A DNA stretch of 64,000 bases from Gammaproteobacteria bacterium (GTDB taxonomy: Bacteria > Pseudomonadota > Gammaproteobacteria > JASBUN01): NCBI GenBank assembly GCA_030147845.1, contig JASBUN010000064.1, positions 38,501 through 102,500 on the forward strand, read 5' to 3'. A model generated the notes under the pieces. That model was given only the letters and a program-made list of their open reading frames with translations, was not told the origin of the DNA and searched no databases. Below are positions 1 through 64,000 of this stretch, piece by piece. A program made the translations under genes and the position numbers. How positions within the stretch are numbered: position 1 is the first letter of the stretch; the number at the start of each line of letters is the position of its first letter.

Positions 1-297
1 GATATTCATACCGATATAGCCGGCCGCGCCGGACAGAATCGCGCCGATGGCGAAACCGATTGCGGTGGCCCAACTGTGCAAGGCAAAGCCGATGACCACA
101 AACAGGACCGCGCCAACCAGCGCAATGGTGGTGTATTGTCGATTGAGATAAGCCGAGGCGCCTTCCTGGATCGCGGCGGCGATTTGCTGCATGCGTTCGT
201 TGCCGCTTGGCTTTGCCAGGATCCAGCGGACCGAGACGATGCCATACAGCACCGCGAGAATTGCGCACGCCAGTGCGATGATCAAACCGGTAGTCAT
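1..297 (-). CDS. hppA: Membrane-bound proton/sodium-translocating pyrophosphatase, N-terminal part (runs off window start)
   Basis: Minus-strand reading from the ATG complement at 295-297 gives [62 protein letters not shown]..., typical of the V-PPase N-terminus (IQEGA.AYL..QY). The ORF is open to the window edge. Confidence 0.88.
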
Positions 298-649
298 TCG
301 AAAGCGCCTCCGTTGTCGATTAGTTATTGTTTCGCGGGATTTTTCCTGAAAAATACCGCTTTGTTTCAATCACACGTCTGTCGCCAAACCGTCGCCGCAT
401 CGACGCTTTCAGGTGGTGTAGCCACTTCCTGGGTCGAGCCCAAAGACTCGCTCCAGACCTAACTCCACGGTCAGTTGATCGACGCCGGTTTGCGCTGTAC
501 CTCGGCAAGAATCCGTCCGGCCTCATTGCGGTTATAGCCGCAATGAGGTCGGCTCGAACGCTGAGTAGCGCTCGAGCCTTATCCAGCGTCATATTCTCGT
601 TCCTTTCGGTGTTTGCCGACAAGCCATGCCAAGCCGCCCGCGGGTGCCG

Positions 650-1924
650 CTACTTCAATTCGAACTTGGCCAACTTCTTGGCGACCGCGACGTTTTTTAA
701 TCGCACATAACGCGGCAGCCCGTTTTTGTACGGTGGATAATCTTCGCCCTTGATCAACGGCTCCATGTAGTTGCGGCACTTCTGCGTGATGCCGAAGCCA
801 TCTTTAGTGATGAAGTTTTTCGGCATCATCTTTTCGACATTGGCAACCTTCGATAGAGGCGCCATGCCGACTTTCCATTTGAACGGCGCGTCGGAGATGC
901 GGTCTACCGTCGGCATGACCGAGTTGTGTCCCTGTAACGCGAATTGCACCGCCGCCTTGCCCATGGCGTAGGCCATATTGACATCGGTTTTGGAAGCGAT
1001 GTGACGTGCGGCGCGCTGGAGATAATCGGCCACCGCCCAATGGTTTTTGAGCCCCAGTTCGCGCTGCACCATGCCTGCGATCACCGATGCGGCGCCGCCC
1101 AATTGGGCGTGACCGAAAGCATCGGTAAGGCCGGTTTCGGCCAGGAAGCGGCCGTCCGGCCAATGCACGCCTTCCGACACCACCACCGAGCAATAGCCGT
1201 GCTTTTTAACCATGGTTTCGACTTTAGCGAGAAATTTCCGCTCATCGAACTGCACTTCCGGGAACAAGATCACGATCGGTATCGGCGTGTCTTCGCTGGC
1301 GGCGAGTCCGCCGGCGGCGGCGATCCAACCCGCATGACGACCCATGACTTCGACGATAAAGACCTTGGTTGAGGTCTTGGCCATCGACGCAACGTCAAAA
1401 CTGGCCTCGCGGGTGGACACGGCGATGTATTTGGCCACGGAGCCGAAACCCGGACAATTGTCGGTGATTGGCAGGTCATTATCGACCGTTTTGGGTACAT
1501 GAATGGCCTGAATCGGGTAGCCCATTTTCTCGGATAGTTGCGAAACCTTGAGGCAAGTGTCGGCCGAATCGCCGCCGCCGTTGTAGAAGAAATAGCCAAT
1601 ATTATGTGCCTCAAATACTTCGATCAGACGCTCATATTCGGCGCGATTCTGCTCCAGGCTCTTGAGCTTGAAGCGGCACGAGCCGAACGCGCCGGAGGGC
1701 GTGTGGCGCAGCGCGCTGATGGCGCTGGCGGATTCTTTGCTGGTGTCGATAAGGTCTTCGGTCAGTGCGCCGATGATGCCGTTGCGGCCGGCCAGAACTT
1801 TGCCAATCCGGGATTTATGTTTGCGCGCGGTCTGGATAAGGCCGCATGCCGAGGCGTTGATGACCGCTGTAACACCGCCGGATTGCGCGTAGAAGGCGTT
1901 TTTTGGCGCCGGACGTTTTGCCAT
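650..1924 (-). CDS. pfp: Pyrophosphate-dependent 6-phosphofructokinase
   Basis: AQSGGVTAVINASACG, YNGGGDSADTC, PKTVDNDLPITDNCPGFGSVAKY and EVMGRHAGWIAAAGGLA motifs. GGGDS rather than GGDGS at the nucleotide site indicates a PPi-PFK. Confidence 0.92.
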   Translation of the reverse strand: MAKRPAPKNAFYAQSGGVTAVINASACGLIQTARKHKSRIGKVLAGRNGIIGALTEDLIDTSKESASAISALRHTPSGAFGSCRFKLKSLEQNRAEYERLIEVFEAHNIGYFFYNGGGDSADTCLKVSQLSEKMGYPIQAIHVPKTVDNDLPITDNCPGFGSVAKYIAVSTREASFDVASMAKTSTKVFIVEVMGRHAGWIAAAGGLAASEDTPIPIVILFPEVQFDERKFLAKVETMVKKHGYCSVVVSEGVHWPDGRFLAETGLTDAFGHAQLGGAASVIAGMVQRELGLKNHWAVADYLQRAARHIASKTDVNMAYAMGKAAVQFALQGHNSVMPTVDRISDAPFKWKVGMAPLSKVANVEKMMPKNFITKDGFGITQKCRNYMEPLIKGEDYPPYKNGLPRYVRLKNVAVAKKLAKFELK

Positions 1925-2009
1925 GTTGTTCTACCTCACTTATATGTTTTGAATCAATAGTTTGTAATAAAATGGGAATTCGCCGGCGCGGTTCAGAAGA
2001 TGTCGCCCC

Positions 2010-2417
2010 TTAGGCGGGCGCTTGTTGTTGCTGTTCGCGCCGGTGGTCGGCTTGGGTTTGCAACAGGGTCACCAGGCACTCAGCGAGGTCGTCGTATTCA
2101 CGGATACCGGTGCCGAACTGCTCATGCAGCCGATAAAAAAACTGGCAGCGATAGTTGCGCTCACCGGTCTTCATGACCACAAAGTGGCAGCCATCGTGTT
2201 CCCAAAACGCGATCGGGCAACTGGCCAATTCGCGGTCGCCGGGTTGGAGCCGTATTTCGCTATCGGCGCGTTGCGCGGTTGGTGCGGAATCGCCATAGCG
2301 CTCACCCAGGGTGGTCTCAACCGTCCACCATTCGCTGTCTGTGAAATCAGCAACCTGTGTCATGACCCATCCAGCTGTTGCAGCAAGTGAGAATGCGCCG
2401 CTACGGTTGCGCTCCAC
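2010..2417 (-). CDS. Hypothetical protein (start possibly at MTQVADFTDSEWW)
   Basis: Open ORF between pfp and adk with coherent composition. No family recognised. Confidence 0.5.
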   Translation of the reverse strand: MERNRSGAFSLAATAGWVMTQVADFTDSEWWTVETTLGERYGDSAPTAQRADSEIRLQPGDRELASCPIAFWEHDGCHFVVMKTGERNYRCQFFYRLHEQFGTGIREYDDLAECLVTLLQTQADHRREQQQQAPA

Positions 2418-2612
2418 AGCATAATGTAAAAAATGATTTATTTCATGAGGTTCGTTGACTTGAACCGGCGGATGAGAGTAGCTTAATCGCTGTACCGCCA
2501 GTCGGGCTATGCAAAATATTGTATATGCCCATGTAAAAATCTTAAAGGGACTGGTGGCACATAAAAGTGTTTAAATAAAATGCCAACAAAAACAGGGTAG
2601 TGAGGGTCGGTC

Positions 2613-3800
2613 ATGAGGATAGTACTGCTCGGCGCGCCGGGATCCGGTAAGGGCACTCAGTCGAAGTTAATCGTCAAACATTATGGTATCCCGCAGATTT
2701 CCACCGGGGACCTGTTGCGCGCAGCGGTCGAGGCCGACACGGCACTCGGTCGTCAAGCTAAAGCCGCCATGGACGCCGGACAGCTAGTCTCCGACGAACT
2801 GGTCTTGGCCATGATCCGCGAACGCTTGAGCGAGCCCGACGCCCGCGACGGCTTTGTATTGGACGGTTTCCCGCGCAACGTCGCGCAGGCGCAGGCCTTG
2901 GACGAATTGTTGGGCCAGATGGCGCGGACGCTGCAATTGGCGTTGTTGGTCGAGGTCGACTACGAGGAGCTCATGGAGCGTATGACCGGACGCCGTACCT
3001 GCGAGTCATGCGGTCAGAGCTACAACATTTACACCTCGCCACCGAAAATGGATGAGCAGTGCGATCAGTGCGGCGGCAATTTGCGCCACCGTGCGGACGA
3101 CAATGAAGAGACCATCAGCAATCGTTTACGGGTCTACGACAGTCAGACACGACCGGTGATCGAATATTATCGCGAGCAGAACAAGCTGCGCACGGTCCAG
3201 GGCACAGGCGAAATCGAACAAATCTTCAATGCCGTTCGACGGATACTCGACTCGCTTGACGAGGACGCGGCCGGACCCGACGCGCCGCCGGAAATTGCGC
3301 CGACGCTGGAAGACCTCGAGAAAATGGTGTTGGCTACCGCTATGCAGGCCCATGACACGGTGCCTGTAACGCAAACTCCAGCGGTAAAAAAGGCTTCGCC
3401 GAAAAAGTCGGCGGTGAAGAAAAAGGTCGCCACTAAAAAGAAACCGGCGGCCAAGAAGAAAGCAGCGGTGAAGAAAAAGCCGGCGGCCAAGAAAACCGTT
3501 GGTAAAAAGAAAGCGGTAGGCAAAAAGCCAAGCGCTAAGAAGACGGCAGCGAAAAAGAAAAAGATCGCGACCAAGAAGAAAGCTGCAACCAAGAAGAAAG
3601 CTGCAACCAAGAAGAAAGCTGCAACCAAGAAGAAGGCTGTAACCAAGAAGAAGGCTGCAACCAAGAAGAAGGCTGCAACCAAGAAGAAGGCGACGGCTAA
3701 GAAAGGGGCGTCGGCGAAGAAGAAATCGGCAGTGAAAAAATCCGCCGCCAAGAAGAAGCCGGTATCACGTGGGCGTAAGCGCGCGCCTAAGAAAAAATAA
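2613..3800 (+). CDS. adk: Adenylate kinase with long C-terminal histone-H1-like Lys/Ala-rich tail
   Basis: MRIVLLGAPGSGKGTQ P-loop, ISTGDLLR, DGFPRN and a Cys4 LID (CESCGQSYNIY...CDQCGG), followed by about 140 aa of KKKAATKKKAATKKK. Confidence 0.95.
   Translation: MRIVLLGAPGSGKGTQSKLIVKHYGIPQISTGDLLRAAVEADTALGRQAKAAMDAGQLVSDELVLAMIRERLSEPDARDGFVLDGFPRNVAQAQALDELLGQMARTLQLALLVEVDYEELMERMTGRRTCESCGQSYNIYTSPPKMDEQCDQCGGNLRHRADDNEETISNRLRVYDSQTRPVIEYYREQNKLRTVQGTGEIEQIFNAVRRILDSLDEDAAGPDAPPEIAPTLEDLEKMVLATAMQAHDTVPVTQTPAVKKASPKKSAVKKKVATKKKPAAKKKAAVKKKPAAKKTVGKKKAVGKKPSAKKTAAKKKKIATKKKAATKKKAATKKKAATKKKAVTKKKAATKKKAATKKKATAKKGASAKKKSAVKKSAAKKKPVSRGRKRAPKKK
3570..3695 (+). repeat. Tandem array of about seven 18-bp units (accaagaagaaagctgca and variants) encoding TKKKAA
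   Basis: Direct reading: units start at 3570, 3588, 3606, 3624, 3642, 3660 and 3678, in frame with adk. The last unit is diverged. Confidence 0.95.
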
Positions 3801-4095
3801 TGTTGCTTAGGCGTTTTGGGGAATTTTTCTCTTATCGTGGTATCTAAAAGACTGAGTCTCGCGATTGGCGCGATGGCGCCGGGCGAGGGTGCCCCCGCCA
3901 TCGCTAATTGTGATAAGCTCAGATGCTAGTTAACGTGCTTCAAAAGAAATACTTTATAAAATAATAAGCTGCGCAGCACGCGGTGCAAATTCCGACACCA
4001 GTAGTGTAAACGCGGCGAGGATGCTAAAGGACCATCGGTCCCCAATTATTATCATAAGCCTTGTAGTGCAATGTAATCCATTAGGAGGATAGCCA

Positions 4096-4554
4096 ATGAA
4101 GAAAATCAAAAGTATATCTCTGATCGTCGCTATGTTCGCCGCCGCGTTGGCGCTCACCGGGTGTAATCAAAGTACGGCGGCTGTCAAGGATGGTGGCATG
4201 CACAAAGTCGTGATTCAGGTAAGCACCGACAATCCACGCACGCAGACCATCGCATTGAACAACGCAGTTAATATGCGTAAGGCGTTGGGCCGCGATAACG
4301 TCGATGTGGTGATCGTCGCGTACGGCCCCGGCTTGGGTATGTTAACGCAGCATCCGAACAACAAAAATGCCGAACGCGTGGTCAGTCTGGCAATGGAAGG
4401 CGTCAAGTTTGATGCTTGCGGCAATACGATGAAGAAGGTCGCTATGAAAACCGGCCACATGCCTAAGGTGCTCGAGGGCGTTACAGTGGTTCCGGGCGGC
4501 GTGATCAAAATCATGGAGCTGCAGGAGCAAGGTTACGCTTACATACGTCCGTAG
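4096..4554 (+). CDS. DsrE/DsrF-like family lipoprotein
   Basis: Signal peptide with lipobox (MKKIKSISLIVAMFAAALALTGC), then a DsrE-like fold sequence (HKVVIQVSTDNPRTQTIALNNAVNMRKALG...VDVVIVAYGPGLGML...CGNTMKK). Good RBS (aggaggat). Confidence 0.75.
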   Translation: MKKIKSISLIVAMFAAALALTGCNQSTAAVKDGGMHKVVIQVSTDNPRTQTIALNNAVNMRKALGRDNVDVVIVAYGPGLGMLTQHPNNKNAERVVSLAMEGVKFDACGNTMKKVAMKTGHMPKVLEGVTVVPGGVIKIMELQEQGYAYIRP

Positions 4555-4578
4555 TATTTCCGCACAAGTCTGCACGTA

Positions 4579-4605
4579 ACGGGGCCGAATGGCCCCGTAT
4601 TTTTG
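4579..4605 (+). terminator. Rho-independent terminator after the DsrE-like lipoprotein gene
   Basis: Perfect 8-bp stem ACGGGGCC-gaat-GGCCCCGT followed by atttttg. Confidence 0.85.
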
Positions 4606-4620
4606 TCCGCAGAAAAGCGC

Positions 4621-4875
4621 CTAGCGGCTTTGCTGGTCGATGGCGCGGCGTTCACGCTCGGCTTGATTCTGTATCGTGCCGTCGACGGCGCGCGCCTTGT
4701 CTAGTACGTTTCGCTGGCTCCGGAACAATCCGCTGCGATGCGGTTGTTCATCTGCCGGCGCAGCGGATGATTTGTCGGTAGGGTGACTGGCGTGATCGGT
4801 AGAGCTACCGGAACAAGCGCTAAGCATGATCGCCAGCAGACCGAATATCCGGTAGTACTTTTCCATCAAGTTCAT
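4621..4875 (-). CDS. Hypothetical lipoprotein
   Basis: MNLMEKYYRIFGLLAIMLSACSGSS signal peptide with lipobox LSAC. Confidence 0.55.
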   Translation of the reverse strand: MNLMEKYYRIFGLLAIMLSACSGSSTDHASHPTDKSSAAPADEQPHRSGLFRSQRNVLDKARAVDGTIQNQAERERRAIDQQSR

Positions 4876-4946
4876 TCCGTGCTGGTAACGATACGTTTGG
4901 CGCCTAGGCTGTGCGTATGAAACGCATGCGGGTCAGTGCCCCGGGC

Positions 4947-6104
4947 TTACTTCTTCATTAAACTGAACCACGTCAACAAGCGCGCGACATGACCCCAGAA
5001 CCATTCGCGCAGTTTACGATGAACCGGACGGCAACGCCACTCTTGGTAGCTGAATTCATGACTCCGGCCGAAGTCGCGTTCGAACAAGTCCTGTACACGC
5101 TGAACGATTTCGCTGCCGCGAATTTCCTGGTTGGCGTCCAGATTCCAGTGCATGTTCCAGCGGTCGGCGTTGCTCGAGCCTATGCTCAGCCATTGGTCGC
5201 AGAGCATGGTCTTGGCGTGCAAAAAATGCGGTTGATACTCAAATATCCGCACACCGCTGCGCAATAGTTGTGTGTAGTAGCGACAGCCGATACTGCGTAT
5301 CCACGCGTGATCGGTCAGCGGCCCTGGCAGCAGCAAACGAACATCCACGCCGCGCTTGGCGGCCCGGCGTAGCGCGCGCCGCAATTTTCGCGACGGCGCG
5401 AAGTAGGCGGTTGACAGCCATACCCGCTGTTCCGCGGTGCGCGCTTGCTTGAGCAACGATCGGATGATTTCTGACTGCACCGGGCTGCGGCTGGATGTTA
5501 CGCGGCCGGCTTGGTCGCCTGCTGGCGCGGGTGCGGCGCGTTCAGGCAGTTGCGCTGGTGCGTCGTTCCAGCGTTGCCACGTGCTAGCGAACAAATCCTC
5601 CCAGTCGCGTACGTTTGGACCGCGAATTTCCAACATGACTTCGTGCCAATGCGAATCCGGCTTGACGGTCGGGTCGAAATCGTCGGTGATGCCGGTGCCG
5701 CCGGTAAATGCCACGCTACCGTCAACGGTAAGCAGCTTGCGGTGGTTGCGAAAAAGATTGCGCCGCAAGCGGCGGAGATTGAGCGGATTGTAGAGGGCTA
5801 ATTGCGTGCCGCCGCGCAGGCGCTCGCGATCACTCTGCGACAGGCCGAGTGAACCATAGGCATCGATCAGCACATAAACCGCGACGCCGCGTGCGCGCGC
5901 GGCCAGCAATGCATCGATAAATCGCGTGGCGACGACGCCCGATTCGATGAGATACATCTCGAATAGAATATAGTTTTGTGCGCCGCGGATGGCGTCGAGC
6001 ATCCTCGGCATGAAGTGATTGCCGTCAATCAGCAGCTCGAAACGGTTATTATCGTGCCAATCGAAACGATATTTTCGTTTAACCGGATGTGAAGTGCGCA
6101 TCAA
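4947..6104 (-). CDS. Cardiolipin synthase / phospholipase D family protein
   Basis: Two HKD-type motifs: FRNHRKLLTVDGSVAFTGGTGI and FLHAKTMLCDQWLSIGSSNAD. Confidence 0.88.
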   Translation of the reverse strand: MMRTSHPVKRKYRFDWHDNNRFELLIDGNHFMPRMLDAIRGAQNYILFEMYLIESGVVATRFIDALLAARARGVAVYVLIDAYGSLGLSQSDRERLRGGTQLALYNPLNLRRLRRNLFRNHRKLLTVDGSVAFTGGTGITDDFDPTVKPDSHWHEVMLEIRGPNVRDWEDLFASTWQRWNDAPAQLPERAAPAPAGDQAGRVTSSRSPVQSEIIRSLLKQARTAEQRVWLSTAYFAPSRKLRRALRRAAKRGVDVRLLLPGPLTDHAWIRSIGCRYYTQLLRSGVRIFEYQPHFLHAKTMLCDQWLSIGSSNADRWNMHWNLDANQEIRGSEIVQRVQDLFERDFGRSHEFSYQEWRCRPVHRKLREWFWGHVARLLTWFSLMKK

Positions 6105-6173
6105 GGCATTCCATGGCGGAGTTGCGGCGCGGGATCGTACGCCGGGGCCGGTCCCCGGCCCCGTGGTGGGTGG

Positions 6174-7463
6174 TTAGCTGTGATTAGAGACTGAGTATAG
6201 GTGATCGCGCGTCATCGGCACGTCATTGTTCTTGCCGGGAGCGAACAGTACCTGGAAGAGTTGCAGGTAGCCGGTGGTGAAACTGGCAATGGAGCCGGCC
6301 AGATACAAGCGCCACGTGCGTATGAATCGTTCATCGAACATGCCGTGGATCTCGTCTTGATGCGCCTCGAAGCGAGCCAGCCAATGGCGTAGCGTTTCGG
6401 CGTAGTGCAAACGCAGGTTCTCGACATCGAGCACCGAGAAATCATGGTGCTCGAAGATGTCCATCATTTCGCGCAACGAGGGCGGCCGGGCGCCGGGAAA
6501 AATTCGCTTCTCGATCCAGGCGTTCATGGGCGCCGAACAATTACGCCCGATGGTATGGATCAGGCCGCGGCCATGCTGGGGTAGTATGCGCTGCAAAACG
6601 TCACCCATTTCGCGGTAGTTCTCCGGGCCGACGTGCTCCAGCATGCCCACCGATACGAAGCAGTCGCAGCTGCCGCTGATGTTGCGGTAGTCGTCTTCAA
6701 TATATTCGATTTGATTGTCGAGCCCTTCTTGTGCGGCGCGTTCACGGGCGAAGCGTACTTGTTCACGCGAAATGTTGAACGCCCGCACCCGCACGCCGTA
6801 GTGGCGGGCCATGTGGCGCGCGAGTCCGCCCCAGCCGCAGCCGGCCTCGATCACGAATTCACCCGGTTTGAGCCTTAACTTGCGGCAGACGTGATCCATT
6901 TTCGCGACTTGCGCTTCTTCCAGGGTGGCCTCGGGATGAGCGAAATAGGCGCAGGTGTACTGCATTGCCACGCGATCGAGCCACAGCTGGTAGAAGTCGT
7001 TGCCGATGTCGTAGTGATGATGGATATTGCTGCGCGATCCGGACAGGCTATTGGATCGGCGGCGCGACATCAGGTTTTGCGCCGCGCGCCGTAGCGGCCC
7101 GACCGCATCGGCTTGTTCGCCGCCGGTGTACACGGCCTCGAGGAATTTAACCAGGTCGCCGTCTACGTCGATAGCGCCGGCCATGAAATCCTCGCCAAAA
7201 TAAAGGTCGGGATGGATCAGCAGCCGTGTCAGCGCGGCGCGCGTATTAACTCGCATCGTCGCCACCGGAGCAGCCAACTGCGCCGGTACCTGGGTGCCGT
7301 CCCAAAGCGTGATGCGCAGTGGTGCGCGACCACAGGCATCCAGCAATCGTTCTGCCAGCCAGCGACTGATCGCGCCCGCCTGCGTCGCGGGCGATGGCGG
7401 CTTGGTATCGGGTACTGTGGTGGCGCCGGAGGTTTTATTGTCAGAACTCATTTCAACGTCCAT
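6174..7463 (-). CDS. cfa: Cyclopropane-fatty-acyl-phospholipid synthase
   Basis: HHHYDIGNDFYQLWLD, MQYTCAYF, EAGCGWGGLARHMA, YIEDDYR, SVGMLEHVGPENY and a C-terminal SIASFTTGYLQLFQVLF. Confidence 0.92.
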   Translation of the reverse strand: MDVEMSSDNKTSGATTVPDTKPPSPATQAGAISRWLAERLLDACGRAPLRITLWDGTQVPAQLAAPVATMRVNTRAALTRLLIHPDLYFGEDFMAGAIDVDGDLVKFLEAVYTGGEQADAVGPLRRAAQNLMSRRRSNSLSGSRSNIHHHYDIGNDFYQLWLDRVAMQYTCAYFAHPEATLEEAQVAKMDHVCRKLRLKPGEFVIEAGCGWGGLARHMARHYGVRVRAFNISREQVRFARERAAQEGLDNQIEYIEDDYRNISGSCDCFVSVGMLEHVGPENYREMGDVLQRILPQHGRGLIHTIGRNCSAPMNAWIEKRIFPGARPPSLREMMDIFEHHDFSVLDVENLRLHYAETLRHWLARFEAHQDEIHGMFDERFIRTWRLYLAGSIASFTTGYLQLFQVLFAPGKNNDVPMTRDHLYSVSNHS

Positions 7464-7645
7464 TCGGCTGAACGGCCACGCCTACGACCATGGCCTACGT
7501 CAAGGGCAATCCAGCAAAGTCTCTCCACTAACAATAAACACGGCTTTCGGGGTGGTCAAGAGCAGCGGTAGTTGCGTTGTGGTTTCCGTGGCCGACATTG
7601 GCTGGGGTATGATGGGCCTCGGCTCATTGATACAGGCGCATCTCC

Positions 7646-9034
7646 GTGCATATCCACATTCTTGGCATCTGCGGTACTTTCATGGGGGGTATCGCGCAGC
7701 TGGCGAGGGCCGCCGGCCATAGTGTCAGCGGTTCGGATGCCAACGTTTACCCGCCCATGAGTACGCAGCTGCAGGCCGCTGGTATCGATGTGCTACAGGG
7801 CTTCGAGCCATCGCATTTAGATCCGGCGCCGGATTGCGTCGTGGTCGGCAACGTCATGTCGCGCGGCCGGCCTATCGTGGAATATATGCTTGAGCGCGGA
7901 ATGCCTTACACATCCGGGCCGCAGTGGCTGGCCGAGCACGTGCTGGCCCAACGCTGGGTGCTGGCGGTGGCCGGTACCCATGGCAAGACCACGACGGCCA
8001 GTATGCTGGCCTGGATTATGGAAGACGCCGGATTGGCGCCGGGGTTTCTCATCGGTGGTGTGCCGCAGAATTTCGGCGTATCGGCGCGGTTCGGTGAAGC
8101 ACCCTTCTTCGTCGTCGAGGCGGATGAGTACGATACCGCGTTTTTCGACAAGCGCTCCAAATTCGTCCACTATCGCCCGCGGACCGTAACTTTGAACAAT
8201 CTTGAGTTCGACCATGCCGACATTTTCGATGATGTGGCGGCGATCCGTCGGCAATTTCATCATTTGGTGCGCACCGTGCCGGCGAACGGCTTGATCATTT
8301 CCAATTCCGTCGACGCGGAATTGGAAACCGTGCTGGCGATGGGTTGCTGGACGCCGGTGGAGCGCTTCGCCGTGGCAGGCATATGCCCGGATTGGAGTGT
8401 CGGCGAAGGCGCCGCCGATGGCTCGCGTTTTGAAGTGCGCTGGCAAGGCAAAGTTCAAGGGACGGTAAACTGGGATTTGCTCGGGCAGCACAACGTTGCC
8501 AACGCCCTGGCGGCGATCGCCGCTGCCCGCCACGCCGGAGTGCCGGTGCCCCAGGCTATTGACGCCTTGGGGCGGTTCGAGAATGTGCGCCGACGGTTGG
8601 AGCTGCTTGCGGACATTGGCGGCATACGTATCTACGACGATTTTGCCCATCATCCGACCGCCATCGCCTCGACGCTGGCCGGGCTGCGCGCGCGCGTTGA
8701 CGGTGAACGTATAATTGCTCTACTGGAAGCACGTTCCAACACCATGCGGCTGGGCGTACATAAAGATCGTTTGGCGGCTGCGCTGAACGCTGCCGATGAA
8801 GTACGGCTGTTGCGCCCGGCCGGGCTGACATGGGATATCGAACAAATGGCCGCTCCATTGGGCGCGCGCGTACGGGTGTTTGATTCCGTTGCGCGGATGG
8901 CCGACCATGTGGGTTCGGAGACGCGCGCCGGCGACCATGTGTTGATCATGAGTAATGGTGCCTTTGGCGGCATTCATCAACTACTGATAGATCGCTTGCG
9001 CGCTATGCGCGTCGGCGCCGAAAGCCCATCCTAG
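7646..9034 (+). CDS. mpl: UDP-N-acetylmuramate:L-alanyl-gamma-D-glutamyl-meso-diaminopimelate ligase
   Basis: Starts MHIHILGICGTFMGGIA. VAGTHGKTTTASML, VEADEYDTAFFDKRSKFVHYRP and DDFAHHPTAI motifs. Confidence 0.95.
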   Translation: MHIHILGICGTFMGGIAQLARAAGHSVSGSDANVYPPMSTQLQAAGIDVLQGFEPSHLDPAPDCVVVGNVMSRGRPIVEYMLERGMPYTSGPQWLAEHVLAQRWVLAVAGTHGKTTTASMLAWIMEDAGLAPGFLIGGVPQNFGVSARFGEAPFFVVEADEYDTAFFDKRSKFVHYRPRTVTLNNLEFDHADIFDDVAAIRRQFHHLVRTVPANGLIISNSVDAELETVLAMGCWTPVERFAVAGICPDWSVGEGAADGSRFEVRWQGKVQGTVNWDLLGQHNVANALAAIAAARHAGVPVPQAIDALGRFENVRRRLELLADIGGIRIYDDFAHHPTAIASTLAGLRARVDGERIIALLEARSNTMRLGVHKDRLAAALNAADEVRLLRPAGLTWDIEQMAAPLGARVRVFDSVARMADHVGSETRAGDHVLIMSNGAFGGIHQLLIDRLRAMRVGAESPS

Positions 9035-9071
9035 ATCATGTCTGGCCTAAACTGCGCCGAGAGTAGCTTGC

Positions 9072-9707
9072 ATGCCTGAATTCAGCAGTGATCCACGCCA
9101 AGCCGTTGCGGTAGCCATGACCGGCGCGTCGGGTGCGCCATATGGGCTGCGCCTGCTGCAATGTCTGGTCGACAGCGGACAGCAAGTCTATGTCATGATC
9201 TCGCAACCGGGACAAGTGGTCATCGGCATGGAGACCGACTTGCCTCTGCCCGGCCGACCGGCCGACATGGAACGGTTTTTATCAGAGCATTTTGGCGCTG
9301 AGCCCGGCCGTCTACGCGTGTTTGGCAAGGAACAGTGGACCGCGCCGGTGGCTAGCGGCAGCGGTGCGCCGCGCGCGCTGGTGGTGTGTCCCTGCACCAC
9401 CGGCACGTTGTCCGCGATCGCCTGCGGTAGCAGTAATAATCTCATCGAACGCGCAGCCGATGTCGTGCTCAAGGAGCGCCGACGCTTGATTCTGGTGCCG
9501 CGCGAGACGCCGTTCTCCGAAATTCACCTGGAACATATGCTACGCCTGGCGCGCATGGGCGCGGTGATCATGCCGCCCAATCCGGGCTTTTACCATCACC
9601 CACAAAGCATCAGTGATCTGGTGGATTTTGTCGTCGCGCGGATTCTGGATCACCTCGATATCGAGCATAGTCTCATGCCTCGCTGGGGCGATGATGCGCC
9701 CGTTTAG
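9072..9707 (+). CDS. ubiX: Flavin prenyltransferase UbiX
   Basis: VAMTGASGAPYGLRLLQ, VVCPCTTGTLSAIACGSSNNLIERAADVVLKERR and LVPRETPFSEIHL. Confidence 0.95.
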   Translation: MPEFSSDPRQAVAVAMTGASGAPYGLRLLQCLVDSGQQVYVMISQPGQVVIGMETDLPLPGRPADMERFLSEHFGAEPGRLRVFGKEQWTAPVASGSGAPRALVVCPCTTGTLSAIACGSSNNLIERAADVVLKERRRLILVPRETPFSEIHLEHMLRLARMGAVIMPPNPGFYHHPQSISDLVDFVVARILDHLDIEHSLMPRWGDDAPV

Positions 9708-9725
9708 CAGCCAACCGCAGTCGCT

Positions 9726-10319
9726 ATGCCGCTTCCACACGTGAAAATCCCGCTGTTTCCCCTGCATACCGTTTTGTTCCCCGGTGGCCCTTTACCTTTG
9801 CGCATTTTCGAGCCGCGTTACCTCGAGATGATCAGTGACTGCTTGAAGTCGGATTGCGGCTTCGGCGTGGTTCTGATCAGTAGCGGCCGAGAGGTGGGCG
9901 AGGTGGCGACCACCGAGCCGGTGGGAACCGTTGCAAGCATTACCGACTGGCACATGCGCCATGATGGTTTGCTCGGTATTACCGCGACCGGGAAGCAGCG
10001 TTTCCGCATTGTATCGGTCGATATCCAGCCGAACCAATTGGCGCTAGCGGATGTCGAGTTGCTCGGTGATGAGGCGAGCTTAGACTTGCCGGACGAATAC
10101 TTAACGTTGGTCGACGTACTGCGGCGTCTGCTCGATCACGCGGGTCATCACTACGCCGGCATCACAACGCGCTTCGGTGATGCCGGTTGGGTGGGTTTCC
10201 GTCTCGCCGAGCTATTGCCCTTCAGTATGTCGCGTCGGCAGCAGTTACTGTTGCTCGACGACCCGATCGCACGCCTGGCGATCGTTTACCAGTTCATCAA
10301 GGGGCTGCAGATACGTTGA
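9726..10319 (+). CDS. Lon N-terminal (substrate-binding) domain protein
   Basis: KIPLFPLHTVLFPGGPLPLRIFEPRYLEMI is the LON-domain opening. There is no ATPase domain. Confidence 0.9.
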   Translation: MPLPHVKIPLFPLHTVLFPGGPLPLRIFEPRYLEMISDCLKSDCGFGVVLISSGREVGEVATTEPVGTVASITDWHMRHDGLLGITATGKQRFRIVSVDIQPNQLALADVELLGDEASLDLPDEYLTLVDVLRRLLDHAGHHYAGITTRFGDAGWVGFRLAELLPFSMSRRQQLLLLDDPIARLAIVYQFIKGLQIR

Positions 10320-10331
10320 TGCTGTCGTATT

Positions 10332-12392
10332 TCAGCGACTAACGTCCGGCGACCTCAGCAGCAGCACATCGCCATTCCAACGCACACCATTCGGCGGCCG
10401 CAACTGCGGTCGCTGCGCCATGCGCCAGCTCAGGCCGGCGAGTGCGCCCGTTAGTTGCTGCATGGGACTGTCGAAGTCGTCGTCGGTAAGTGGATAGGAA
10501 AAAAAATACAGGCTGTGCGTCAAGGTCTGCCGTGACACACTGCCGACCCACAGCGGTGTGCGCGCCGGCGTCAGCTCGACCGCCGCCGGCCATAAACGTA
10601 CGACCCATTGATGTTGCGCGTCCTTGGCGCCGTGAATTAGGGCGTCGTGGATCAGTACCAACTTTTCGTGACGCGCGCCGTTGACCTGCGGCAGTAACGG
10701 GCGATGCGCTAACGTCGGTGCCGGACTGAGCCAGGTCAAGCTACTGGCGATCGTCAACGGCGTCGGTGCGTGCCAACCATGGCGGCGCAGATGACGAGCC
10801 AATTCATCCAGCGTCCCGGCCCATTGCAAGTTGAGAGGCTGGCGCCGACTGCCGCGCAAATCGTCACGGTAGGTCGGCAGGTCGGCCCACGCCTGCCGCC
10901 ACCATTGCGTGGCATCGAGCGCACGCACTGGAAACGTCAAGGCGTAGCGCTGGCGTTGTGCGTGAAAGTCCAAGGAAATGTGCGCGCTGGCCACTGTCGC
11001 CAGCGTCAGGCCAACAACGGCGATCAAGCCGGCAGGCCGTAGCGCCCGGGATGGGCGCCGCCGATAGGCGATGCCCAATAGTGCCACCCAGGCGAGCCCG
11101 AGCATCAAACCGCCGGCCACATCGGAAACCCAATGTGCGCCCAAGTAGAGGCGCGATAACGCTACCAGGATCACCCAACTGCCGGTCAGCACATACACCA
11201 AGCGCCGCTTGAGCGGCGCCAGTTCGCGCGCCAGGAGCACGGCGGCGAAGCCGTAGATGACCATACTCATGGTGGTATGACCGCTCGGGAACGAAAAGGC
11301 GGAGATGCCGTCGCTGATCACCGTCGGTCTCGGCACCTGCAGCGTCAGTTTGAGGGCTGCGATCAGCACGATTCCGAACGCCACCGCCGCCAGCAGGTGT
11401 ATGGCCGCCGAGGTGTTGCGCTTATACAGCAGCCAGAGCAACAGTGCGCTGCTGACCGCCGCGTCGACGACCGGATCGGCCAACATGGTGATGGTGACCA
11501 TGATGTCGTCTGCCCACGGCGTGCGTAAGCTGCGCATGAGTTGGAATATCGCTGTGTCGAAGCCCGGTCGGCCGCTATGCATCGTCAGATGCAGAAGAAT
11601 GGCGAAAAAAGTCACTCCGGCGACCAGCAAGAGTGCCGCCAGCAGCAACAAGGCGCGCACCTCGGGCTGCCGCGCATCGACCAGCGCCGTGCCGATACCA
11701 CCGATGCCGGGATGCGCGTCGCCCCAGCGCTCGATGCGGGTGACCATGGCATCGACGCGCGGCTGCAGAATGACAAACACCCGTCGCACCGCCCAGGCGG
11801 TCAACAGCACCACGCCGAGCACCAACAGCACCAATAACACCAAGCGGCCGGCTACATGCGACGCGACCTGCAGCGAGGCGCCAAAAACCACGCCGGGGAG
11901 GATATAGGCCGGCGCCCAAACGACAGCGGACAAGACATTGATGATAAAAAAGCGCGCCGGCGTCATGCCCATCATACCGGCGATGGTGGGCACCACGGCA
12001 CGTACCGGGCCGAAGAAGCGGCCAAACACCACGCTCTTGCCGCCGTGACGGGCGAAGAACTGCTCGCCGCGCTGTAATAGGCTGGTGAAGCGCGAAAATG
12101 GCCACATGGTCCGCAGGTGGTCGCGAAAATGATAGCCAAACCAATAGCTTATTCCGTCACCCGCGATTGCGCCGGCGATCGCCCAGAGCAACGTCGGCCA
12201 TAATTCGATGGAGCCGAGGGCAATCAGTGCGCCGGCGGCCAACATCAGCAGCGCGCCGGGCACTAATACTCCCACCAACACCAACGACTCCAATAATGCC
12301 GTACCGAAAACGATCAGACCGGTCCAGCCCGGATATTGACGGGTCCAGTCGAGCAGCCAAGTGAGGACGGCTTGTGGTGTGAGGGTATCCAT
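10332..12392 (-). CDS. DedA-family / PAP2 phosphatase / LssY C-terminal domain fusion protein
   Basis: DedA region (LVLVGVLVPGALLMLAAGALIALG, GDGISYWFGYHF, FGRFFGPVRAVVPTIAGMMGM), PAP2 (FSFPSGHTTMS, SRLYLGAHWVSDVAGG) and a C-terminal region resembling LssY. Confidence 0.88.
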   Translation of the reverse strand: MDTLTPQAVLTWLLDWTRQYPGWTGLIVFGTALLESLVLVGVLVPGALLMLAAGALIALGSIELWPTLLWAIAGAIAGDGISYWFGYHFRDHLRTMWPFSRFTSLLQRGEQFFARHGGKSVVFGRFFGPVRAVVPTIAGMMGMTPARFFIINVLSAVVWAPAYILPGVVFGASLQVASHVAGRLVLLVLLVLGVVLLTAWAVRRVFVILQPRVDAMVTRIERWGDAHPGIGGIGTALVDARQPEVRALLLLAALLLVAGVTFFAILLHLTMHSGRPGFDTAIFQLMRSLRTPWADDIMVTITMLADPVVDAAVSSALLLWLLYKRNTSAAIHLLAAVAFGIVLIAALKLTLQVPRPTVISDGISAFSFPSGHTTMSMVIYGFAAVLLARELAPLKRRLVYVLTGSWVILVALSRLYLGAHWVSDVAGGLMLGLAWVALLGIAYRRRPSRALRPAGLIAVVGLTLATVASAHISLDFHAQRQRYALTFPVRALDATQWWRQAWADLPTYRDDLRGSRRQPLNLQWAGTLDELARHLRRHGWHAPTPLTIASSLTWLSPAPTLAHRPLLPQVNGARHEKLVLIHDALIHGAKDAQHQWVVRLWPAAVELTPARTPLWVGSVSRQTLTHSLYFFSYPLTDDDFDSPMQQLTGALAGLSWRMAQRPQLRPPNGVRWNGDVLLLRSPDVSR

Positions 12393-12424
12393 GAGTAACG
12401 ATGGCGCGCGGGCGGCGCCGGCGC

Positions 12425-13705
12425 TCAGAGCTGGCCGAACACTCGTGTAGCCGCATCCAAGGTGGCGTCAATATCGGTGGCGTCGTGCGCCGATGACACG
12501 AAGCCGGCCTCGAACGCAGATGGCGCCAGATACACGCCCTGCTCGAGCATGCCGTGAAAGAAATGACGGAAACGCGCCAGATCGCAACCGCTGACCTGGG
12601 CTAAATTGCTGACTTGCGCCTGCTCGGTAAAAAACAGACCGAACATGCCGCCGACGTGGTTGGCGCTCAGCGCAATACCGGCGGCATGTGCGCGTTGCAC
12701 CAGGCCATCGACCAAGTGCGCTGTTTTGTCCGACAGCTTGGCGTAGAAACCCGGCGCGCTGATTAGCTCGAGGGTCTTGAGCCCGGCCGCCATGGCGACC
12801 GGATTGCCCGACAGTGTGCCGGCTTGGTAGACCGGTCCGAGCGGCGCGATGTGCTGCATGATATTGCGGCTGCCGCCGAACGCGCCCACCGGCATGCCGC
12901 CTCCGATGACTTTGCCGAGCGTGGTTAGGTCCGGTCGGACATCATACAGTTGCTGTGCGCCGCCGAGCGCGACCCGGAATCCGGTCATGACTTCATCGAA
13001 TATCAGTACGCTGCCATACTGATCGCAGATTTCGCGTAGTCCGGCCAGAAAGCCCGGTACCGGCGGTACGCAGTTCATGTTGCCGGCCACCGGCTCGACA
13101 ATGACGCAGGCTACCCGATCACCGACGCGGGCAAACATGTCGCGCACCTGCGTCAGGTCATTGTAGTCGAGCGTGATGGTGTGTTCGGCCAGCGCCGCAG
13201 GCACGCCCGGCGAAGTGGGTACGCCCAACGTCAATGCTCCCGAGCCGGCCTTAACCAGCAACGAATCGCTATGGCCGTGGTAGCAACCATCGAACTTGAC
13301 CAATTTGTCGCGGCCGGTGAAGCCGCGCGCGAGGCGGATGGCGCTCATGGTGGCTTCGGTGCCGGAACTGACCATGCGAACCAGTTCCATGGACGGGACT
13401 AATTCGCACACACGTTCGGCCATGCGCGTTTCCAGCACGGTCGGTGCGCCGAAGCTCAAACCGGCGGCGGCGGTGTCCTGAACCGCACGCACTACGTCGG
13501 GGTGTGCGTGGCCGACGATCATGGGTCCCCATGAGCCGACGTAGTCGATGTAGCGTTGGCCGTCCTCGGACCACAGATAGGGTCCGGCCGCGCGTTGGAT
13601 GAAAATCGGATCGCCACCTACTGCTTTGAACGCGCGCACCGGCGAATTGACGCCGCCCGGAATATGGCGCTGCGCGGCGCTGAACAGTTTATGAGAATGC
13701 GTCAT
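12425..13705 (-). CDS. hemL: Glutamate-1-semialdehyde 2,1-aminomutase
   Basis: [50 protein letters not shown] and [15 protein letters not shown]. Start taken at MTHSHKLF (13705). Confidence 0.95.
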
Positions 13706-13932
13706 ACCGTAATCCTTAATCTGGGCTGATCTAGCGGTCGATCGAGCGGGTTTGCCCCGCCGCGTGCTTGCTACGGGCGGCAAAATTCGACAGACCGGTG
13801 ATGCACCGGCGAATGATAAACCACTTCAGACGTTGGCGACATGAAGCCTGTGTGCGGTCGGCTGTCCCATGTCGCCAACCGTCGCGCATGTGTCGGCACC
13901 GCCGTGATGGCCTCGATCGGGCCGGCATCGAC

Positions 13933-14595
13933 TCATGGCGCCGGGTCAACCTCAAACAGCGCGGCATAGCGTCGCGCGGCGGCTTGCGCATCGTCGGCGC
14001 CGATGACGTCGGTGATCACGGCCAGTATGTCCGCGCCGGCGCGCAGCAGTTGCGCGCCGTTGTCGGCGGTGATGCCGCCAATGGCGACGATGGGCAGGTC
14101 AAGTTCATTGCGGGCCTGGCGCAGCAGTCCGGGTTCGGCGCGTACGGCGTCGGGTTTTACCGCGGACCTGAAAAAGCTACCAAAGGCGACGTAGTCGGCG
14201 CCGGCCGCGCTAGCGTCTTGCGCACGCTGCAATGAGTCGTAGCAGGATACGCCGATGATCGCGCCGGCGTGCATGGCAGCACGCGCCGTGCCGATGGCCG
14301 GGTCGTCTTTGCCGATATGCACACCATCGGCGCCGATGGCGCAGGCAAGTTCGATATCATCATTGATTAGCAGTGGCACGCCATGCGATTGGCACACATC
14401 CAGTAGCTGGGTTGCTTGCCGATGGCGTTGCATGGCGCCGGAAAGTTTGTCGCGATACTGGATCATGACGGCGCCGCCGAGTATGGCGGCCTCGACGGCG
14501 GTGCGCAGGCGATCGCCGCCGGTCATGCCGGCGTCGGCGAGCACATACAATCCGCGCCGCGGCGCGAGCGCGCCGGTCATTCGCCCTTGGCCCAA
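13933..14595 (-). CDS. thiE: Thiamine-phosphate synthase
   Basis: MIQYRDK, LLINDDIELACAIGADGVHIGKDD, IIGVSCYDSL, DYVAFGSFFRS and PIVAIGGITADN. Confidence 0.93.
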   Translation of the reverse strand: MGQGRMTGALAPRRGLYVLADAGMTGGDRLRTAVEAAILGGAVMIQYRDKLSGAMQRHRQATQLLDVCQSHGVPLLINDDIELACAIGADGVHIGKDDPAIGTARAAMHAGAIIGVSCYDSLQRAQDASAAGADYVAFGSFFRSAVKPDAVRAEPGLLRQARNELDLPIVAIGGITADNGAQLLRAGADILAVITDVIGADDAQAAARRYAALFEVDPAP

Positions 14596-15440
14596 AACAG
14601 CCGGTTGGGGATGGACTGTCCGCGGCCGATACGATAGCCGTGGCGAAGGCTATCCCAGGTATACTCCTGCGCTTCGTGCACGGCCGTGAACGGTTCTCTG
14701 CCCTGGGCCAGCAAACCGGCCACGCTGGCGGCCAGTGTGCAGCCCGAACCGTGGTACTCACCGTCGAGACGTTGCCATTGGAACTGCTGGAGTTTGCGGT
14801 GGTTGCCGTATAAGGTATTAACCACCTGCGGCGTGTGTTCGTGTGTGCCGGTGATCAGTACGAATTCGCAGCCGCTCTCCAGAATTGCCATGGCGCAGGC
14901 GGCAAGTGTGTCGGCGTTCGGCGCCAGCGCGCGTGCCTCCAGAGAATTGGGTGTCAGCAGGGTGGTTTGCGGCAGCAGTAAACTACGCATGGCGTCGGCG
15001 AGCGCGTCATCCGCCAATGCTGTTCCGGCACCGGATTTTAGTATCGGATCAAGGATCACCGGGATCTCGGGGTAGTCGCGCAGAATGGCGTGTATAGCCT
15101 CGACCACGGCAACGCTACCTAGCAAGCCGATTTTGAATGCCGCTACCGGCACGTCCTCCAACACCGCTCGTGCCTGTTCGTTCAGTAGCACGGCATCGAC
15201 GGCAAAAAGTTTGCTGACGTCACGCGTATCCTGCACCGTGAGCGCAGTTATGATCGGGGTGGCGTGACAACCATGACTGGCGAGGGCCTCGATGTCGGCC
15301 TGTACGCCGGCACCGCCGGTCGGATCCAAACCGGAAAAGGTCATCACTACGGGTACGGCTTGTGGGGCCACGTTATCTCCAGCGGCATGTGGCGGCGCCT
15401 GTTCGCCAAAGCCCATTCTAGCATCGGCTTGGTTTGTCAC
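14577..15440 (-). CDS. thiD: Hydroxymethylpyrimidine/phosphomethylpyrimidine kinase
   Basis: VMTFSGLDPTGGAGVQADIEAL, HGCHATPIITALTVQDT, VILDPILKSGAG and YHGSGCTLAASVA. Overlaps thiE by 19 bp. Starts at GTG 15440 or ATG 15416. Confidence 0.92.
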   Translation of the reverse strand: MTNQADARMGFGEQAPPHAAGDNVAPQAVPVVMTFSGLDPTGGAGVQADIEALASHGCHATPIITALTVQDTRDVSKLFAVDAVLLNEQARAVLEDVPVAAFKIGLLGSVAVVEAIHAILRDYPEIPVILDPILKSGAGTALADDALADAMRSLLLPQTTLLTPNSLEARALAPNADTLAACAMAILESGCEFVLITGTHEHTPQVVNTLYGNHRKLQQFQWQRLDGEYHGSGCTLAASVAGLLAQGREPFTAVHEAQEYTWDSLRHGYRIGRGQSIPNRLFWAKGE

Positions 15441-15625
15441 GAACAGTCGTCACTGGGATAATGCCCCCCTGCGCTGGGCAAAGCGGGCGAAAGCCCACCC
15501 ATACGCCGGCGCAGTGGCAGCGTGCGCGCTGCCGAATCTGCTTTTTCAGGAACGCGAGTGTCGAGATATTTCAGCGCACGACGGGCTGGTCGGCATGTGT
15601 CCAACACGGTTCAGGATGCTAATGA

Positions 15626-15790
15626 ATGAAGACGTATATGTGTGTGATTTGCGGATTTATCTACGATGAGGCCCAAGGTTTGCCGGAGGAGGGAATTGCG
15701 CCGGGCACGAAATGGGAAGACATCCCGTTGAATTGGGTATGTCCCGAGTGCGGAGCGACCAAGGAAGATTTTGAGGTGGTAGAAGTGTGA
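15626..15790 (+). CDS. Rubredoxin
   Basis: 54-aa ORF absent from the supplied track (below its length cutoff): [54 protein letters not shown]. Both CxxC motifs and the rubredoxin core are present. Confidence 0.95.
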
Positions 15791-15874
15791 TCCACGCCAC
15801 GATGCGATTCTACAAGCCGGTGAATCTCGTCTACACTGGGAGTGCGGTACGGTCGCTCGAAGGCGGTAAAAAAT

Positions 15875-16390
15875 ATGGGAGAATCAGAGACGCAAGTACG
15901 GGATCTCGCCTTGGCGGTGCGGGAATATTGCGACCTGATCGAGCACTCTGATGCCTTCCGCGGCGATTGGTTGGAGCGTTTAACCTGTTTATTGCCGCGC
16001 ATTCACGCCAGCGTAGTGGCGCTGAGCAGCCAAGTCATGGGCCTGGCGCCGCCGTCCTTTGTACCCGACTACGAGATGCGTTTCGAACTCTTCTCGCGGC
16101 TGCACCACCGGCTCGGAGCGCGTGACCATTATCGCTTGGAATATGATCTTGGCGGCGGAGCGTCAGCCATGAGTGGAAGTTTGGCCGACGACATCACGGA
16201 CATTTATTTCGAACTCAAACGTGGCCTGGATCTACTCGAACATGATCCCGATCATCCAGACCGCGCGGCGTTGGCATGGCGCGGGGGATTTTTGTGGCAC
16301 TGGGGTCAGCACTTGGTGGACGCCGAACGCCACCTATATGAGTTGCAGGTCACGCGCCATCTTGCGGCCGGTTGCGGCGGCGTCAACTAG
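15875..16390 (+). CDS. DUF5063-like family protein
   Basis: MGESETQVRDLALAVREYCDLIEHSD...FLWHWGQHLVDAERHLYELQ. Family name assigned from recalled similarity. Start at MGESET. Confidence 0.6.
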   Translation: MGESETQVRDLALAVREYCDLIEHSDAFRGDWLERLTCLLPRIHASVVALSSQVMGLAPPSFVPDYEMRFELFSRLHHRLGARDHYRLEYDLGGGASAMSGSLADDITDIYFELKRGLDLLEHDPDHPDRAALAWRGGFLWHWGQHLVDAERHLYELQVTRHLAAGCGGVN

Positions 16391-16432
16391 GCTGGGCCGG
16401 CTCCGCGTCGACCGCCGTTTATGCTCCCGAAT

Positions 16433-16990
16433 CTACAGCGTGCCCGCGCGCCGCGCCAAGTAGCTGGTCTTGGCCGAATGTTCCAGCGAGCAGGTCCACT
16501 TATAGGCCAATTCAAGCGATTCGGCGGCCGCATAGACGCCGTGTCCGCGCACCACGACTACCGGAAAATCACGCAGCAACTGCGCCACCTGAACCACGCT
16601 GTCGGCCACATAGCGATCGAAAGCAATCGTGAGTACCGGCACGCGCGGAAAGTAAAGCTGGCCCTCGAAATCAGCCGGTACATAATCGTGCCCATCGAAC
16701 GTCATGGCGACGGAATATGGGCCGTGACTGTGAATAACCGCGGCATGCGTGGCCGTGGCCGCGTATACGGCCAGATGCAGGCCGGCATCCAGGGAACTGC
16801 CCGGCGGTGGCGGCCCGCTTGCCGGCGCTATCATCAGCTGCTCACTGCCGAGCGTATCGGCGCAAGCGCCGGTCGGCGTGATCCAGACACGCGTGCCGCA
16901 GCGTATCGACATATTGCCGCTATGGGCGTCGTTGATCCCGTAATGGCGCAGCCAGCGATAATGGCGAATGAGATTTTCGGCGGGTGTCAT
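16433..16990 (-). CDS. Class II aldolase/adducin family protein
   Basis: GNMSIR, ITPTGACAD, HAAVIHSHGPYSVAMTFDG, VVVRGHGVYAAAESLELAYKWTCSLEHSAK. Confidence 0.85.
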   Translation of the reverse strand: MTPAENLIRHYRWLRHYGINDAHSGNMSIRCGTRVWITPTGACADTLGSEQLMIAPASGPPPPGSSLDAGLHLAVYAATATHAAVIHSHGPYSVAMTFDGHDYVPADFEGQLYFPRVPVLTIAFDRYVADSVVQVAQLLRDFPVVVVRGHGVYAAAESLELAYKWTCSLEHSAKTSYLARRAGTL

Positions 16991-17011
16991 GTGCTTCCGA
17001 ATGCAGGTGGG

Positions 17012-17815
17012 TCAATAACCGTGTGAGTGTAGCTGCAAACCGGGCGGCATCTGGTCCAGACGTTCGATGCCGGTTTCGAGGTCGCCGTCATCGCCGAGCG
17101 TCAACCAGCGGAACCCGGGCGTGCGTGCATCGATAGCGAAATCCGCGCTATCGGGTTTGAACTGCACGCAAGTCGACGGCGAAGCGAGCAACCGCACGTC
17201 GTGACGCAGGTCTTCGAAGGCTTGGTGTACATGGCCCCACAACACCGCGCGTACTTGCGGATGCCGGTCTACTAGGGCAAAAAAGGCGTCGGCATTCTGT
17301 AGTTTCATGGTGTCCAGCCAGCGACTGCCAACGTCCACGGGCGGATGGTGCAGGCAGATCAAGGCATGCCGTTGCGGATGCGCCTGCAACGACGTTTCGA
17401 GATGCCGCAATTGCGCCGCCGACAACCGCCCCGCATCGCTACCCGGCAGGCTCGAATCGAGCAGTACAATCTGCCATTGACCACATAGCACCGCGCCGCC
17501 ATCATGCACGCTGCCGGCGATCAAGTGACTGCGCAACACATCTGCGGCATCATGATTGCCGGGAATGGCATGCACGGGTGTATGCAGGGACGCCAGCCGC
17601 GCGTGCAGACGGCCATAGCCGTCGGCGGAGGCGTCGTGTACCAGATCGCCGGACGCCAGCACCAGATCGGCAGGCCAAAAACGCTGGCGCGCCAGCGCCA
17701 GACAGAGCTCGAAGCTGGACTCGGTGTTCATGCCGAGCAGCGTGGTTTCCGGCGCCGCGTATAGGTGCGTGTCGGTGAATTGTAGTACTCGAACGCAGCC
17801 GGGTGCCGTGGTCAT
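17012..17815 (-). CDS. cpdA: 3',5'-cyclic-AMP phosphodiesterase (calcineurin-like)
   Basis: RVLQFTDTHLYA, ASGDLVHD, PGNHD, CLHHPPVDVGSRWLD and WGHVHQ metallophosphoesterase motifs. Confidence 0.87.
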   Translation of the reverse strand: MTTAPGCVRVLQFTDTHLYAAPETTLLGMNTESSFELCLALARQRFWPADLVLASGDLVHDASADGYGRLHARLASLHTPVHAIPGNHDAADVLRSHLIAGSVHDGGAVLCGQWQIVLLDSSLPGSDAGRLSAAQLRHLETSLQAHPQRHALICLHHPPVDVGSRWLDTMKLQNADAFFALVDRHPQVRAVLWGHVHQAFEDLRHDVRLLASPSTCVQFKPDSADFAIDARTPGFRWLTLGDDGDLETGIERLDQMPPGLQLHSHGY

Positions 17816-17917
17816 GGTGGAATCATTGGCGAAGTACGCACCGATAGTGGCACCGGACTGCGCGCAAATCAACCGCGCTTGAGCGGCGCGTGGCCCATTA
17901 AGACGGTGAGCGGAACT

Positions 17918-18580
17918 ATGACTGGAAAATCGATCGAATTAACCGACGAACTTTATCGTTACCTGCTGCGCGTGTCGGTACGTGAGGCACCGTTATTGCA
18001 GCGTCTGCGAGAGGAGACCGCAAGCCTTCCGCTGGCACGCATGCAGATTGCGCCGGAACAGGGGCAGTTCATGGCACTGTTGGCCAAGCTCATTGCCGCC
18101 CGGCGCATCATCGAGATTGGCGTGTTCACCGGCTACAGCTCCTTGTGTTTGGCGCAGGCGATGGCGGCCGGAGGGCGGTTAATCGCCTGCGACATCAATG
18201 AGGAATGGACTGCCGTGGCGCGCCGGTATTGGCGCGAAGCCGGCCTCGAGGATCGTATTGAACTGATACTGGGTGCGGCCGCGGAGACCTTGGAGCGTGT
18301 GCGGCGCGAGCATGGCGAGGGATCGTTCGACATGGCCTTCATCGATGCCGATAAAACCAATTACGACACCTATTACGAGCTCACGCTGCAGCTATTGCGC
18401 CGCGGCGGCTTATTGCTGATCGACAACGTGTTGTGGTCCGGACGGGTCGCCGATCCGCACGCCGATGACGACGATACGCGCGCGTTACGGGCGCTCAATG
18501 CCAAGCTTCACGACGACGTACGCATTGACCTAAGCTTGCTGCCGCTGGCCGACGGCCTGACGCTGGCGATAAAGCGATAA
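17918..18580 (+). CDS. Class I SAM-dependent O-methyltransferase (caffeoyl-CoA OMT type)
   Basis: IIEIGVFTGYSSLCLAQAM, FDMAFIDADKTNYDTYYE and LLIDNVLWSGRVADP. Confidence 0.92.
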   Translation: MTGKSIELTDELYRYLLRVSVREAPLLQRLREETASLPLARMQIAPEQGQFMALLAKLIAARRIIEIGVFTGYSSLCLAQAMAAGGRLIACDINEEWTAVARRYWREAGLEDRIELILGAAAETLERVRREHGEGSFDMAFIDADKTNYDTYYELTLQLLRRGGLLLIDNVLWSGRVADPHADDDDTRALRALNAKLHDDVRIDLSLLPLADGLTLAIKR

Positions 18581-18589
18581 AGCGATAAA
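18566..18589 (+). repeat. Three tandem 8-bp units (gcgataaa) spanning the stop codon of the O-methyltransferase gene
   Basis: Direct reading: ggcgataaagcgataaagcgataaagcc. Confidence 0.9.
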
Positions 18590-18665
18590 GCCTATCGGTC
18601 GAAGCGTCGGCGGCGGTTGAGCGCCGCCTTGCCGGCGCAATTGATCGAACGAATTTAGGCGCTGC

Positions 18666-19016
18666 CTAGTCGCTGCAGTTGACTGGATGAATTTTGCCGA
18701 CTTTCCAGAAGCAAAAGTCGGCGAAGCCGTAATTCTGTCCCGGCTCGAAGTTGCGGTCAGGCCGCGACAACGCAATGCCGACGGTGCAAACGCTATCGAC
18801 GGCGCGTGAAATTTGATCGCCCTCATAGTGGGGGCGCACGGCGATTTGCCGAACGATGACATCATCGATGCGGATCGACTCGGTTGGTTCCAAAATGTAG
18901 TACTGACTTTTCTCGGGGCCGCGCACGGTGCCGATGCCGGTGACGCGAACGGGATTCGTTCCATTCAGATCGTCGGCGTCATACACCTCCAGCAGGTGGA
19001 TCTTATATGTGCTCAC
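18666..19016 (-). CDS. Hypothetical protein
   Basis: VSTYKIHLLEVYDADDLNGTNPVRVTGIGTVRGPEKSQYYILEPTESIRIDDVIVRQ.... GTG start at 19016 preceded by gggag. No family recognised. Confidence 0.6.
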   Translation of the reverse strand: MSTYKIHLLEVYDADDLNGTNPVRVTGIGTVRGPEKSQYYILEPTESIRIDDVIVRQIAVRPHYEGDQISRAVDSVCTVGIALSRPDRNFEPGQNYGFADFCFWKVGKIHPVNCSD

Positions 19017-19128
19017 GGGATCTCCCGTACGGCATAGGCGAATATCCGCAAGAGATCGAATGTATCCTTTCGCCACCGCGCTGGCAAGCGTTGACAGCGC
19101 CGTTTGCTGGCCGGCAGAACACTTGGAA

Positions 19129-20454
19129 CTAGTCTAAAATTTTTATAAAAATCTTTGAGTTGCGTTGATAGTTATAGAGTTCTAGGCGTTTCACCGGCAA
19201 TGACTTGATGTCTCCTGGGACGAAGCCGCGTTCGCGGAACCAATGCGCCGTGCGGGTCGTCAATACGAACAAGCGAACGATGTTCCGACTCTTGGCGCTA
19301 CGCTCGATATGACCGAGAAGTGTATCACCGCGGCCACCACCGCGATATTCGGGATGAATCGCAACACAGGCGAGTTCGCCGACCTGGTCTTGCGGAAACG
19401 GATACAGCGCCGCGCAGCCGATGATCATGCCGTCGCGCTCGATGACGTGGAAGTACGCGATTTCCATCTCCAGGCGCTCGCGCGAGCGCCGTACGAGAAT
19501 GCCGTCATCTTCCAGCGGTTTGATCAATTCGAGAATCCCGCCGACATCGTCGATACTGGCTTGGCGCATGGTTTCGTAACGCATGTCCGTGACCATGGTG
19601 CCGCTGCCGTCGCGCGTGAACAACTCTTGCAGTAGGGCGCCATCGACACTGCGGTCGATAAGATGGGCGCGCGCCACGCCGGAGCGGCAGGCGTATATTG
19701 CGCTGGCCAGATGGCTGGCGATCGCTTCGGGCAGGTTACTGCGTGTGGCGAGCAGGCGTTCGGCCTGTTCGGGCGTAAGTTGTTCGATTAAACGCCGCCG
19801 CGCGTCGCGTACCCCGGCGCCCTCGACCAGAAACAGCAGCTTGTCAGCACGCAGCGCGACTGCGGTCGCCGAGGCGACATCCTCGGCGCTGAGATTGAAA
19901 ACCTCTCCGGTCGGCGAATACCCCAGCGGCGAAAGCAATACGATGTCGCCGGCGTCGATGTGCCGACGTATGGCGGCGGTGTCGACGCGCCGTACCTCGC
20001 CAGTATGGCAGTAGTCGACGCCGTCGCGAACGCCGAGCGGCTGTGCGGTAACAAAATTGCCTGAGGTCACGCGTATGCGCGCGCCCGACATGGGTGTGTT
20101 GGCGAGGCCCATGGATAGCAGCGCCTCGATTTCGACGCGCACTCGGCCGGCCGCTTCTTTGACGCAGGCCAGCGCCGGGTCGTCGGTTACGCGCAGGCCG
20201 TTGACGTAGCGAAAGTCGGCGCCGCGCTCACGCAGGCGCGCCTCGATTTGTGGTCGCGCGCCATGCACCAATACCAATCGGATGCCGAGACTGTTGAGTG
20301 TCGCGACGTCATGCACGAGCGTGGCGAAGCTGGCATCGGCGACCGCCTCGCCGCCGAACATGAGGACAAAAGTGCGGCCGCGGTGAGCGTTAATGTAGGG
20401 CGACGACGCACGAAACGCGTCAATGTAGGCCTGTTTTTTGTTTTTCTTGGGCAA
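19129..20454 (-). CDS. argA: Amino-acid N-acetyltransferase (N-acetylglutamate synthase)
   Basis: AAK-like N-terminus (TFVLMFGGEAVAD...LVLVHGARPQIEARL) plus C-terminal GNAT (LACVAIHPEYRGGGRGDTLLGHIE). Confidence 0.95.
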   Translation of the reverse strand: MPKKNKKQAYIDAFRASSPYINAHRGRTFVLMFGGEAVADASFATLVHDVATLNSLGIRLVLVHGARPQIEARLRERGADFRYVNGLRVTDDPALACVKEAAGRVRVEIEALLSMGLANTPMSGARIRVTSGNFVTAQPLGVRDGVDYCHTGEVRRVDTAAIRRHIDAGDIVLLSPLGYSPTGEVFNLSAEDVASATAVALRADKLLFLVEGAGVRDARRRLIEQLTPEQAERLLATRSNLPEAIASHLASAIYACRSGVARAHLIDRSVDGALLQELFTRDGSGTMVTDMRYETMRQASIDDVGGILELIKPLEDDGILVRRSRERLEMEIAYFHVIERDGMIIGCAALYPFPQDQVGELACVAIHPEYRGGGRGDTLLGHIERSAKSRNIVRLFVLTTRTAHWFRERGFVPGDIKSLPVKRLELYNYQRNSKIFIKILD

Positions 20455-20526
20455 GGTTCTGTCCCCGAACGATTGCTGCGGAGCCTGATATATCGTGCAA
20501 ATATACCATGGCGCGTCGGCCGCGCG

Positions 20527-21720
20527 TCAGTGGCGACGACAGAAGTGATCGATGAGGCGTCGTAATAACGCAATCGTTGGTCGTATACGATCCAAGGACA
20601 AATATTCGTCCGGTTGGTGGGCTTGATCGATGTCGCCTGGTCCCATGACGATGGTCTGCATGTGCATGCGTTGTAGGTACGGAGCCTCGGTACCGAACGC
20701 AACGGTGCCGGATTGCTGGCCGCTGAGTCGCTCGGCGACACGGACAATTTCGGCGCTGGCGTCGGTTTCGAAGGCTGGAATGCCCTCGAACAGGGGTTCG
20801 ATTTCCAGGCGCAGATCCTGGTCGTGTAAGCGCCGCTCGAGTCGTTGGCGCAGTTGCTGGCGCAACTCCGGCAAATCCATGCCCGGCAATGGGCGCAAAT
20901 CGATGTGCAGTTCGCAGTCGGCACAGATGCGGTTGGGGTTATCGCCGCCATGTATATGGCCAAGGTTTAGCGTCGGTACCGGAACCTTGAATAGTGGTTG
21001 CCGATTCTGCTGTTGCATCTCGCGGCGCCAGTCGAGTAATTCCTGAATGACGTCGTGCATGCCTTCCAGGGCGTTGACGCCGAGCGCCGGGTCACTGGAG
21101 TGTCCGGAGCGCCCGTACAGACGAATCGCCTCCATTAATATACCTTTGTGCATGCGGATGGGTCGTAGCCCGGTAGGCTCGCCGATGACCGCGTAGCGTG
21201 CTTTCGGCCGGCCCATTTTGACCAACTCCTTGGCGCCGTCCATCGAGCTTTCCTCGTCGGCGGTGGCCAGGATGGTCAGCGGCGCGTGCAGGTCGGCGGC
21301 GTGCAGATCCCGCACCGCTTCGATGGCGAGCGCCAGAAACGCTTTCATGTCGCAGACGCCCAGGCCGTAGAGACGCTGGTTGGCTTCGGTGATCCGGAAC
21401 GGGTCGTAACTCCAACGACCTTCGTCGTAGGGCACCGTATCGGTGTGCCCGGCGAGCACCAGACCACCGTCACCCTCGCCAAGTGTGGCGATGAGGTTGG
21501 CTTTGTCGGGCCAGGCGGGCAGGTCCATGACTTCGACGGCGAAGCCGAGCGTGCTAAGCCAGTCGGCGAGCAGCTCGATGACGGCACGGTTGCCGGTATC
21601 GAAATCGGCGCTAACGCTGCTCATAGACGGCGCCGCCACGAGGCGGCGGATCATTTCCATCAGCGGAGGTGGTGTGTTTGGCATGCCCTGATTGTGGTGC
21701 CAGCGGTGGGTGCGGCGCAA
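20527..21720 (-). CDS. argE: Acetylornithine deacetylase
   Basis: VLAGHTDTVPYDEGRWSYDPF, GLGVCDMKAFLAL, ATADEESSMDGAKEL, VIGEPTGLRPIRMHKG and MGPGDIDQAHQPDEYL. Confidence 0.95.
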   Translation of the reverse strand: MRRTHRWHHNQGMPNTPPPLMEMIRRLVAAPSMSSVSADFDTGNRAVIELLADWLSTLGFAVEVMDLPAWPDKANLIATLGEGDGGLVLAGHTDTVPYDEGRWSYDPFRITEANQRLYGLGVCDMKAFLALAIEAVRDLHAADLHAPLTILATADEESSMDGAKELVKMGRPKARYAVIGEPTGLRPIRMHKGILMEAIRLYGRSGHSSDPALGVNALEGMHDVIQELLDWRREMQQQNRQPLFKVPVPTLNLGHIHGGDNPNRICADCELHIDLRPLPGMDLPELRQQLRQRLERRLHDQDLRLEIEPLFEGIPAFETDASAEIVRVAERLSGQQSGTVAFGTEAPYLQRMHMQTIVMGPGDIDQAHQPDEYLSLDRIRPTIALLRRLIDHFCRRH

Positions 21721-21762
21721 GCGCGCCGCGGCTCGATCGCCCTATACTTGAATACCGACATC

Positions 21763-22230
21763 ATGTCGGCGGTTCGGAGCCTGGATATGCATACTCATAG
21801 TGAGCGAGCTTCGTCCACCCTATGGCGGGCTGATCAAAGTGGTTTCCAGGCGGCCAAAGTCCGGCTGCGGCAGGCCGATGAGCGCAATGATGACGCTGCA
21901 TCAGATGCCAATGGCGTACTCTATTGCGCACAATGCCGCGCGCCCATCAGCCATGACTCGGAGCGGGTGTCCCGCCGCGGTTCGCACCAGCACCGCTGCC
22001 GCAATCCCAACGACTTGGTGTTCGACATCGGCTGTTTCGCGGATGCCCGCGGTTGTGTGTATGGCGGCCCGTCGGCCGACGCTTGGACTTGGTTTCCGGG
22101 TTATTATTGGCAAGTGAGCTGGTGTAGAGCCTGCGGCGCCCATCTCGGCTGGCGCTACCGTGGCGCCGGTGACGTATTCTATGGTTTGATTCTCGATCGC
22201 CTGGTGAGCGGCCGCGGCGGCGCCGATTAG
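21763..22230 (+). CDS. Stand-alone CULT (cereblon thalidomide-binding fold) domain protein
   Basis: YCAQCRAPISHDSERV...HQHRCRNPNDLVFDIGCF...GGPSADAWTWFPGYYWQVSWCRACGAHLGWRYRG...FYGLILDRL. Two CxxC zinc pairs, and W-x5-W-x13-W at codons 22090, 22108 and 22150. Alternative start at 21787. Confidence 0.88.
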   Translation: MSAVRSLDMHTHSERASSTLWRADQSGFQAAKVRLRQADERNDDAASDANGVLYCAQCRAPISHDSERVSRRGSHQHRCRNPNDLVFDIGCFADARGCVYGGPSADAWTWFPGYYWQVSWCRACGAHLGWRYRGAGDVFYGLILDRLVSGRGGAD

Positions 22231-22338
22231 CCCGTCGCGTTATCGAAGAGTAGTGTGTAGTCCCGGCGCGTGCTAAATTTGCCGCGCCGTGGACGGTGCC
22301 TTCCCGTTTTGCTGTGCACCCTGGAGAGGCAGGGTCGT

Positions 22339-23469
22339 ATGATTCGTTCCGCCAATCTTCGCGATCTCGAAGCGCTCGTCGCTACCGAGAACCGGTGCTT
22401 TGAAACCGACCGCTTGTCGCGCCGAAGTTTCCGTTACATGTTGACCAAGGCCAATGCTGTCACGCTCGTCGATGACGCCGACGGTGTGCTGCGCGGTTAT
22501 GTTCTGGTGCTCTATCACGCCGGCACGTCGCTGGCGCGACTATATTCGATTGCAGTGGATCGCGGTCACCGTGGCTGCGGCGTTGGTGAGCAACTCGTGG
22601 GTGCTGCCGAACAGGCGGCGCTGGACGCTGACTGCGTCAACATGCGATTGGAAATACGTCGAGACAACCGGGCGTCGCTGCACCTGTTCGAAAAACTGGG
22701 TTACCGCAAATTCGGTATGTATCCGGATTACTATGAGGATCATATGGAAGCGGTGCGCCTGGAGAAGGAGCTTGCGCCGCACTTGCGACCGGAACTCGTC
22801 AGCGTCCCCTATTATGAGCAGACACTTGATTTTACCTGCGGTCCGGCGGTGCTGATGATGGCCATGCATAGCTTGGATGATGCGCTGGCGTTAGACCGCC
22901 GGTTGGAAATCCGCATTTGGCGGGAATCCACTACAGTATTCATGACGGCCGGGCACGGAGGTTGCGGTCCCTATGGTTTGGCGCTGTCGGCATATCGTCG
23001 CGGGTTTGACGTCAGTGTCTATGTCAATGATGAAGCGGCGCTGTTTGTCGATTCCGTACGTAGCGCCGAGAAAAAGGAAGTCATCCGCTTGGTGCAGGAA
23101 GATTTCCTCGAGGAAATTGCCCAGCTGCCGATCCCGGTGCATTACCGCAGTTTGAGCCTCGCTGAGATGCGCACCGAATTTGATCGTGGCGGTATTCCCG
23201 TCGTATTGATCAGTTCTTACCGAATTTATAAGGAAAAATTTCCGCACTGGGTGGTGATAACCGGTTTCGACCATCGGTTCATTTACGCCCATGATCCATA
23301 CGTCGATCATGAAAAAGGCAAGAGCGTGACCGACGTACTTAATATGCCTATTTTGCAGAAAGATTTTGAACGCATGGCGCGCTATGGAAAATCCGGGCAA
23401 CGTGCGGTTCTTATAATTAGTAAATCGAAGGTGACTCGCCGACGACGGCCGGCAGCCCGAAAAACCTGA
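22339..23469 (+). CDS. GNAT acetyltransferase fused to C39-like (papain-fold) peptidase
   Basis: N-terminal RimI-like GNAT (LARLYSIAVDRGHRGCGVGEQLV) and a C-terminal C39-like region with candidate catalytic Cys (LDFTCGPAVLMMAM), His (PHWVVITGFD) and Asp (YAHDPYVD). Confidence 0.87.
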   Translation: MIRSANLRDLEALVATENRCFETDRLSRRSFRYMLTKANAVTLVDDADGVLRGYVLVLYHAGTSLARLYSIAVDRGHRGCGVGEQLVGAAEQAALDADCVNMRLEIRRDNRASLHLFEKLGYRKFGMYPDYYEDHMEAVRLEKELAPHLRPELVSVPYYEQTLDFTCGPAVLMMAMHSLDDALALDRRLEIRIWRESTTVFMTAGHGGCGPYGLALSAYRRGFDVSVYVNDEAALFVDSVRSAEKKEVIRLVQEDFLEEIAQLPIPVHYRSLSLAEMRTEFDRGGIPVVLISSYRIYKEKFPHWVVITGFDHRFIYAHDPYVDHEKGKSVTDVLNMPILQKDFERMARYGKSGQRAVLIISKSKVTRRRRPAARKT

Positions 23470-23478
23470 GAGGAAAAC

Positions 23479-24957
23479 ATGGCGACACAGCTGATTGTCG
23501 TTGAAGACATCGACGACTGGACGTATGAGGGTATCGACTGCCCCGTGGTGCATGCCGATGACTATCTTACCGGACAAGAGTATTTCAAGTTGCGTGACGT
23601 GCAAGTCATCAACTTGTGTCGGAGCTATAAATATCTGAGTGTGGCCTATTACGTTTCGCTGTTGGCCGAGGCGCGTCGCCACAAGGTGATTCCATCGGTC
23701 AAAACCATGCTCGACCTGAGCAGTAAGGCGATGTACAGCCTCGATGCGGTCAATCTCGATGATTTGGTGCAGAAGAAGCTGAAAAAGCAGAATAGCGATC
23801 CGTTTCAAAATGTATTCGAGATGGATGTGTATTTTGGTAATTGCCCGTACGGCGTGTTGGCGGATCTGGCCCGGCAGTTGTTCGAGCATTTCCCGTTTCC
23901 GTTGTTGCGGGTAGGGTTCCGGCGACAAGGAAGTTGGCATATTTCCTCGATCAAGGCGTTGCCGATAACCAAAATCGAAGCGTCTGGTCGAGAGCTGTTT
24001 GCAACGTCTTTTAGCGGTTACCTGAAGCGCCGCTGGCGTTTGCCTAAGACGAAGACGCCGGCGCGCTACGACCTTGCGATTCTTTATAATTCCGCCGATC
24101 CATTGCCGCCGTCGGATAAGCGCGCGCTGCAAAATTTCATCAAGGCCGGCGCCGCCCAAGGTGTCGCTGTCGAGATTGTTGGGCGTAAAGATTACGCGCG
24201 CTTGGCGGAATACGATGCGTTGTTTATCCGCGACACGACGCGCATTAATCATTACACCTATCGTTTTGCCAAAAAAGCGGAAAGTGAAGGTATGGTCGTA
24301 ATCGATGACCCACAGTCGATCCTACGTTGCACCAATAAAGTTTATTTGGCCGAGTTATTGCGCGCCAATCGCGTGCCAACTCCTAAGACGGTGATCGCGG
24401 GGAAGGGTGATCTGAGCGCGGCGGAGAAGGCCATTGGTTTCCCGATGGTGGTGAAGGTGCCGGATGGCTCGTTTTCACAAGGTGTGTACAAAGCCGAAAA
24501 TCCACAGCAGATGCAGGAATACGCTGCACGTTTGTTCAAAAATTCGGAACTCATTTTGGCGCAGGAGTTTCTATATACCGCGTTCGATTGGCGCATCGGC
24601 ATTCTTAATCGCAAACCGGTATTTTCCAGCCAATATTTCATGTCCAAGCAAGATTGGAAGATCGTGAATTATGACGCGTCAGGCAAGGCGATCGAAGGCG
24701 GTTTTAAGACGTGGCCGATAGAACAGGCCCCACAACAAGTCGTCGACGTGGCGCTGCGAGCGGCAAATTTGATCGGCGATGGATTGTACGGTGTCGACGT
24801 GAAACAAAATGACGACGGCATTTACGTTATCGAAGTGAACGATAACCCGAATCTGGACGCGGGTGTGGAGGATGCGGTGCTCAAGGATGAGTTGTATCGA
24901 ATTATCATTGCGGAATTTGTGCGCCGTATCGAATTACGTAAAAGCGCAGAGCGCTAA
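23479..24957 (+). CDS. RimK-like ATP-grasp ligase with RLAN-type N-terminal domain
   Basis: N-terminal VVHADDYLTGQEYFKLRDVQVINLCRSYKYLSVAYYVSLLAEARRHKVIPSV (RLAN-like), then ATP-grasp motifs MVVKVPDGSFSQGVYK and YGVDVKQNDDGIYVIEVNDNPNLD. Ten-bp gap to the preceding gene. Confidence 0.88.
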   Translation: MATQLIVVEDIDDWTYEGIDCPVVHADDYLTGQEYFKLRDVQVINLCRSYKYLSVAYYVSLLAEARRHKVIPSVKTMLDLSSKAMYSLDAVNLDDLVQKKLKKQNSDPFQNVFEMDVYFGNCPYGVLADLARQLFEHFPFPLLRVGFRRQGSWHISSIKALPITKIEASGRELFATSFSGYLKRRWRLPKTKTPARYDLAILYNSADPLPPSDKRALQNFIKAGAAQGVAVEIVGRKDYARLAEYDALFIRDTTRINHYTYRFAKKAESEGMVVIDDPQSILRCTNKVYLAELLRANRVPTPKTVIAGKGDLSAAEKAIGFPMVVKVPDGSFSQGVYKAENPQQMQEYAARLFKNSELILAQEFLYTAFDWRIGILNRKPVFSSQYFMSKQDWKIVNYDASGKAIEGGFKTWPIEQAPQQVVDVALRAANLIGDGLYGVDVKQNDDGIYVIEVNDNPNLDAGVEDAVLKDELYRIIIAEFVRRIELRKSAER

Positions 24958-25195
24958 GTACGTTGCGTCGCTTTGGAAGTGTAACAATGCCTGCTTGATG
25001 CTTTGCTGACAACGCCCGCGTTTGAAAGTTCCCGGCGTTATGTTGCGATACGGTCATGTCAGCGATGTGCATGTTTTTACGGCCAGGAGGGAACCTTCGT
25101 ATCTTATTCATGGTCTCTAAGCAGTAACGGAATTGAAATATCCGAAGATCCGTTTTATATTTCCCAGCAAGTTAAACAACCGAGGAGAACAGACC

Positions 25196-25561
25196 ATGAA
25201 TAAACTCGCCATCGTAATCGTCAGTGTTGCCGCGTTGGGCGCCAGTGTTGCCTCTGCCGCGCAGTGGACTCAAGCCGATACCAATCAACTGGCGTTTCCT
25301 GACGAGTACATCGGTTCGCCTGAGTTAACGGTCAACTCGTCGACGCCTAATGCGGAGTTCGCGAAATTCGATACAGTGCCGACGACGAAATTTGAGCAGC
25401 AGCTCATGTATCCGGACGAGTATGAAGGTTCCCCCGTGCTGCAGCGCAGTCACGCGGAAAAGACTGCTGAGTTCGCTCCATTTTCGGTGACACCGACAAC
25501 CGAGTTCGAGCAGCAGCTCGCGCACCCGGACGAGACGCCATACAAGCCTAATCAGTATTGA
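25196..25561 (+). CDS. Small exported protein with three degenerate PDEY-containing repeats
   Basis: Signal peptide MNKLAIVIVSVAALGASVASAA, RBS aggaga, and repeats NQLAFPDEYIGSPEL / EQQLMYPDEYEGSPVL / EQQLAHPDETPYKP separated by EFAxFxxxPTT linkers. Confidence 0.75.
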   Translation: MNKLAIVIVSVAALGASVASAAQWTQADTNQLAFPDEYIGSPELTVNSSTPNAEFAKFDTVPTTKFEQQLMYPDEYEGSPVLQRSHAEKTAEFAPFSVTPTTEFEQQLAHPDETPYKPNQY

Positions 25562-25578
25562 TTGCGGGTGGCACGCGT

Positions 25579-25600
25579 TTCCACAGCATGCGCTGTGGAA
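25579..25600. terminator. Stem-loop between convergent genes, possible bidirectional terminator
   Basis: Perfect 9-bp stem TTCCACAGC-atgc-GCTGTGGAA. Only a short T run follows. Confidence 0.5.
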
Positions 25601-25618
25601 TTTACGCGCCGAGCCGCT

Positions 25619-26146
25619 TCAGCGCGTTGCCGCTGCTGTGGCTCGGGCCGCGTCCCCGGGTTGGACGCTACGCGCGATCGGTGTGTTGCAGTTGCTGAGC
25701 TTGAGAGTAGGCGGGTCGACTGAAAAGATAAACGGCGAAGTTTTGCGTAACGCGCTCAGTCCCAGGATGCAACGACCATTGCCGGGCAGCACCGCCACTT
25801 GTACGTTGGGGATGCTACAACGCTCACCGACGATGACTTCCTCGATTTCATATACCGGTACCTCGATGGTGCTGCCATCGGCCATGGCGCCGGTTACGTA
25901 TTTGAGAAAATGCGCTCGTTTGGCGCGCTTGAGCGCGGCCAGTATGGTTTCATTGATGAGTGTATAGCTGGCGCCCGTATCGACCATGAATTGCATATTG
26001 TGGCTGCCGGGGATGTGCACCTGCACGTAGTATGTTTCCAATCCTTGGTTGCGCATGTGAACCGTTTCGTCGGCCGCGATCGCGACCCCGGATGACAATA
26101 TAATTACTATCATAATCAATCGGCTAGAATATCTGCGTAGGTCCAT
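25619..26146 (-). CDS. Exported retropepsin-like (clan AA) aspartic protease
   Basis: Signal peptide, then MQFMVDTGASYTLINETI (DTGAS active site) and CILGLSALRK (second retropepsin motif). Confidence 0.83.
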   Translation of the reverse strand: MDLRRYSSRLIMIVIILSSGVAIAADETVHMRNQGLETYYVQVHIPGSHNMQFMVDTGASYTLINETILAALKRAKRAHFLKYVTGAMADGSTIEVPVYEIEEVIVGERCSIPNVQVAVLPGNGRCILGLSALRKTSPFIFSVDPPTLKLSNCNTPIARSVQPGDAARATAAATR

Positions 26147-26407
26147 GTCGTCTCCCGCTCAGATCGGCTGCGCACAAGGCCGGCGCGCGCACTTGTCAAT
26201 CATCATCATGCAAACGCGCCGCTTTGACAATGCCGGCGGCGCGAATTACCGACCGAAGCCTCGCATAAGGCGTCAGCACGCCGGTTTCCGGTCGCTGTGC
26301 GCATTCGGAGCGTGGGTTTTGTCGGCGACGAGCCGGCGGCGCCGTTGGGACTGGAGCCGGGTCGGGCTTATACTGTAACTATTTGCCGCGTTTCCGAGGA
26401 ACTGAAC

Positions 26408-28258
26408 ATGCCTGCATACCGATCCCGCACCACCACTCATGGTCGCAACATGGCCGGCGCACGTGCGTTATGGCGCGCCACGGGCATGAAGGACGGTGAT
26501 TTCGACAAGCCGATCATCGCCATCGCTAATTCGTTTACCCAGTTTGTACCGGGACACGTGCATCTCAAGGACATGGGCCAATTGGTAGCGCGCGAAATCG
26601 AACGCGCCGGTGGCGTGGCGAAGGAATTCAACACTATCGCCGTCGACGACGGTATTGCCATGGGTCATGCCGGCATGCTGTATTCGCTGCCTTCACGCGA
26701 ATTGATCGCCGACTCGGTGGAATATATGGTCAACGCGCATTGTGCCGATGCACTCGTGTGTATTTCGAACTGCGACAAGATCACCCCCGGCATGCTGAAT
26801 GCCGCGCTGCGCCTCAATGTGCCGACCGTGTTTGTCTCGGGCGGCCCGATGGAGTCGGGTAAGGCGATTATTCGTGGTAAGGAATTGCACTTGGATTTGG
26901 TCGATGCCATGGTTGCGGCGGTTGATTCGCGTGAATCTGAAGCGGACGTGTTACAGATGGAGCGCTCCGCCTGCCCCACCTGCGGTTCCTGCTCCGGCAT
27001 GTTTACCGCGAATTCGATGAATTGCCTGACCGAGGCCTTGGGTTTGTCGCTACCCGGTAACGGCAGCATGTTGGCAACGCATGCAGACCGCAAGGAGCTG
27101 TTTTTGCGCGCCGGCCGCGTGGTGGTGGATTTGGCGCGGCGTTATTACGAGCACGATGACAACTCCGTATTGCCGCGTTCGATCGCCAGTTTCGACGCGT
27201 TCGAGAATGCCATGAGCCTGGATATCGCCATGGGCGGTTCCACCAACACCATCTTGCACCTGCTCGCCGCCGCCGAGGAAGGCGGCACCAAGTTCACTAT
27301 GGACGATATCGATCGGTTGTCGCGGCGGGTGCCGCATTTGTGCAAGGTAGCGCCGTCCACACCGCTGTATCATATGGAAGATGTGCACCGCGCCGGCGGC
27401 GTGTTCGGAATACTCGGGCAGCTCGATCGCGCCGGGTTGCTGCATGCCGACATTCCGACCGTGCATAGCGCGTCGATGGGCGAAGCGCTGGAACAGTGGG
27501 ATCTGAGCCGCTCTAAGGACCCCGCGGTGCGCAAATTTTACAGCGCCGGCCCAGGCAACGTGCCGACCCAGCAGGCTTTCAGTCAGGATAAGCGTTGGCC
27601 CGAACTCGACGTCGACCGGGTCGGTGGCTGTATCCGGGATGTTGAGAACGCCTATAGCCAGGACGGCGGCCTGGCGGTGCTATACGGCAATATCGCCGAA
27701 GACGGTTGTGTGGTCAAAACCGCCAGCGTCGATGCCTCCATCCTGCAGTTTTCCGGACCCGCACGTCTGTTCGAGAGTCAGGACGCGGCGGTCGAAGCCA
27801 TTCTTGCGGATCGTATCCAGGCCGGCGATGTAGTAGTAATTCGCTATGAGGGTCCGCGCGGCGGCCCGGGCATGCAGGAAATGCTCTACCCGACCAGCTA
27901 TCTCAAATCCAAGGGTCTGGGCAAAGCGTGCGCCTTGGTGACCGATGGGCGTTTTTCGGGTGGCACGTCGGGCCTGTCGATCGGGCATGTCTCGCCCGAG
28001 GCGGCCGAAGGCGGGGCGATCGGGCTGGTCGAAGAAGGCGATCGCATCGAAATCGACATACCGGCGCGCACCATCCGCTTGGCGGTCAGCGATGATGTCT
28101 TGGCCGAGCGCCGCCAAGCAATGCAAGCACGCGGAGCGAATGCCTGGCAGCCGGTGGCGCGCGAGCGCGTTGTCAGCGCTGCGCTCAAGGCCTATGCGGC
28201 GATGGCCACCAGCGCGTCGCGCGGCGCAGTACGCGATGTCGGTCGGCTGACACGCTGA
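26408..28258 (+). CDS. ilvD: Dihydroxy-acid dehydratase
   Basis: [72 protein letters not shown] and [12 protein letters not shown]. Start at ATG 26408. Confidence 0.97.
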
Positions 28259-28287
28259 CGCTGCACGGGTGGCAGCGGCGGTGATGT

Positions 28288-28305
28288 ATGTCACGCAAGC
28301 GTAAC
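28288..28305 (+). promoter_or_regulatory. Pho-box-like site 1 (ATGTCAC-gcaa-GCGTAAC)
   Basis: Two 7-mers separated by 4 bp, resembling the PhoB box layout, 115 bp upstream of phoB. Confidence 0.5.
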
Positions 28306-28339
28306 GTTCAATGCACGCAAGGCACGCGCGGTCGGCATC

Positions 28340-28357
28340 TTGTCATGCGACTGTAAC
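28340..28357 (+). promoter_or_regulatory. Pho-box-like site 2 (TTGTCAT-gcga-CTGTAAC)
   Basis: 7-4-7 direct-repeat layout close to CTGTCAT-N4-CTGTCAT, 46 bp upstream of phoB. Confidence 0.65.
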
Positions 28358-28402
28358 ATTGCTGAATTCTAATGACGGCGACTGTTACATAAGGTTGCAA
28401 TC

Positions 28403-29098
28403 ATGCCAGCTAAGAAGACCATTCTGATCGTCGATGACGAACCCGCCATTTGTGAGATGGTGGCGTTTGCGCTGCGGCGGGCAGCATTCGAGACCGTCAG
28501 CGCCGGTGACGCCCGTCAGGCGATGAATATCATTGCCAATCAGCCGCCTTCCATGATTTTGTTGGACTGGATGTTGCCAGACACCAGCGGGGTGGACCTG
28601 GCGCGGCGCTTGAAGAAGGATGAGGTAACTTCGCACGTGCCGATCATTATGTTGACGGCGCGCAGCGAAGAAAACGATAAAATACGCGGTCTGGAAGTCG
28701 GCGCGGATGATTATGTCACCAAGCCATTTTCGCCGCGCGAGCTGATTGCCCGTATCCAGGCGGTGCTGCGACGAGTGGAACCGACCACCGACTTCGTGCC
28801 TATCGAGGTGGATGGTTTGCAGCTTGATCCGACCAGCCACCGCGTAACTGCGGAGGATATGGCGCTGGAGTTGGGGCCGACCGAGTTTCGACTGCTGCAT
28901 TTCTTTATGACACATCCGGAGCGGGTTTACAGCCGCGGGCAGTTGCTGGACCGCGTCTGGGGCCAGAATGTGTATATTGAGGAGCGCACTGTCGACGTCC
29001 ACATTCGCCGTTTGCGCAAGGCGCTGTCGGTGCGCCGCTTTGATAGAATGATTCAAACGGTGCGCGGCGCCGGCTATCGATTTTCGACACAGGAATAA
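28403..29098 (+). CDS. phoB: Phosphate regulon response regulator PhoB
   Basis: [58 protein letters not shown] and an OmpR-type winged-helix C-terminus. Confidence 0.93.
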
Positions 29099-29100
29099 CC

Positions 29101-30414
29101 GTGGTCAATCCGTGGGCAGTCGAGTTTTGGCGAATTGTCGGCCTATTGTCGGTCGCCTTAGTCATCGGTTTGATCGCCGGTCACGGGTTGACCTGGGTCG
29201 TCGTTGCGCTCGTCCTATATCTGTTCGCGCATTTACGTAACCTGTACCGGCTGGAGCGCTGGCTCCAGGGTGCAGCCGGATTTTTGCCGGATACCGGCGG
29301 CATTTGGGGCGAAGTTTATTATCGATTACACCGGCTGCAGAAGCGCAATCGAAAGCGTAAGAAGCGATTGTCAGCCATGCTGAGCCGTTTTCGCGAGTCG
29401 ACCGCGGCTATGCCCGATGCGACTGTGGTGCTCGATGCCGACGGCGCTATCGAGTGGTGGAACGATGCGGCCACGCGGGCATTCGGGTTGCGCTATCCAC
29501 ACGACACCGCGCGTCCACTGACCAACCTGGTGCGGCATCCCGATTTTCACCAGTATATGGGGCGCGGCGATTTCTCCGGACCGGTTCAGTTGCGCTCACC
29601 GGTTGACGAACGCATCGTGTTGTCGATTCGAGTGATTCCCTACGGCAAAAACCAGCGCCTGGTGGTGGCGCGCGATATTACCCGATTGCATCTGCTCGAG
29701 CAGATGCGCCGCGATTTTATCGCCAATGTTTCGCATGAGTTGCGTACGCCGTTGACCGTCATTGCCGGCTACGTCGAGTCCTTGGCCGATTCGGACGACG
29801 CCTGCATGCAACCGTGGTCACAGTCGTTGCGCGCAATGCAACAACAGTCGACACGCATGCAGCAGATCGTTAGCGACCTGCTGCTGCTGTCACGGCTGGA
29901 GACGGATGGTGACGAGCGCGAAGAAGAAGAAGTCGACGTGCCGGGCTTACTGGGTATGATCCGCGATGACGCCATCGCACTCAGCCAGGGCAAACATAGC
30001 ATTGGCTTGGAAGCCGAGCCGGGACTTTGGTTGTCAGGAAGTCGTAGCGAGTTGCGCAGCGCGTTTTCTAATCTGGTATACAATGCGGTGCGCTATACGC
30101 CCGATGAGGGCACCATCGAAATCCGTTGGGCCTCACATGATGGCGGCGCTTGTTTTGAAGTGCAGGATACCGGTATTGGCATTGCGTCCCACCATCTATT
30201 GCGTCTTACCGAGCGTTTTTATCGTGTCGATGTCGGGCGCTCGCGTGAGATGGGCGGCACCGGGCTTGGCTTGGCGATCGTCAAGCACGTACTCATGCGT
30301 CATGGTTCGGAGTTGCAGGTCGACAGCGAGCCGGGTAAGGGCAGTACGTTTCGGTGTGTTTTCGACGCGGGCCGCGTAATACGCTCGGCGGTAGCCGCCA
30401 GTCAGGCGCAATAA
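29101..30414 (+). CDS. phoR: Phosphate regulon sensor kinase PhoR
   Basis: FIANVSHELRTPLTVIAGYVESL H-box, NLVYNAVRYTP N-box, MGGTGLGLAIVKHV G-box. GTG start 3 bp after phoB. Confidence 0.93.
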   Translation: MVNPWAVEFWRIVGLLSVALVIGLIAGHGLTWVVVALVLYLFAHLRNLYRLERWLQGAAGFLPDTGGIWGEVYYRLHRLQKRNRKRKKRLSAMLSRFRESTAAMPDATVVLDADGAIEWWNDAATRAFGLRYPHDTARPLTNLVRHPDFHQYMGRGDFSGPVQLRSPVDERIVLSIRVIPYGKNQRLVVARDITRLHLLEQMRRDFIANVSHELRTPLTVIAGYVESLADSDDACMQPWSQSLRAMQQQSTRMQQIVSDLLLLSRLETDGDEREEEEVDVPGLLGMIRDDAIALSQGKHSIGLEAEPGLWLSGSRSELRSAFSNLVYNAVRYTPDEGTIEIRWASHDGGACFEVQDTGIGIASHHLLRLTERFYRVDVGRSREMGGTGLGLAIVKHVLMRHGSELQVDSEPGKGSTFRCVFDAGRVIRSAVAASQAQ

Positions 30415-30556
30415 CGGGCGGCCGGCGCTTGCCATTGGTGGTTTCGCGCTATACTGACGCCGAATACGGTTATGGTTTTTCGCGATTGTCCGGCCCGCGG
30501 AAATTGGCTGGCTGAAACACCGGCTTTCGGTGTATGCAACACGTGAGGAAATGATC

Positions 30557-31282
30557 ATGGACAAGGCGCATCTCGGTCATCACATCTCGCAACAGTTTAA
30601 CGCCGAACTGGAAGATATTCGTAATCGCGTTCTGGCCATGGGCGGGTTGGTCGAACAGCAGATCGCGGATGCAGTTAGTGCTCTGGTTCAAGGTGACATT
30701 GAGTTATGTGAAACGGTGATCACCAATGATTATCGGGTCAATGCCATGGAAGTGGCGCTGGATGAGGAGTGTGCGCATACCTTGGCGCGCCGACAGCCGG
30801 CCGCAAGTGACCTGCGTTTGATTGTCGCCGTGGTCAAGACCATCACCGACCTGGAGCGGATTGGCGACCAGGCCGAAAAAGTGGCCCGCATGGGACTGCA
30901 TCTAACGGCGATGGAACGGCCTAAAAACCATTACTTAGAGATACAGAGCCTGGGTGTGCACGCGCGCGATATGCTGCATGGCGCACTCGATGCATTTGCC
31001 CGCATGGATGTCGAGGCAGCCGTACAGGTAGCGCAACGCGATGTCACCGTAGATCACGAATATGAAGGTGTTATGCGGCAAATGATTACCTTCATGATGG
31101 AAGACCCGCGTTCCATCGCTCGTTCGCTGGACATTATGTGGGCGGCGCGCGCGCTGGAGCGTATTGGTGATCACGCGCGCAATATCGGTGAGTACGTCAT
31201 TTACCTGGTTAAAGGCAAAGACGTGCGCCATATCAGTTTAGAGCAGATGGAAAAGGAAGCGCGCGACAGCGGCGGTGTTTGA
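30557..31282 (+). CDS. phoU: Phosphate signalling protein PhoU
   Basis: [59 protein letters not shown]-like core and [27 protein letters not shown]. Confidence 0.93.
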   Translation: [241 protein letters not shown]

Positions 31283-31340
31283 GCGCAGGTTGGACCAACG
31301 GCGTCGCGGTACGTCCGCGGCGCCGTCTTCAATTGCGTGG

Positions 31341-32009
31341 TTAGAGATCACCCCAGCTGGAGCGCTTGCGCCAGCGTATGCGCGTAAGCAGGATGCCGAA
31401 CAACATGCTGAACACGACTACAATCGCGCCAACGATGAACCAGTCGCGTTTGCTGCGGTCCTTGAGCGAGACGTTTTCCTGCCGCATGAGCTGATTTTCG
31501 CGATCCAGTTCGGTGATGCGATTCTTGAGTTCTCGATTCTGTTCGGCCATTTGTACGGCGTTGCCGGATATGCGCCGAATCTCGGCCAGCTGCTGCGTCA
31601 ACGTCGCATTTGCCTCGGTCAATTTCTGCAGCTGCTGCTCAGCCGTATTGCGCTGCGTTCCGGCGGTACCCAGTTCCCGGCGCAGCTGGTTGACGGTATT
31701 TTCCAATTCCGATAATTTTTTCTCGGTAATAGCAAGTTGCTGGCGCGGTGGCGCGGAGTTGCTCAGATAGCGGGTCAATACCCAGCCCACATTGCCGCTC
31801 GGGGTGCGGACTTTGGTATAGCCGGTTTGGGCGTCGGAATCGAGCACGGTCACAGCGGTGCCGCTGGCAATCTGCTGGACAATTTGGTGCCGCGTGCTGG
31901 TGCCGCTGCGCAGCATGACCTTGAGTTCATCGGTAATGAAGCGCACCGGCGCGGCGTAAATCGCAGCGGCTAACGACATGAGGACGAGAAAAATTGCCGC
32001 TTTTGTCAC
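31341..32009 (-). CDS. SH3-domain / coiled-coil membrane protein (TIGR04211-like)
   Basis: Signal peptide, FITDELKVMLRSGTSTRHQIVQQIASGTAVTVL...GYTKVRTPSGNVGWVLTRYL bacterial SH3, coiled coil and C-terminal TM. GTG start at 32009. Confidence 0.85.
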   Translation of the reverse strand: MTKAAIFLVLMSLAAAIYAAPVRFITDELKVMLRSGTSTRHQIVQQIASGTAVTVLDSDAQTGYTKVRTPSGNVGWVLTRYLSNSAPPRQQLAITEKKLSELENTVNQLRRELGTAGTQRNTAEQQLQKLTEANATLTQQLAEIRRISGNAVQMAEQNRELKNRITELDRENQLMRQENVSLKDRSKRDWFIVGAIVVVFSMLFGILLTRIRWRKRSSWGDL

Positions 32010-32293
32010 CGTGTATCCCTTGTATCCAGAGGTGTGCGTATTGTGCCACGGCTGGCTATTGTACGAAACCGAAATGCGTAAACGGCGTAATGGGTCACAG
32101 TATTGTGGTGATAGTAATTCTACCTTTAGCCTGACAGTCCGCATTTGATGTATCTGATGGGGGGCTGCGCTACACTCCCTGTAACGGAATTGGGTAGGCG
32201 AGCGTGTGATATCGCGACCCAATACGGGTCAACCGCTGGGGGCGGTACGGCCGCGATACGGAGAGGGCGGCGGCAAGCCGGGAGGCTACGAGC

Positions 32294-33667
32294 GTGTCGA
32301 TTCCAGATAACGTACGACAGATTCTTGACAGTCGAGGGCTCAACTTCGAGGTCCTCACCTATTCCGAAAAGCAACCACTGGCGCAAGCCGCGCAGGCACT
32401 TGGAATTGCGCTTGGCAAAATCGCCGTGGCGACTCCGGTCCACGATGCTCAGGGTGTGGCGCTGGCGATCTATCCGGCCGATCACCGTTTGGATCTGGCG
32501 GCGTTCAATGGCGGCTCGCAGCGTAGTCTGGCGGTCATTCCGTCGGCGCAGGTGCATGAAAAAATCCCCCGCAGTATCAAGGCGCGATGCGTGCCGATCG
32601 CCGAGTTGTATGGCTGCGAGGCACTGGTGCATAAGCACCTGGTCAATCTCGATATCGTTTATTTTGTTGCCAGCCCGGGGACGCTGGTGGCCTTGTCGGG
32701 CTGGGAGTTCAATCTCATGCAAGGGCCGGCTTGCTACGACGAAATGTTCGCGAAAATGCGCACCGATAGCGGCGTATGCGCCGATCCGAACGCGGCGCGT
32801 GACCAGCGTGCGGTAAGAATCCAGGAGCGGCTACAGAACGTATCGGATTTGCCGCCGATGCCGGGTGTCGCCTATGAACTGTTGCAATTGAGCGTCAATC
32901 CTTACGCCAACGCGACCGATCTGGCCGCCATCGTTGAGCAAGACCCGAGCCTGTCAGCGCAGCTGATACGCTATGCCAATTCTCCGTTCTACAATTATCG
33001 TGGTGACGTCGAAGGTGTGCGCGACGCGATCTCGCGCGTACTCGGTTTCGATATGGTCATGGATATCACGCTCGGCATTTCGGTGGGTCGATCGCTCAGT
33101 ATTCCGCGCGACGGGCCATTGGGCTTGGAAAGCCACTGGCGTCAATGTATCTACGCCGCCGTTTTAGTGCAGCGGCTGGGCGGCATGCTTTCCAGCAGCA
33201 ACCGCCCGCGGCCGGGCATGGCCTACCTGGCCGGCTTGCTACACAATTTCGGCGTGCTTGTTCTCGGGCAGCTATTTCCTGATGATTTTGCGCTGCTTCG
33301 CGAAGCGGTTCGGCGGCAGCCGGATGAACCGCTCAACCGGCTCGAGCTCGAACTGCTTGGCGTTACGCACCAGCAGGCCGGTGCTTGGCTGATGGAAGCT
33401 TGGGGAATGCCCGATGAGGTGATTGTCGCGATTCGCGAACATCACAATGCCGGCTATCATGGGCGTTTGTCGATTTACCCAAGTTTGGTATTGATCGCCA
33501 ACTGCCTGTTAAAGACACTCAATATTGGTGATCAACCGGCGGGGGAGTTGCCGACGGAAGTGCTTTGGGCGCTCGGATTGTCCGAAGAGGACGTGCTCTA
33601 TGCGTTCGAGAACGTGATGCAAAACCGCAATGGCCTGGACTTTATGGCGCTGCAGATGGTTGCCTGA
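32294..33667 (+). CDS. YbaK-like aminoacyl-tRNA deacylase domain fused to HDOD domain
   Basis: N-terminal YbaK-like fold (LDSRGLNFEVLTYSEKQPLAQAAQALGIALGKIAVATPV...) and C-terminal HDOD (DLPPMPGVAYELLQLSVNPYANATDLAAIVEQDPSLSAQLIRYANSPFY). Confidence 0.85.
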   Translation: MSIPDNVRQILDSRGLNFEVLTYSEKQPLAQAAQALGIALGKIAVATPVHDAQGVALAIYPADHRLDLAAFNGGSQRSLAVIPSAQVHEKIPRSIKARCVPIAELYGCEALVHKHLVNLDIVYFVASPGTLVALSGWEFNLMQGPACYDEMFAKMRTDSGVCADPNAARDQRAVRIQERLQNVSDLPPMPGVAYELLQLSVNPYANATDLAAIVEQDPSLSAQLIRYANSPFYNYRGDVEGVRDAISRVLGFDMVMDITLGISVGRSLSIPRDGPLGLESHWRQCIYAAVLVQRLGGMLSSSNRPRPGMAYLAGLLHNFGVLVLGQLFPDDFALLREAVRRQPDEPLNRLELELLGVTHQQAGAWLMEAWGMPDEVIVAIREHHNAGYHGRLSIYPSLVLIANCLLKTLNIGDQPAGELPTEVLWALGLSEEDVLYAFENVMQNRNGLDFMALQMVA

Positions 33668-34039
33668 CGGTTTTGTAAAATTTAGCGCCGCAAGGTACAG
33701 TTCGGTGCCATGTCCGCCGATCGCGGTGTACCGTCGCATGAAGCAGTTTTACATTCCGAAGCAAATTCTTCCTCGCTATGTGCCCGTCGCTGACGGTTTA
33801 GCGCTGTCCACGCGCTGCGCCGCCGCTGTGATCAGTATGCTCGTCGGCAATGCCGTCTGTGCCGGGCGTCAAGGCGATGCCGTGCCGGCGTCGGGCTTTG
33901 GTCGCTGTCACGCGCCGATCATGTCTGGCCGCGGCGTCGGCGGCTTCTGCCAACCGTGGCGTAGCGGGGCTTGGCACAAAGGGGTTCGACTAGAGGCGAT
34001 GCGGCGAAAGTCGCAGCATGGCCGGGTAGCGGAGTTATT

Positions 34040-34603
34040 ATGACCCTTGCCGTGCGCGGCGGACGGTTACAGGGCGCGCGTTATGTTGCGTCGCCGAACT
34101 GCGATGCCCGGCCGCTTGGCGCGACGGTCGATCTGGTGGTGGTGCACGGTATCAGTTTACCGCCCGGCGAGTATGGCGGTGGCTGGATTGATGCGCTGTT
34201 TACCAACCGACTCGATGCCGGCGCGCATCCCTATTTTAATCAAATCGCCGATCTCCGGGTTTCGGCGCATCTGTTAGTGCGTCGCGATGGCTCGTTGGTG
34301 CAGTATGTCTCGTTCGATCAACGGGCTTGGCACGCCGGTTTATCGGTATTCGAAGGCAGGTGCGCTTGCAACGATTTCTCCATCGGAATCGAGCTTGAGG
34401 GCAGCGACGATGATCCTTATGAGGACGCTCAGTATGGCGCGTTAGCCGAGGTGCTGGCGATTTTGATGGTGGCATATCCGGCCATTACGCCACAGCGCGT
34501 GGTCGGCCACAGCGACGTCGCGCCAGGACGCAAAACCGATCCCGGGCCGGCGTTTCAATGGCCGCGCCTGCGAGCCTTGGTCGATGCCCGTATGAACGCC
34601 TGA
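34040..34603 (+). CDS. ampD: 1,6-anhydro-N-acetylmuramyl-L-alanine amidase AmpD
   Basis: VDLVVVHGISLPPGEYGGGWIDALFTNRL, RAWHAGLSVFEGRCACNDFSIGIELEGSDD and VVGHSDVAPGRKTDPGPAFQW. Confidence 0.95.
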   Translation: MTLAVRGGRLQGARYVASPNCDARPLGATVDLVVVHGISLPPGEYGGGWIDALFTNRLDAGAHPYFNQIADLRVSAHLLVRRDGSLVQYVSFDQRAWHAGLSVFEGRCACNDFSIGIELEGSDDDPYEDAQYGALAEVLAILMVAYPAITPQRVVGHSDVAPGRKTDPGPAFQWPRLRALVDARMNA

Positions 34604-34731
34604 ATCTACCTACGCGCGTAGACATACGCAGCCGGCATTGTATTATTGTGCACAGTCGTGCGCGGACGCGTGGGCTATGGGTCCTTATCGACGGCGGCTG
34701 TGCCGGTAAATGTGCTCGGGAATCGGAAAAC

Positions 34732-35640
34732 ATGACCTTAATCGTCATTGTAGTTGCCCTGGCTCTCGAGTTGTTCGCCGAGCGGCGCTCGGGCGCGCGC
34801 GAATGGCAATGGTTGAGCGCCTACGCTGATTGGTTCCAGCGCCGGTTGAGCGGCTGGCGATACGGTGATGGTGCGCTGGGGTTGCTGATCGTGCTACTGC
34901 CGTTGGTGCTGGTGGTGGTGCTACTGCAGAGTGCGGTACATAGTATCTGGTTGGGCGCCTTCGCGCTGCTGTTGGGCGTGGTCGTGCTGTACTACTGTCT
35001 GCGCTACCGGGCGGTGGACGGCATCGTCGACAAATATTGTGACGCGCTGGAGGCCGGCGATCGCGAGCGCGCCGAAGCGGCGGCGGCCGAACTGCGGGTG
35101 CGCAACGTTCACGGCGAGACGCTCGGCGCGCGTAGCGTGGCCGAAACCATACTGATTCAGGCCAACGAGCGCTTATTTAGCGTGTTGTTCTGGTTTGTGC
35201 TGCTTGGGCCGGCTGGCGCGGTGCTCTATCGCGTAACCTGGTTTCTATCCGAGCGCCAGTCGGGCGATGGCGGCGTCGATGCGCCGCTCGCGTTGGCGGC
35301 GCGTCGCTTGCAGGGTATTTTGGGCTGGGTGCCGGCGCGCCTTACGGTCATCTGCTACGGTTTGGCCGGCAATTTCGAAGACGCTATCCACGACTGGCGC
35401 ATGGCGGCCGATCGCGCCTCCGCTGACATCGCTGATAACAATGAGGACGTGCTGCGCTCCGCCGGCGCCGGTGCGCTGCAACTGGAGCGTTTCGCGGTGC
35501 GCACAGCCGCTCAAGATGGTGGCGGCGACGAAGACTTGGAGCCCGGCGCTGTCAAAAGCGCACGCGGTTTGGTATTGCGCTCACTTATGATCTGGGTGAC
35601 CGCCATCGCCGTGGTGACGCTTGCCGGGTGGGCCTACTGA
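34732..35640 (+). CDS. AmpE-like regulatory signalling membrane protein
   Basis: MTLIVIVVALALELFAERRSGAREWQWLSAYADWFQRRL, RSVAETILIQANERLFSVLFWFVLLGPAGAVLYR. Directly downstream of ampD. Confidence 0.82.
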   Translation: MTLIVIVVALALELFAERRSGAREWQWLSAYADWFQRRLSGWRYGDGALGLLIVLLPLVLVVVLLQSAVHSIWLGAFALLLGVVVLYYCLRYRAVDGIVDKYCDALEAGDRERAEAAAAELRVRNVHGETLGARSVAETILIQANERLFSVLFWFVLLGPAGAVLYRVTWFLSERQSGDGGVDAPLALAARRLQGILGWVPARLTVICYGLAGNFEDAIHDWRMAADRASADIADNNEDVLRSAGAGALQLERFAVRTAAQDGGGDEDLEPGAVKSARGLVLRSLMIWVTAIAVVTLAGWAY

Positions 35641-35647
35641 CGCCGCC

Positions 35648-36646
35648 ATGGCAGCGTCAGGGCCCGGCTCGATGTCAGCAGCAGTGCGCATTGGTGTTGA
35701 TTTGGGCGGCACCAAGATCGAGGCCGTGGCCCTGGATCCGGCCGGATGCATTGTCGAACGACGGCGCGCGCCGACACCCGCCGGTGACTATCACGCTACC
35801 GTGGCCACAATAGTCGACTTGGTGCGGGGTCTGGAATCGGCGACTGCATCGGTGGCGCGTGTCGGTGTTGGTACGCCAGGCGCCGTGTCGCTCAGCAGTG
35901 GTCTGATAAAAAACTCCAATTCGACCTGTCCTAACGGGCAAGCGCTGCATGCCGATCTCGAGCGTGCCTTGCAACGTCCGGTGCGCATCGCTAACGACGC
36001 CGATTGCATGACCTTGTCGGAGGCCGTCGATGGTGCGGGATCGGATGCAGCGAGCGTGTTCGGGGTGATCGTCGGCACGGGTACCGGCGGTGGTATTGCG
36101 ATCGATGGCCGATTGTTAGCTGGCCCCAATCGCATTACCGGCGAGTGGGGGCATAATCCTCTGCCGTGGATGACCGCAAGCGAATGGCCGGGCGCGATGT
36201 GCTATTGCGGTAAGCGCGGTTGTATCGAGACCTATTTGTCAGGGCCCGCGATGAGCGGCGATTACCGCGGCCGCGGCGGCGAAGATCTACCTGCCGAACA
36301 GATCGTCGAACGGGCCGTCAGCGGTGAGCCAACGGCGCAGGCGACGTTGAGCGCTTACCATGACCGCGTGGCGCGCGCGCTGGCGTCGGTGATCAACGTG
36401 CTTGATCCTCACGTCATCGTTGTCGGTGGCGGACTGTCTAATATGGCCAGCATCTATACCGAAGTCCCGCGCTTGTGGCAACGCTACGTGTTTTCCGACC
36501 AGGTAAAAACGCGTCTATTGCGTGCGCAGCATGGTGATTCGAGCGGCGTCCGAGGCGCGGCATGGCTGTGCATTGGACTGAACGCCGGCGACGCACGATG
36601 TGCTGGCTTACGTTGTACCCTGCGATTGCGCCGCGATCTCTTTTAG
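35648..36646 (+). CDS. ROK-family sugar kinase
   Basis: RIGVDLGGTKIEAVALD, GTPGAVSLSSGLIKNSNS, GTGTGGGIAIDGRLLAGPNRITGEWGHNPL and the CYCGKRGCIETYLSGPA zinc motif. Confidence 0.93.
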   Translation: MAASGPGSMSAAVRIGVDLGGTKIEAVALDPAGCIVERRRAPTPAGDYHATVATIVDLVRGLESATASVARVGVGTPGAVSLSSGLIKNSNSTCPNGQALHADLERALQRPVRIANDADCMTLSEAVDGAGSDAASVFGVIVGTGTGGGIAIDGRLLAGPNRITGEWGHNPLPWMTASEWPGAMCYCGKRGCIETYLSGPAMSGDYRGRGGEDLPAEQIVERAVSGEPTAQATLSAYHDRVARALASVINVLDPHVIVVGGGLSNMASIYTEVPRLWQRYVFSDQVKTRLLRAQHGDSSGVRGAAWLCIGLNAGDARCAGLRCTLRLRRDLF

Positions 36647-37384
36647 CTTGGGTGTACTCAAGCCGAGTTGTTCGGCTTGTAGCAGCGCTCGTTGCAAGCG
36701 CGCCGGCGCACTGCGGCCGGTGCACTGATGTTCCGGGTCGCCTTCGAAAGCTTCGATCATGCCATTGATGAGAGCGTCGTGATTAAAGCGTACGCCGGTC
36801 AGGCGCTGTTGCAGTTCGATGATTTCATTGGCTACGGCTCGTGCCAAGGATTGGTGTTGCAGCCACAAGCTGCTAACCGTACCTGCGGTTACCAAGCCGG
36901 CGATGTTGGTCGTAAGGATGTAGACGTTCTTCAGTACGAGTTGATGCAGCAGCTCGGCTGGGTCAGCAAGGATGCGCGTCGGGATGTGCAGTTTATCGAG
37001 CGCGGCGGCCAACAAGTCAGCATGTGGGCCGTATATCACCGATGGAATGATGACTTTCGGCGCCTTGCCCGGTTTCTTTTCGAACCATACCGATATAACA
37101 GTGGGCGCGCTGATGTGATGGCGTTGCCAATCCCGCGGTAGTAGTTCGTTTTGCAGCAAGGCGACGCGGTCGCGCCAGACCTCGGGCAGGTCTTGTAGTA
37201 CGGGCTGCAGGTCACTCTCGCCGGTGGCGACCAATACCAGCTCGGGTTCCGGTACCGCCAATGCGGCTTCCAACGGCCGGCTCGCGCGCGTTACCGGATA
37301 AATCGGATAGCCGAGGCGCAACAGGCCATGCGCGAATATGCCGCCGATTTCACCGATACCAATCAAGACGACGGTGGATTTCAT
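36608..37384 (-). CDS. Ketopantoate-reductase-like NAD(P)-binding protein
   Basis: Short N-terminal Rossmann motif VVLIGIGEIGGIFAHGLLRLGYPIYPVTRA, and C-terminal helical domain. Substrate unknown. Confidence 0.6.
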   Translation of the reverse strand: MKSTVVLIGIGEIGGIFAHGLLRLGYPIYPVTRASRPLEAALAVPEPELVLVATGESDLQPVLQDLPEVWRDRVALLQNELLPRDWQRHHISAPTVISVWFEKKPGKAPKVIIPSVIYGPHADLLAAALDKLHIPTRILADPAELLHQLVLKNVYILTTNIAGLVTAGTVSSLWLQHQSLARAVANEIIELQQRLTGVRFNHDALINGMIEAFEGDPEHQCTGRSAPARLQRALLQAEQLGLSTPKLKEIAAQSQGTT

Positions 37385-37446
37385 CGTTATTCCCCGGGCA
37401 TGATTTACGTCGTGGTGTTCGCAGTAGGCGGATGATGCGGCTGCGG

Positions 37447-37992
37447 CTAACTACGTGTGCGATCCCATAGCACTTCGCCGCCGCTATTGCGCGCCAACAC
37501 CCGCGCTACAACGAATAATAGATCGGATAGCCGATTGAGATAGGCGATGGTCTGTGAATTGATCGGCTCGACGCGGTTCAGTGTAATAATGCGGCGTTCC
37601 GCGCGCCGACAAATAGCCCGTGCCAAATGGCAAGCAGAGGCCGCTGCGCCGCCGCCCGGCAGAATGAATTCCTTGAGCGGCGGCAGATCAGCGTTGAATC
37701 CTTCCAACGATATTTCCAAGGCGGTGACGCGCGCGGCGCTGATCAACGTATAGCCGGGTATGCTGAGTTCGCCGCCGAGATCGAACAGTTCATGTTGCAC
37801 ACCGGTGAGACACTCGCGCACCGGCGCTATGAGATCGAGGGCCAATACCGCGCCGATGGCGCTGTTTAATTCATCAACGGTGCCGATTGCCTCCATGCGT
37901 GCATGGTCTTTGTCTACGCGAGCGCCGTCGCCCAGGCCGGTGGAGCCATCGTCGCCGGTGCGGGTATATATTTTTGATAAGCGCTTACCCAT
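37447..37992 (-). CDS. Cob(I)alamin adenosyltransferase (PduO type)
   Basis: KIYTRTGDDGSTGLGDGARVDKDHARMEAIGTVDELNSAIG, FILPGGGAAASACHLARAICRRAERRI and YLNRLSDLLFVVAR. Confidence 0.95.
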   Translation of the reverse strand: MGKRLSKIYTRTGDDGSTGLGDGARVDKDHARMEAIGTVDELNSAIGAVLALDLIAPVRECLTGVQHELFDLGGELSIPGYTLISAARVTALEISLEGFNADLPPLKEFILPGGGAAASACHLARAICRRAERRIITLNRVEPINSQTIAYLNRLSDLLFVVARVLARNSGGEVLWDRTRS

Positions 37993-37999
37993 GCGGGCG

Positions 38000-38773
38000 T
38001 CAACCGTTTAATAGTTTATAGATTACCGGCAGCACGATATCAGAGTGTGCGCCGTTGAGCCATGGACGTGCTTCGCGCAACGTGCCGATGCTGCGGATAC
38101 TATCAAGAGCAGCTTGATCCAACACCGAGTAGCCTGAGGTCTGCAGTACCTTCACGCGACTGAGACGGCCATCGGCTTCGATGCGTATACCGAGCCGCAC
38201 CCGGCCTTGCCAGCCGTGATCGCGTGCCACCGGCGGATAGTAGCGGTGAAACGTCAACTGTTGCTGCAAGGCTTCGCGCACGCGCGCGGAGGCGTCCCCG
38301 GCGCGGTTATCGGCGGTATTTGCCGTCACCGGCGTTTCTCGCGCCGGTGTGGCGCTTGGCGCACTTGTCGCGACCACTTGAGCCGGCTTGGCTGGCGTCG
38401 GTGCCGGTAGGGCGGCGGGCTTGGTGTGCGTTACGGCGACGCGCCGCGGCGCATGCGATTTGGATGCGCGCTGTGGGGCGTGGGCGGCAACCACCGGCGT
38501 CGTGGCCGCTGGTTTGACGCTGGCGATTGCTTCGGCGCGAGCGCGCTGGCGTATTTGTTCGCGTACGCCGCGTATGGACTTGCGGTGCGCGCGCGGCTCG
38601 GTGTTGGGCACGGTATGTGGCGACGCTGCGCGCTGTGCGATCAAGTGCACCGAAAGTACGTCGTCGGTGGTGTGCCGGAGCCGCGATGCGCTCGGCCAAA
38701 CAGCTGCCAGCGCGCCGATGTGGACGGCCACCGACAGCAACAGGAAACGCGCGAGCGGACTAGACATGTGCAT
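38000..38773 (-). CDS. TonB-family energy transducer
   Basis: N-terminal TM, Ala/Pro/Lys-rich middle, C-terminal YYPPVARDHGWQGRVRLGIRIEADGRLSRVKVLQTSGYSVLDQAALDSI. Confidence 0.9.
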   Translation of the reverse strand: MHMSSPLARFLLLSVAVHIGALAAVWPSASRLRHTTDDVLSVHLIAQRAASPHTVPNTEPRAHRKSIRGVREQIRQRARAEAIASVKPAATTPVVAAHAPQRASKSHAPRRVAVTHTKPAALPAPTPAKPAQVVATSAPSATPARETPVTANTADNRAGDASARVREALQQQLTFHRYYPPVARDHGWQGRVRLGIRIEADGRLSRVKVLQTSGYSVLDQAALDSIRSIGTLREARPWLNGAHSDIVLPVIYKLLNG

Positions 38774-38957
38774 TGCCTTGGCGTACGGTCACGCCGCGAC
38801 CCGCCGCGCAATGGAGCGGGGCGCTGTGATGGTTTGCCTTGTGGTTGGGCACCGCACTTTCCTGTCAATTCGTTTGCCGGGACGTTGTCGGCCTGGTTTG
38901 TGCGTTGTTTGAACAGCGCCGTCTGGGTCGCCCGCCGCGACACAAACCAGGAGGGAT

Positions 38958-39157
38958 CATTGAGGCCGGTCTCCGGGCTCACGAGCGGATGCCGATTACA
39001 TCCCGGTCTGCTGCCTTCCCATGCCGTTGGGGCACAGTGGCGTGGCGCTGACCTTGACTCGTTTACCGTTGCGGGGGCAGCGTCGGATTTGCCACGGGGA
39101 TGGCGCACCGACTTCCCGTTTCATCCTGGTCAGCGAGCGCTGACCGGAACACCTCGT
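38958..39157 (-). ncRNA. Cobalamin riboswitch (AdoCbl-type)
   Basis: Minus-strand reading: aggtgttccggt...gatgaaacgggaagtcggtgcg...cgctgcccccgcaacggtaaacgag...cgccactg...gcatgggaaggc...gagcccggagaccggcct. This contains the GCCACTG B12-box signature, GGGAAGG and AGCCCGGAGACCGGCC. Confidence 0.92.
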
Positions 39158-39260
39158 ACGGTCCACAATCTAGGGCGGCGCCGGCGCGCTGTCAAGGCGC
39201 CACCGCCGTCTCGGGCGGTGGTGCGCCGACAACTGCTGTGCGAAGCGTTACACTAAGGCC

Positions 39261-40250
39261 ATGGAATCGTCTTTTCTTAATCATCAACATTTCGGAATCA
39301 CTACTATAGACACGGGTTTTAAACGCCGTGGTCTGGTCGCCGCGCATTTGTTGGAAGAAAACGGCCGCGCTGCTTTTATCGACGTCAGTGTCGCGCCGTC
39401 ATTGCCGATTTTGCTGGCGGCGCTGGACGACATTGGTGTCGACCGCGATGCGGTTGATTGGATTTTTCTCACGCACGTCCATTTGGATCACGCCGGTGCC
39501 GCCGGCGTGTTGATGCGCGAACTGCCGCGTGCCCGCCTGGTGGTGCATCCTCGCGGTGTGCGACACATGGTCGATCCATCACAACTGATTGCCGGTGCTA
39601 CCGCCGTTTATGGGCACGACGCGATGCGGGCGGAGTTCGGTGACATCGTGCCGGTCGATGCCGGACGCATCGTCGAAGCGCCGGACATGACCCGTATTGA
39701 CCTCAACGGCCGAGAGTTGCTGTTGTTGGACACCCCCGGTCATGCCAAACATCATTACTGCATATGGGATGAGCGCAGTCGCGGATTTTTCGCTGGAGAC
39801 ACTTTCGGCTTGTCCTATCGCGAGTTCGACAACGCGCGTGGCGCGTTCGTTTTTCCTACTACCACGCCGGTGCAGTTCGATCCTGCGGCTTTGCACGCAT
39901 CGATAGACCAGCTTATGAGCTACGCGCCCGAGCGCATGTATCTGGCGCATTTCGGCTGTGTAACGGATGTCGCCCGGCTGGCCGATGATATGCACAGGCA
40001 AATCGACGCGCTGGCTTCGATGGCACTGGCAGTTGCCGATTCCGGTCACCAGCGCCACGAGCAGTTGGTCGCGGGCGTTACGGCGCAACTATTGCGGGCG
40101 TTGCAGGAGCACGGTTCGGATGTTACACGTGAGCGCGCACTGCAATTAATGGCGCTGGATATCGACTTCAATGCTCAGGGTCTTGGCAGTTGGCTCGACT
40201 ACCGCGCGCGTACGCAGGCGCGGCAAGACGTCTCACAGCGGCAGAAATGA
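39261..40250 (+). CDS. MBL-fold metallo-hydrolase
   Basis: IFLTHVHLDHAGAAGVLMRELPRARLVVHPRGVRHM, LLLDTPGHAKHHYCIWD and GFFAGDTFGLSY. Confidence 0.92.
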   Translation: MESSFLNHQHFGITTIDTGFKRRGLVAAHLLEENGRAAFIDVSVAPSLPILLAALDDIGVDRDAVDWIFLTHVHLDHAGAAGVLMRELPRARLVVHPRGVRHMVDPSQLIAGATAVYGHDAMRAEFGDIVPVDAGRIVEAPDMTRIDLNGRELLLLDTPGHAKHHYCIWDERSRGFFAGDTFGLSYREFDNARGAFVFPTTTPVQFDPAALHASIDQLMSYAPERMYLAHFGCVTDVARLADDMHRQIDALASMALAVADSGHQRHEQLVAGVTAQLLRALQEHGSDVTRERALQLMALDIDFNAQGLGSWLDYRARTQARQDVSQRQK

Positions 40251-40997
40251 GCGTTGCCCGTCGTGCGATATTTGCCGAATGGGATGGCCGTAGGCGCGTG
40301 TGAGCGTTGCGCTATTGAGTATCGTCGAGGCGTCGCCGCACTCGTAGTCGCCGCCGCCGTGAAGCAGCAAAACGTGGCTGCAGAAACGTGTGGCCAGATT
40401 GACGTCATGCAGGCTCATGACAACCGCTTTGCCTGCGCCGGCGGATGCCTGCAGCAGAGTCAGCACTTGTATTTGATGGTGCAGGTCCAAGTGGTTCACC
40501 GGCTCATCGAGTAATAGCAGCGCCGGATCTTGAGTCAGCACTGCAGCCAGCGCCAGACGTTGTTGCTCACCGCCGGACAAGGTGTCACTGAGGCGGGTTT
40601 CCAGGTCACTCAACTCCATCGCACTCAGGGCCCTGCGTGCGATGGCAAGGTCGGCGGAGCTCTCTGCTTGCCACGGCCCGAGGTGCGGATGGCGGCCGAT
40701 GAGTGCCGTTTCCAATACCCTCGATGGGAATGCGCTGCTGCGTTCCTGGAACAGCACGCCGAGTGCACGCGCGCGCTCGCGCTTCGGCCAAGTCGCAAGT
40801 GATCGTCCCTGCAGTAATATGTTGCCGGCATGGATCGGGCGCAATCCGGCCAAACTGTGTAGCAATGTCGTCTTGCCGACGCCATTGCGTCCGAGCAAGG
40901 CCCAACACTGCCCCGGCTCGATGCTGAGATCGAGTTGTTCGCACACCGACTGGCCGGCGATACGAACGTTCAACTGTTGGCATTGGAGCAGCGGCAT
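40233..40997 (-). CDS. FecE/BtuD-type ABC transporter ATPase (probable cobalamin/siderophore uptake)
   Basis: LLGRNGVGKTTLLHSLAG Walker A, LSGGEQQRLALAAVLTQDPALLLLDEPVNHLDLHHQ. Confidence 0.92.
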   Translation of the reverse strand: MPLLQCQQLNVRIAGQSVCEQLDLSIEPGQCWALLGRNGVGKTTLLHSLAGLRPIHAGNILLQGRSLATWPKRERARALGVLFQERSSAFPSRVLETALIGRHPHLGPWQAESSADLAIARRALSAMELSDLETRLSDTLSGGEQQRLALAAVLTQDPALLLLDEPVNHLDLHHQIQVLTLLQASAGAGKAVVMSLHDVNLATRFCSHVLLLHGGGDYECGDASTILNSATLTRAYGHPIRQISHDGQRSFLPL

Positions 40998-40999
40998 GC

Positions 41000-41998
41000 T
41001 CAGCGGTTGCGGCGCAGCAAGTAGAGGAATAGAGGGACGCCGAGTAGCGCGGTTAGCACGCCGACCGGCAATTGCGTTGGTGCGAATGCCGAGCGCGCCA
41101 GCGTGTCGGCCAACACCAACAGGCTGCCCCCGGCCAGCGTCGCCGCCGGTAACAGCAGGCGATGATCAGTGCCGAGCGTTAGCCGAATCATGTGCGGAAC
41201 CACGAGCCCGACGAAACCGATACTGCCGGCTACGGTGACAGCGCCGGCGGTCAGCAATGACGCGATAATATAGATCATGGTGCGCAGGCCGTTGACCGGT
41301 ACGCCCAAAGCGGCAGCCTGTAGCTCGCCGCGAGCGAGCAAATTGAAATCTCGCGCGCGCGGCAGGCATAGCCCCAGGGCGACGCCGAGCAGCACCAGTT
41401 GGGGCAACCACTGCCGGGCGCCGCTGAGGTCACCCATCAGCCAGAACAGCATGCCGGGCAGGTCGCGGCTGGTGCTCATGACCAAAATAAAACTGATCAG
41501 CGCTCCCCATCCGGCGGCGATGACCACGCCGGTGAGCAGCAGGCGCGTGGGCGTCCAACTGCCGCTGCCATGGGCGACACCGAATACCAGCATCATGGAC
41601 AGCAACGCGCCGCCGAAGGCTGCACCGCCGATCCAGGCGCCCGACAGCCCGACGGCGATGGTGGTCAGTGCGCCGGTCGCGGCGCCGCCGGAGATGCCGA
41701 GCACGTAAGGGTCGGCCAGCGGGTTGCGCAACAGCACTTGCATCAAAGCGCCGGCCAACGACAGCATAGCGCCGACCGTGAAGGCGGCGACCGCGCGCGG
41801 CAGGCGCAATTCGAGTACCACGCTGCGGTAGGGCTCGATGCCGGCACCGTGTATCGCCGCCCATAATTGTGGCAACGGCACATGCAGGCTGCCGATCGAC
41901 AGGGCGAGTAACAGGCTGGCTACGGCGATGCCGCCGAGGATCAGTAAGTGCGGCTTGCGGCGCCGGCCGGGTGCCGCCGCGGTGTCGCTCAGGTGCAT
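41000..41998 (-). CDS. FecCD/BtuC-type ABC transporter permease
   Basis: LRLPRAVAAFTVGAMLSLAGALMQVLLRNPLADPYVLGISGGAATGA, VAGSIGFVGLVVPHMIRLTLGTDHRLLLPAATLAGG. Start at ATG 41998. Confidence 0.93.
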   Translation of the reverse strand: MHLSDTAAAPGRRRKPHLLILGGIAVASLLLALSIGSLHVPLPQLWAAIHGAGIEPYRSVVLELRLPRAVAAFTVGAMLSLAGALMQVLLRNPLADPYVLGISGGAATGALTTIAVGLSGAWIGGAAFGGALLSMMLVFGVAHGSGSWTPTRLLLTGVVIAAGWGALISFILVMSTSRDLPGMLFWLMGDLSGARQWLPQLVLLGVALGLCLPRARDFNLLARGELQAAALGVPVNGLRTMIYIIASLLTAGAVTVAGSIGFVGLVVPHMIRLTLGTDHRLLLPAATLAGGSLLVLADTLARSAFAPTQLPVGVLTALLGVPLFLYLLRRNR

Positions 41999-42666
41999 GG
42001 TGAGGCGTGATCCTGGCGTAGACTGATGACGCGCCAACCGTGTTTGACGGCGTGTTGCAGCAGGGTAGGGTCCGGGTCCACCGCCACTGGCTGGCTGACC
42101 TCCCGTAGCAGCGGTAGATCGTTGTGCGAGTCGCTGTAGAACCAACTGCCACGCAGATCTTGCTGGTGCGCGCGCAGCCACTCACGCAGACGCTCGACTT
42201 TGCCTTGCTGATAACACGGCATGCCGGAGATGGCGCCGGTAAAGCGTCCGTCGATCTGTTCCGGTTCGGTGGCAAGCAAGTGCTCGACGCCCAGGCGCTC
42301 AGCAATCGGACCGGTAATGAAGCGATTGGTAGCGGTGATGATGACCAGTATGTGGCCCTGCGCGCTATGCTCAGCCAGCAGGCGACGCGCGGCTGGTAGT
42401 ATGATCGGGTCGATTTTGGCGCGTAGGAACTGTTCGCGCCAGGCGTACAACTGTTGCATCGGATGTTCGGTCAATGGGCGCAGTTGGAAGCGCAGGAAAG
42501 CGTGAATGTCGAGCGTGCCGGCCACGTAGGCGCGATAGTAGCGTTCGTTTTCTTGCTCATAGGCGGGGCCATCGACAATGCCCTGCTCGACCAAAAAACG
42601 CGTCCACAGGTAATCGCTGTCGCCACCGAGTAAGGTGTTGTCGAGGTCGAATATCGCGAGCGTCAT
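41989..42666 (-). CDS. HAD-superfamily (subfamily IB) hydrolase, SerB-like
   Basis: MTLAIFDLDNTLLGGDSDYLW, ILVIITATNRFI and SWFYSDSHNDLPLL. Overlaps the permease gene by 10 bp. Confidence 0.9.
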   Translation of the reverse strand: MTLAIFDLDNTLLGGDSDYLWTRFLVEQGIVDGPAYEQENERYYRAYVAGTLDIHAFLRFQLRPLTEHPMQQLYAWREQFLRAKIDPIILPAARRLLAEHSAQGHILVIITATNRFITGPIAERLGVEHLLATEPEQIDGRFTGAISGMPCYQQGKVERLREWLRAHQQDLRGSWFYSDSHNDLPLLREVSQPVAVDPDPTLLQHAVKHGWRVISLRQDHASPCT

Positions 42667-42879
42667 TGTGGTTAGCGCTGCCTCAGGCGATGAGCTTATC
42701 GGTTCGCGCGCAGGTCGTCGGCGCGCGCAATCCTGCGGATTCTACCGGATGCAGCCCGCGCTGTACCGCGCCGGCGCCCGTCAGGCGGTCGATTTATTCG
42801 GCCCGGTACGATCGATTTGCGATCGTCGTGAGCTTTGTGGAACAATAATACATGGGTAAGGCGCATTGTTGGACTACAA

Positions 42880-43413
42880 GTGATTGACCCAGAAGGATAT
42901 CGGCAAAACGTCGGCATCATCCTGAGCTCCCAGGAGGGTAAGCTATTTTGGGCGCGCCGGATTGGCCAGGATGCCTGGCAGTTTCCGCAAGGCGGTATCG
43001 CCGCACATGAGAGTCCTGAACAGGCCTTGTTTCGTGAACTCACCGAAGAGGTCGGCCTGCTGCCCGCGCATGTGAAAATTCTGGGTTGCACCAAGGGTTG
43101 GCTGCGCTATCAGTTGCCGGCAAACCTCATTCGTCGCTCATCGAGACCATTGTGTATCGGCCAAAAGCAGGTTTGGTATCTCCTGCGCCTGCTCGGTCGC
43201 GAGGAGGACGTGCGCCTCGACACCACGCAAAGTCCCGAATTCGATTTTTGGCGCTGGGTGGATTACTGGCATCCGCTCGACGAGGTGGTGTCGTTCAAAC
43301 GCAAAGTGTACGAAGCGGCATTGCGGCATTTCGAGCCATTGCTGTTTCCGCGCAGTGAGCGTGGTCCGAAGCACCGGCGTTCGCGTAGCGACGGTTCCGA
43401 TTCGTCCGGGTGA
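42880..43413 (+). CDS. rppH: RNA pyrophosphohydrolase
   Basis: [22 protein letters not shown]-like [46 protein letters not shown] Nudix box. GTG start at 42880. Confidence 0.93.
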
Positions 43414-43583
43414 GGTCGGTTGCCCGCCGCTCGGGCGCCATTGTTGACTCTACGCGGATAATTTTCGATTTGTGGCAGCTATAAACCAGGGCCGGTACCG
43501 ACGCTCCTGGGCGTTGGTGGGCATCCGCTGACGCGGTGTGCGCGTCGATCAACCATTAGTGTCTCCGCTTTGGAATTTCGTTC

Positions 43584-45860
43584 ATGCTAACAACATTGCG
43601 TCGCATCATTCAGGACGTTACCGCTGCCAGTAGCCTGGACGAGGTGCTCAATCTTGTCGTGCACCACGTCAAGAAGTACATGGCGGTTGAAGTCGTTTCA
43701 GTTTATTTAACCGATTTTGAGCGCAAACAGCATGTGCTGATGGTGACCGAAGGGCTCAAGGCCGAGGCAGTCGGAACCGTACGTTTGGGCTTGGACGAGG
43801 GCTTGGTCGGGTTGGTTGCGCAACGCGCCGAGTTGGTGAATTTAGACGACGCGCAGTTGCATCCGCGCTTCAAGTTTTTCTCCGAGTCAGGCGAAGCCAA
43901 ATATCATTCTTTTCTCGGTGTACCGCTCATCCATCAGCGCAAGGTGCTCGGCGTATTGGTGGTACAGCGCAAACTCAAGAGGCATTTTGCCGAAGATCGC
44001 GTCACCTTCCTGATCACCTTGGCGGCACAATTGGCCGGCGCCATCGCGCACGCACAGGCAAGTGACGGCGATAGCGTTTCGCGTATCCGCCATTCGGCCC
44101 GCGAGCGCTTCGTCGCCGGCGTGCCGGGCGCTCCCGGCGTTGGTATTGGCACGGCCGTAGCGGTGTACGCGAGCGTTGGTTTGTCGACGGTGCCGGACCG
44201 CGAAGTTACCGATGTCGAGGCCGAAATCGCCGCATTTCGGGCCGCCGTGAAATCGGCCACCGACGAGATGCGCGGTATGCGCCGGCGTCTGCAACGCGTG
44301 TTGCCGGTGGAGGAACGGGCCTTATTCGATGCCTACGCATTACTGATCAATAGCGACAGCCTGATGAGCGGCACTATTGAGCGCATTCGCGCCGGCAATT
44401 GGGCCCAGGGCGCGTTACGCGAAGTGATTCAAGGCAACGCACGTCGCTTTGAAGATATGGATGATGACTATCTGCGTGAACGCGCAGACGATATTCGTGA
44501 AGTGGGTCGTCGTATTCTGCTGCATCTGCAAAAGCGCGCCAGCACTGAGCGCGATTATCCGCGCCGCACGATTTTGGTTGGCGAAGAGATTACCGCCACG
44601 CAATTGGCCGAGGTGCCGCATAAGCGTCTGGCGGCGGTGGTTTCGGGGCGAGGTTCGAGTTCATCGCATGTCGCGATATTGGCTCGCGCGATGGGTATTC
44701 CGGCGGTAATGGGGGCAGTGGACGTCTCGCCTGCCAAAGTCGACGGGCGCGAGCTGATTGCTGACGGTTATCAGGGCCGCGTGTATATACAACCGTCGGC
44801 AGTGGTGCGCCGCGAGTACGCGCGCCTGCTGCGCGAAGAGAATCGACTCTCGCAAGAGCTCAAGGAGCTTAAGGATCTGCCGGCGGTCACGCCCGACGGC
44901 GTGCGCATTCCACTGTACGTCAACACCGGCCTGCTGGCCGATATTACTCCGTCGCTGAAGAGTGGCGCCGAGGGCGTCGGTTTGTATCGGACCGAATTTC
45001 CATTCGCGATTCGCGAGAGCTTTCCTGGCGAGGAAGAGCAAAGCGAGATCTATGGCCAGGTGTTGCGCGCGTTCGCTCCGCGGCCGGTGATTTTGCGCAC
45101 GCTGGACGTCGGTGGCGATAAGGCGCTGCCGTATTTTCCTGTCGTCGAAGACAATCCGTTCCTGGGTTGGCGCGGCATCCGGATTACCTTGGATCACCCG
45201 GAGATTTTCATTACGCAAATGCGCGCCATGTTGCGTGCCGCGAGCGGCCTGGATAATCTGCATGTACTGCTGCCGATGGTTAGTGACCTTTCCGAGGTTG
45301 ATGAAGCGATGCGCTTGATTAACCAGGCACTCGGCGAACTGAACGAAGAAGGTGTGCCGGTCACGCGGCCGCGCCTGGGTGTGATGATTGAAGTGCCATC
45401 GGCTGTCTACCAAGCCGAAAGCCTGGCGCGGCGCGTGGATTTCTTTTCGATCGGCACCAATGATCTGACCCAGTATTTGTTGGCGGTCGACCGTAATAAT
45501 GCGCGTGTGGCCAAGTTGTTCAATAGTCTGCATCCGTCCGTATTACACGCGCTGGTGCAGGTGATCGATGCCGGGCACAAATACGGTAAAACGGTTAGTG
45601 TCTGCGGCGATCTGGGTGGTGATCCAGCCGGCGCCATACTACTGCTGGGCATGGGTATCGACAGTCTCAGTATGACAGTTGCCAGCCTGCCGCGTGTGAA
45701 GTGGGTGCTGCGAACATTTACACGCCGTCGCGCGCGTGCATTGGCGCAAAAGGCGTTGGAAATGGAAGACTCCGTTTCCATTCGCGCTATGCTCAACAAC
45801 GCGCTGGAACAAGCAGGTCTCGGTAGTTTGGTTTGGACCGGCCGCCGCGGCGAGGAGTAA
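43584..45860 (+). CDS. ptsP: PTS phosphoenolpyruvate-protein phosphotransferase PtsP (GAF-EI-Ntr)
   Basis: N-terminal GAF (LRRIIQDVTAASSLDEVLNLVVHHVKKYMAVEVVSVYL), GRGSSSSHVAILARAMGIPAVMG phosphohistidine site and EI C-terminus (GVGLYRTEFPF, FSIGTNDLTQYLLAVDR). Confidence 0.95.
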   Translation: MLTTLRRIIQDVTAASSLDEVLNLVVHHVKKYMAVEVVSVYLTDFERKQHVLMVTEGLKAEAVGTVRLGLDEGLVGLVAQRAELVNLDDAQLHPRFKFFSESGEAKYHSFLGVPLIHQRKVLGVLVVQRKLKRHFAEDRVTFLITLAAQLAGAIAHAQASDGDSVSRIRHSARERFVAGVPGAPGVGIGTAVAVYASVGLSTVPDREVTDVEAEIAAFRAAVKSATDEMRGMRRRLQRVLPVEERALFDAYALLINSDSLMSGTIERIRAGNWAQGALREVIQGNARRFEDMDDDYLRERADDIREVGRRILLHLQKRASTERDYPRRTILVGEEITATQLAEVPHKRLAAVVSGRGSSSSHVAILARAMGIPAVMGAVDVSPAKVDGRELIADGYQGRVYIQPSAVVRREYARLLREENRLSQELKELKDLPAVTPDGVRIPLYVNTGLLADITPSLKSGAEGVGLYRTEFPFAIRESFPGEEEQSEIYGQVLRAFAPRPVILRTLDVGGDKALPYFPVVEDNPFLGWRGIRITLDHPEIFITQMRAMLRAASGLDNLHVLLPMVSDLSEVDEAMRLINQALGELNEEGVPVTRPRLGVMIEVPSAVYQAESLARRVDFFSIGTNDLTQYLLAVDRNNARVAKLFNSLHPSVLHALVQVIDAGHKYGKTVSVCGDLGGDPAGAILLLGMGIDSLSMTVASLPRVKWVLRTFTRRRARALAQKALEMEDSVSIRAMLNNALEQAGLGSLVWTGRRGEE

Positions 45861-45863
45861 TGC

Positions 45864-46652
45864 TTAACTTGGCCGGCGTAGCCGTCGGTGACTACGCTGT
45901 TTCATACGGTTGCGCAGCCACAACCAACAACCGCTAGCGGCCAGAAACAGCAATAGTAAGGCTGCGCCGTCCATGACGTAGACGCCCCAGTGGCCCAGAA
46001 TGCGGCCGCTATGGATATCGAGCAAGACGCGTTCGAGTGGCAGCCCGTCTCCGCGAAAGCTGCGTAGTAGCCGGCTGCGCAATGCCGCGGGCGGCGCACT
46101 TGGCTGCGACCACAGTATTTCAACGCCGGGGCGTGCCTGCCAACTCGTCAGTGACTCGTCGCCGATCAGAATCTCGTGGGCCGTTTGCATGGCAATTGCG
46201 CCATCGGCGGTTGTGCCGATACGTGCGATGCCGCGCGGTACGCCTTCGACCGCTCCGAGCCGTTCGATCAGTCGACCGTCGTCGGTGAGCAAGCGTATGC
46301 CGTTGGTGGTGGCGACCGCGAATCCCTGCGGCAAGCGCACTATTCCGACCAAATTTGCGCCATCCGCCGGCAACGCCGAGGCATCGAAATAGAGGCGATC
46401 GCCGACACGTGTTACATAGTGGCCTGCGCATGCGTAGCTGACGAACTCTTGCGGTGGCTGAATTCCGTACCAGTTGAGCAGCGCCGACGATTGGACGTGG
46501 CGCTGGCTGAGTTGCAATGCGTCACCGTGGTTGAGCGCTATCCCGGTGAGCGCCAATATGACCACGAACAGCGCAGCGCACAGCCCGATGATACGATGCC
46601 AAACATACAGGGAGTGCAGTTTCCGGCGCTGCTTGCGGCTTGGGTGAGTCAT
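45864..46652 (-). CDS. PepSY-associated transmembrane protein
   Basis: HSLYVWHRIIGLCAALFVVILALTGIALNHGDAL N-terminus, C-terminal VLLDIHSGRILGHWGVYVMDGAALLLLFLAASGCWLW. Confidence 0.85.
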   Translation of the reverse strand: MTHPSRKQRRKLHSLYVWHRIIGLCAALFVVILALTGIALNHGDALQLSQRHVQSSALLNWYGIQPPQEFVSYACAGHYVTRVGDRLYFDASALPADGANLVGIVRLPQGFAVATTNGIRLLTDDGRLIERLGAVEGVPRGIARIGTTADGAIAMQTAHEILIGDESLTSWQARPGVEILWSQPSAPPAALRSRLLRSFRGDGLPLERVLLDIHSGRILGHWGVYVMDGAALLLLFLAASGCWLWLRNRMKQRSHRRLRRPS

Positions 46653-47170
46653 GGCTTGGCCAACGTCTGCTGATCGAAATACAACGCCAGGCGTGCCAGT
46701 TTCTTGATCGCACGCACCGACAGCGTTGCACCCGATATGCCGTCGATGCTGCGATTCAGCGCCAGTTTGGCGTCAAGGCGGGCGCCGCGGAACTGGTCGG
46801 TAAAAAACGGATAACGCACTTCCCAGCCGCGACTTTCCCGGTAGATGAGAACCTTGATGCGTTGTATGCGACCGCGGTTGACGACGATGCCGGTGGTGAT
46901 TGGCTGTTCCTTGCCGATTTCCTGCAGAATCCAGGCGCTGGTTTCGCCGGCGCGCCAGTAGCGAACGCGCAGCGCACTCAGCTCGTGGCCGAGAATTTTG
47001 TCAATAACGGCCTGTTCTTTGCTGGTAATCCACAGCAGGCGAGCGGGCGGTGCGGTCCCGCCGAATGTTTCCAGGAGAAATGCGCGCGGCTCCTGATAGA
47101 CGGCGGCCGCGGCCGACCATGAGCACATCAGCGCGCCGAGGATGAACAGACAACGAATACCGTACGGCAT
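46649..47170 (-). CDS. Exported FMN-binding domain protein
   Basis: Signal peptide, GIVVNRGRIQRIKVLIYRESRGWEVRYPFFTDQFRGARLDAKLALNRSIDGISGATLSVRAIKK. SGATLS is the covalent flavinylation-type motif. Confidence 0.85.
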   Translation of the reverse strand: MPYGIRCLFILGALMCSWSAAAAVYQEPRAFLLETFGGTAPPARLLWITSKEQAVIDKILGHELSALRVRYWRAGETSAWILQEIGKEQPITTGIVVNRGRIQRIKVLIYRESRGWEVRYPFFTDQFRGARLDAKLALNRSIDGISGATLSVRAIKKLARLALYFDQQTLAKP

Positions 47171-47186
47171 GACACGGCCTTCATAG

Positions 47187-47212
47187 AAAAAGGGGCGGCG
47201 CTAAGCCGCCCC
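47187..47212 (-). terminator. Rho-independent terminator of the porin gene
   Basis: Minus strand GGGGCGGCttagcGCCGCCCC followed by a T run (ttttttc), just downstream of the stop at 47228. Confidence 0.85.
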
Positions 47213-47227
47213 GGACTAGGTTAGTGT

Positions 47228-48445
47228 TTAGAACTGATAGCCGATACCCAAGTTGAAGCCGTCGTCATTGGCGGCCCCGCTCTGGTTTTGAACGTCGAAT
47301 TTGAGCACGACATCCTCATGCGGCCAATAGTTCACGCCGGCGTTCCACTGCGCGGTGCGGGTGTTGGTGCTATTGACTGAGCCAGCCCGATTGTCCCAGC
47401 GACTATAACGCGTGAACAGTCCTACCTTCGGATGAATTTTGTAGGACGGTTCGACGTACCAACCGGTTTGCCGGTCCGCGCCGGTTGCGGCCGGTCCCGA
47501 CCCGCCGATATCCCAGGTCGCGTAGAGCGCACGCAGACCAAAAGGCCCACGTTGGTATACTGCGTGGCCTTCAAACAATGTCGCGGCACCGATATTGGGG
47601 TCGAGGCTCTGGCCGACATTGCTTTGGTGCAGCACGGTGGCGGCCAGTTCGAGTCCGGCTATGCCGGTGTAGCGCAGCCGTCCGGTAACGGCGAGGTCGT
47701 TGGCGTTGGCCTCGGCGACGTTTTGCCGCCCGCTACGTACCGCGTACTTGGGACCGGAAATTTTAAGGCCCGATGTCAGCGCGACGTCATAACTCAGGCC
47801 GTGGTTGCCGAGCAGGCCGGACAGCGCCGCACCGCCTTCCCACCAGGTGGTCGGGATAATGTATTGCTCTACCGGATTGCGTTCGACGCCGTAAAAAGTT
47901 GTCGGTTCGTGGGTTTCGTTGAGAATACCCACCGGCATTAGCAATAGGCCGCCCTTGACGCGGTGGCGGTCGTTGAGGTCGAATTCGATATAAGCTTGCT
48001 CCAATTCGACTGCGCCTGGATCAGCAGCGTCATTGCTGGCGGCTACGTGCTCGACTTCGAGTTCCGATTGAAAGCGTATACGGTCGTTGAATTGGTGACC
48101 GAAGAACAAAACGAAGCGGTGGAAATCCATTTCTTTCTTGCTGTCCAGATTGTTGTAGTGAAGTTCACCGTAGCCACCGACTTTAGTACGGGACGCCGCA
48201 CTGGCGGTCGAACTCGCCGGCGTCTGCGTGGCGACCTTCTCGACGCGTTCGCCGGTGGCGTTCAGGCGCTCTTCCAAAGTTTGATTCTGGGCCTTCAAAC
48301 GCTGAATTTCGGCCTGCTGTGTCTGCAGCAGTTGCCACATTTGCTGTAGGTCGGGTTGATCCGCCGCGCCGACCGGTGCGGAAGCGGCCAATATGGCGAG
48401 CGCCACGGCGCGCCGCAGGCCGCGGTTAAGTGGTTTGTTTCGCAT
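47228..48445 (-). CDS. Porin (phosphate-selective OprO/P-like or related beta-barrel)
   Basis: Signal peptide (LAILAASAPVGAADQ), coiled-coil LLQTQQAEIQRLKAQNQTLEERL, then beta-barrel repeats ending in GIGYQF (C-terminal Phe). Confidence 0.85.
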   Translation of the reverse strand: MRNKPLNRGLRRAVALAILAASAPVGAADQPDLQQMWQLLQTQQAEIQRLKAQNQTLEERLNATGERVEKVATQTPASSTASAASRTKVGGYGELHYNNLDSKKEMDFHRFVLFFGHQFNDRIRFQSELEVEHVAASNDAADPGAVELEQAYIEFDLNDRHRVKGGLLLMPVGILNETHEPTTFYGVERNPVEQYIIPTTWWEGGAALSGLLGNHGLSYDVALTSGLKISGPKYAVRSGRQNVAEANANDLAVTGRLRYTGIAGLELAATVLHQSNVGQSLDPNIGAATLFEGHAVYQRGPFGLRALYATWDIGGSGPAATGADRQTGWYVEPSYKIHPKVGLFTRYSRWDNRAGSVNSTNTRTAQWNAGVNYWPHEDVVLKFDVQNQSGAANDDGFNLGIGYQF

Positions 48446-48531
48446 GTATGTTCCCCTCGTTTCAATGTGCCCAAATGCGTCTGTGCGTGCTCGCACGACA
48501 TCGTGGTGGGCTGATTATACGAGAATAGATA

Positions 48532-48550
48532 ACGAATGCAAATGATTCGT
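48532..48550 (-). promoter_or_regulatory. AT-rich inverted repeat ACGAAT-N7-ATTCGT upstream of the porin (possible Fur-like operator)
   Basis: Sequence aacgaatgcaaatgattcgtatt. Partial match to the Fur 7-1-7 pattern. Confidence 0.35.
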
Positions 48551-48726
48551 ATTTAGATTATATAATAATATCCGGCACCGCCATGATGGTCGATTATCGG
48601 TCTATAACATTGAATTATGGGAAGGAATTTTCGGCGTGCGCGGATGACCCGCGCGTTCGTCGGTGCTAGACTGGGTAAAAGTCAAAGCCGGCACGCGCTC
48701 GTGTCGGTGTACTCAGGAGACCATTC

Positions 48727-49131
48727 ATGCAACAGACTCAAGCACAGCAAGGCGCACCGACCTTCAATCCCATGCTCTCCGGCGGCGAAGTCCGTTTAAC
48801 GTCGTCGGCCGAGGCAAAGATGATGGAGTTGTTCACCGACACCGATGACGACATCGAGGCCATTCGCGTCTATGTCAGCGGCGGTGGCTGCGGTGGTATG
48901 AACTACGGCATGACGTTTACCGACGCGCGTACACCGTACGATTGCGTGGTCGAGGCCAATGGCTTCAAAATTTATGTCGATAGCGTGGCGTTGGCCTACC
49001 TCAAGGGTGTTGAGATCGACTACGTCGAACGGCCCACGGGTTCCAGTTTCGTCTTCAATAATGTTTTCTCCGCCACCGGCGGCAGCGGTACCTGTGGCGC
49101 ATGCGGAGCGGCCGGCGGCGGCTGCGCCTGA
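48727..49131 (+). CDS. HesB/IscA-type Fe-S A-type carrier protein with extended Cys-rich C-terminus
   Basis: RLTSSAEAKMMELF...[20 protein letters not shown]...YLKGVEIDYVERPTGSSFVFNNVFSATGGSGTCGACGAAGGGCA. Confidence 0.88.
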   Translation: MQQTQAQQGAPTFNPMLSGGEVRLTSSAEAKMMELFTDTDDDIEAIRVYVSGGGCGGMNYGMTFTDARTPYDCVVEANGFKIYVDSVALAYLKGVEIDYVERPTGSSFVFNNVFSATGGSGTCGACGAAGGGCA

Positions 49132-49136
49132 GCCGG

Positions 49137-50414
49137 ATGAACGATGATCAGGGGCACACGCCCTGTGTGCTCCTGATCAGCCCGCCGAGTAGTTACCGCG
49201 TCGCACCTTACATCGAGGCGGCCAAACAACTGGGTATCGAAGCGATAGTCGTATCGCAGGGCGAGCACTCGCTGGTCGGCGCCATCGCCGGCGGTATCCA
49301 CGTCGATTTACGCCAGCCCGAAAAGGCAGCCGATATAGTGCTTGCTGCTGTCGGCGAGCGCGCAGTGCGTGGCGTGGTCGGCACCGACGATTTCACCGTT
49401 GGTATCGCTGCGCATATTGCCGCGCAACTTGGTTTCGCACACAACTCGCCCGCCTCCGCCTTGTTGTCGCGGCGTAAGGATCTTGCCCGCCAGTGTTTAC
49501 AAAAGGCGGGTGCGCCGGTGCCGCACCACTGGCGCATCGATCTGCGGACAGCGGATTTTGCGCCGGCGCTGGCGGCGGTCGGCTTCCCTTGCGTGGTGAA
49601 ACCGCTGGCGCTGTCGGGTAGCCGCGGTGTGATTCGCGCCAATGATGCCGAACAGTTGCGCGCTGCTTGTGCCCGTGTGGCGGCGATCATCGCCGACGAC
49701 AACACATTGACTGCGGACGAGCGCCGTTATGTTCTCGTGGAGCAATTTATCGATGGCCCCGAGGTGGCGCTGGAAGGCATGCTGCATCGTGGACGTCTGC
49801 AGACATTGGCGGTGTTTGATAAGCCCGATGAGCTAAACGGGCCGTTTTTCGAAGAAACATACTACGTCACGCCGTCGCGTTTGCCGGCGCCCGTGCTGCA
49901 ACAAATCGAACGTGCGGTCGCTGATGCCTGCGGCGCCTACGGCCTGCGTGAGGGCCCGGTGCATGCCGAGCTGCGCGTAAACGATGGGCGTGCCTGGATC
50001 ATGGAAGTGGCCGCGCGCACCATCGGTGGCCAATGCGCCCGCCTGCTGCGTTTTGGAACCGGCCACAGTCTCGAGCAGTTGGTGTTGGCGCAGGCGATTG
50101 GCGCACCGCTAGCGGCGGTAAGCGACACCGAAGCTGCAGGCGTGCTAATGTTGCCGACGCCGCGTGCCGGTTTGCTGCGGCGCGTGGAAGGGGTGCTGCA
50201 AGCGAAATCGGTGCGCTACATCGAAGACGTAGAGATCAGTGTGCGCGAAGGTTACGAGTTGGTGCCGTTGCCGGAAGGCGCCAGCTACCTCGGTTTTATT
50301 TTCGCCCGCGCGCCAAGCGCGGCCCAAGCGGAGCAGGCCTTGCGTGATGCGCACGCCTGCCTGAAGGTGGTCACTGCGCCCGTATTCGGGCGCAACCGCG
50401 TGGACGTTGCCTGA
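49137..50414 (+). CDS. ATP-grasp domain carboxylate-amine ligase-like protein
   Basis: GFPCVVKPLALSGSRGVIRAND, VLVEQFIDGPEVALEGML, HAELRVNDGRAWIMEVAARTIGGQCARLLRFGTG. Confidence 0.85.
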   Translation: MNDDQGHTPCVLLISPPSSYRVAPYIEAAKQLGIEAIVVSQGEHSLVGAIAGGIHVDLRQPEKAADIVLAAVGERAVRGVVGTDDFTVGIAAHIAAQLGFAHNSPASALLSRRKDLARQCLQKAGAPVPHHWRIDLRTADFAPALAAVGFPCVVKPLALSGSRGVIRANDAEQLRAACARVAAIIADDNTLTADERRYVLVEQFIDGPEVALEGMLHRGRLQTLAVFDKPDELNGPFFEETYYVTPSRLPAPVLQQIERAVADACGAYGLREGPVHAELRVNDGRAWIMEVAARTIGGQCARLLRFGTGHSLEQLVLAQAIGAPLAAVSDTEAAGVLMLPTPRAGLLRRVEGVLQAKSVRYIEDVEISVREGYELVPLPEGASYLGFIFARAPSAAQAEQALRDAHACLKVVTAPVFGRNRVDVA

Positions 50415-50429
50415 CGTCCGGCACTGCGC

Positions 50430-50711
50430 TTATTTTTTCGCGCGCGGCGGACGGAAACCGCCGTCGCCACTGAATTGGCCTTCCTGAAAGAAGAAACCGC
50501 GCATATGCGCTTCGATGATTTCCAGGGTCTTAGGGTCGGCGGTGTTGAGGCCGTTCTCATTGACGACCATGGTCAGATGTTCCAGCCATTTTTTCCAGCC
50601 TTCGTCTGAGACATTTTCGTAGATGCGTTGCCCCAGTTCACCTGGATGCGTGGGCGCATCCAGTCCGGGTGCCTCGCGCTTGAGAACTACGCATTGAACC
50701 ATTCGGGCCAT
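50430..50711 (-). CDS. yggX: Probable Fe(2+)-trafficking protein YggX
   Basis: MARMVQCVVLKREAPGLDAPTHPGELGQRIYENVSDEGWKKWLEHLTMVVNENGLN...MRGFFFQEG. Confidence 0.95.
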   Translation of the reverse strand: MARMVQCVVLKREAPGLDAPTHPGELGQRIYENVSDEGWKKWLEHLTMVVNENGLNTADPKTLEIIEAHMRGFFFQEGQFSGDGGFRPPRAKK

Positions 50712-50787
50712 GAAATTTTCCTCGATCGGGCTAACTTGCTAAGTTGCGATTCTAACACCGCTATCGGTTGCGATGAGCAGATTCGAT

Positions 50788-51198
50788 TCAAAATGGTTTG
50801 ACCACTACCAAGATAACGATGGCAGTCAGTATCAACACCGGAATTTCGTTGAGCCAACGGTAGTAGGTGTGGCTGTGCCGATTTCGATCGTGGCGAAAGT
50901 CACCTAACAGCTTGCCGCAGTAAACATGATATAGGATCAGGACGACGACCAGGGCAAGTTTCGCGTGCAGCCAGCCGCCGCTAAAACCGTAACCCAACCA
51001 TAGCCAAATTCCAAATAGCAATGCCAGTATCGCCAGTGGCGTCATGAAACGGAACAGTTTGTATTCCATTAATTTCAGGCGCGCGATTTCCGCCTCGTTG
51101 GTGGCCATGGCATGATTGACGAACAAGCGCGGCAGGTAAAACAGGCCGGCGAACCAGGATACGACAAAGATAATGTGGAACGCTTTTATCCAGAGCAT
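50788..51198 (-). CDS. hemJ: Protoporphyrinogen oxidase HemJ-like (CopD family) membrane protein
   Basis: MLWIKAFHIIFVVSWFAGLFYLPRLFVNHAMA, WLHAKLALVVVLILYHVYCGKLL, FRWLNE-like YYRWLNEIPVLILTAIVILVVVKPF. Confidence 0.88.
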   Translation of the reverse strand: MLWIKAFHIIFVVSWFAGLFYLPRLFVNHAMATNEAEIARLKLMEYKLFRFMTPLAILALLFGIWLWLGYGFSGGWLHAKLALVVVLILYHVYCGKLLGDFRHDRNRHSHTYYRWLNEIPVLILTAIVILVVVKPF

Positions 51199-51244
51199 TT
51201 AAGGTTTTCGCCGGTTATTGCCGCCTATGTTGCCGGCGTCCGCT

Positions 51245-51760
51245 TCACATCGGCGCCGGTGCCAGCATACGCTCGATACGCGGGCGTAATTTCGACATCT
51301 GAATCATGCCGGTAATGTGCTGCACGATACGCCCGTGCGGATCGATCAGGTAAGACGTCGGTGTCACCATCGGATGCATGCCGAACGCACGTATAATGTG
51401 CTGATCGACATCGTTGACCACCGGATAGGCGATGTCGCGGCGCTTCATCATGCGCATGACGCGCATGGGTGGATCGTAATACATGCTGACGCCGATGATT
51501 TTCAAACCCTTGGGGCCGAGTTCGTTGTACAGCGCCTTCAAGTGCGGGATCTCCTCCACGCAACTCGGGCAGGTGGTGGCCCAGAAGTTCACCAACACCG
51601 GGTGCCCACGCCATTCGGACAGGCGCAGGTGCTGATTAGTGGTCGTTACCATGCGCACGTCCGGCGCCCGCTGAACACCGTCCGGCGCAAACCAAAAGTA
51701 GGCCAGCAGGCCGATAACGGCCAGAACGACGACCGAGAGAATGGCGTCTGTGCGTTTCAT
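51245..51760 (-). CDS. TlpA/ResA-like thiol-disulfide oxidoreductase
   Basis: Signal anchor, GHPVLVNFWATTCPSCVEEIPHLKALYNELG (CPSC), PTSYLIDPHGRIVQHITGM. Confidence 0.92.
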   Translation of the reverse strand: MKRTDAILSVVVLAVIGLLAYFWFAPDGVQRAPDVRMVTTTNQHLRLSEWRGHPVLVNFWATTCPSCVEEIPHLKALYNELGPKGLKIIGVSMYYDPPMRVMRMMKRRDIAYPVVNDVDQHIIRAFGMHPMVTPTSYLIDPHGRIVQHITGMIQMSKLRPRIERMLAPAPM

Positions 51761-51852
51761 GTCAGCGTTCGGTTTTGCCGTGACGACGGTCTAGGGACGC
51801 GGTGCGAGTCGATGCTAGCGCAGATCACTCGGTGCGTATAGCGAGCGCATGA

Positions 51853-53229
51853 TTAAACCACGCGATCCGGATTGACGACGTCTTTATCCTTGCGTGCCGC
51901 CGTTTGCGCTTCCGTATCGGTGCCATCGACCGCTTCCGGCGTCTTATTCACGTGTTCGAGGAATTCTTTCGCCAGTACGCGATAAATCGGTTCGGGGCAG
52001 ATCATGCGCGATACCAGATAGGCCAGGAAAGCGGTCGCCATGGTGGGCAGTAGCAGGCCCTGATTGTCGGTCATCTCCATGACGATGATGACCGCGGTCA
52101 GCGGCGTCTGCACGACGCCGGCGAAATAGGCGGCCATGGCCAGCACGACAATGGCGGTCGACGGAATGTCGGTCAGATACTGCGCTATGTGTGCGCCCAA
52201 ACCGGCGCCAGTGGCCAGCGCCGGGGCGAAGATGCCGCCGGGAATGCCGCTCAAATAGGACACCACGCTGGCCAACAGCTTCAGGTAAGGATAGGCATCG
52301 CCGAGCGTGCCGGTACCGGTAACTAATTGTTTGGCTTCGTTATAGCCGGTACCGTAGGTGAGGCCGCCGGAAACTATGCCGATTATGGCGATGGCGAGGC
52401 CGCAGACGCCGGCGATCACCAACGGCTTATTGCGCCGCAACGGTTCCAGCCACTTACTGCCGCGAATGAGCATGAGGCTAAAGGTGCCGCCCAACGCGCC
52501 GCCAATGACGCCGCATACGAGTACGGCGAGCCAGGCACGACCCAGTTCCAACTCCGCCGAGGTGGTGCCGAAGTAGGTATAGTTGCCCTGAATCGCGACC
52601 GTGGTTACACCGGCAACGACCACCGCCGTTAGCAACGTGCCGCTGGTGCGCTCTTCGAACGATTGGCTCATTTCCTCGATCGCGAACACGATACCGGCCA
52701 GCGGCGTGTTGAATGCCGCCGCGATACCGGCGGCGCCGCCTGCCAGGATCAGGCCGCGGTCCAGATAATGTAATGGGAAACGCGCCAGGCGGCCGAGCGA
52801 GAACATGATCGATGCGCCAACGTGCACGGTTGGCCCTTCACGTCCGATCGAGGCGCCGCTGAGCAGACCGAGCACGGTGAGCGCGACTTTGCCCAACACG
52901 ATGCGCACCGACAACAGTTTCGCGCGACTGCTGTCATCTCGCATTTCCAGTGCGGCAATGGCTTGCGGGATACCACTGCCCTGCGAGCCGGGAAACACGC
53001 GCTTAGTCAGCCAGGCTACCAGAATCAGAATGGCGGGCGAGATGATCAGCGGTAAATAGCGCGACCTCGCGATCCACGAATGGAAGACTTCATTGGCCCA
53101 CTCGCTGACATCGGCGAAAAACACCGCCACCAGGCCGACCATGACCGCGCCGCTCCAAAAAACGACGCGGGTCTTCCATATCTTGGGCGAAAGTAGATGG
53201 GTGCCGGATTTCTTGAATCGATGGAACAT
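51853..53229 (-). CDS. ClC-family chloride channel/transporter
   Basis: GSGIPQAIAA, GASIGREGPTVHVGASIM, GGAAGIAAAFNTPLAGIVFAIEEM and PGGIFAPALATGAGLG. Confidence 0.93.
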   Translation of the reverse strand: MFHRFKKSGTHLLSPKIWKTRVVFWSGAVMVGLVAVFFADVSEWANEVFHSWIARSRYLPLIISPAILILVAWLTKRVFPGSQGSGIPQAIAALEMRDDSSRAKLLSVRIVLGKVALTVLGLLSGASIGREGPTVHVGASIMFSLGRLARFPLHYLDRGLILAGGAAGIAAAFNTPLAGIVFAIEEMSQSFEERTSGTLLTAVVVAGVTTVAIQGNYTYFGTTSAELELGRAWLAVLVCGVIGGALGGTFSLMLIRGSKWLEPLRRNKPLVIAGVCGLAIAIIGIVSGGLTYGTGYNEAKQLVTGTGTLGDAYPYLKLLASVVSYLSGIPGGIFAPALATGAGLGAHIAQYLTDIPSTAIVVLAMAAYFAGVVQTPLTAVIIVMEMTDNQGLLLPTMATAFLAYLVSRMICPEPIYRVLAKEFLEHVNKTPEAVDGTDTEAQTAARKDKDVVNPDRVV

Positions 53230-53377
53230 CCAGGTCGCTTGTCAGTTTTGGCGCGCGAAATGGGCCATTGTACCAGAGACGTGGGCGACGTGGGCGACGT
53301 GGGTGGGAAGCCGTTGCCGCCGCCACGCTTGCCAGTTTATTAAACTATTCTAATAAATTGAAAATAAAAAGAAATTC

Positions 53378-53406
53378 TTGACCACTGGGAGAGGCTCAAG
53401 TAGATT
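53378..53406 (+). promoter_or_regulatory. Sigma-70-like promoter TTGACC-N17-TAGATT with AT-rich upstream element
   Basis: Direct reading of gaaattcTTGACCactgggagaggctcaagTAGATT, preceded by aaattgaaaataaaaagaaa. Confidence 0.55.
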
Positions 53407-53412
53407 CGTTCG

Positions 53413-53546
53413 AACCTTGTGCAGCAGGGTTGGTAGGAGTCCCACAAATGGTGATGGTCAAACCGACAAAATAACAATAACCAGAAAAAATAATAACGAA
53501 ACTAATCCACCACCATCGACTTTAAGCGGCTCTGTGCCGCTTTTTG
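53413..53546 (+). ncRNA. Candidate small RNA or argC 5' leader ending in a terminator
   Basis: Between the promoter above and an intrinsic terminator, with no convincing ORF. Contains a TTGTG...CACAA hairpin and an A-rich unstructured segment. Confidence 0.4.
53524..53545 (+). terminator. Intrinsic terminator upstream of argC
   Basis: AAGCGGC-tctgt-GCCGCTT followed by tttg, with the T run overlapping the stem end. Confidence 0.8.
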
Positions 53547-53637
53547 TTTGCCCGAAGTTTGCCTCGCCCGTTCCCTACGCCCCGCCAAGTTTGTATCATG
53601 GAACGTCTACGTTTGTTCTTTACGGGTGATTGCGCGC

Positions 53638-54669
53638 ATGATTAAGGCTGGTATTGTCGGTGGCACGGGCTACACGGGCGCTGAATTGTTGCGTTTGTTG
53701 GTTCGCCATCCGCAGGTGGAATTAACCGCCATCACCTCGCGCGGCAAATCAGGCAAAGCGGTGGCTGACCTGTTTCCTGGCTTGCGCGGGCATTGCGATT
53801 TGGCCTTCGGCGAGCCGGATGCCGATACGTTGGCGGCCTGCGACGTGGTGTTTTTCGCGACCCCCAATGGCACTGCAATGACGCTGGTGCCGGCGCTGCT
53901 TGACGCCGGAGTCAAGGTAATCGATTTGGCCGCTGATTTTCGCTTGCGTGACGTTGATCAGTGGCAGCAATGGTACGGCATGCCGCACGCTTGCCCGCAA
54001 TTGCTCGACGAGGCGGTCTATGGGCTGCCGGAAATTAACCGCGAGACGATCCGCAACGCGCGCCTGGTAGCCAATCCCGGTTGTTATCCGACGGCGGTCA
54101 TACTGGGTTTTCTGCCGCTGGTGGAAAAAGGCCTGGTGGACAGCACCCGGTTGATCGCGGACGTCAAGTCGGGCGCCAGCGGCGCCGGTCGCAAAGCCGC
54201 GGTCGGCCTGCTGCTGGCCGAAGCCGGCGAGAACTTCAAGGCCTATGCGGCGCCCGGGCACCGCCATCTACCCGAGATTCGCCAGACCTTGCAGGCGGTG
54301 GTGGGCATGCCGGTCGGTTTAACCTTTGTGCCGCATTTGCTGCCGACGATTCGCGGCATTCACGCGACCCTCTACGCCGTGTTGGACGACGCCGACGGCG
54401 ATGTACAGTCGTTGTACGAGGATCGTTATGTTGATGAAGCCTACGTCGACGTGTTGCCTCCTGGCTCGCATCCCGATACACGCAGCGTGCGCGGCACCAA
54501 CTTATGCCGCATCGCGTTGCACCGCCCGCAGGGGCGCGACACGATCGTGGTTTTATCGGTCATCGACAATCTAGTCAAAGGCGCGGCGGGGCAGGCGGTA
54601 CAGAATATGAACCTTATGTTTGGTGTGGAAGAAGCCGCCGGGCTGGATGCCATTGCCTTGTTCCCTTAG
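53638..54669 (+). CDS. argC: N-acetyl-gamma-glutamyl-phosphate reductase
   Basis: [62 protein letters not shown] and HRHLPEI. Confidence 0.96.
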
Positions 54670-54726
54670 ATCGGAAACTGTGATGCAGGTTTACCCACGC
54701 GGGTTTAGCGCTCGCATACTATTACA

Positions 54727-55464
54727 GTGAACTCCGCCAATCCGCGATTGGTGATTCGCCGCAGTCGGCCGTGGTTATTCCGGGTTGCTGCCATTGGCGT
54801 GGTCGCCGTGCTGGTGGTGGGCGCCCTGGGACTGTATCGACTCGGGCGTATGCAGGCGGGGCAGGGGTTGGCCACGGCACTGTCCGAGAACGTCCAGCTG
54901 TCGGCTCGGCTAAGCGCTTTGCAGCGTGATTTAGCGCAACTGCGCGAGCGCGACGCAAAATTGCAGAGCTTCCGTAGTATTGACGAGCAGGCCACACGAC
55001 AGGTTCGAGATTCGCTGCGGCAGTTGCAGCACGAAAATTCCGAGTTGCGTCAGGAATTGCAGTTCTACCGCAATATCGTTGCGCCGGCGAAGGGCCGCAC
55101 CGGCCTCAATATCCAAAATTTCAAGGTCGACCAGGGCAGCGCCGACGGTCAATATCACTACAAGTTAACGCTGATTCATGTGCCGCAGATGAAAGGCCGG
55201 CAAAAGCTCGCCAGCGGCGTAGTCGAACTGTCCGTGGACGGCAGCCAAAAGGGTATCGCCAAGACCTTGGGTATGGCGGATATCATCTGGCCACGCGGCA
55301 CCCGGATTGAATACAACATAAAGTATTTTCGTCAGTTCGAAGGCGATATCATGCTGCCGAAGAACTTTGTGCCACGTGCGATCACGGTGCGGGTTATCCC
55401 GAAGAACGGCGAAAAAGGCGACATCTTAGAGCAGAAGATACAATGGCCGTTGGCGGCCGATTGA
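54727..55464 (+). CDS. Conserved membrane-anchored coiled-coil protein (DUF6776-like)
   Basis: N-terminal TM, coiled coil, then FYRNIVAPAKGRTGLNIQNFKV...GSQKGIAKTLGMADIIWPRGTRIEYNIKYFRQFEGDIMLPKNFVP. Conserved position between argC and bactofilin. Confidence 0.75.
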   Translation: MNSANPRLVIRRSRPWLFRVAAIGVVAVLVVGALGLYRLGRMQAGQGLATALSENVQLSARLSALQRDLAQLRERDAKLQSFRSIDEQATRQVRDSLRQLQHENSELRQELQFYRNIVAPAKGRTGLNIQNFKVDQGSADGQYHYKLTLIHVPQMKGRQKLASGVVELSVDGSQKGIAKTLGMADIIWPRGTRIEYNIKYFRQFEGDIMLPKNFVPRAITVRVIPKNGEKGDILEQKIQWPLAAD

Positions 55465-55477
55465 AGGAGGTAGCCTG

Positions 55478-55897
55478 ATGTGGGCGAAGAACAGGAAAGG
55501 CCGGAAAGTCGCGAGGATTGATACTCTGGTCGGCCAGCACACCGAGATTGACGGCGATCTGGCGTTTTCCGGAGGCCTGCATATCGATGGCAAAGTACGT
55601 GGCAACGTCAGTGCCGACGATGGCAGCGATTCGACGCTGACACTGAGCGAACATGGCGCCATTGAAGGCGAGGTGCGCGTGCCCCATATTGTTCTTAATG
55701 GCACGGTTGCCGGCGACGTACATGCCGCCGAACGCATTGAACTGGCGGCTCGAGCGCGCGTGACCGGCAATGTCTATTACAATCTTATTGAGATGGCTAT
55801 GGGTGCGGAGGTCAATGGTAGTCTGGTCCATCGCGTCGAAGCGCCGCAGCCGGCCGCCGATAGCGCGCCGCAGGTGGTTACCGAAACGGCCGAGTAA
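55478..55897 (+). CDS. Bactofilin (polymer-forming cytoskeletal protein)
   Basis: IDTLVGQHTEIDGDLAFSGGLHIDGKVRGNV...LTLSEHGAIEGEVRVPHIVLNGTVAGDVHAAERIELAARARVTGNVYYNLIEMAMGAEVNGSLVH. Confidence 0.95.
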   Translation: MWAKNRKGRKVARIDTLVGQHTEIDGDLAFSGGLHIDGKVRGNVSADDGSDSTLTLSEHGAIEGEVRVPHIVLNGTVAGDVHAAERIELAARARVTGNVYYNLIEMAMGAEVNGSLVHRVEAPQPAADSAPQVVTETAE

Positions 55898-55968
55898 TTC
55901 TTGATTGATTTAGTCAAGTAATGCTATATTACTGTCCCAGTTATTGAACGATTGATGGAGAACCGATC

Positions 55969-56322
55969 ATGAGTAGTGCAGCAGTTGAGGCCGAAAGTCC
56001 GCTGGTTTTTACCACTAGTGCGGCATCCAAGGTCAGACAATTGATTGCGGAAGAGGGTAATCCCAATCTGATGCTGCGCGTCTATGTCAGTGGCGGCGGA
56101 TGTTCCGGTTTTCAATACGGATTCACGTTCGACGAAAACAGCAATGACGGCGACACCGAGGTCGAAAATGAAGGCGTAACGCTGTTGGTCGACCCCATGA
56201 GTTTTCAGTATTTGAACGGCGCTGAGGTCGACTATATTGATGACCTTGAAGGCGCGCGCTTCGTTATCCGTAATCCGAACGCAACCACGACCTGCGGTTG
56301 CGGTTCATCCTTCGGCGTATAA
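55969..56322 (+). CDS. erpA: Iron-sulfur cluster insertion protein ErpA
   Basis: [45 protein letters not shown]...CGCGSSFGV. Confidence 0.96.
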
Positions 56323-56340
56323 GCCGAACCATTTTTTGCT

Positions 56341-56372
56341 CGCATCCGGGCCGCATTAACGGTCCGGATGCG
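56341..56372. terminator. Long stem-loop (13 bp) after erpA, possible terminator or mRNA 3' structure
   Basis: CGCATCCGGGCCG-cattaa-CGGTCCGGATGCG, one G:T pair, no clear T tract. Confidence 0.4.
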
Positions 56373-56444
56373 TGTCCGTGGCGTCAATCCGTCGCACTTT
56401 TGCTATTCTAGGCGCCCTGCGTGCGATGGAGTAGGAGTGGATCT

Positions 56445-57593
56445 ATGAGCGAGTACCTGCCCGGTTTAGCCGGGGTGCCGGCAACCCAGTCGAATATTTC
56501 CGATATCGATGGCGCCAAAGGTCTATTGACCTATCGCGGCTACCCGATCGGGCAGTTGGCCAAAGACAGCAGTTTTGAAGAGACCACGCTGTTGTTATTG
56601 GATGGCGAATTACCGAACGCCGAGGAATTGCGCGATTTCGATTCGCAATTGCGCCAGAACCGCGAGGTCAAATTCCATATTCGCGAGATGATGCGCTATC
56701 TACCGGCTACCGGCCACCCGATGGATATGCTGCAGAGTGCGGTGGCCTGTCTGGGTATGTTCTATCCCGGCCAGGAAAACCTCGGCGGCCACGGCGATCT
56801 CGAATACGTACACAATATGACGGTAAAGATCATTGCGCGTATGGGCACCCTGGTGGCTATGTGGGAACGTATCCGCAACGGCTATGATCCGATACCGCCG
56901 CGCGAAGATCTCAGCTATGCCGAGAACTTTCTCTACATGTTTACCGGCAAGGTGCCGGACCCACTATTGGCGCGCATACTCGATGTCTGTTTGATCCTGC
57001 ACGCCGAACACACCATCAATGCGTCGACCTTTTCGGTATTGGTCACCGGCTCGACATTGGCCAGCCCCTACAGTGTTATCCCGGCCGCGATCGGCACGCT
57101 CTCGGGTCCGCTGCACGGTGGCGCCAATCAGAAAGTCGTGGAGATGCTCGAAGACATCGGCAGTCCGGCGCGTGCGGCCGATTACGTCGACGAACGCTTG
57201 ACCAGCAAGTCGGTGATCTGGGGCATGGGGCATCGCGAATACAAAACCAAGGACCCGCGTGCGAAGATTTTGCAGGGCTTGACCGAAGAATTCATGCGTA
57301 CGCGCGGTGGCGACATCAACCCGCTGTTTGAGGTGGCGCTCGAGGTCGAGCGCGTGTGCGAGGAACGCTTGGCGAGCAAAGGCGTGTACGCCAACGTCGA
57401 TTTCTATTCCGGCATCCTCTACACCGAGATGGGTATTCCGAAGGATCAATTCACCGCCGTGTTTGCCATCGCCCGCTCTGCCGGCTGGCTGGCGCATTGG
57501 CGCGAGCAGTTGTCCGATAATCGCATTTTCCGCCCCACCCAGGTCTATACCGGCAAGCAACGTCGCGAGTACGTCGCCATCGATCAGCGTTGA
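56445..57593 (+). CDS. Citrate synthase (short, citrate/2-methylcitrate synthase type)
   Basis: GLAGVPATQSNISDIDGAKGLLTYRGYPIGQLA, ILHAEHTINASTFS, GPLHGGANQKVVEML, WGMGHREYKTKDPRA and VDFYSGILYTEMGIP. Confidence 0.95.
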   Translation: MSEYLPGLAGVPATQSNISDIDGAKGLLTYRGYPIGQLAKDSSFEETTLLLLDGELPNAEELRDFDSQLRQNREVKFHIREMMRYLPATGHPMDMLQSAVACLGMFYPGQENLGGHGDLEYVHNMTVKIIARMGTLVAMWERIRNGYDPIPPREDLSYAENFLYMFTGKVPDPLLARILDVCLILHAEHTINASTFSVLVTGSTLASPYSVIPAAIGTLSGPLHGGANQKVVEMLEDIGSPARAADYVDERLTSKSVIWGMGHREYKTKDPRAKILQGLTEEFMRTRGGDINPLFEVALEVERVCEERLASKGVYANVDFYSGILYTEMGIPKDQFTAVFAIARSAGWLAHWREQLSDNRIFRPTQVYTGKQRREYVAIDQR

Positions 57594-57624
57594 CGCGCCG
57601 CAGCGTGTTGGCGCTGTTATCCGT

Positions 57625-59559
57625 TCAATGGCGGCTCAGAGCGGCATCGGCACGGCGGCCATATAAGTACACCGCGGCGACCAATACGATCAATAGTGCT
57701 TGCACCGCTAGTGTCTGGGCCGTCGGATAGATGCCCAGCAAACCTATGCGCGGAAAGTTCACCGGATCGGCAGGGAGTACGCCCGCCTCCTGTAGTCCCG
57801 CCATGCCATGACCCGCAAACGCCACCGCCAGTAGTAACATCACCGCCGAGTTGATTTTGAAAAACAGCTGCAATGGCAGGCGTATGCTGGAGCGTATGAT
57901 AATCCAGGTGAGCAAGAGCAACGCCAGTGCCCCACTGGCAATGCCGCCCCATAACCACAGTGTCGCGGCTGCTTCGGATTGCAGCCACAGGGCTTGGTAA
58001 AACAGCACGGTCTCGAACACTTCACGATACACAGCCACAAACGAGATCAGTGTCAGTAGCCACAATGCGCGCCCGTGCAAAGCGGTTTGAATACGTTCTT
58101 TGACGAATTGTTGCCATCGCACGGCATGGGTTTTGTTGTGCAACCAGAAGCCGACGTAGAGCAATACGACCGTGGCGATCAGTGCCGTTACGCCTTCGGT
58201 GACTTCGCGTCCGGCACCGCTGATCCCGATGATGTAGGACGATACACCCCAGGTGGCAAAACCGAGCAGCAGTGCGCCGACCCAACCGGCGTGCAGATAG
58301 GGTAAGGCATCGCGGCGCCCGGTTTTGACCAGCACGCCGCCGACCGCCGCCAAAATCAGGATTGCTTCGAGACCTTCACGCAGCAGTATCACCAGCGCGC
58401 TGACGAAAGCGACGGTGGGAGTGAGTTTGGTGTCCTGTTGTTGTTGCGCCGCCTGCGACAGCAGTTCGCGCAGGTGCTCGTGCGCTTGCGCGACGTGCGC
58501 TAGCGGCGCGCCGTCGCGAATGTGTTTGCGATAGGCGAGCATACCTTGTTCGATCGCGGTGACCATTCCTGGGGCGACCGCGCGTAAGGATGCCTCGGCC
58601 AACTCGAAGCCGTCCAAATAGGCCGACAGCGCCTGTTCGTAGGCTTTGTTGCGGTCGCCGGCGCGATAACTGGCGAGACTCTGGTCGAGTTTTTCGACGG
58701 CGATCGATAACGGTGACGTCTTTACCGTCGCCTGCGGTTGGCTGCGAAGATAGGCCAATAACGCCAGACCGTCGGCGCCGCTTTGTTCGCGCGCTTGACT
58801 GGGGGTGGTCTGCGTGAGTTGCGCGAGCGTGTACGGCGGCGCAGTGTGCGCTTTAGCCCAGAGGCGTGCACCGGCCTGACGTTGAGCGTCGCTGAAGGCG
58901 AAGTTGCCGACGTAGAAGGCCAGCGCCCAGCGCTGTTGCGCGCTCAGTCCGCTGAAGGCGGTCATGGCGGTGCCATCGACGCCCTGCGTAATGGCGCTGT
59001 ACAAGCCATAAACACTGCGTTGATAGGCGCGCCCGGTGTCATGAAAGTTGATCGGCCGCGGCGTCAGTGACGCCGCGGCAGGGCCGTCGCCGCGACCGTG
59101 TTCGCCGTGGCAACTGGCGCAGTGCGTCTGGTACAAAGGCGCGACTTGTTCCGGGTTGGGTGGCTGGCGTGGCGCCACTGTGACGCCGTAGAGGGTAACG
59201 ATACGATCGCGCATGGCCCGCGTCGCCGCGCTGATCTCGCCGCCGTCGTGACGCTGGCGGATACTGGTGCTGAGTTGCTGCGCCTGGCCCAGCAGTTCAG
59301 CGCGCCCGGGCCGTTGCGGTAAGGCGGCGATGACCTGTTGCAAGCGTTCGGCGAATTCCAATTGCTCGTTATACTCGGTGGCGTTGACGACCTTGCCGTT
59401 GGCGACGGTAGCGGGATAATCGACGCCGATATAATCGAGAATGTGAAGCGCATTTTCTGGTGTCGGCGCCGCCAGGGCCGGCGCGGCGCCCACTAGTACC
59501 AACAGCGTCAGCAGGGCAACGCGACGCACGCACGCGCATATGTTGTTGGGGGTTGTCAT
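57625..59559 (-). CDS. FTR1-family iron permease with N-terminal cytochrome c domain
   Basis: Signal peptide, CASCHGEHGRGDGPAA heme-binding CxxCH, C-terminal FTR1 with LREGLEAILILAAV and AVYREVFETVLFYQAL. Confidence 0.9.
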   Translation of the reverse strand: MTTPNNICACVRRVALLTLLVLVGAAPALAAPTPENALHILDYIGVDYPATVANGKVVNATEYNEQLEFAERLQQVIAALPQRPGRAELLGQAQQLSTSIRQRHDGGEISAATRAMRDRIVTLYGVTVAPRQPPNPEQVAPLYQTHCASCHGEHGRGDGPAAASLTPRPINFHDTGRAYQRSVYGLYSAITQGVDGTAMTAFSGLSAQQRWALAFYVGNFAFSDAQRQAGARLWAKAHTAPPYTLAQLTQTTPSQAREQSGADGLALLAYLRSQPQATVKTSPLSIAVEKLDQSLASYRAGDRNKAYEQALSAYLDGFELAEASLRAVAPGMVTAIEQGMLAYRKHIRDGAPLAHVAQAHEHLRELLSQAAQQQQDTKLTPTVAFVSALVILLREGLEAILILAAVGGVLVKTGRRDALPYLHAGWVGALLLGFATWGVSSYIIGISGAGREVTEGVTALIATVVLLYVGFWLHNKTHAVRWQQFVKERIQTALHGRALWLLTLISFVAVYREVFETVLFYQALWLQSEAAATLWLWGGIASGALALLLLTWIIIRSSIRLPLQLFFKINSAVMLLLAVAFAGHGMAGLQEAGVLPADPVNFPRIGLLGIYPTAQTLAVQALLIVLVAAVYLYGRRADAALSRH

Positions 59560-59584
59560 GGCTATCTCGCAGCCGAAACCGAAA

Positions 59585-59599
59585 TGATAATGATTCCAG
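59585..59599 (-). promoter_or_regulatory. Fur-box-like sequence upstream of the FTR1 gene
   Basis: gaaaTGATAATgATTccAG: left half-site TGATAAT exact, right half partial, 26 bp upstream of the start at 59559. Confidence 0.5.
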
Positions 59600-59650
59600 T
59601 TTACTAATCTGCCGGGGGCTGTGCAACCAGGTTCGGGCGTGACCGGCCGG

Positions 59651-60811
59651 TTAGTCGCTATGGCCGGGGTAGATTCCGCCAAGCACTACTGCACGACGTG
59701 CGCCGGTGACGGCGGGCAGATTGCCGGCCATACTGGCCAGCGTGCACTGGGCCAACCACGCGAATGCGGTCGCTTCCACCCAGTCCGGCGCTAATCCATA
59801 AACCTCGGTGCTGGCGACGCGCAGCTCCGGCAGGTGACGTCGCAAGCGGCCCATCAGGTCGTCGTTGTGCACGCCGCCGCCGCACACCAGCGCCTGGCGG
59901 CAGCCCGGCAGATGTAAGCGCAAGGCGTCGGCGATGCTGCGCGCGGTCAGTTCCGATAGCGTCGCTTGGACGTCGGCGGGCGCGCGCGCCGAGTCGGCGT
60001 CGCCGAGCATGTGTGCGAGCCAGTCGCGGTTGAAATGTTCGCGTCCGGTGCTTTTCGGCGCCGCTCGGGCGAAATAGGGATCGCTTAGCATGCGCCCGAG
60101 CAGATCAGCGTCGACCGTGCCGCCGGCCGCCCATTGACCGCCCTGATCATGTGAACGCCGCAGATGGCGATTGGCACAGATATCCAGCAGGACGTTGCCC
60201 GGGCCGGTATCGAAGCCGGTTACCTGCGCTTGCGGGTTTGCGGGCAGCAGCGTGACGTTGGCCATGCCGCCGATATTGATGACGGCGCGATCTTCGTCCG
60301 CCGCGCGCAGCAGGGCGGCGTGAAACGCCGGCACCAACGGCGCCCCCTGGCCGCCGGCCGCCATGTCGCGGCGGCGAAAATCGGCCACGGTCGTAATGCC
60401 GGTACGCTCGGCAATAGTGTTCGGGTCACCGATTTGCACGGTATAAGGTAAGGTTGCTTGCGGCGCGTGCCGCACTGTTTGTCCGTGGCTGCCGATCGCG
60501 CTAATGCGGTCGGCGTCGACGCCGGCATCGGCAAGCAGGGCGTGTACGGCATCGGCGAATAAGTGTCCGACTTCGATATCGGCTTGCGCCAAGCGGTCGA
60601 GTTCGTTTTCACCGGCGCTACATAGCGCTAACAGTCGTTGGCGCAGCGCTTCCGGTAGCGGATGAGCAATGGCGCTGATCAAGCGCGTGGCGGACGCTGA
60701 CAGTTCGACCAGCACGGCATCTACCGCGTCCATACTGGTGCCGGATATCAAGCCGACGAATAGTCCGCTCGAGTTAGCGGATGTGTCGCCCTGGTGGCTA
60801 TGCGTGCTCAC
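59651..60811 (-). CDS. anmK: Anhydro-N-acetylmuramic acid kinase
   Basis: LFVGLISGTSMDAVDAVLVEL, IGSHGQTVRHAP, QIGDPNTIAERTGITTVADFRRRDMAAGGQGAPLVPAFH and NIGGMANVTLL. Confidence 0.96.
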   Translation of the reverse strand: MSTHSHQGDTSANSSGLFVGLISGTSMDAVDAVLVELSASATRLISAIAHPLPEALRQRLLALCSAGENELDRLAQADIEVGHLFADAVHALLADAGVDADRISAIGSHGQTVRHAPQATLPYTVQIGDPNTIAERTGITTVADFRRRDMAAGGQGAPLVPAFHAALLRAADEDRAVINIGGMANVTLLPANPQAQVTGFDTGPGNVLLDICANRHLRRSHDQGGQWAAGGTVDADLLGRMLSDPYFARAAPKSTGREHFNRDWLAHMLGDADSARAPADVQATLSELTARSIADALRLHLPGCRQALVCGGGVHNDDLMGRLRRHLPELRVASTEVYGLAPDWVEATAFAWLAQCTLASMAGNLPAVTGARRAVVLGGIYPGHSD

Positions 60812-60815
60812 ACGT

Positions 60816-62294
60816 TCAATTGCGCGCCAGACGCGAGCGGTCGAGCGTTTCCAACTGAGCCACCAGCGGGGCGGCCTTTGCTATGAAGTCGTTGCGATAT
60901 TTTTTGGCGATGGATTGTGCCATGGGCAATTTCACGGTGAGTGGATTGCGGTGTACGCCATTGATACGAAATTCGTAGTGCAGGTGCGGGCCGGTGGCCA
61001 GGCCCGACATGCCGACGTAGCCGATGACTTGGCCTTGGTTGACGTGGCCGCCGACGCGGATGTGCCGATTGAATGCCGACATGTGTCCATATAAAGTACT
61101 GTAGCGGCTACCGTGTCGCACGATGATGACGCGCCCATAGCCGCCTTTGCGGCCCTTGAATATCACTTTGCCGTCGCCGGTAACGCGAATCGGCGTGCCG
61201 CGCGGCGCGGCGTAATCGACACCTTTGTGCGCGCGAATGCGGTTCAGGATGGGGTGCATACGATGTAGATTGAAGCGCGAGCTGATGCGGGTGAATTTCA
61301 CCGGTGTGCGCAGGAACGCTTTGCGCATGCTGTGGCCGTCGGGCGTGTAATAGTCCGCGTGTCCGCTCGCGTCGACGTAACGTATGGCGCGATAAGTCTT
61401 GCCGCGGTTAGTGAATTCGGCGGCAATGATGTCGCCGGTACCGATTTTGTCGCCGTCGACATAGCGATCTTCATAGAGCACGGTGAAGTGATCGCCTTGG
61501 CGAATATCGAGCGCGAAGTCGATATCCCAGCCGAATATGGAGGCCAACTCCATGGTCAAGTTGTCGGGAAGGCCGGCGTTTTGCGATGCCTGAAACAGTG
61601 AGTCCTGGATCTCGCCGCTGGCGTACGCAGTGCGTACCTCGACCTTGCGACTGATCTGTTTGGCTACGAAGCCGCCGTCGCGGGCGAGCACGTGAATACT
61701 GTGCACGGGGTCGGTTTCGTGCACCATTTCCAGTAAATGGTGCTGATCGTCGATGCGCAGTTTGATGGTGTCGCCGGGGAACAGCGTTTTGAATTGCTTT
61801 ACCGGGCCGCCCAATTGCAGCACTTCGTACAATTGTCGCGCGCTCAGGCCCGCATGCTGAAAAATCAAGGCCAGGTTGTCGCCGCGCTTGACGGTGACGT
61901 TGTGCCAACTACCGGCTGGTTCCGGTGCGGTTGTTTTTGCGCTAATCGGTGACGCCGGCGCGGCTGCGTTCGCCGCCGGCTTGGTGGCCGGTGTTGCCAC
62001 CGGCGCCGTCGGGGGTGCCGTTGGGGGTGCGGCGGCCGGCAGGGGCAGATCTTGGCTGATCGAAGCCGTTTTATGCGCCGGCGACGTTAATGCCATGGCA
62101 TTGTCGCGCTCGGCAGCCGGCGCGTTGAGCGTTTGGTGGCGAATGGCGCGCGCATTTTGGGTCGCCATGGTCGAAATCAGCGCGACCGCCGTAGCGACGA
62201 TCAACGCCACCACGATATGCAGTCGCCGCAGACGCAGCAAGCGCGATGTGATGGTGCTCGCCGAGGTATCGGATGATTTGTGATCGTCATTCAT
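60816..62294 (-). CDS. M23-family murein DD-endopeptidase (OapA/LysM-like N-terminus)
   Basis: TVKRGDNLALIFQHAGLSARQLYEVL, RMHPILNRIRAHKGVDYAAPRGTPIRVTGDGKV and GPHLHYEFRINGVHRNPLTV. Confidence 0.94.
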   Translation of the reverse strand: MNDDHKSSDTSASTITSRLLRLRRLHIVVALIVATAVALISTMATQNARAIRHQTLNAPAAERDNAMALTSPAHKTASISQDLPLPAAAPPTAPPTAPVATPATKPAANAAAPASPISAKTTAPEPAGSWHNVTVKRGDNLALIFQHAGLSARQLYEVLQLGGPVKQFKTLFPGDTIKLRIDDQHHLLEMVHETDPVHSIHVLARDGGFVAKQISRKVEVRTAYASGEIQDSLFQASQNAGLPDNLTMELASIFGWDIDFALDIRQGDHFTVLYEDRYVDGDKIGTGDIIAAEFTNRGKTYRAIRYVDASGHADYYTPDGHSMRKAFLRTPVKFTRISSRFNLHRMHPILNRIRAHKGVDYAAPRGTPIRVTGDGKVIFKGRKGGYGRVIIVRHGSRYSTLYGHMSAFNRHIRVGGHVNQGQVIGYVGMSGLATGPHLHYEFRINGVHRNPLTVKLPMAQSIAKKYRNDFIAKAAPLVAQLETLDRSRLARN

Positions 62295-62525
62295 AAAGTG
62301 AAGGTAATACCCAGAAATTTATGGAATATTTGACCGCTACGATAGCTTGTGTCGGTGTTGTGGTCAAACCTTGTCCGTGCGTATTGAGACGCAGTCGGCA
62401 GGCGTTACCCATATACGGGTTGGCGCACAATATACCCTTTTAACGGCCTATCGAGTATCTTCTAGACCCGCTCGCGCGCCGAATCGCGCCGGGCGTCGAC
62501 TTTTTTCTGCTTTTGAGGAGTATGC

Positions 62526-63728
62526 ATGGCTGTCATTTCCGAGGCGCTGGAAGTCATCCGGCGCGGCGCACACGAGATTCTGCTCGAGCAGGATTTGGTC
62601 GCGAAACTTAAAGAAGGGCGACCGTTGCGTGTCAAGGCCGGTTTCGACCCGACGGCTCCGGATCTGCACCTTGGTCATACCGTGCTACTCAACAAATTGC
62701 GCCAGTGTCAGGATTTGGGGCACGAAGCGATTTTCCTGATCGGTGATTTCACCGGCATGATCGGCGACCCCACTGGCAAGAGTGCGACGCGACCGCCGCT
62801 CACGCGTGAGCAGGTGGTTGATAATGCGCGCAGCTACGAACAGCAAATATTCAAAATTCTGGACCCAGAGCGCACCACGGTGGCGTTCAATTCCCGCTGG
62901 ATGAGTGACTTGAGTGCGGCCGACCTTATCGCGTTGGCGGCCAAACACACGGTGGCGCGCATGTTGGAACGCGACGACTTCAGCAAACGCTACGCCGCCG
63001 GGCAAGCCATTGCCATACACGAGTTCTTGTATCCGATGATCCAAGGCTACGACTCGGTCGTGCTGAAAGCGGATATCGAGCTCGGCGGTACCGATCAGAA
63101 ATTCAATTTGTTGATGGGACGCCAACTGCAGGAAACGCACGGGCAGAAGCCGCAGGTGGTGCTGACCATGCCGATTTTGGAAGGGCTGGACGGCGTACAG
63201 AAAATGTCGAAGTCGCTGGGAAATTACATCGGCATCGATGAAACACCTGACAATATGTTCGGCAAGCTCATGTCGATCTCCGATGATTTGATGTGGCGCT
63301 ATTTCGAGCTGTTGAGTTTTCGCTCGTTGGATGAGATTGCGCGTTATCAGCGCGAAGTCGGCGATGGCGCCAATCCGCGCGACATCAAATTCCTGCTCGG
63401 CGAAGAGATCGTGGCGCGTTTCCATGGCGCCGCCGCCGGTAAGCGCGCACGCGATCACTTCATCGCCCGATTTCAGAAAGGAGCACTGCCCGACGACATG
63501 CCGGAGTTGCGTTTAGCGGCAGACAACGGCCATCTGGCCATTGCCGCGTTATTGAAGCAGGCCGGTTTGACCGCCAGTACGTCGGAGGCTCTACGCATGG
63601 TCAAGCAGGGCGCCGTGCGCGTCGATGGTGAGCGCGTCGAGGACGGGCAGATGCGGATCGAGGTCGGCTCGACACACGTATTCCAAGTGGGCAAGCGTCG
63701 TTTTGCGCGCGTGACCGTAGCCGACTAG
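62526..63728 (+). CDS. tyrS: Tyrosyl-tRNA synthetase
   Basis: [50 protein letters not shown] and C-terminal S4-like domain. Confidence 0.97.
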
Positions 63729-63778
63729 GGGTTTTGCGCTGCGTCGGCACGGTCGTTACAGAAATCGACAAAAAGGCA

Positions 63779-63806
63779 TTGACCCGCGGTCGAAGGCCGG
63801 TATAAT
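63779..63806 (+). promoter_or_regulatory. Strong sigma-70 promoter, probable rRNA operon promoter
   Basis: TTGACC-N16-TATAAT followed by the GC-rich discriminator gcgcgc, with A-rich upstream sequence. Confidence 0.8.
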
Positions 63807-63950
63807 GCGCGCTCTCCAGTACGAAGAGGTGCTGGAAGAAGCGGGGCAACGCAGTGTCGGTTCAGAACTTCTTTGCCACAAGCTATTGACGGGGTTTCTC
63901 TTACCCAGATACAATTCCTCTTCTCGGTTGGGCGAAGTTCCCGGCCTCGG

Positions 63951-64000
63951 TTCTTTAGAAAATCAGGTCAGATAATTTGTGTGGGTGCTTGCGTCGATCA
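63951..64000 (+). promoter_or_regulatory. rRNA operon leader with boxA-like element (16S gene expected just beyond the window)
   Basis: ggTTCTTTAgaaAATCAGGTCAGATAATTTGTGTGGGTGCTTGCG resembles the 16S leader boxA region of gammaproteobacteria. Position directly after tyrS. Confidence 0.72.

Follow-up and report, generated by a model that had tools for sequence, protein, structure and literature searches.

The CULT gene and its surroundings

The window, by which we mean the whole stretch of 64,000 nucleotides that was analyzed, carries on its forward strand a short open reading frame whose predicted product resembles the CULT domain, the thalidomide-binding part of cereblon (Table 1). On reading the sequence between positions 21763 and 22230 we found it to agree with an earlier description of this frame, and the peptide quoted in the earlier note, WFPGYYWQVSWCRACGAHLGW, was found in the translated frame. 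Two in-frame ATG codons, at 21763 and 21787, could serve as the start. Because GGAG is placed seven bases 5' of ATG 21787 and the codon at 21763 has no ribosome-binding site, ATG 21787 is the more likely start of the gene. The frame stays open further 5', from 21286, in a region antisense to argE, and this upstream part is unlikely to be coding. The gene is present in one copy in the source genome.

The gene argE adjoins the CULT gene upstream in divergent orientation. Downstream, on the same strand, lie a gene for a protein with a GNAT and a DUF3335 (C39-like) domain (PF11814, E 5.5e-88), which we call GNAT-C39 and which starts about 108 bases 3' of the CULT gene, and a gene for a protein with RLAN and RimK-type ATP-grasp domains (PF14401, E 9.7e-48).

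Table 1. Coordinates of the CULT gene and of the domain, zinc-site and pocket features of its predicted product
Feature	Position	Strand	Basis
CULT protein CDS, 147 aa, stop included	21787..22230	+	GGAG 7 bases before ATG 21787
N-terminal extension, residues 1-43, predicted disordered	21787..21915	+	AF2 pLDDT about 47-68
Core of the CULT domain (residues 44-141); a putative zinc site connects its two beta-sheets	21916..22209	+	AF2 pLDDT >90; Foldseek
First zinc CxxC, CAQC, C47/C50	21925..21936	+	Invariant in 58 CULT sequences
Asn-Pro hairpin tip, NPND (N73-P74, D76)	22003..22014	+	Literature on pocket; alignment
A99, equivalent to human Glu377 and MsCI4 Glu76 (avadomide contact)	22081..22083	+	Glu in 48/58 aligned sequences
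W100, equivalent to human His378 and MsCI4 Phe77 (contacts the glutarimide NH via its backbone)	22084..22086	+	Alignment
W102, equivalent to human W380, cage wall 1	22090..22092	+	Alignment
W108, equivalent to human W386, cage wall 2	22108..22110	+	Alignment
Second zinc CxxC, CRAC, C113/C116	22123..22134	+	Invariant in 58 CULT sequences
W122, equivalent to human W400, cage wall 3	22150..22152	+	Alignment
Y124, equivalent to MsCI4 Y101 (human F402), cage base	22156..22158	+	Alignment; in MsCI4, extra imide-carbonyl hydrogen bond

Sequence and predicted fold place the product among CULT proteins

We compared the predicted protein with all PDB sequences using phmmer. The best match was MsCI4 of Magnetospirillum gryphiswaldense (E 8e-21, about 37% identity), followed by vertebrate cereblon, including the human protein (E about 1e-8). 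When a profile was built from 58 CULT sequences, it matched MsCI4 at 4e-36 and cereblon at 3e-21, and yippee-like 5 at only 0.009. These E values for MsCI4 and cereblon put the resemblance to CULT far beyond chance. Searches of Pfam gave only sub-threshold matches, the best being Yippee-Mis18 (PF03226) with 19.1 bits against a gathering cut-off of 26.6, and no NCBIfam match was found; thus, routine annotation would probably call the protein hypothetical.

An AlphaFold2 model was then compared with known structures, as the earlier note had proposed. The core (residues 44-141) was modeled with a pLDDT above 90 and the N terminus with low confidence, and the beta-tent fold was present in the predicted structure. 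Foldseek searches with this model returned complexes of MsCI4 as the top matches, thalidomide-bound ones among them (rmsd 1.1-1.2 A, TM about 0.92 by target length), and human cereblon after these (rmsd 1.3-1.6 A), so that the model shows the CULT fold. The protein consists of the CULT domain alone, 147 aa in all, of which the 43 N-terminal residues are predicted to be disordered; the LON domain and the DDB1-binding region are absent, and no Pfam LON match was found. No signal peptide was obvious by eye in the N-terminal extension, in which the stretch SGFQAAKVRLRQ is similar to SEQFEAAKLKQTR of the L042 group of relatives. The protein is most likely cytosolic.

CULT is related to the yippee, Mis18, MsrB and GFA-like families, all of which have the beta-tent fold (PMC4287342), and this kinship, together with the fact that the sole Pfam match nearby is the sub-threshold Yippee-Mis18 one, could be taken to mean that the protein belongs to one of these families instead of being a true CULT protein. 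We regard this as extremely improbable: the profile gave 4e-36 for MsCI4 against 0.009 for yippee, and the three-Trp cage, the Asn-Pro hairpin tip and the full domain length are features of CULT. Though the protein has the beta-tent fold in common with Yippee/Mis18 (PF03226), its match to that family is far weaker than that to CULT. Yippee/Mis18 proteins are not known to possess the Trp cage. Taken together, the sequence comparisons and the model strongly support the reading of the product as a small, stand-alone bacterial CULT-domain protein of the MsCI4 kind, and the assignment made in the earlier note is borne out by phmmer and profile scores, fold and pocket residues alike.

The predicted zinc site is complete and the pocket differs at its rim

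The earlier note had pointed to two CxxC pairs and to three tryptophans spaced as in human cereblon. On reading the sequence we found both pairs, with the cysteine codons of CAQC at 21925 and 21934 and those of CRAC at 22123 and 22132, and the tryptophan codons at 22090, 22108 and 22150 do have the spacing +6 and +14 of human W380, W386 and W400. Other tryptophan codons in the gene are at 21823, 22084 and 22120, of which the one at 22084 falls at the position of human His378. The alignment showed that the Trp cage, its base tyrosine, the Asn-Pro tip and all four cysteines are retained. The changes in the pocket are at three rim positions, namely Asp76 for Gly, which turns the hairpin NPxG into NPND with the Asn-Pro kept, Ala99 for Glu and Trp100 for His or Phe. 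Among the 58 aligned sequences, the window protein included, the glycine of the hairpin is Asp in 3 and a residue other than Gly in 6.

MsCI4 (cereblon isoform 4, MGR_0879, PDB 4V2Y) is likewise a small stand-alone bacterial CULT protein, and the two proteins have in common the cage of three tryptophans and a tyrosine, the zinc CxxC pairs and the Asn-Pro hairpin tip. They differ in NPND versus NPAG at the tip, in Ala for Glu76 and Trp for Phe77, and in the disordered N terminus, which is different and longer in the window protein. The likeness to the CULT domain of human cereblon lies in the fold and in the +6 and +14 spacing of the cage; unlike the human protein, the window protein is without a LON domain, DDB1 or a ubiquitin system and has Tyr for Phe402 at the base of the cage.

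Cyclic imides as probable ligands

MsCI4 encloses the glutarimide ring between Trp79, Trp85 and Trp99; the hydroxyl of Tyr101 and the backbones of Phe77 and Trp79 form hydrogen bonds with it (PMC8900816). The pocket of MsCI4 accommodates thalidomide and also deoxyuridine. Because every residue of MsCI4 that holds glutarimide is either kept in the window protein or changed only where the backbone alone takes part, we infer on good grounds that the protein would bind cyclic imides. The range of ligands or their affinity may differ from those of MsCI4, given the rim changes to NPND, Ala and Trp, and the altered rim positions could tune the choice of ligand.

We also considered that the cage serves another class of ligand, a quaternary or tertiary ammonium group or a modified lysine; such ligands were at one time suggested for cereblon. 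Binding of these cations by aromatic cages is common, a DMSO-bound alternative cage is possible in MsCI4 (PMC4449219), and the rim of the window protein differs at three positions. However, the cation-binding studies on cereblon were inconclusive and the groups that hydrogen-bond an imide, the tyrosine included, are retained, and we consider a cation-type ligand unlikely.

For the preferred cyclic-imide ligand, the protein would work as follows. One zinc ion on the two CxxC pairs would pin the two beta-sheets, and the cage of three tryptophans and a tyrosine would hold a flat cyclic imide, that is, a glutarimide, aspartimide or uracil-type ring, by means of the tyrosine and two hydrogen bonds from the backbone. 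In the cell, the protein most likely works as a module that binds such rings; the cyclized Asn- or Gln-derived C termini of damaged proteins and uracil-like metabolites are possible examples. The gene is a single, free-standing unit without a tie to those adjoining it. As a whole, this explanation, a cytosolic CULT protein of the MsCI4 kind that is pinned by zinc, binds imide or uracil-type rings and is unlinked to its neighbors, is very probably correct.

That C-terminal cyclic imides are the natural ligand is a tentative guess, which we hold to be possible and somewhat doubtful. According to work cited in PMC13001092, cereblon binds C-terminal cyclic imides in eukaryotic cells and human PIMT is able to make such imides (aspartimides). 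A PIMT-family gene is present in the source genome; because PIMT is near-universal (91 of the 94 genomes compared), its co-occurrence with CULT is uninformative. None of the papers found establishes which ligand bacterial CULT proteins bind naturally, and no bacterial partner such as a ligase or protease is recognisably tied to CULT. To our knowledge, bacteria are without a cereblon-type ubiquitin ligase.

The adjoining genes do not point to a role

It had been suggested in the earlier note that the adjoining genes could be a clue to the natural role of the protein. The CULT protein might be a working part of an operon with the GNAT-C39 and RLAN ATP-grasp genes and, for example, read a cyclic imide or amide that is made or removed there. 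The genes are on the same strand with a gap of about 108 bases, a simple scan found no terminator in this gap, and the combination of an amide-forming ligase, a peptidase and an imide reader would be suggestive chemistry. The gap contains a GC-rich hairpin that folds only mildly better than shuffled sequences, and the stretch between argE and the CULT gene gave no sigma-70 promoter in a simple scan.

The comparison with other genomes, however, went against the suggestion. No GNAT-C39 gene and no ArgE was found in the 87 other CULT loci that were fetched, many of which are short or truncated, and the single RLAN match among them (L036, 23% identity) looks like a generic ATP-grasp protein, leaving none with a close RLAN homologue. 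Two related genomes (G067 and G078) keep the order argE, GNAT-C39, RLAN without a CULT gene, the gap between argE and GNAT-C39 being about 80 and 43 bases, respectively; from this arrangement, the CULT gene was either inserted in the source lineage or lost from the lineages of G067 and G078. In another genome (G014), CULT and the GNAT-C39/RLAN system are both present, about 266 kb apart. Among the 94 genomes, 7 have CULT and 23 have RLAN, and the overlap of 2 is close to the 1.7 expected (Fisher p 0.55). A functional tie between CULT and GNAT-C39/RLAN is thus not supported, and we judge membership of such an operon to be very unlikely. It is highly improbable, too, that the CULT gene was recruited beside an amide-forming ATP-grasp/GNAT-peptidase operon and reads an imide on the peptide of that operon, with the altered rim (NPND, Ala, Trp) reflecting the ligand; if true, this would be the first natural role assigned to any bacterial CULT protein.

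Some features of these neighbors may be recorded in their own right. The GNAT + DUF3335 and RLAN + RimK ATP-grasp pair (22339-24957, + strand) is recurrent in the class; it lies next to argE in two or more related genomes, and elsewhere the two genes of the pair are divergent or apart. Downstream of the RLAN gene, 25133-25561 (+) encodes a small protein that appears to have a signal sequence and contains a PDEYxGSP-type repeat three times, the last copy reading PDETPY. This protein matched nothing in Pfam or NCBIfam, nor did tblastn detect it in relatives at their RLAN loci, and it is possibly the substrate of the GNAT-C39/RLAN system. Facing it, 25619-26146 (-) encodes a retropepsin-like aspartic protease (PF13975).

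CULT genes in other genomes

The neighbors of about 86 CULT loci were clustered. No universal partner emerged among these loci, and the groupings were confined to single lineages. In a Muproteobacteria/Acidiferrobacterales group, a gene for a FIST-domain protein, a putative small-ligand sensor, lies 11-45 bases upstream of CULT (L002, L011, L015, L053 and L071). At three loci in genomes of the Desulfobacterota type, an alpha/beta hydrolase gene lies on the same strand 2-10 bases 5' of CULT (L025:6955-7842, L058:1525-2421 and L085:7147-7920), suggesting that the two form an operon. A TauE permease gene is near CULT at four loci (L003, L050, L057 and L070), and the neighbors in Desulfobacterales include ClC channel, RmuC-like and EF-G genes. 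Since about 87 loci have no neighbor in common beyond single lineages, gene context is unlikely to reveal the role of CULT; the genes that recur beside CULT inside a lineage (FIST sensor, alpha/beta hydrolase, TauE permease) are better leads than the operon in the window.

A pattern scan of GTDB species genomes with [TS]WFxGYxW[QRT][IV] found 248 bacterial relatives, and the 80 best of these were retrieved. The stretch WFxGYxW belongs to this pattern and its invariance among the fetched relatives is therefore built in; W400, N351-P352 and the CxxC pairs lie outside the pattern. The best 80 of the 248 are mainly from Desulfobacterota and Gammaproteobacteria, with Myxococcota, Acidobacteriota and Rhodospirillaceae also present by record title. 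The scan also turned up two cultured carriers of CULT, Desulfocicer vacuolatum DSM 3385 and Desulfofustis glycolicus DSM 9705. Of the 94 genomes compared, the majority of which share the class of the source genome, 7 carry CULT. At the sensitivity used, viral contigs and plasmids contained no relative, and there is thus no sign of carriage by mobile elements. In a tree of 86 CULT sequences, the window protein was on a long branch with its placement left unresolved.

Lupas et al. 2015 (PMC4287342) described group I of the bacterial CULT proteins, those made of the domain only, from a spirochete and from alpha-, gamma- and delta-proteobacteria. The window protein is no different in kind from this group, which our scan extends with members titled Acidobacteriota and Bradymonadaceae. 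Its identity adds one member to an already published, broad family: the fold that thalidomide targets occurs in bacteria, and the protein is an ordinary addition.

Among the relatives, the apparently long CULT frames of L016, L029 and L005 resemble open upstream or antisense frames more than they do clear fusions. At L007/L008 (G084:C135:3442-3773), the CULT gene appears to be broken by a change of frame in the cage region, where two overlapping partial matches are in different frames with one stop; the gene could be a pseudogene, or the assembly could be in error there.

Follow-up and report, generated by a model that had tools for sequence, protein, structure and literature searches.

The window, that is, the whole stretch of 64,000 nucleotides that was analyzed, harbors four consecutive plus-strand genes encoding a CULT protein, a GNAT-DUF3335 peptidase fusion, an RLAN-ATP-grasp protein and an exported repeat protein. 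A previous sequence-only reading had described this arrangement with gaps of 108, 9 and 238 bp, and the coordinates confirmed the order, the strand and all three distances (CULT to GNAT-DUF3335, GNAT-DUF3335 to RLAN and RLAN to the repeat gene, respectively). Absent from that reading were the neighboring genes: argE and argA upstream, both on the minus strand, and downstream a clan-AA aspartyl protease gene (minus strand) and ilvD (plus strand). The features are as follows.

20527..21684, minus strand: argE, divergent from the GNAT gene (NF003474, 1.2e-173)
21763..22230, plus strand: gene for a CULT single-domain protein (phmmer against the PDB)
22339..23469, plus strand: gene for a fusion of GNAT and a DUF3335 papain-like (C39-type) peptidase (Pfam)
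23479..24957, plus strand: gene for an RLAN plus RimK-like ATP-grasp amidoligase (Pfam)
25133..25161, plus strand: sigma-70-like promoter TTGAAA-17-TATATT (consensus match only)
25196..25561, plus strand: gene for an exported PDEY-repeat protein (signal peptide by inspection, repeat test)
25619..26146, minus strand: gene for an exported clan-AA (retropepsin-like) aspartyl protease (PF13975, 3.4e-12)

The G+C content was 62% for the CULT gene, 61% for argE, 55% for the GNAT gene and 51% for the ATP-grasp gene.

Both central genes gave clear domain assignments in Pfam. The first product matched PF11814 (DUF3335; 5.5e-88) and PF00583 (GNAT; 1.2e-14), and an alternative GTG start for its gene was found at position 22270. 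The second carries the RLAN domain (PF14401; 9.7e-48) N-terminal to the RimK-like ATP-grasp domain (PF08443; 4.9e-12) in one polypeptide. Residues Q161, C167, H303 and D319 of the DUF3335 peptidase domain were invariant in 61 aligned homologues, and the fusion adjoining the RLAN gene has an intact Cys-His-Asp set (C167, H303 and D319). Similarly, K287, K326, D440, E452 and N454 of the ATP-grasp domain were invariant in 68 aligned homologues. Judging from their families, these invariant residues are the predicted catalytic residues of the two enzymes, and the pair would possess ligase, acetyltransferase and peptidase activities. AlphaFold models were obtained with a mean pLDDT of 93.8 for GNAT-DUF3335 and 87.0 for the RLAN ATP-grasp protein. 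The closest solved structures of the former were RimI/Ard1 N-terminal acetyltransferases, although the matches listed were all GNAT proteins and the result thus speaks for the GNAT domain, not for the peptidase fold. Those of the latter were ArgX/LysX and RimK.

To follow the pair across genomes, we assembled 96 RLAN loci, 80 from GTDB genomes and 16 from genomes of the same class, in which genes were called by homology. The 80 GTDB loci are the best-scoring relatives of the ATP-grasp protein of the window and hence a nonrandom sample. With the reservation that choosing loci by similarity to this protein favors the paired form, GNAT-DUF3335 was found within 6 kb of the RLAN gene at 84 of the 96 loci. 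At 70 loci it was directly upstream and co-directional, with overlap in two cases and a median gap of 24.5 bp at the 68 cleanly placed loci. It was upstream on the opposite strand at 12 loci (Pseudomonas and the DUF2817 group), and the remaining placements were one convergent and one downstream of RLAN. The two genes were adjacent in Alpha-, Beta- and Gammaproteobacteria. The functional unit is therefore a strongly conserved two-gene pair of GNAT-DUF3335 and RLAN-ATP-grasp. With its active-site residues intact, this unit is consistent with peptide or amide modification, as had been proposed for the pair from the sequence. At one close relative (L035:1889-4840), argE lies directly beside the RLAN-ATP-grasp gene, without the GNAT-DUF3335 gene in between.

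The CULT protein matched the bacterial cereblon homologue 4v2y/7ps9 over residues 51 to 150 (E 8e-21). Its zinc CxxC pairs and ligand-cage tryptophan residues aligned with this homologue and are thus shared with MGR_0879 of Magnetospirillum (4v2y); unlike MGR_0879, it has a 50-residue N-terminal extension, the start codon being uncertain. No curated CULT family was matched in Pfam or NCBIfam, where only a sub-threshold match to Yippee-Mis18 was obtained. The product of 21763-22230 is thus a true cereblon-type CULT domain.

The sequence-only reading had put forward the CULT gene and the pair as a new association, to be checked by a survey of the neighborhoods of RLAN-ATP-grasp homologs. In this survey, the co-occurrence was not conserved, one of the two outcomes that the reading itself had named as speaking against it. 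No CULT match at E 1e-3 was found in the neighborhoods of the 96 RLAN loci, the best match at a loose cutoff (E 0.02, L077) falling on a TrpB-like reading frame. In 368 other gammaproteobacterial genomes, CULT was present in 27 and RLAN in 79, and both were present in 6, compared to 5.8 expected (Fisher P = 1.0). A phylum sample of 398 genomes, which partly overlaps the class sample, gave 20, 71 and 2, compared to 3.6 expected (P = 0.55). In all eight genomes carrying both, the two genes lay on separate contigs or at distances of about 115, 266 and 405 kb. Absence of adjacency together with chance-level co-occurrence led us to reject CULT as a partner of the pair. Moreover, the nearest tree relatives (L087, L034 and L035) had no CULT gene in the sequence examined, and the closest two, L087 and L034, lacked the repeat protein as well. 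The distance from argE to the GNAT gene is 655 bp here, with CULT inside the gap, but only 81 to 411 bp in 17 of 20 argE-bearing relatives. Given this short gap and the absence of CULT from the nearest relatives, CULT looks like a lineage-specific insertion between argE and the GNAT gene, and it is probably a bystander outside the system of the pair. Since it is co-directional, lies 108 bp upstream and is separated from the pair by no terminator-like site that we could find, it might nevertheless be cotranscribed with it. A very local association is also possible because the genomes reached by the kinship search were from the same class only. Elsewhere, a gene for a TauE/SafE-like membrane protein (named by eye) was found 49 to 154 bp from CULT in 6 of 25 neighborhoods (L145 to L169), for example on the strand of CULT at L156:9710-10660.

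On inspection, the repeat protein carries a Sec-type signal peptide, and its sequence contains an acidic 38-residue PDEY repeat in 2.4 copies (28 of 61 residues identical at a shift of 38, a value reached in 0 of 5,000 shuffles). Homologues were absent from the rest of its genome, from the 368 other genomes and from the surroundings of the other pairs at the 96 RLAN loci. A promoter-like TTGAAA-17-TATATT ends about 35 bp before the gene, in a region holding five such sites compared to 3.2 by chance, and the gene is likely transcribed separately from this putative promoter. As an orphan whose gene is preceded by a promoter-like sequence, the repeat protein thus does not hold as a member of a modification locus, is rejected as a conserved substrate and is probably a bystander.

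The aspartyl protease gene (25619-26146) had no significant match in the 96 RLAN loci and is thus not conserved with the pair. We also considered its product as a RimB/RloA-like partner and rejected it on this ground and because it matched PF13975 and PF13650, whereas PF05618, which we take to be the RimB/RloA family, was not among the matches. A crude signal-peptide scan of the 96 loci revealed neither a convincing recurrent exported small open reading frame beside the pair nor a substrate gene consistently adjoining it. The largest cluster of small frames consisted of minus-strand frames that overlapped or adjoined the GNAT gene; we took these frames as antisense. The scan covered precursors with signal peptides and, within that range, gave no convincing candidate for a recurrent precursor-peptide gene of a RiPP/graspetide cluster.

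More information on the chemistry came from the relatives of the ligase. In an RLAN tree from a quick search, a clade of six rows (SH-aLRT 100) was sister to that of the window, a relationship that depends on the midpoint root. Its members (L023, L024, L026, L027, L028 and L031) have an operon with a stand-alone C39-type peptidase, RLAN-ATP-grasp, GCS2 and FGase, joined in L028 by an amidase and a GNAT-nitrilase fusion; elsewhere, DUF2817 lies beside RLAN at seven loci. Pfam was run on the single representatives L023, L028 and L019, and tblastn served to assign the remaining members. Where characterized, these families act on small glutamyl or amide compounds. By analogy, the sister operon suggests a role in the metabolism of glutamyl-type peptides or amides, and we therefore favor a small capped peptide or conjugate over a dedicated protein substrate. 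Neither GCS2 nor FGase was detected in the genome of the window, so the chemistry of the sister operon may not carry over to the pair found here.

Taken together, we consider it somewhat probable that the two enzymes synthesize and turn over a short, capped peptide or amino-acid conjugate, probably of glutamate type, and that three lineage-specific neighbors, namely CULT, the PDEY-repeat protein and the aspartyl protease, stand outside this system. The ATP-grasp enzyme would convert a carboxylate into an acyl phosphate and ligate an amino acid to it, following the chemistry of RimK, LysX and ArgX. The RimI-like GNAT domain may acetylate the substrate or product at a free alpha-amine. Finally, the papain-like domain may cleave or transfer the amide bond. 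The net outcome would be the synthesis and turnover of the conjugate.

The genes upstream suggest another role. At about 20 of the 96 loci, argE lies upstream of the pair on the opposite strand, a frequency that is understated since many contigs are short. This head-to-head arrangement occurs in several related clades, and argA and ilvD are found at some loci. Because of this divergent linkage to argE and argA, the pair could serve arginine metabolism, with acetylated derivatives of glutamate or ornithine as its substrates, and ArgX is the nearest fold of the ATP-grasp enzyme. However, argE is missing from the vicinity of most loci, those of Pseudomonas and Azospirillum among them, divergent neighbors may have only a promoter region in common, and the window carries argA and argE, which belong to the standard acetyl route. 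We thus regard this role as rather doubtful.

Alternatively, the pair could modify a specific protein, with the GNAT domain acetylating its N terminus, the ATP-grasp enzyme extending its C terminus and the papain-like domain removing the addition. RimI and RimK perform N-terminal acetylation and C-terminal amino-acid addition on ribosomal proteins, and the nearest folds of the pair are protein N-terminal acetyltransferases and enzymes acting on protein C termini (RimK or ArgX/LysX). A precedent for removal is provided by RimB, which reverses the action of RimK (PMC12239564). As the likeness of GNAT to RimI and of the ATP-grasp enzyme to RimK/LysX also fits a protein, we keep this substrate in consideration. 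Nevertheless, likeness at the level of a superfamily fold does not settle the substrate, the sister clade is linked to enzyme families of small molecules (GCS2 and FGase), the pair is linked to argE and the crude scan of the 96 loci gave no conserved candidate substrate gene. A dedicated protein target is therefore conceivable, though on the unlikely side. Far less probable is that all four genes form a modification locus, with the exported PDEY-repeat protein as the substrate of the enzymes and CULT as the reader of an imide-bearing product. Such a locus would account for the co-directional order, the short gaps, the intact cage residues of CULT and the real, acidic repeats, and eukaryotic cereblon binds C-terminal cyclic imides (review, PMC13001092). 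Yet CULT is adjacent at 0 of 96 loci and co-occurs with RLAN at chance level, the two being apart or on different contigs wherever a genome has both, and the orphan repeat protein has a promoter-like site of its own. For the same proposal confined to this lineage, which alone would have recruited a cereblon-type reader to the pair, the substrate being the acidic exported repeat protein and the ligand an imide-bearing product, we see hardly any chance.

In the literature searched, we found no characterized product of the pair. Proteobacteria commonly carry the pair, and its chemistry can be tested in culturable strains. Our survey takes CULT and the repeat protein out of the hypothesis, and the sister operon directs assays to glutamyl-peptide or amide chemistry.

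Systems of RLAN-ATP-grasp and GNAT-papain-like proteins were reportedly predicted by Iyer and colleagues in 2009. Their domain families are the same as those of the pair in the window. PMC10318531 (citing Iyer et al. 2009, Mol Biosyst 5:1636) describes DUF3335 as often fused to GNAT domains in possible peptide ligases or acetylases. Compared to these predicted systems, the window adds the CULT and repeat genes, which are missing from the relatives. RimK/RimB and RloABC of Pseudomonas also associate a RimK-like ATP-grasp fold with a peptidase partner, and the exported clan-AA protease gene near the pair adds to the likeness. Unlike the pair, these systems as described in PMC12239564 have neither RLAN nor GNAT-DUF3335, and RimB/RloA is placed there in the "zinc protease" Pfam class. 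The LysX/ArgX amino-group-carrier ligases were the top structural match of the ATP-grasp domain, at about 18% identity, but no gene for a LysW-type carrier came to notice in the surroundings of the pair; against the NCBIfam LysX model, the protein scored 75.8 bits compared to a cutoff of 275.6, which places it outside LysX. The best reading of the locus is thus a previously predicted amidoligase/acetyltransferase/peptidase pair accompanied by lineage-specific neighbors.
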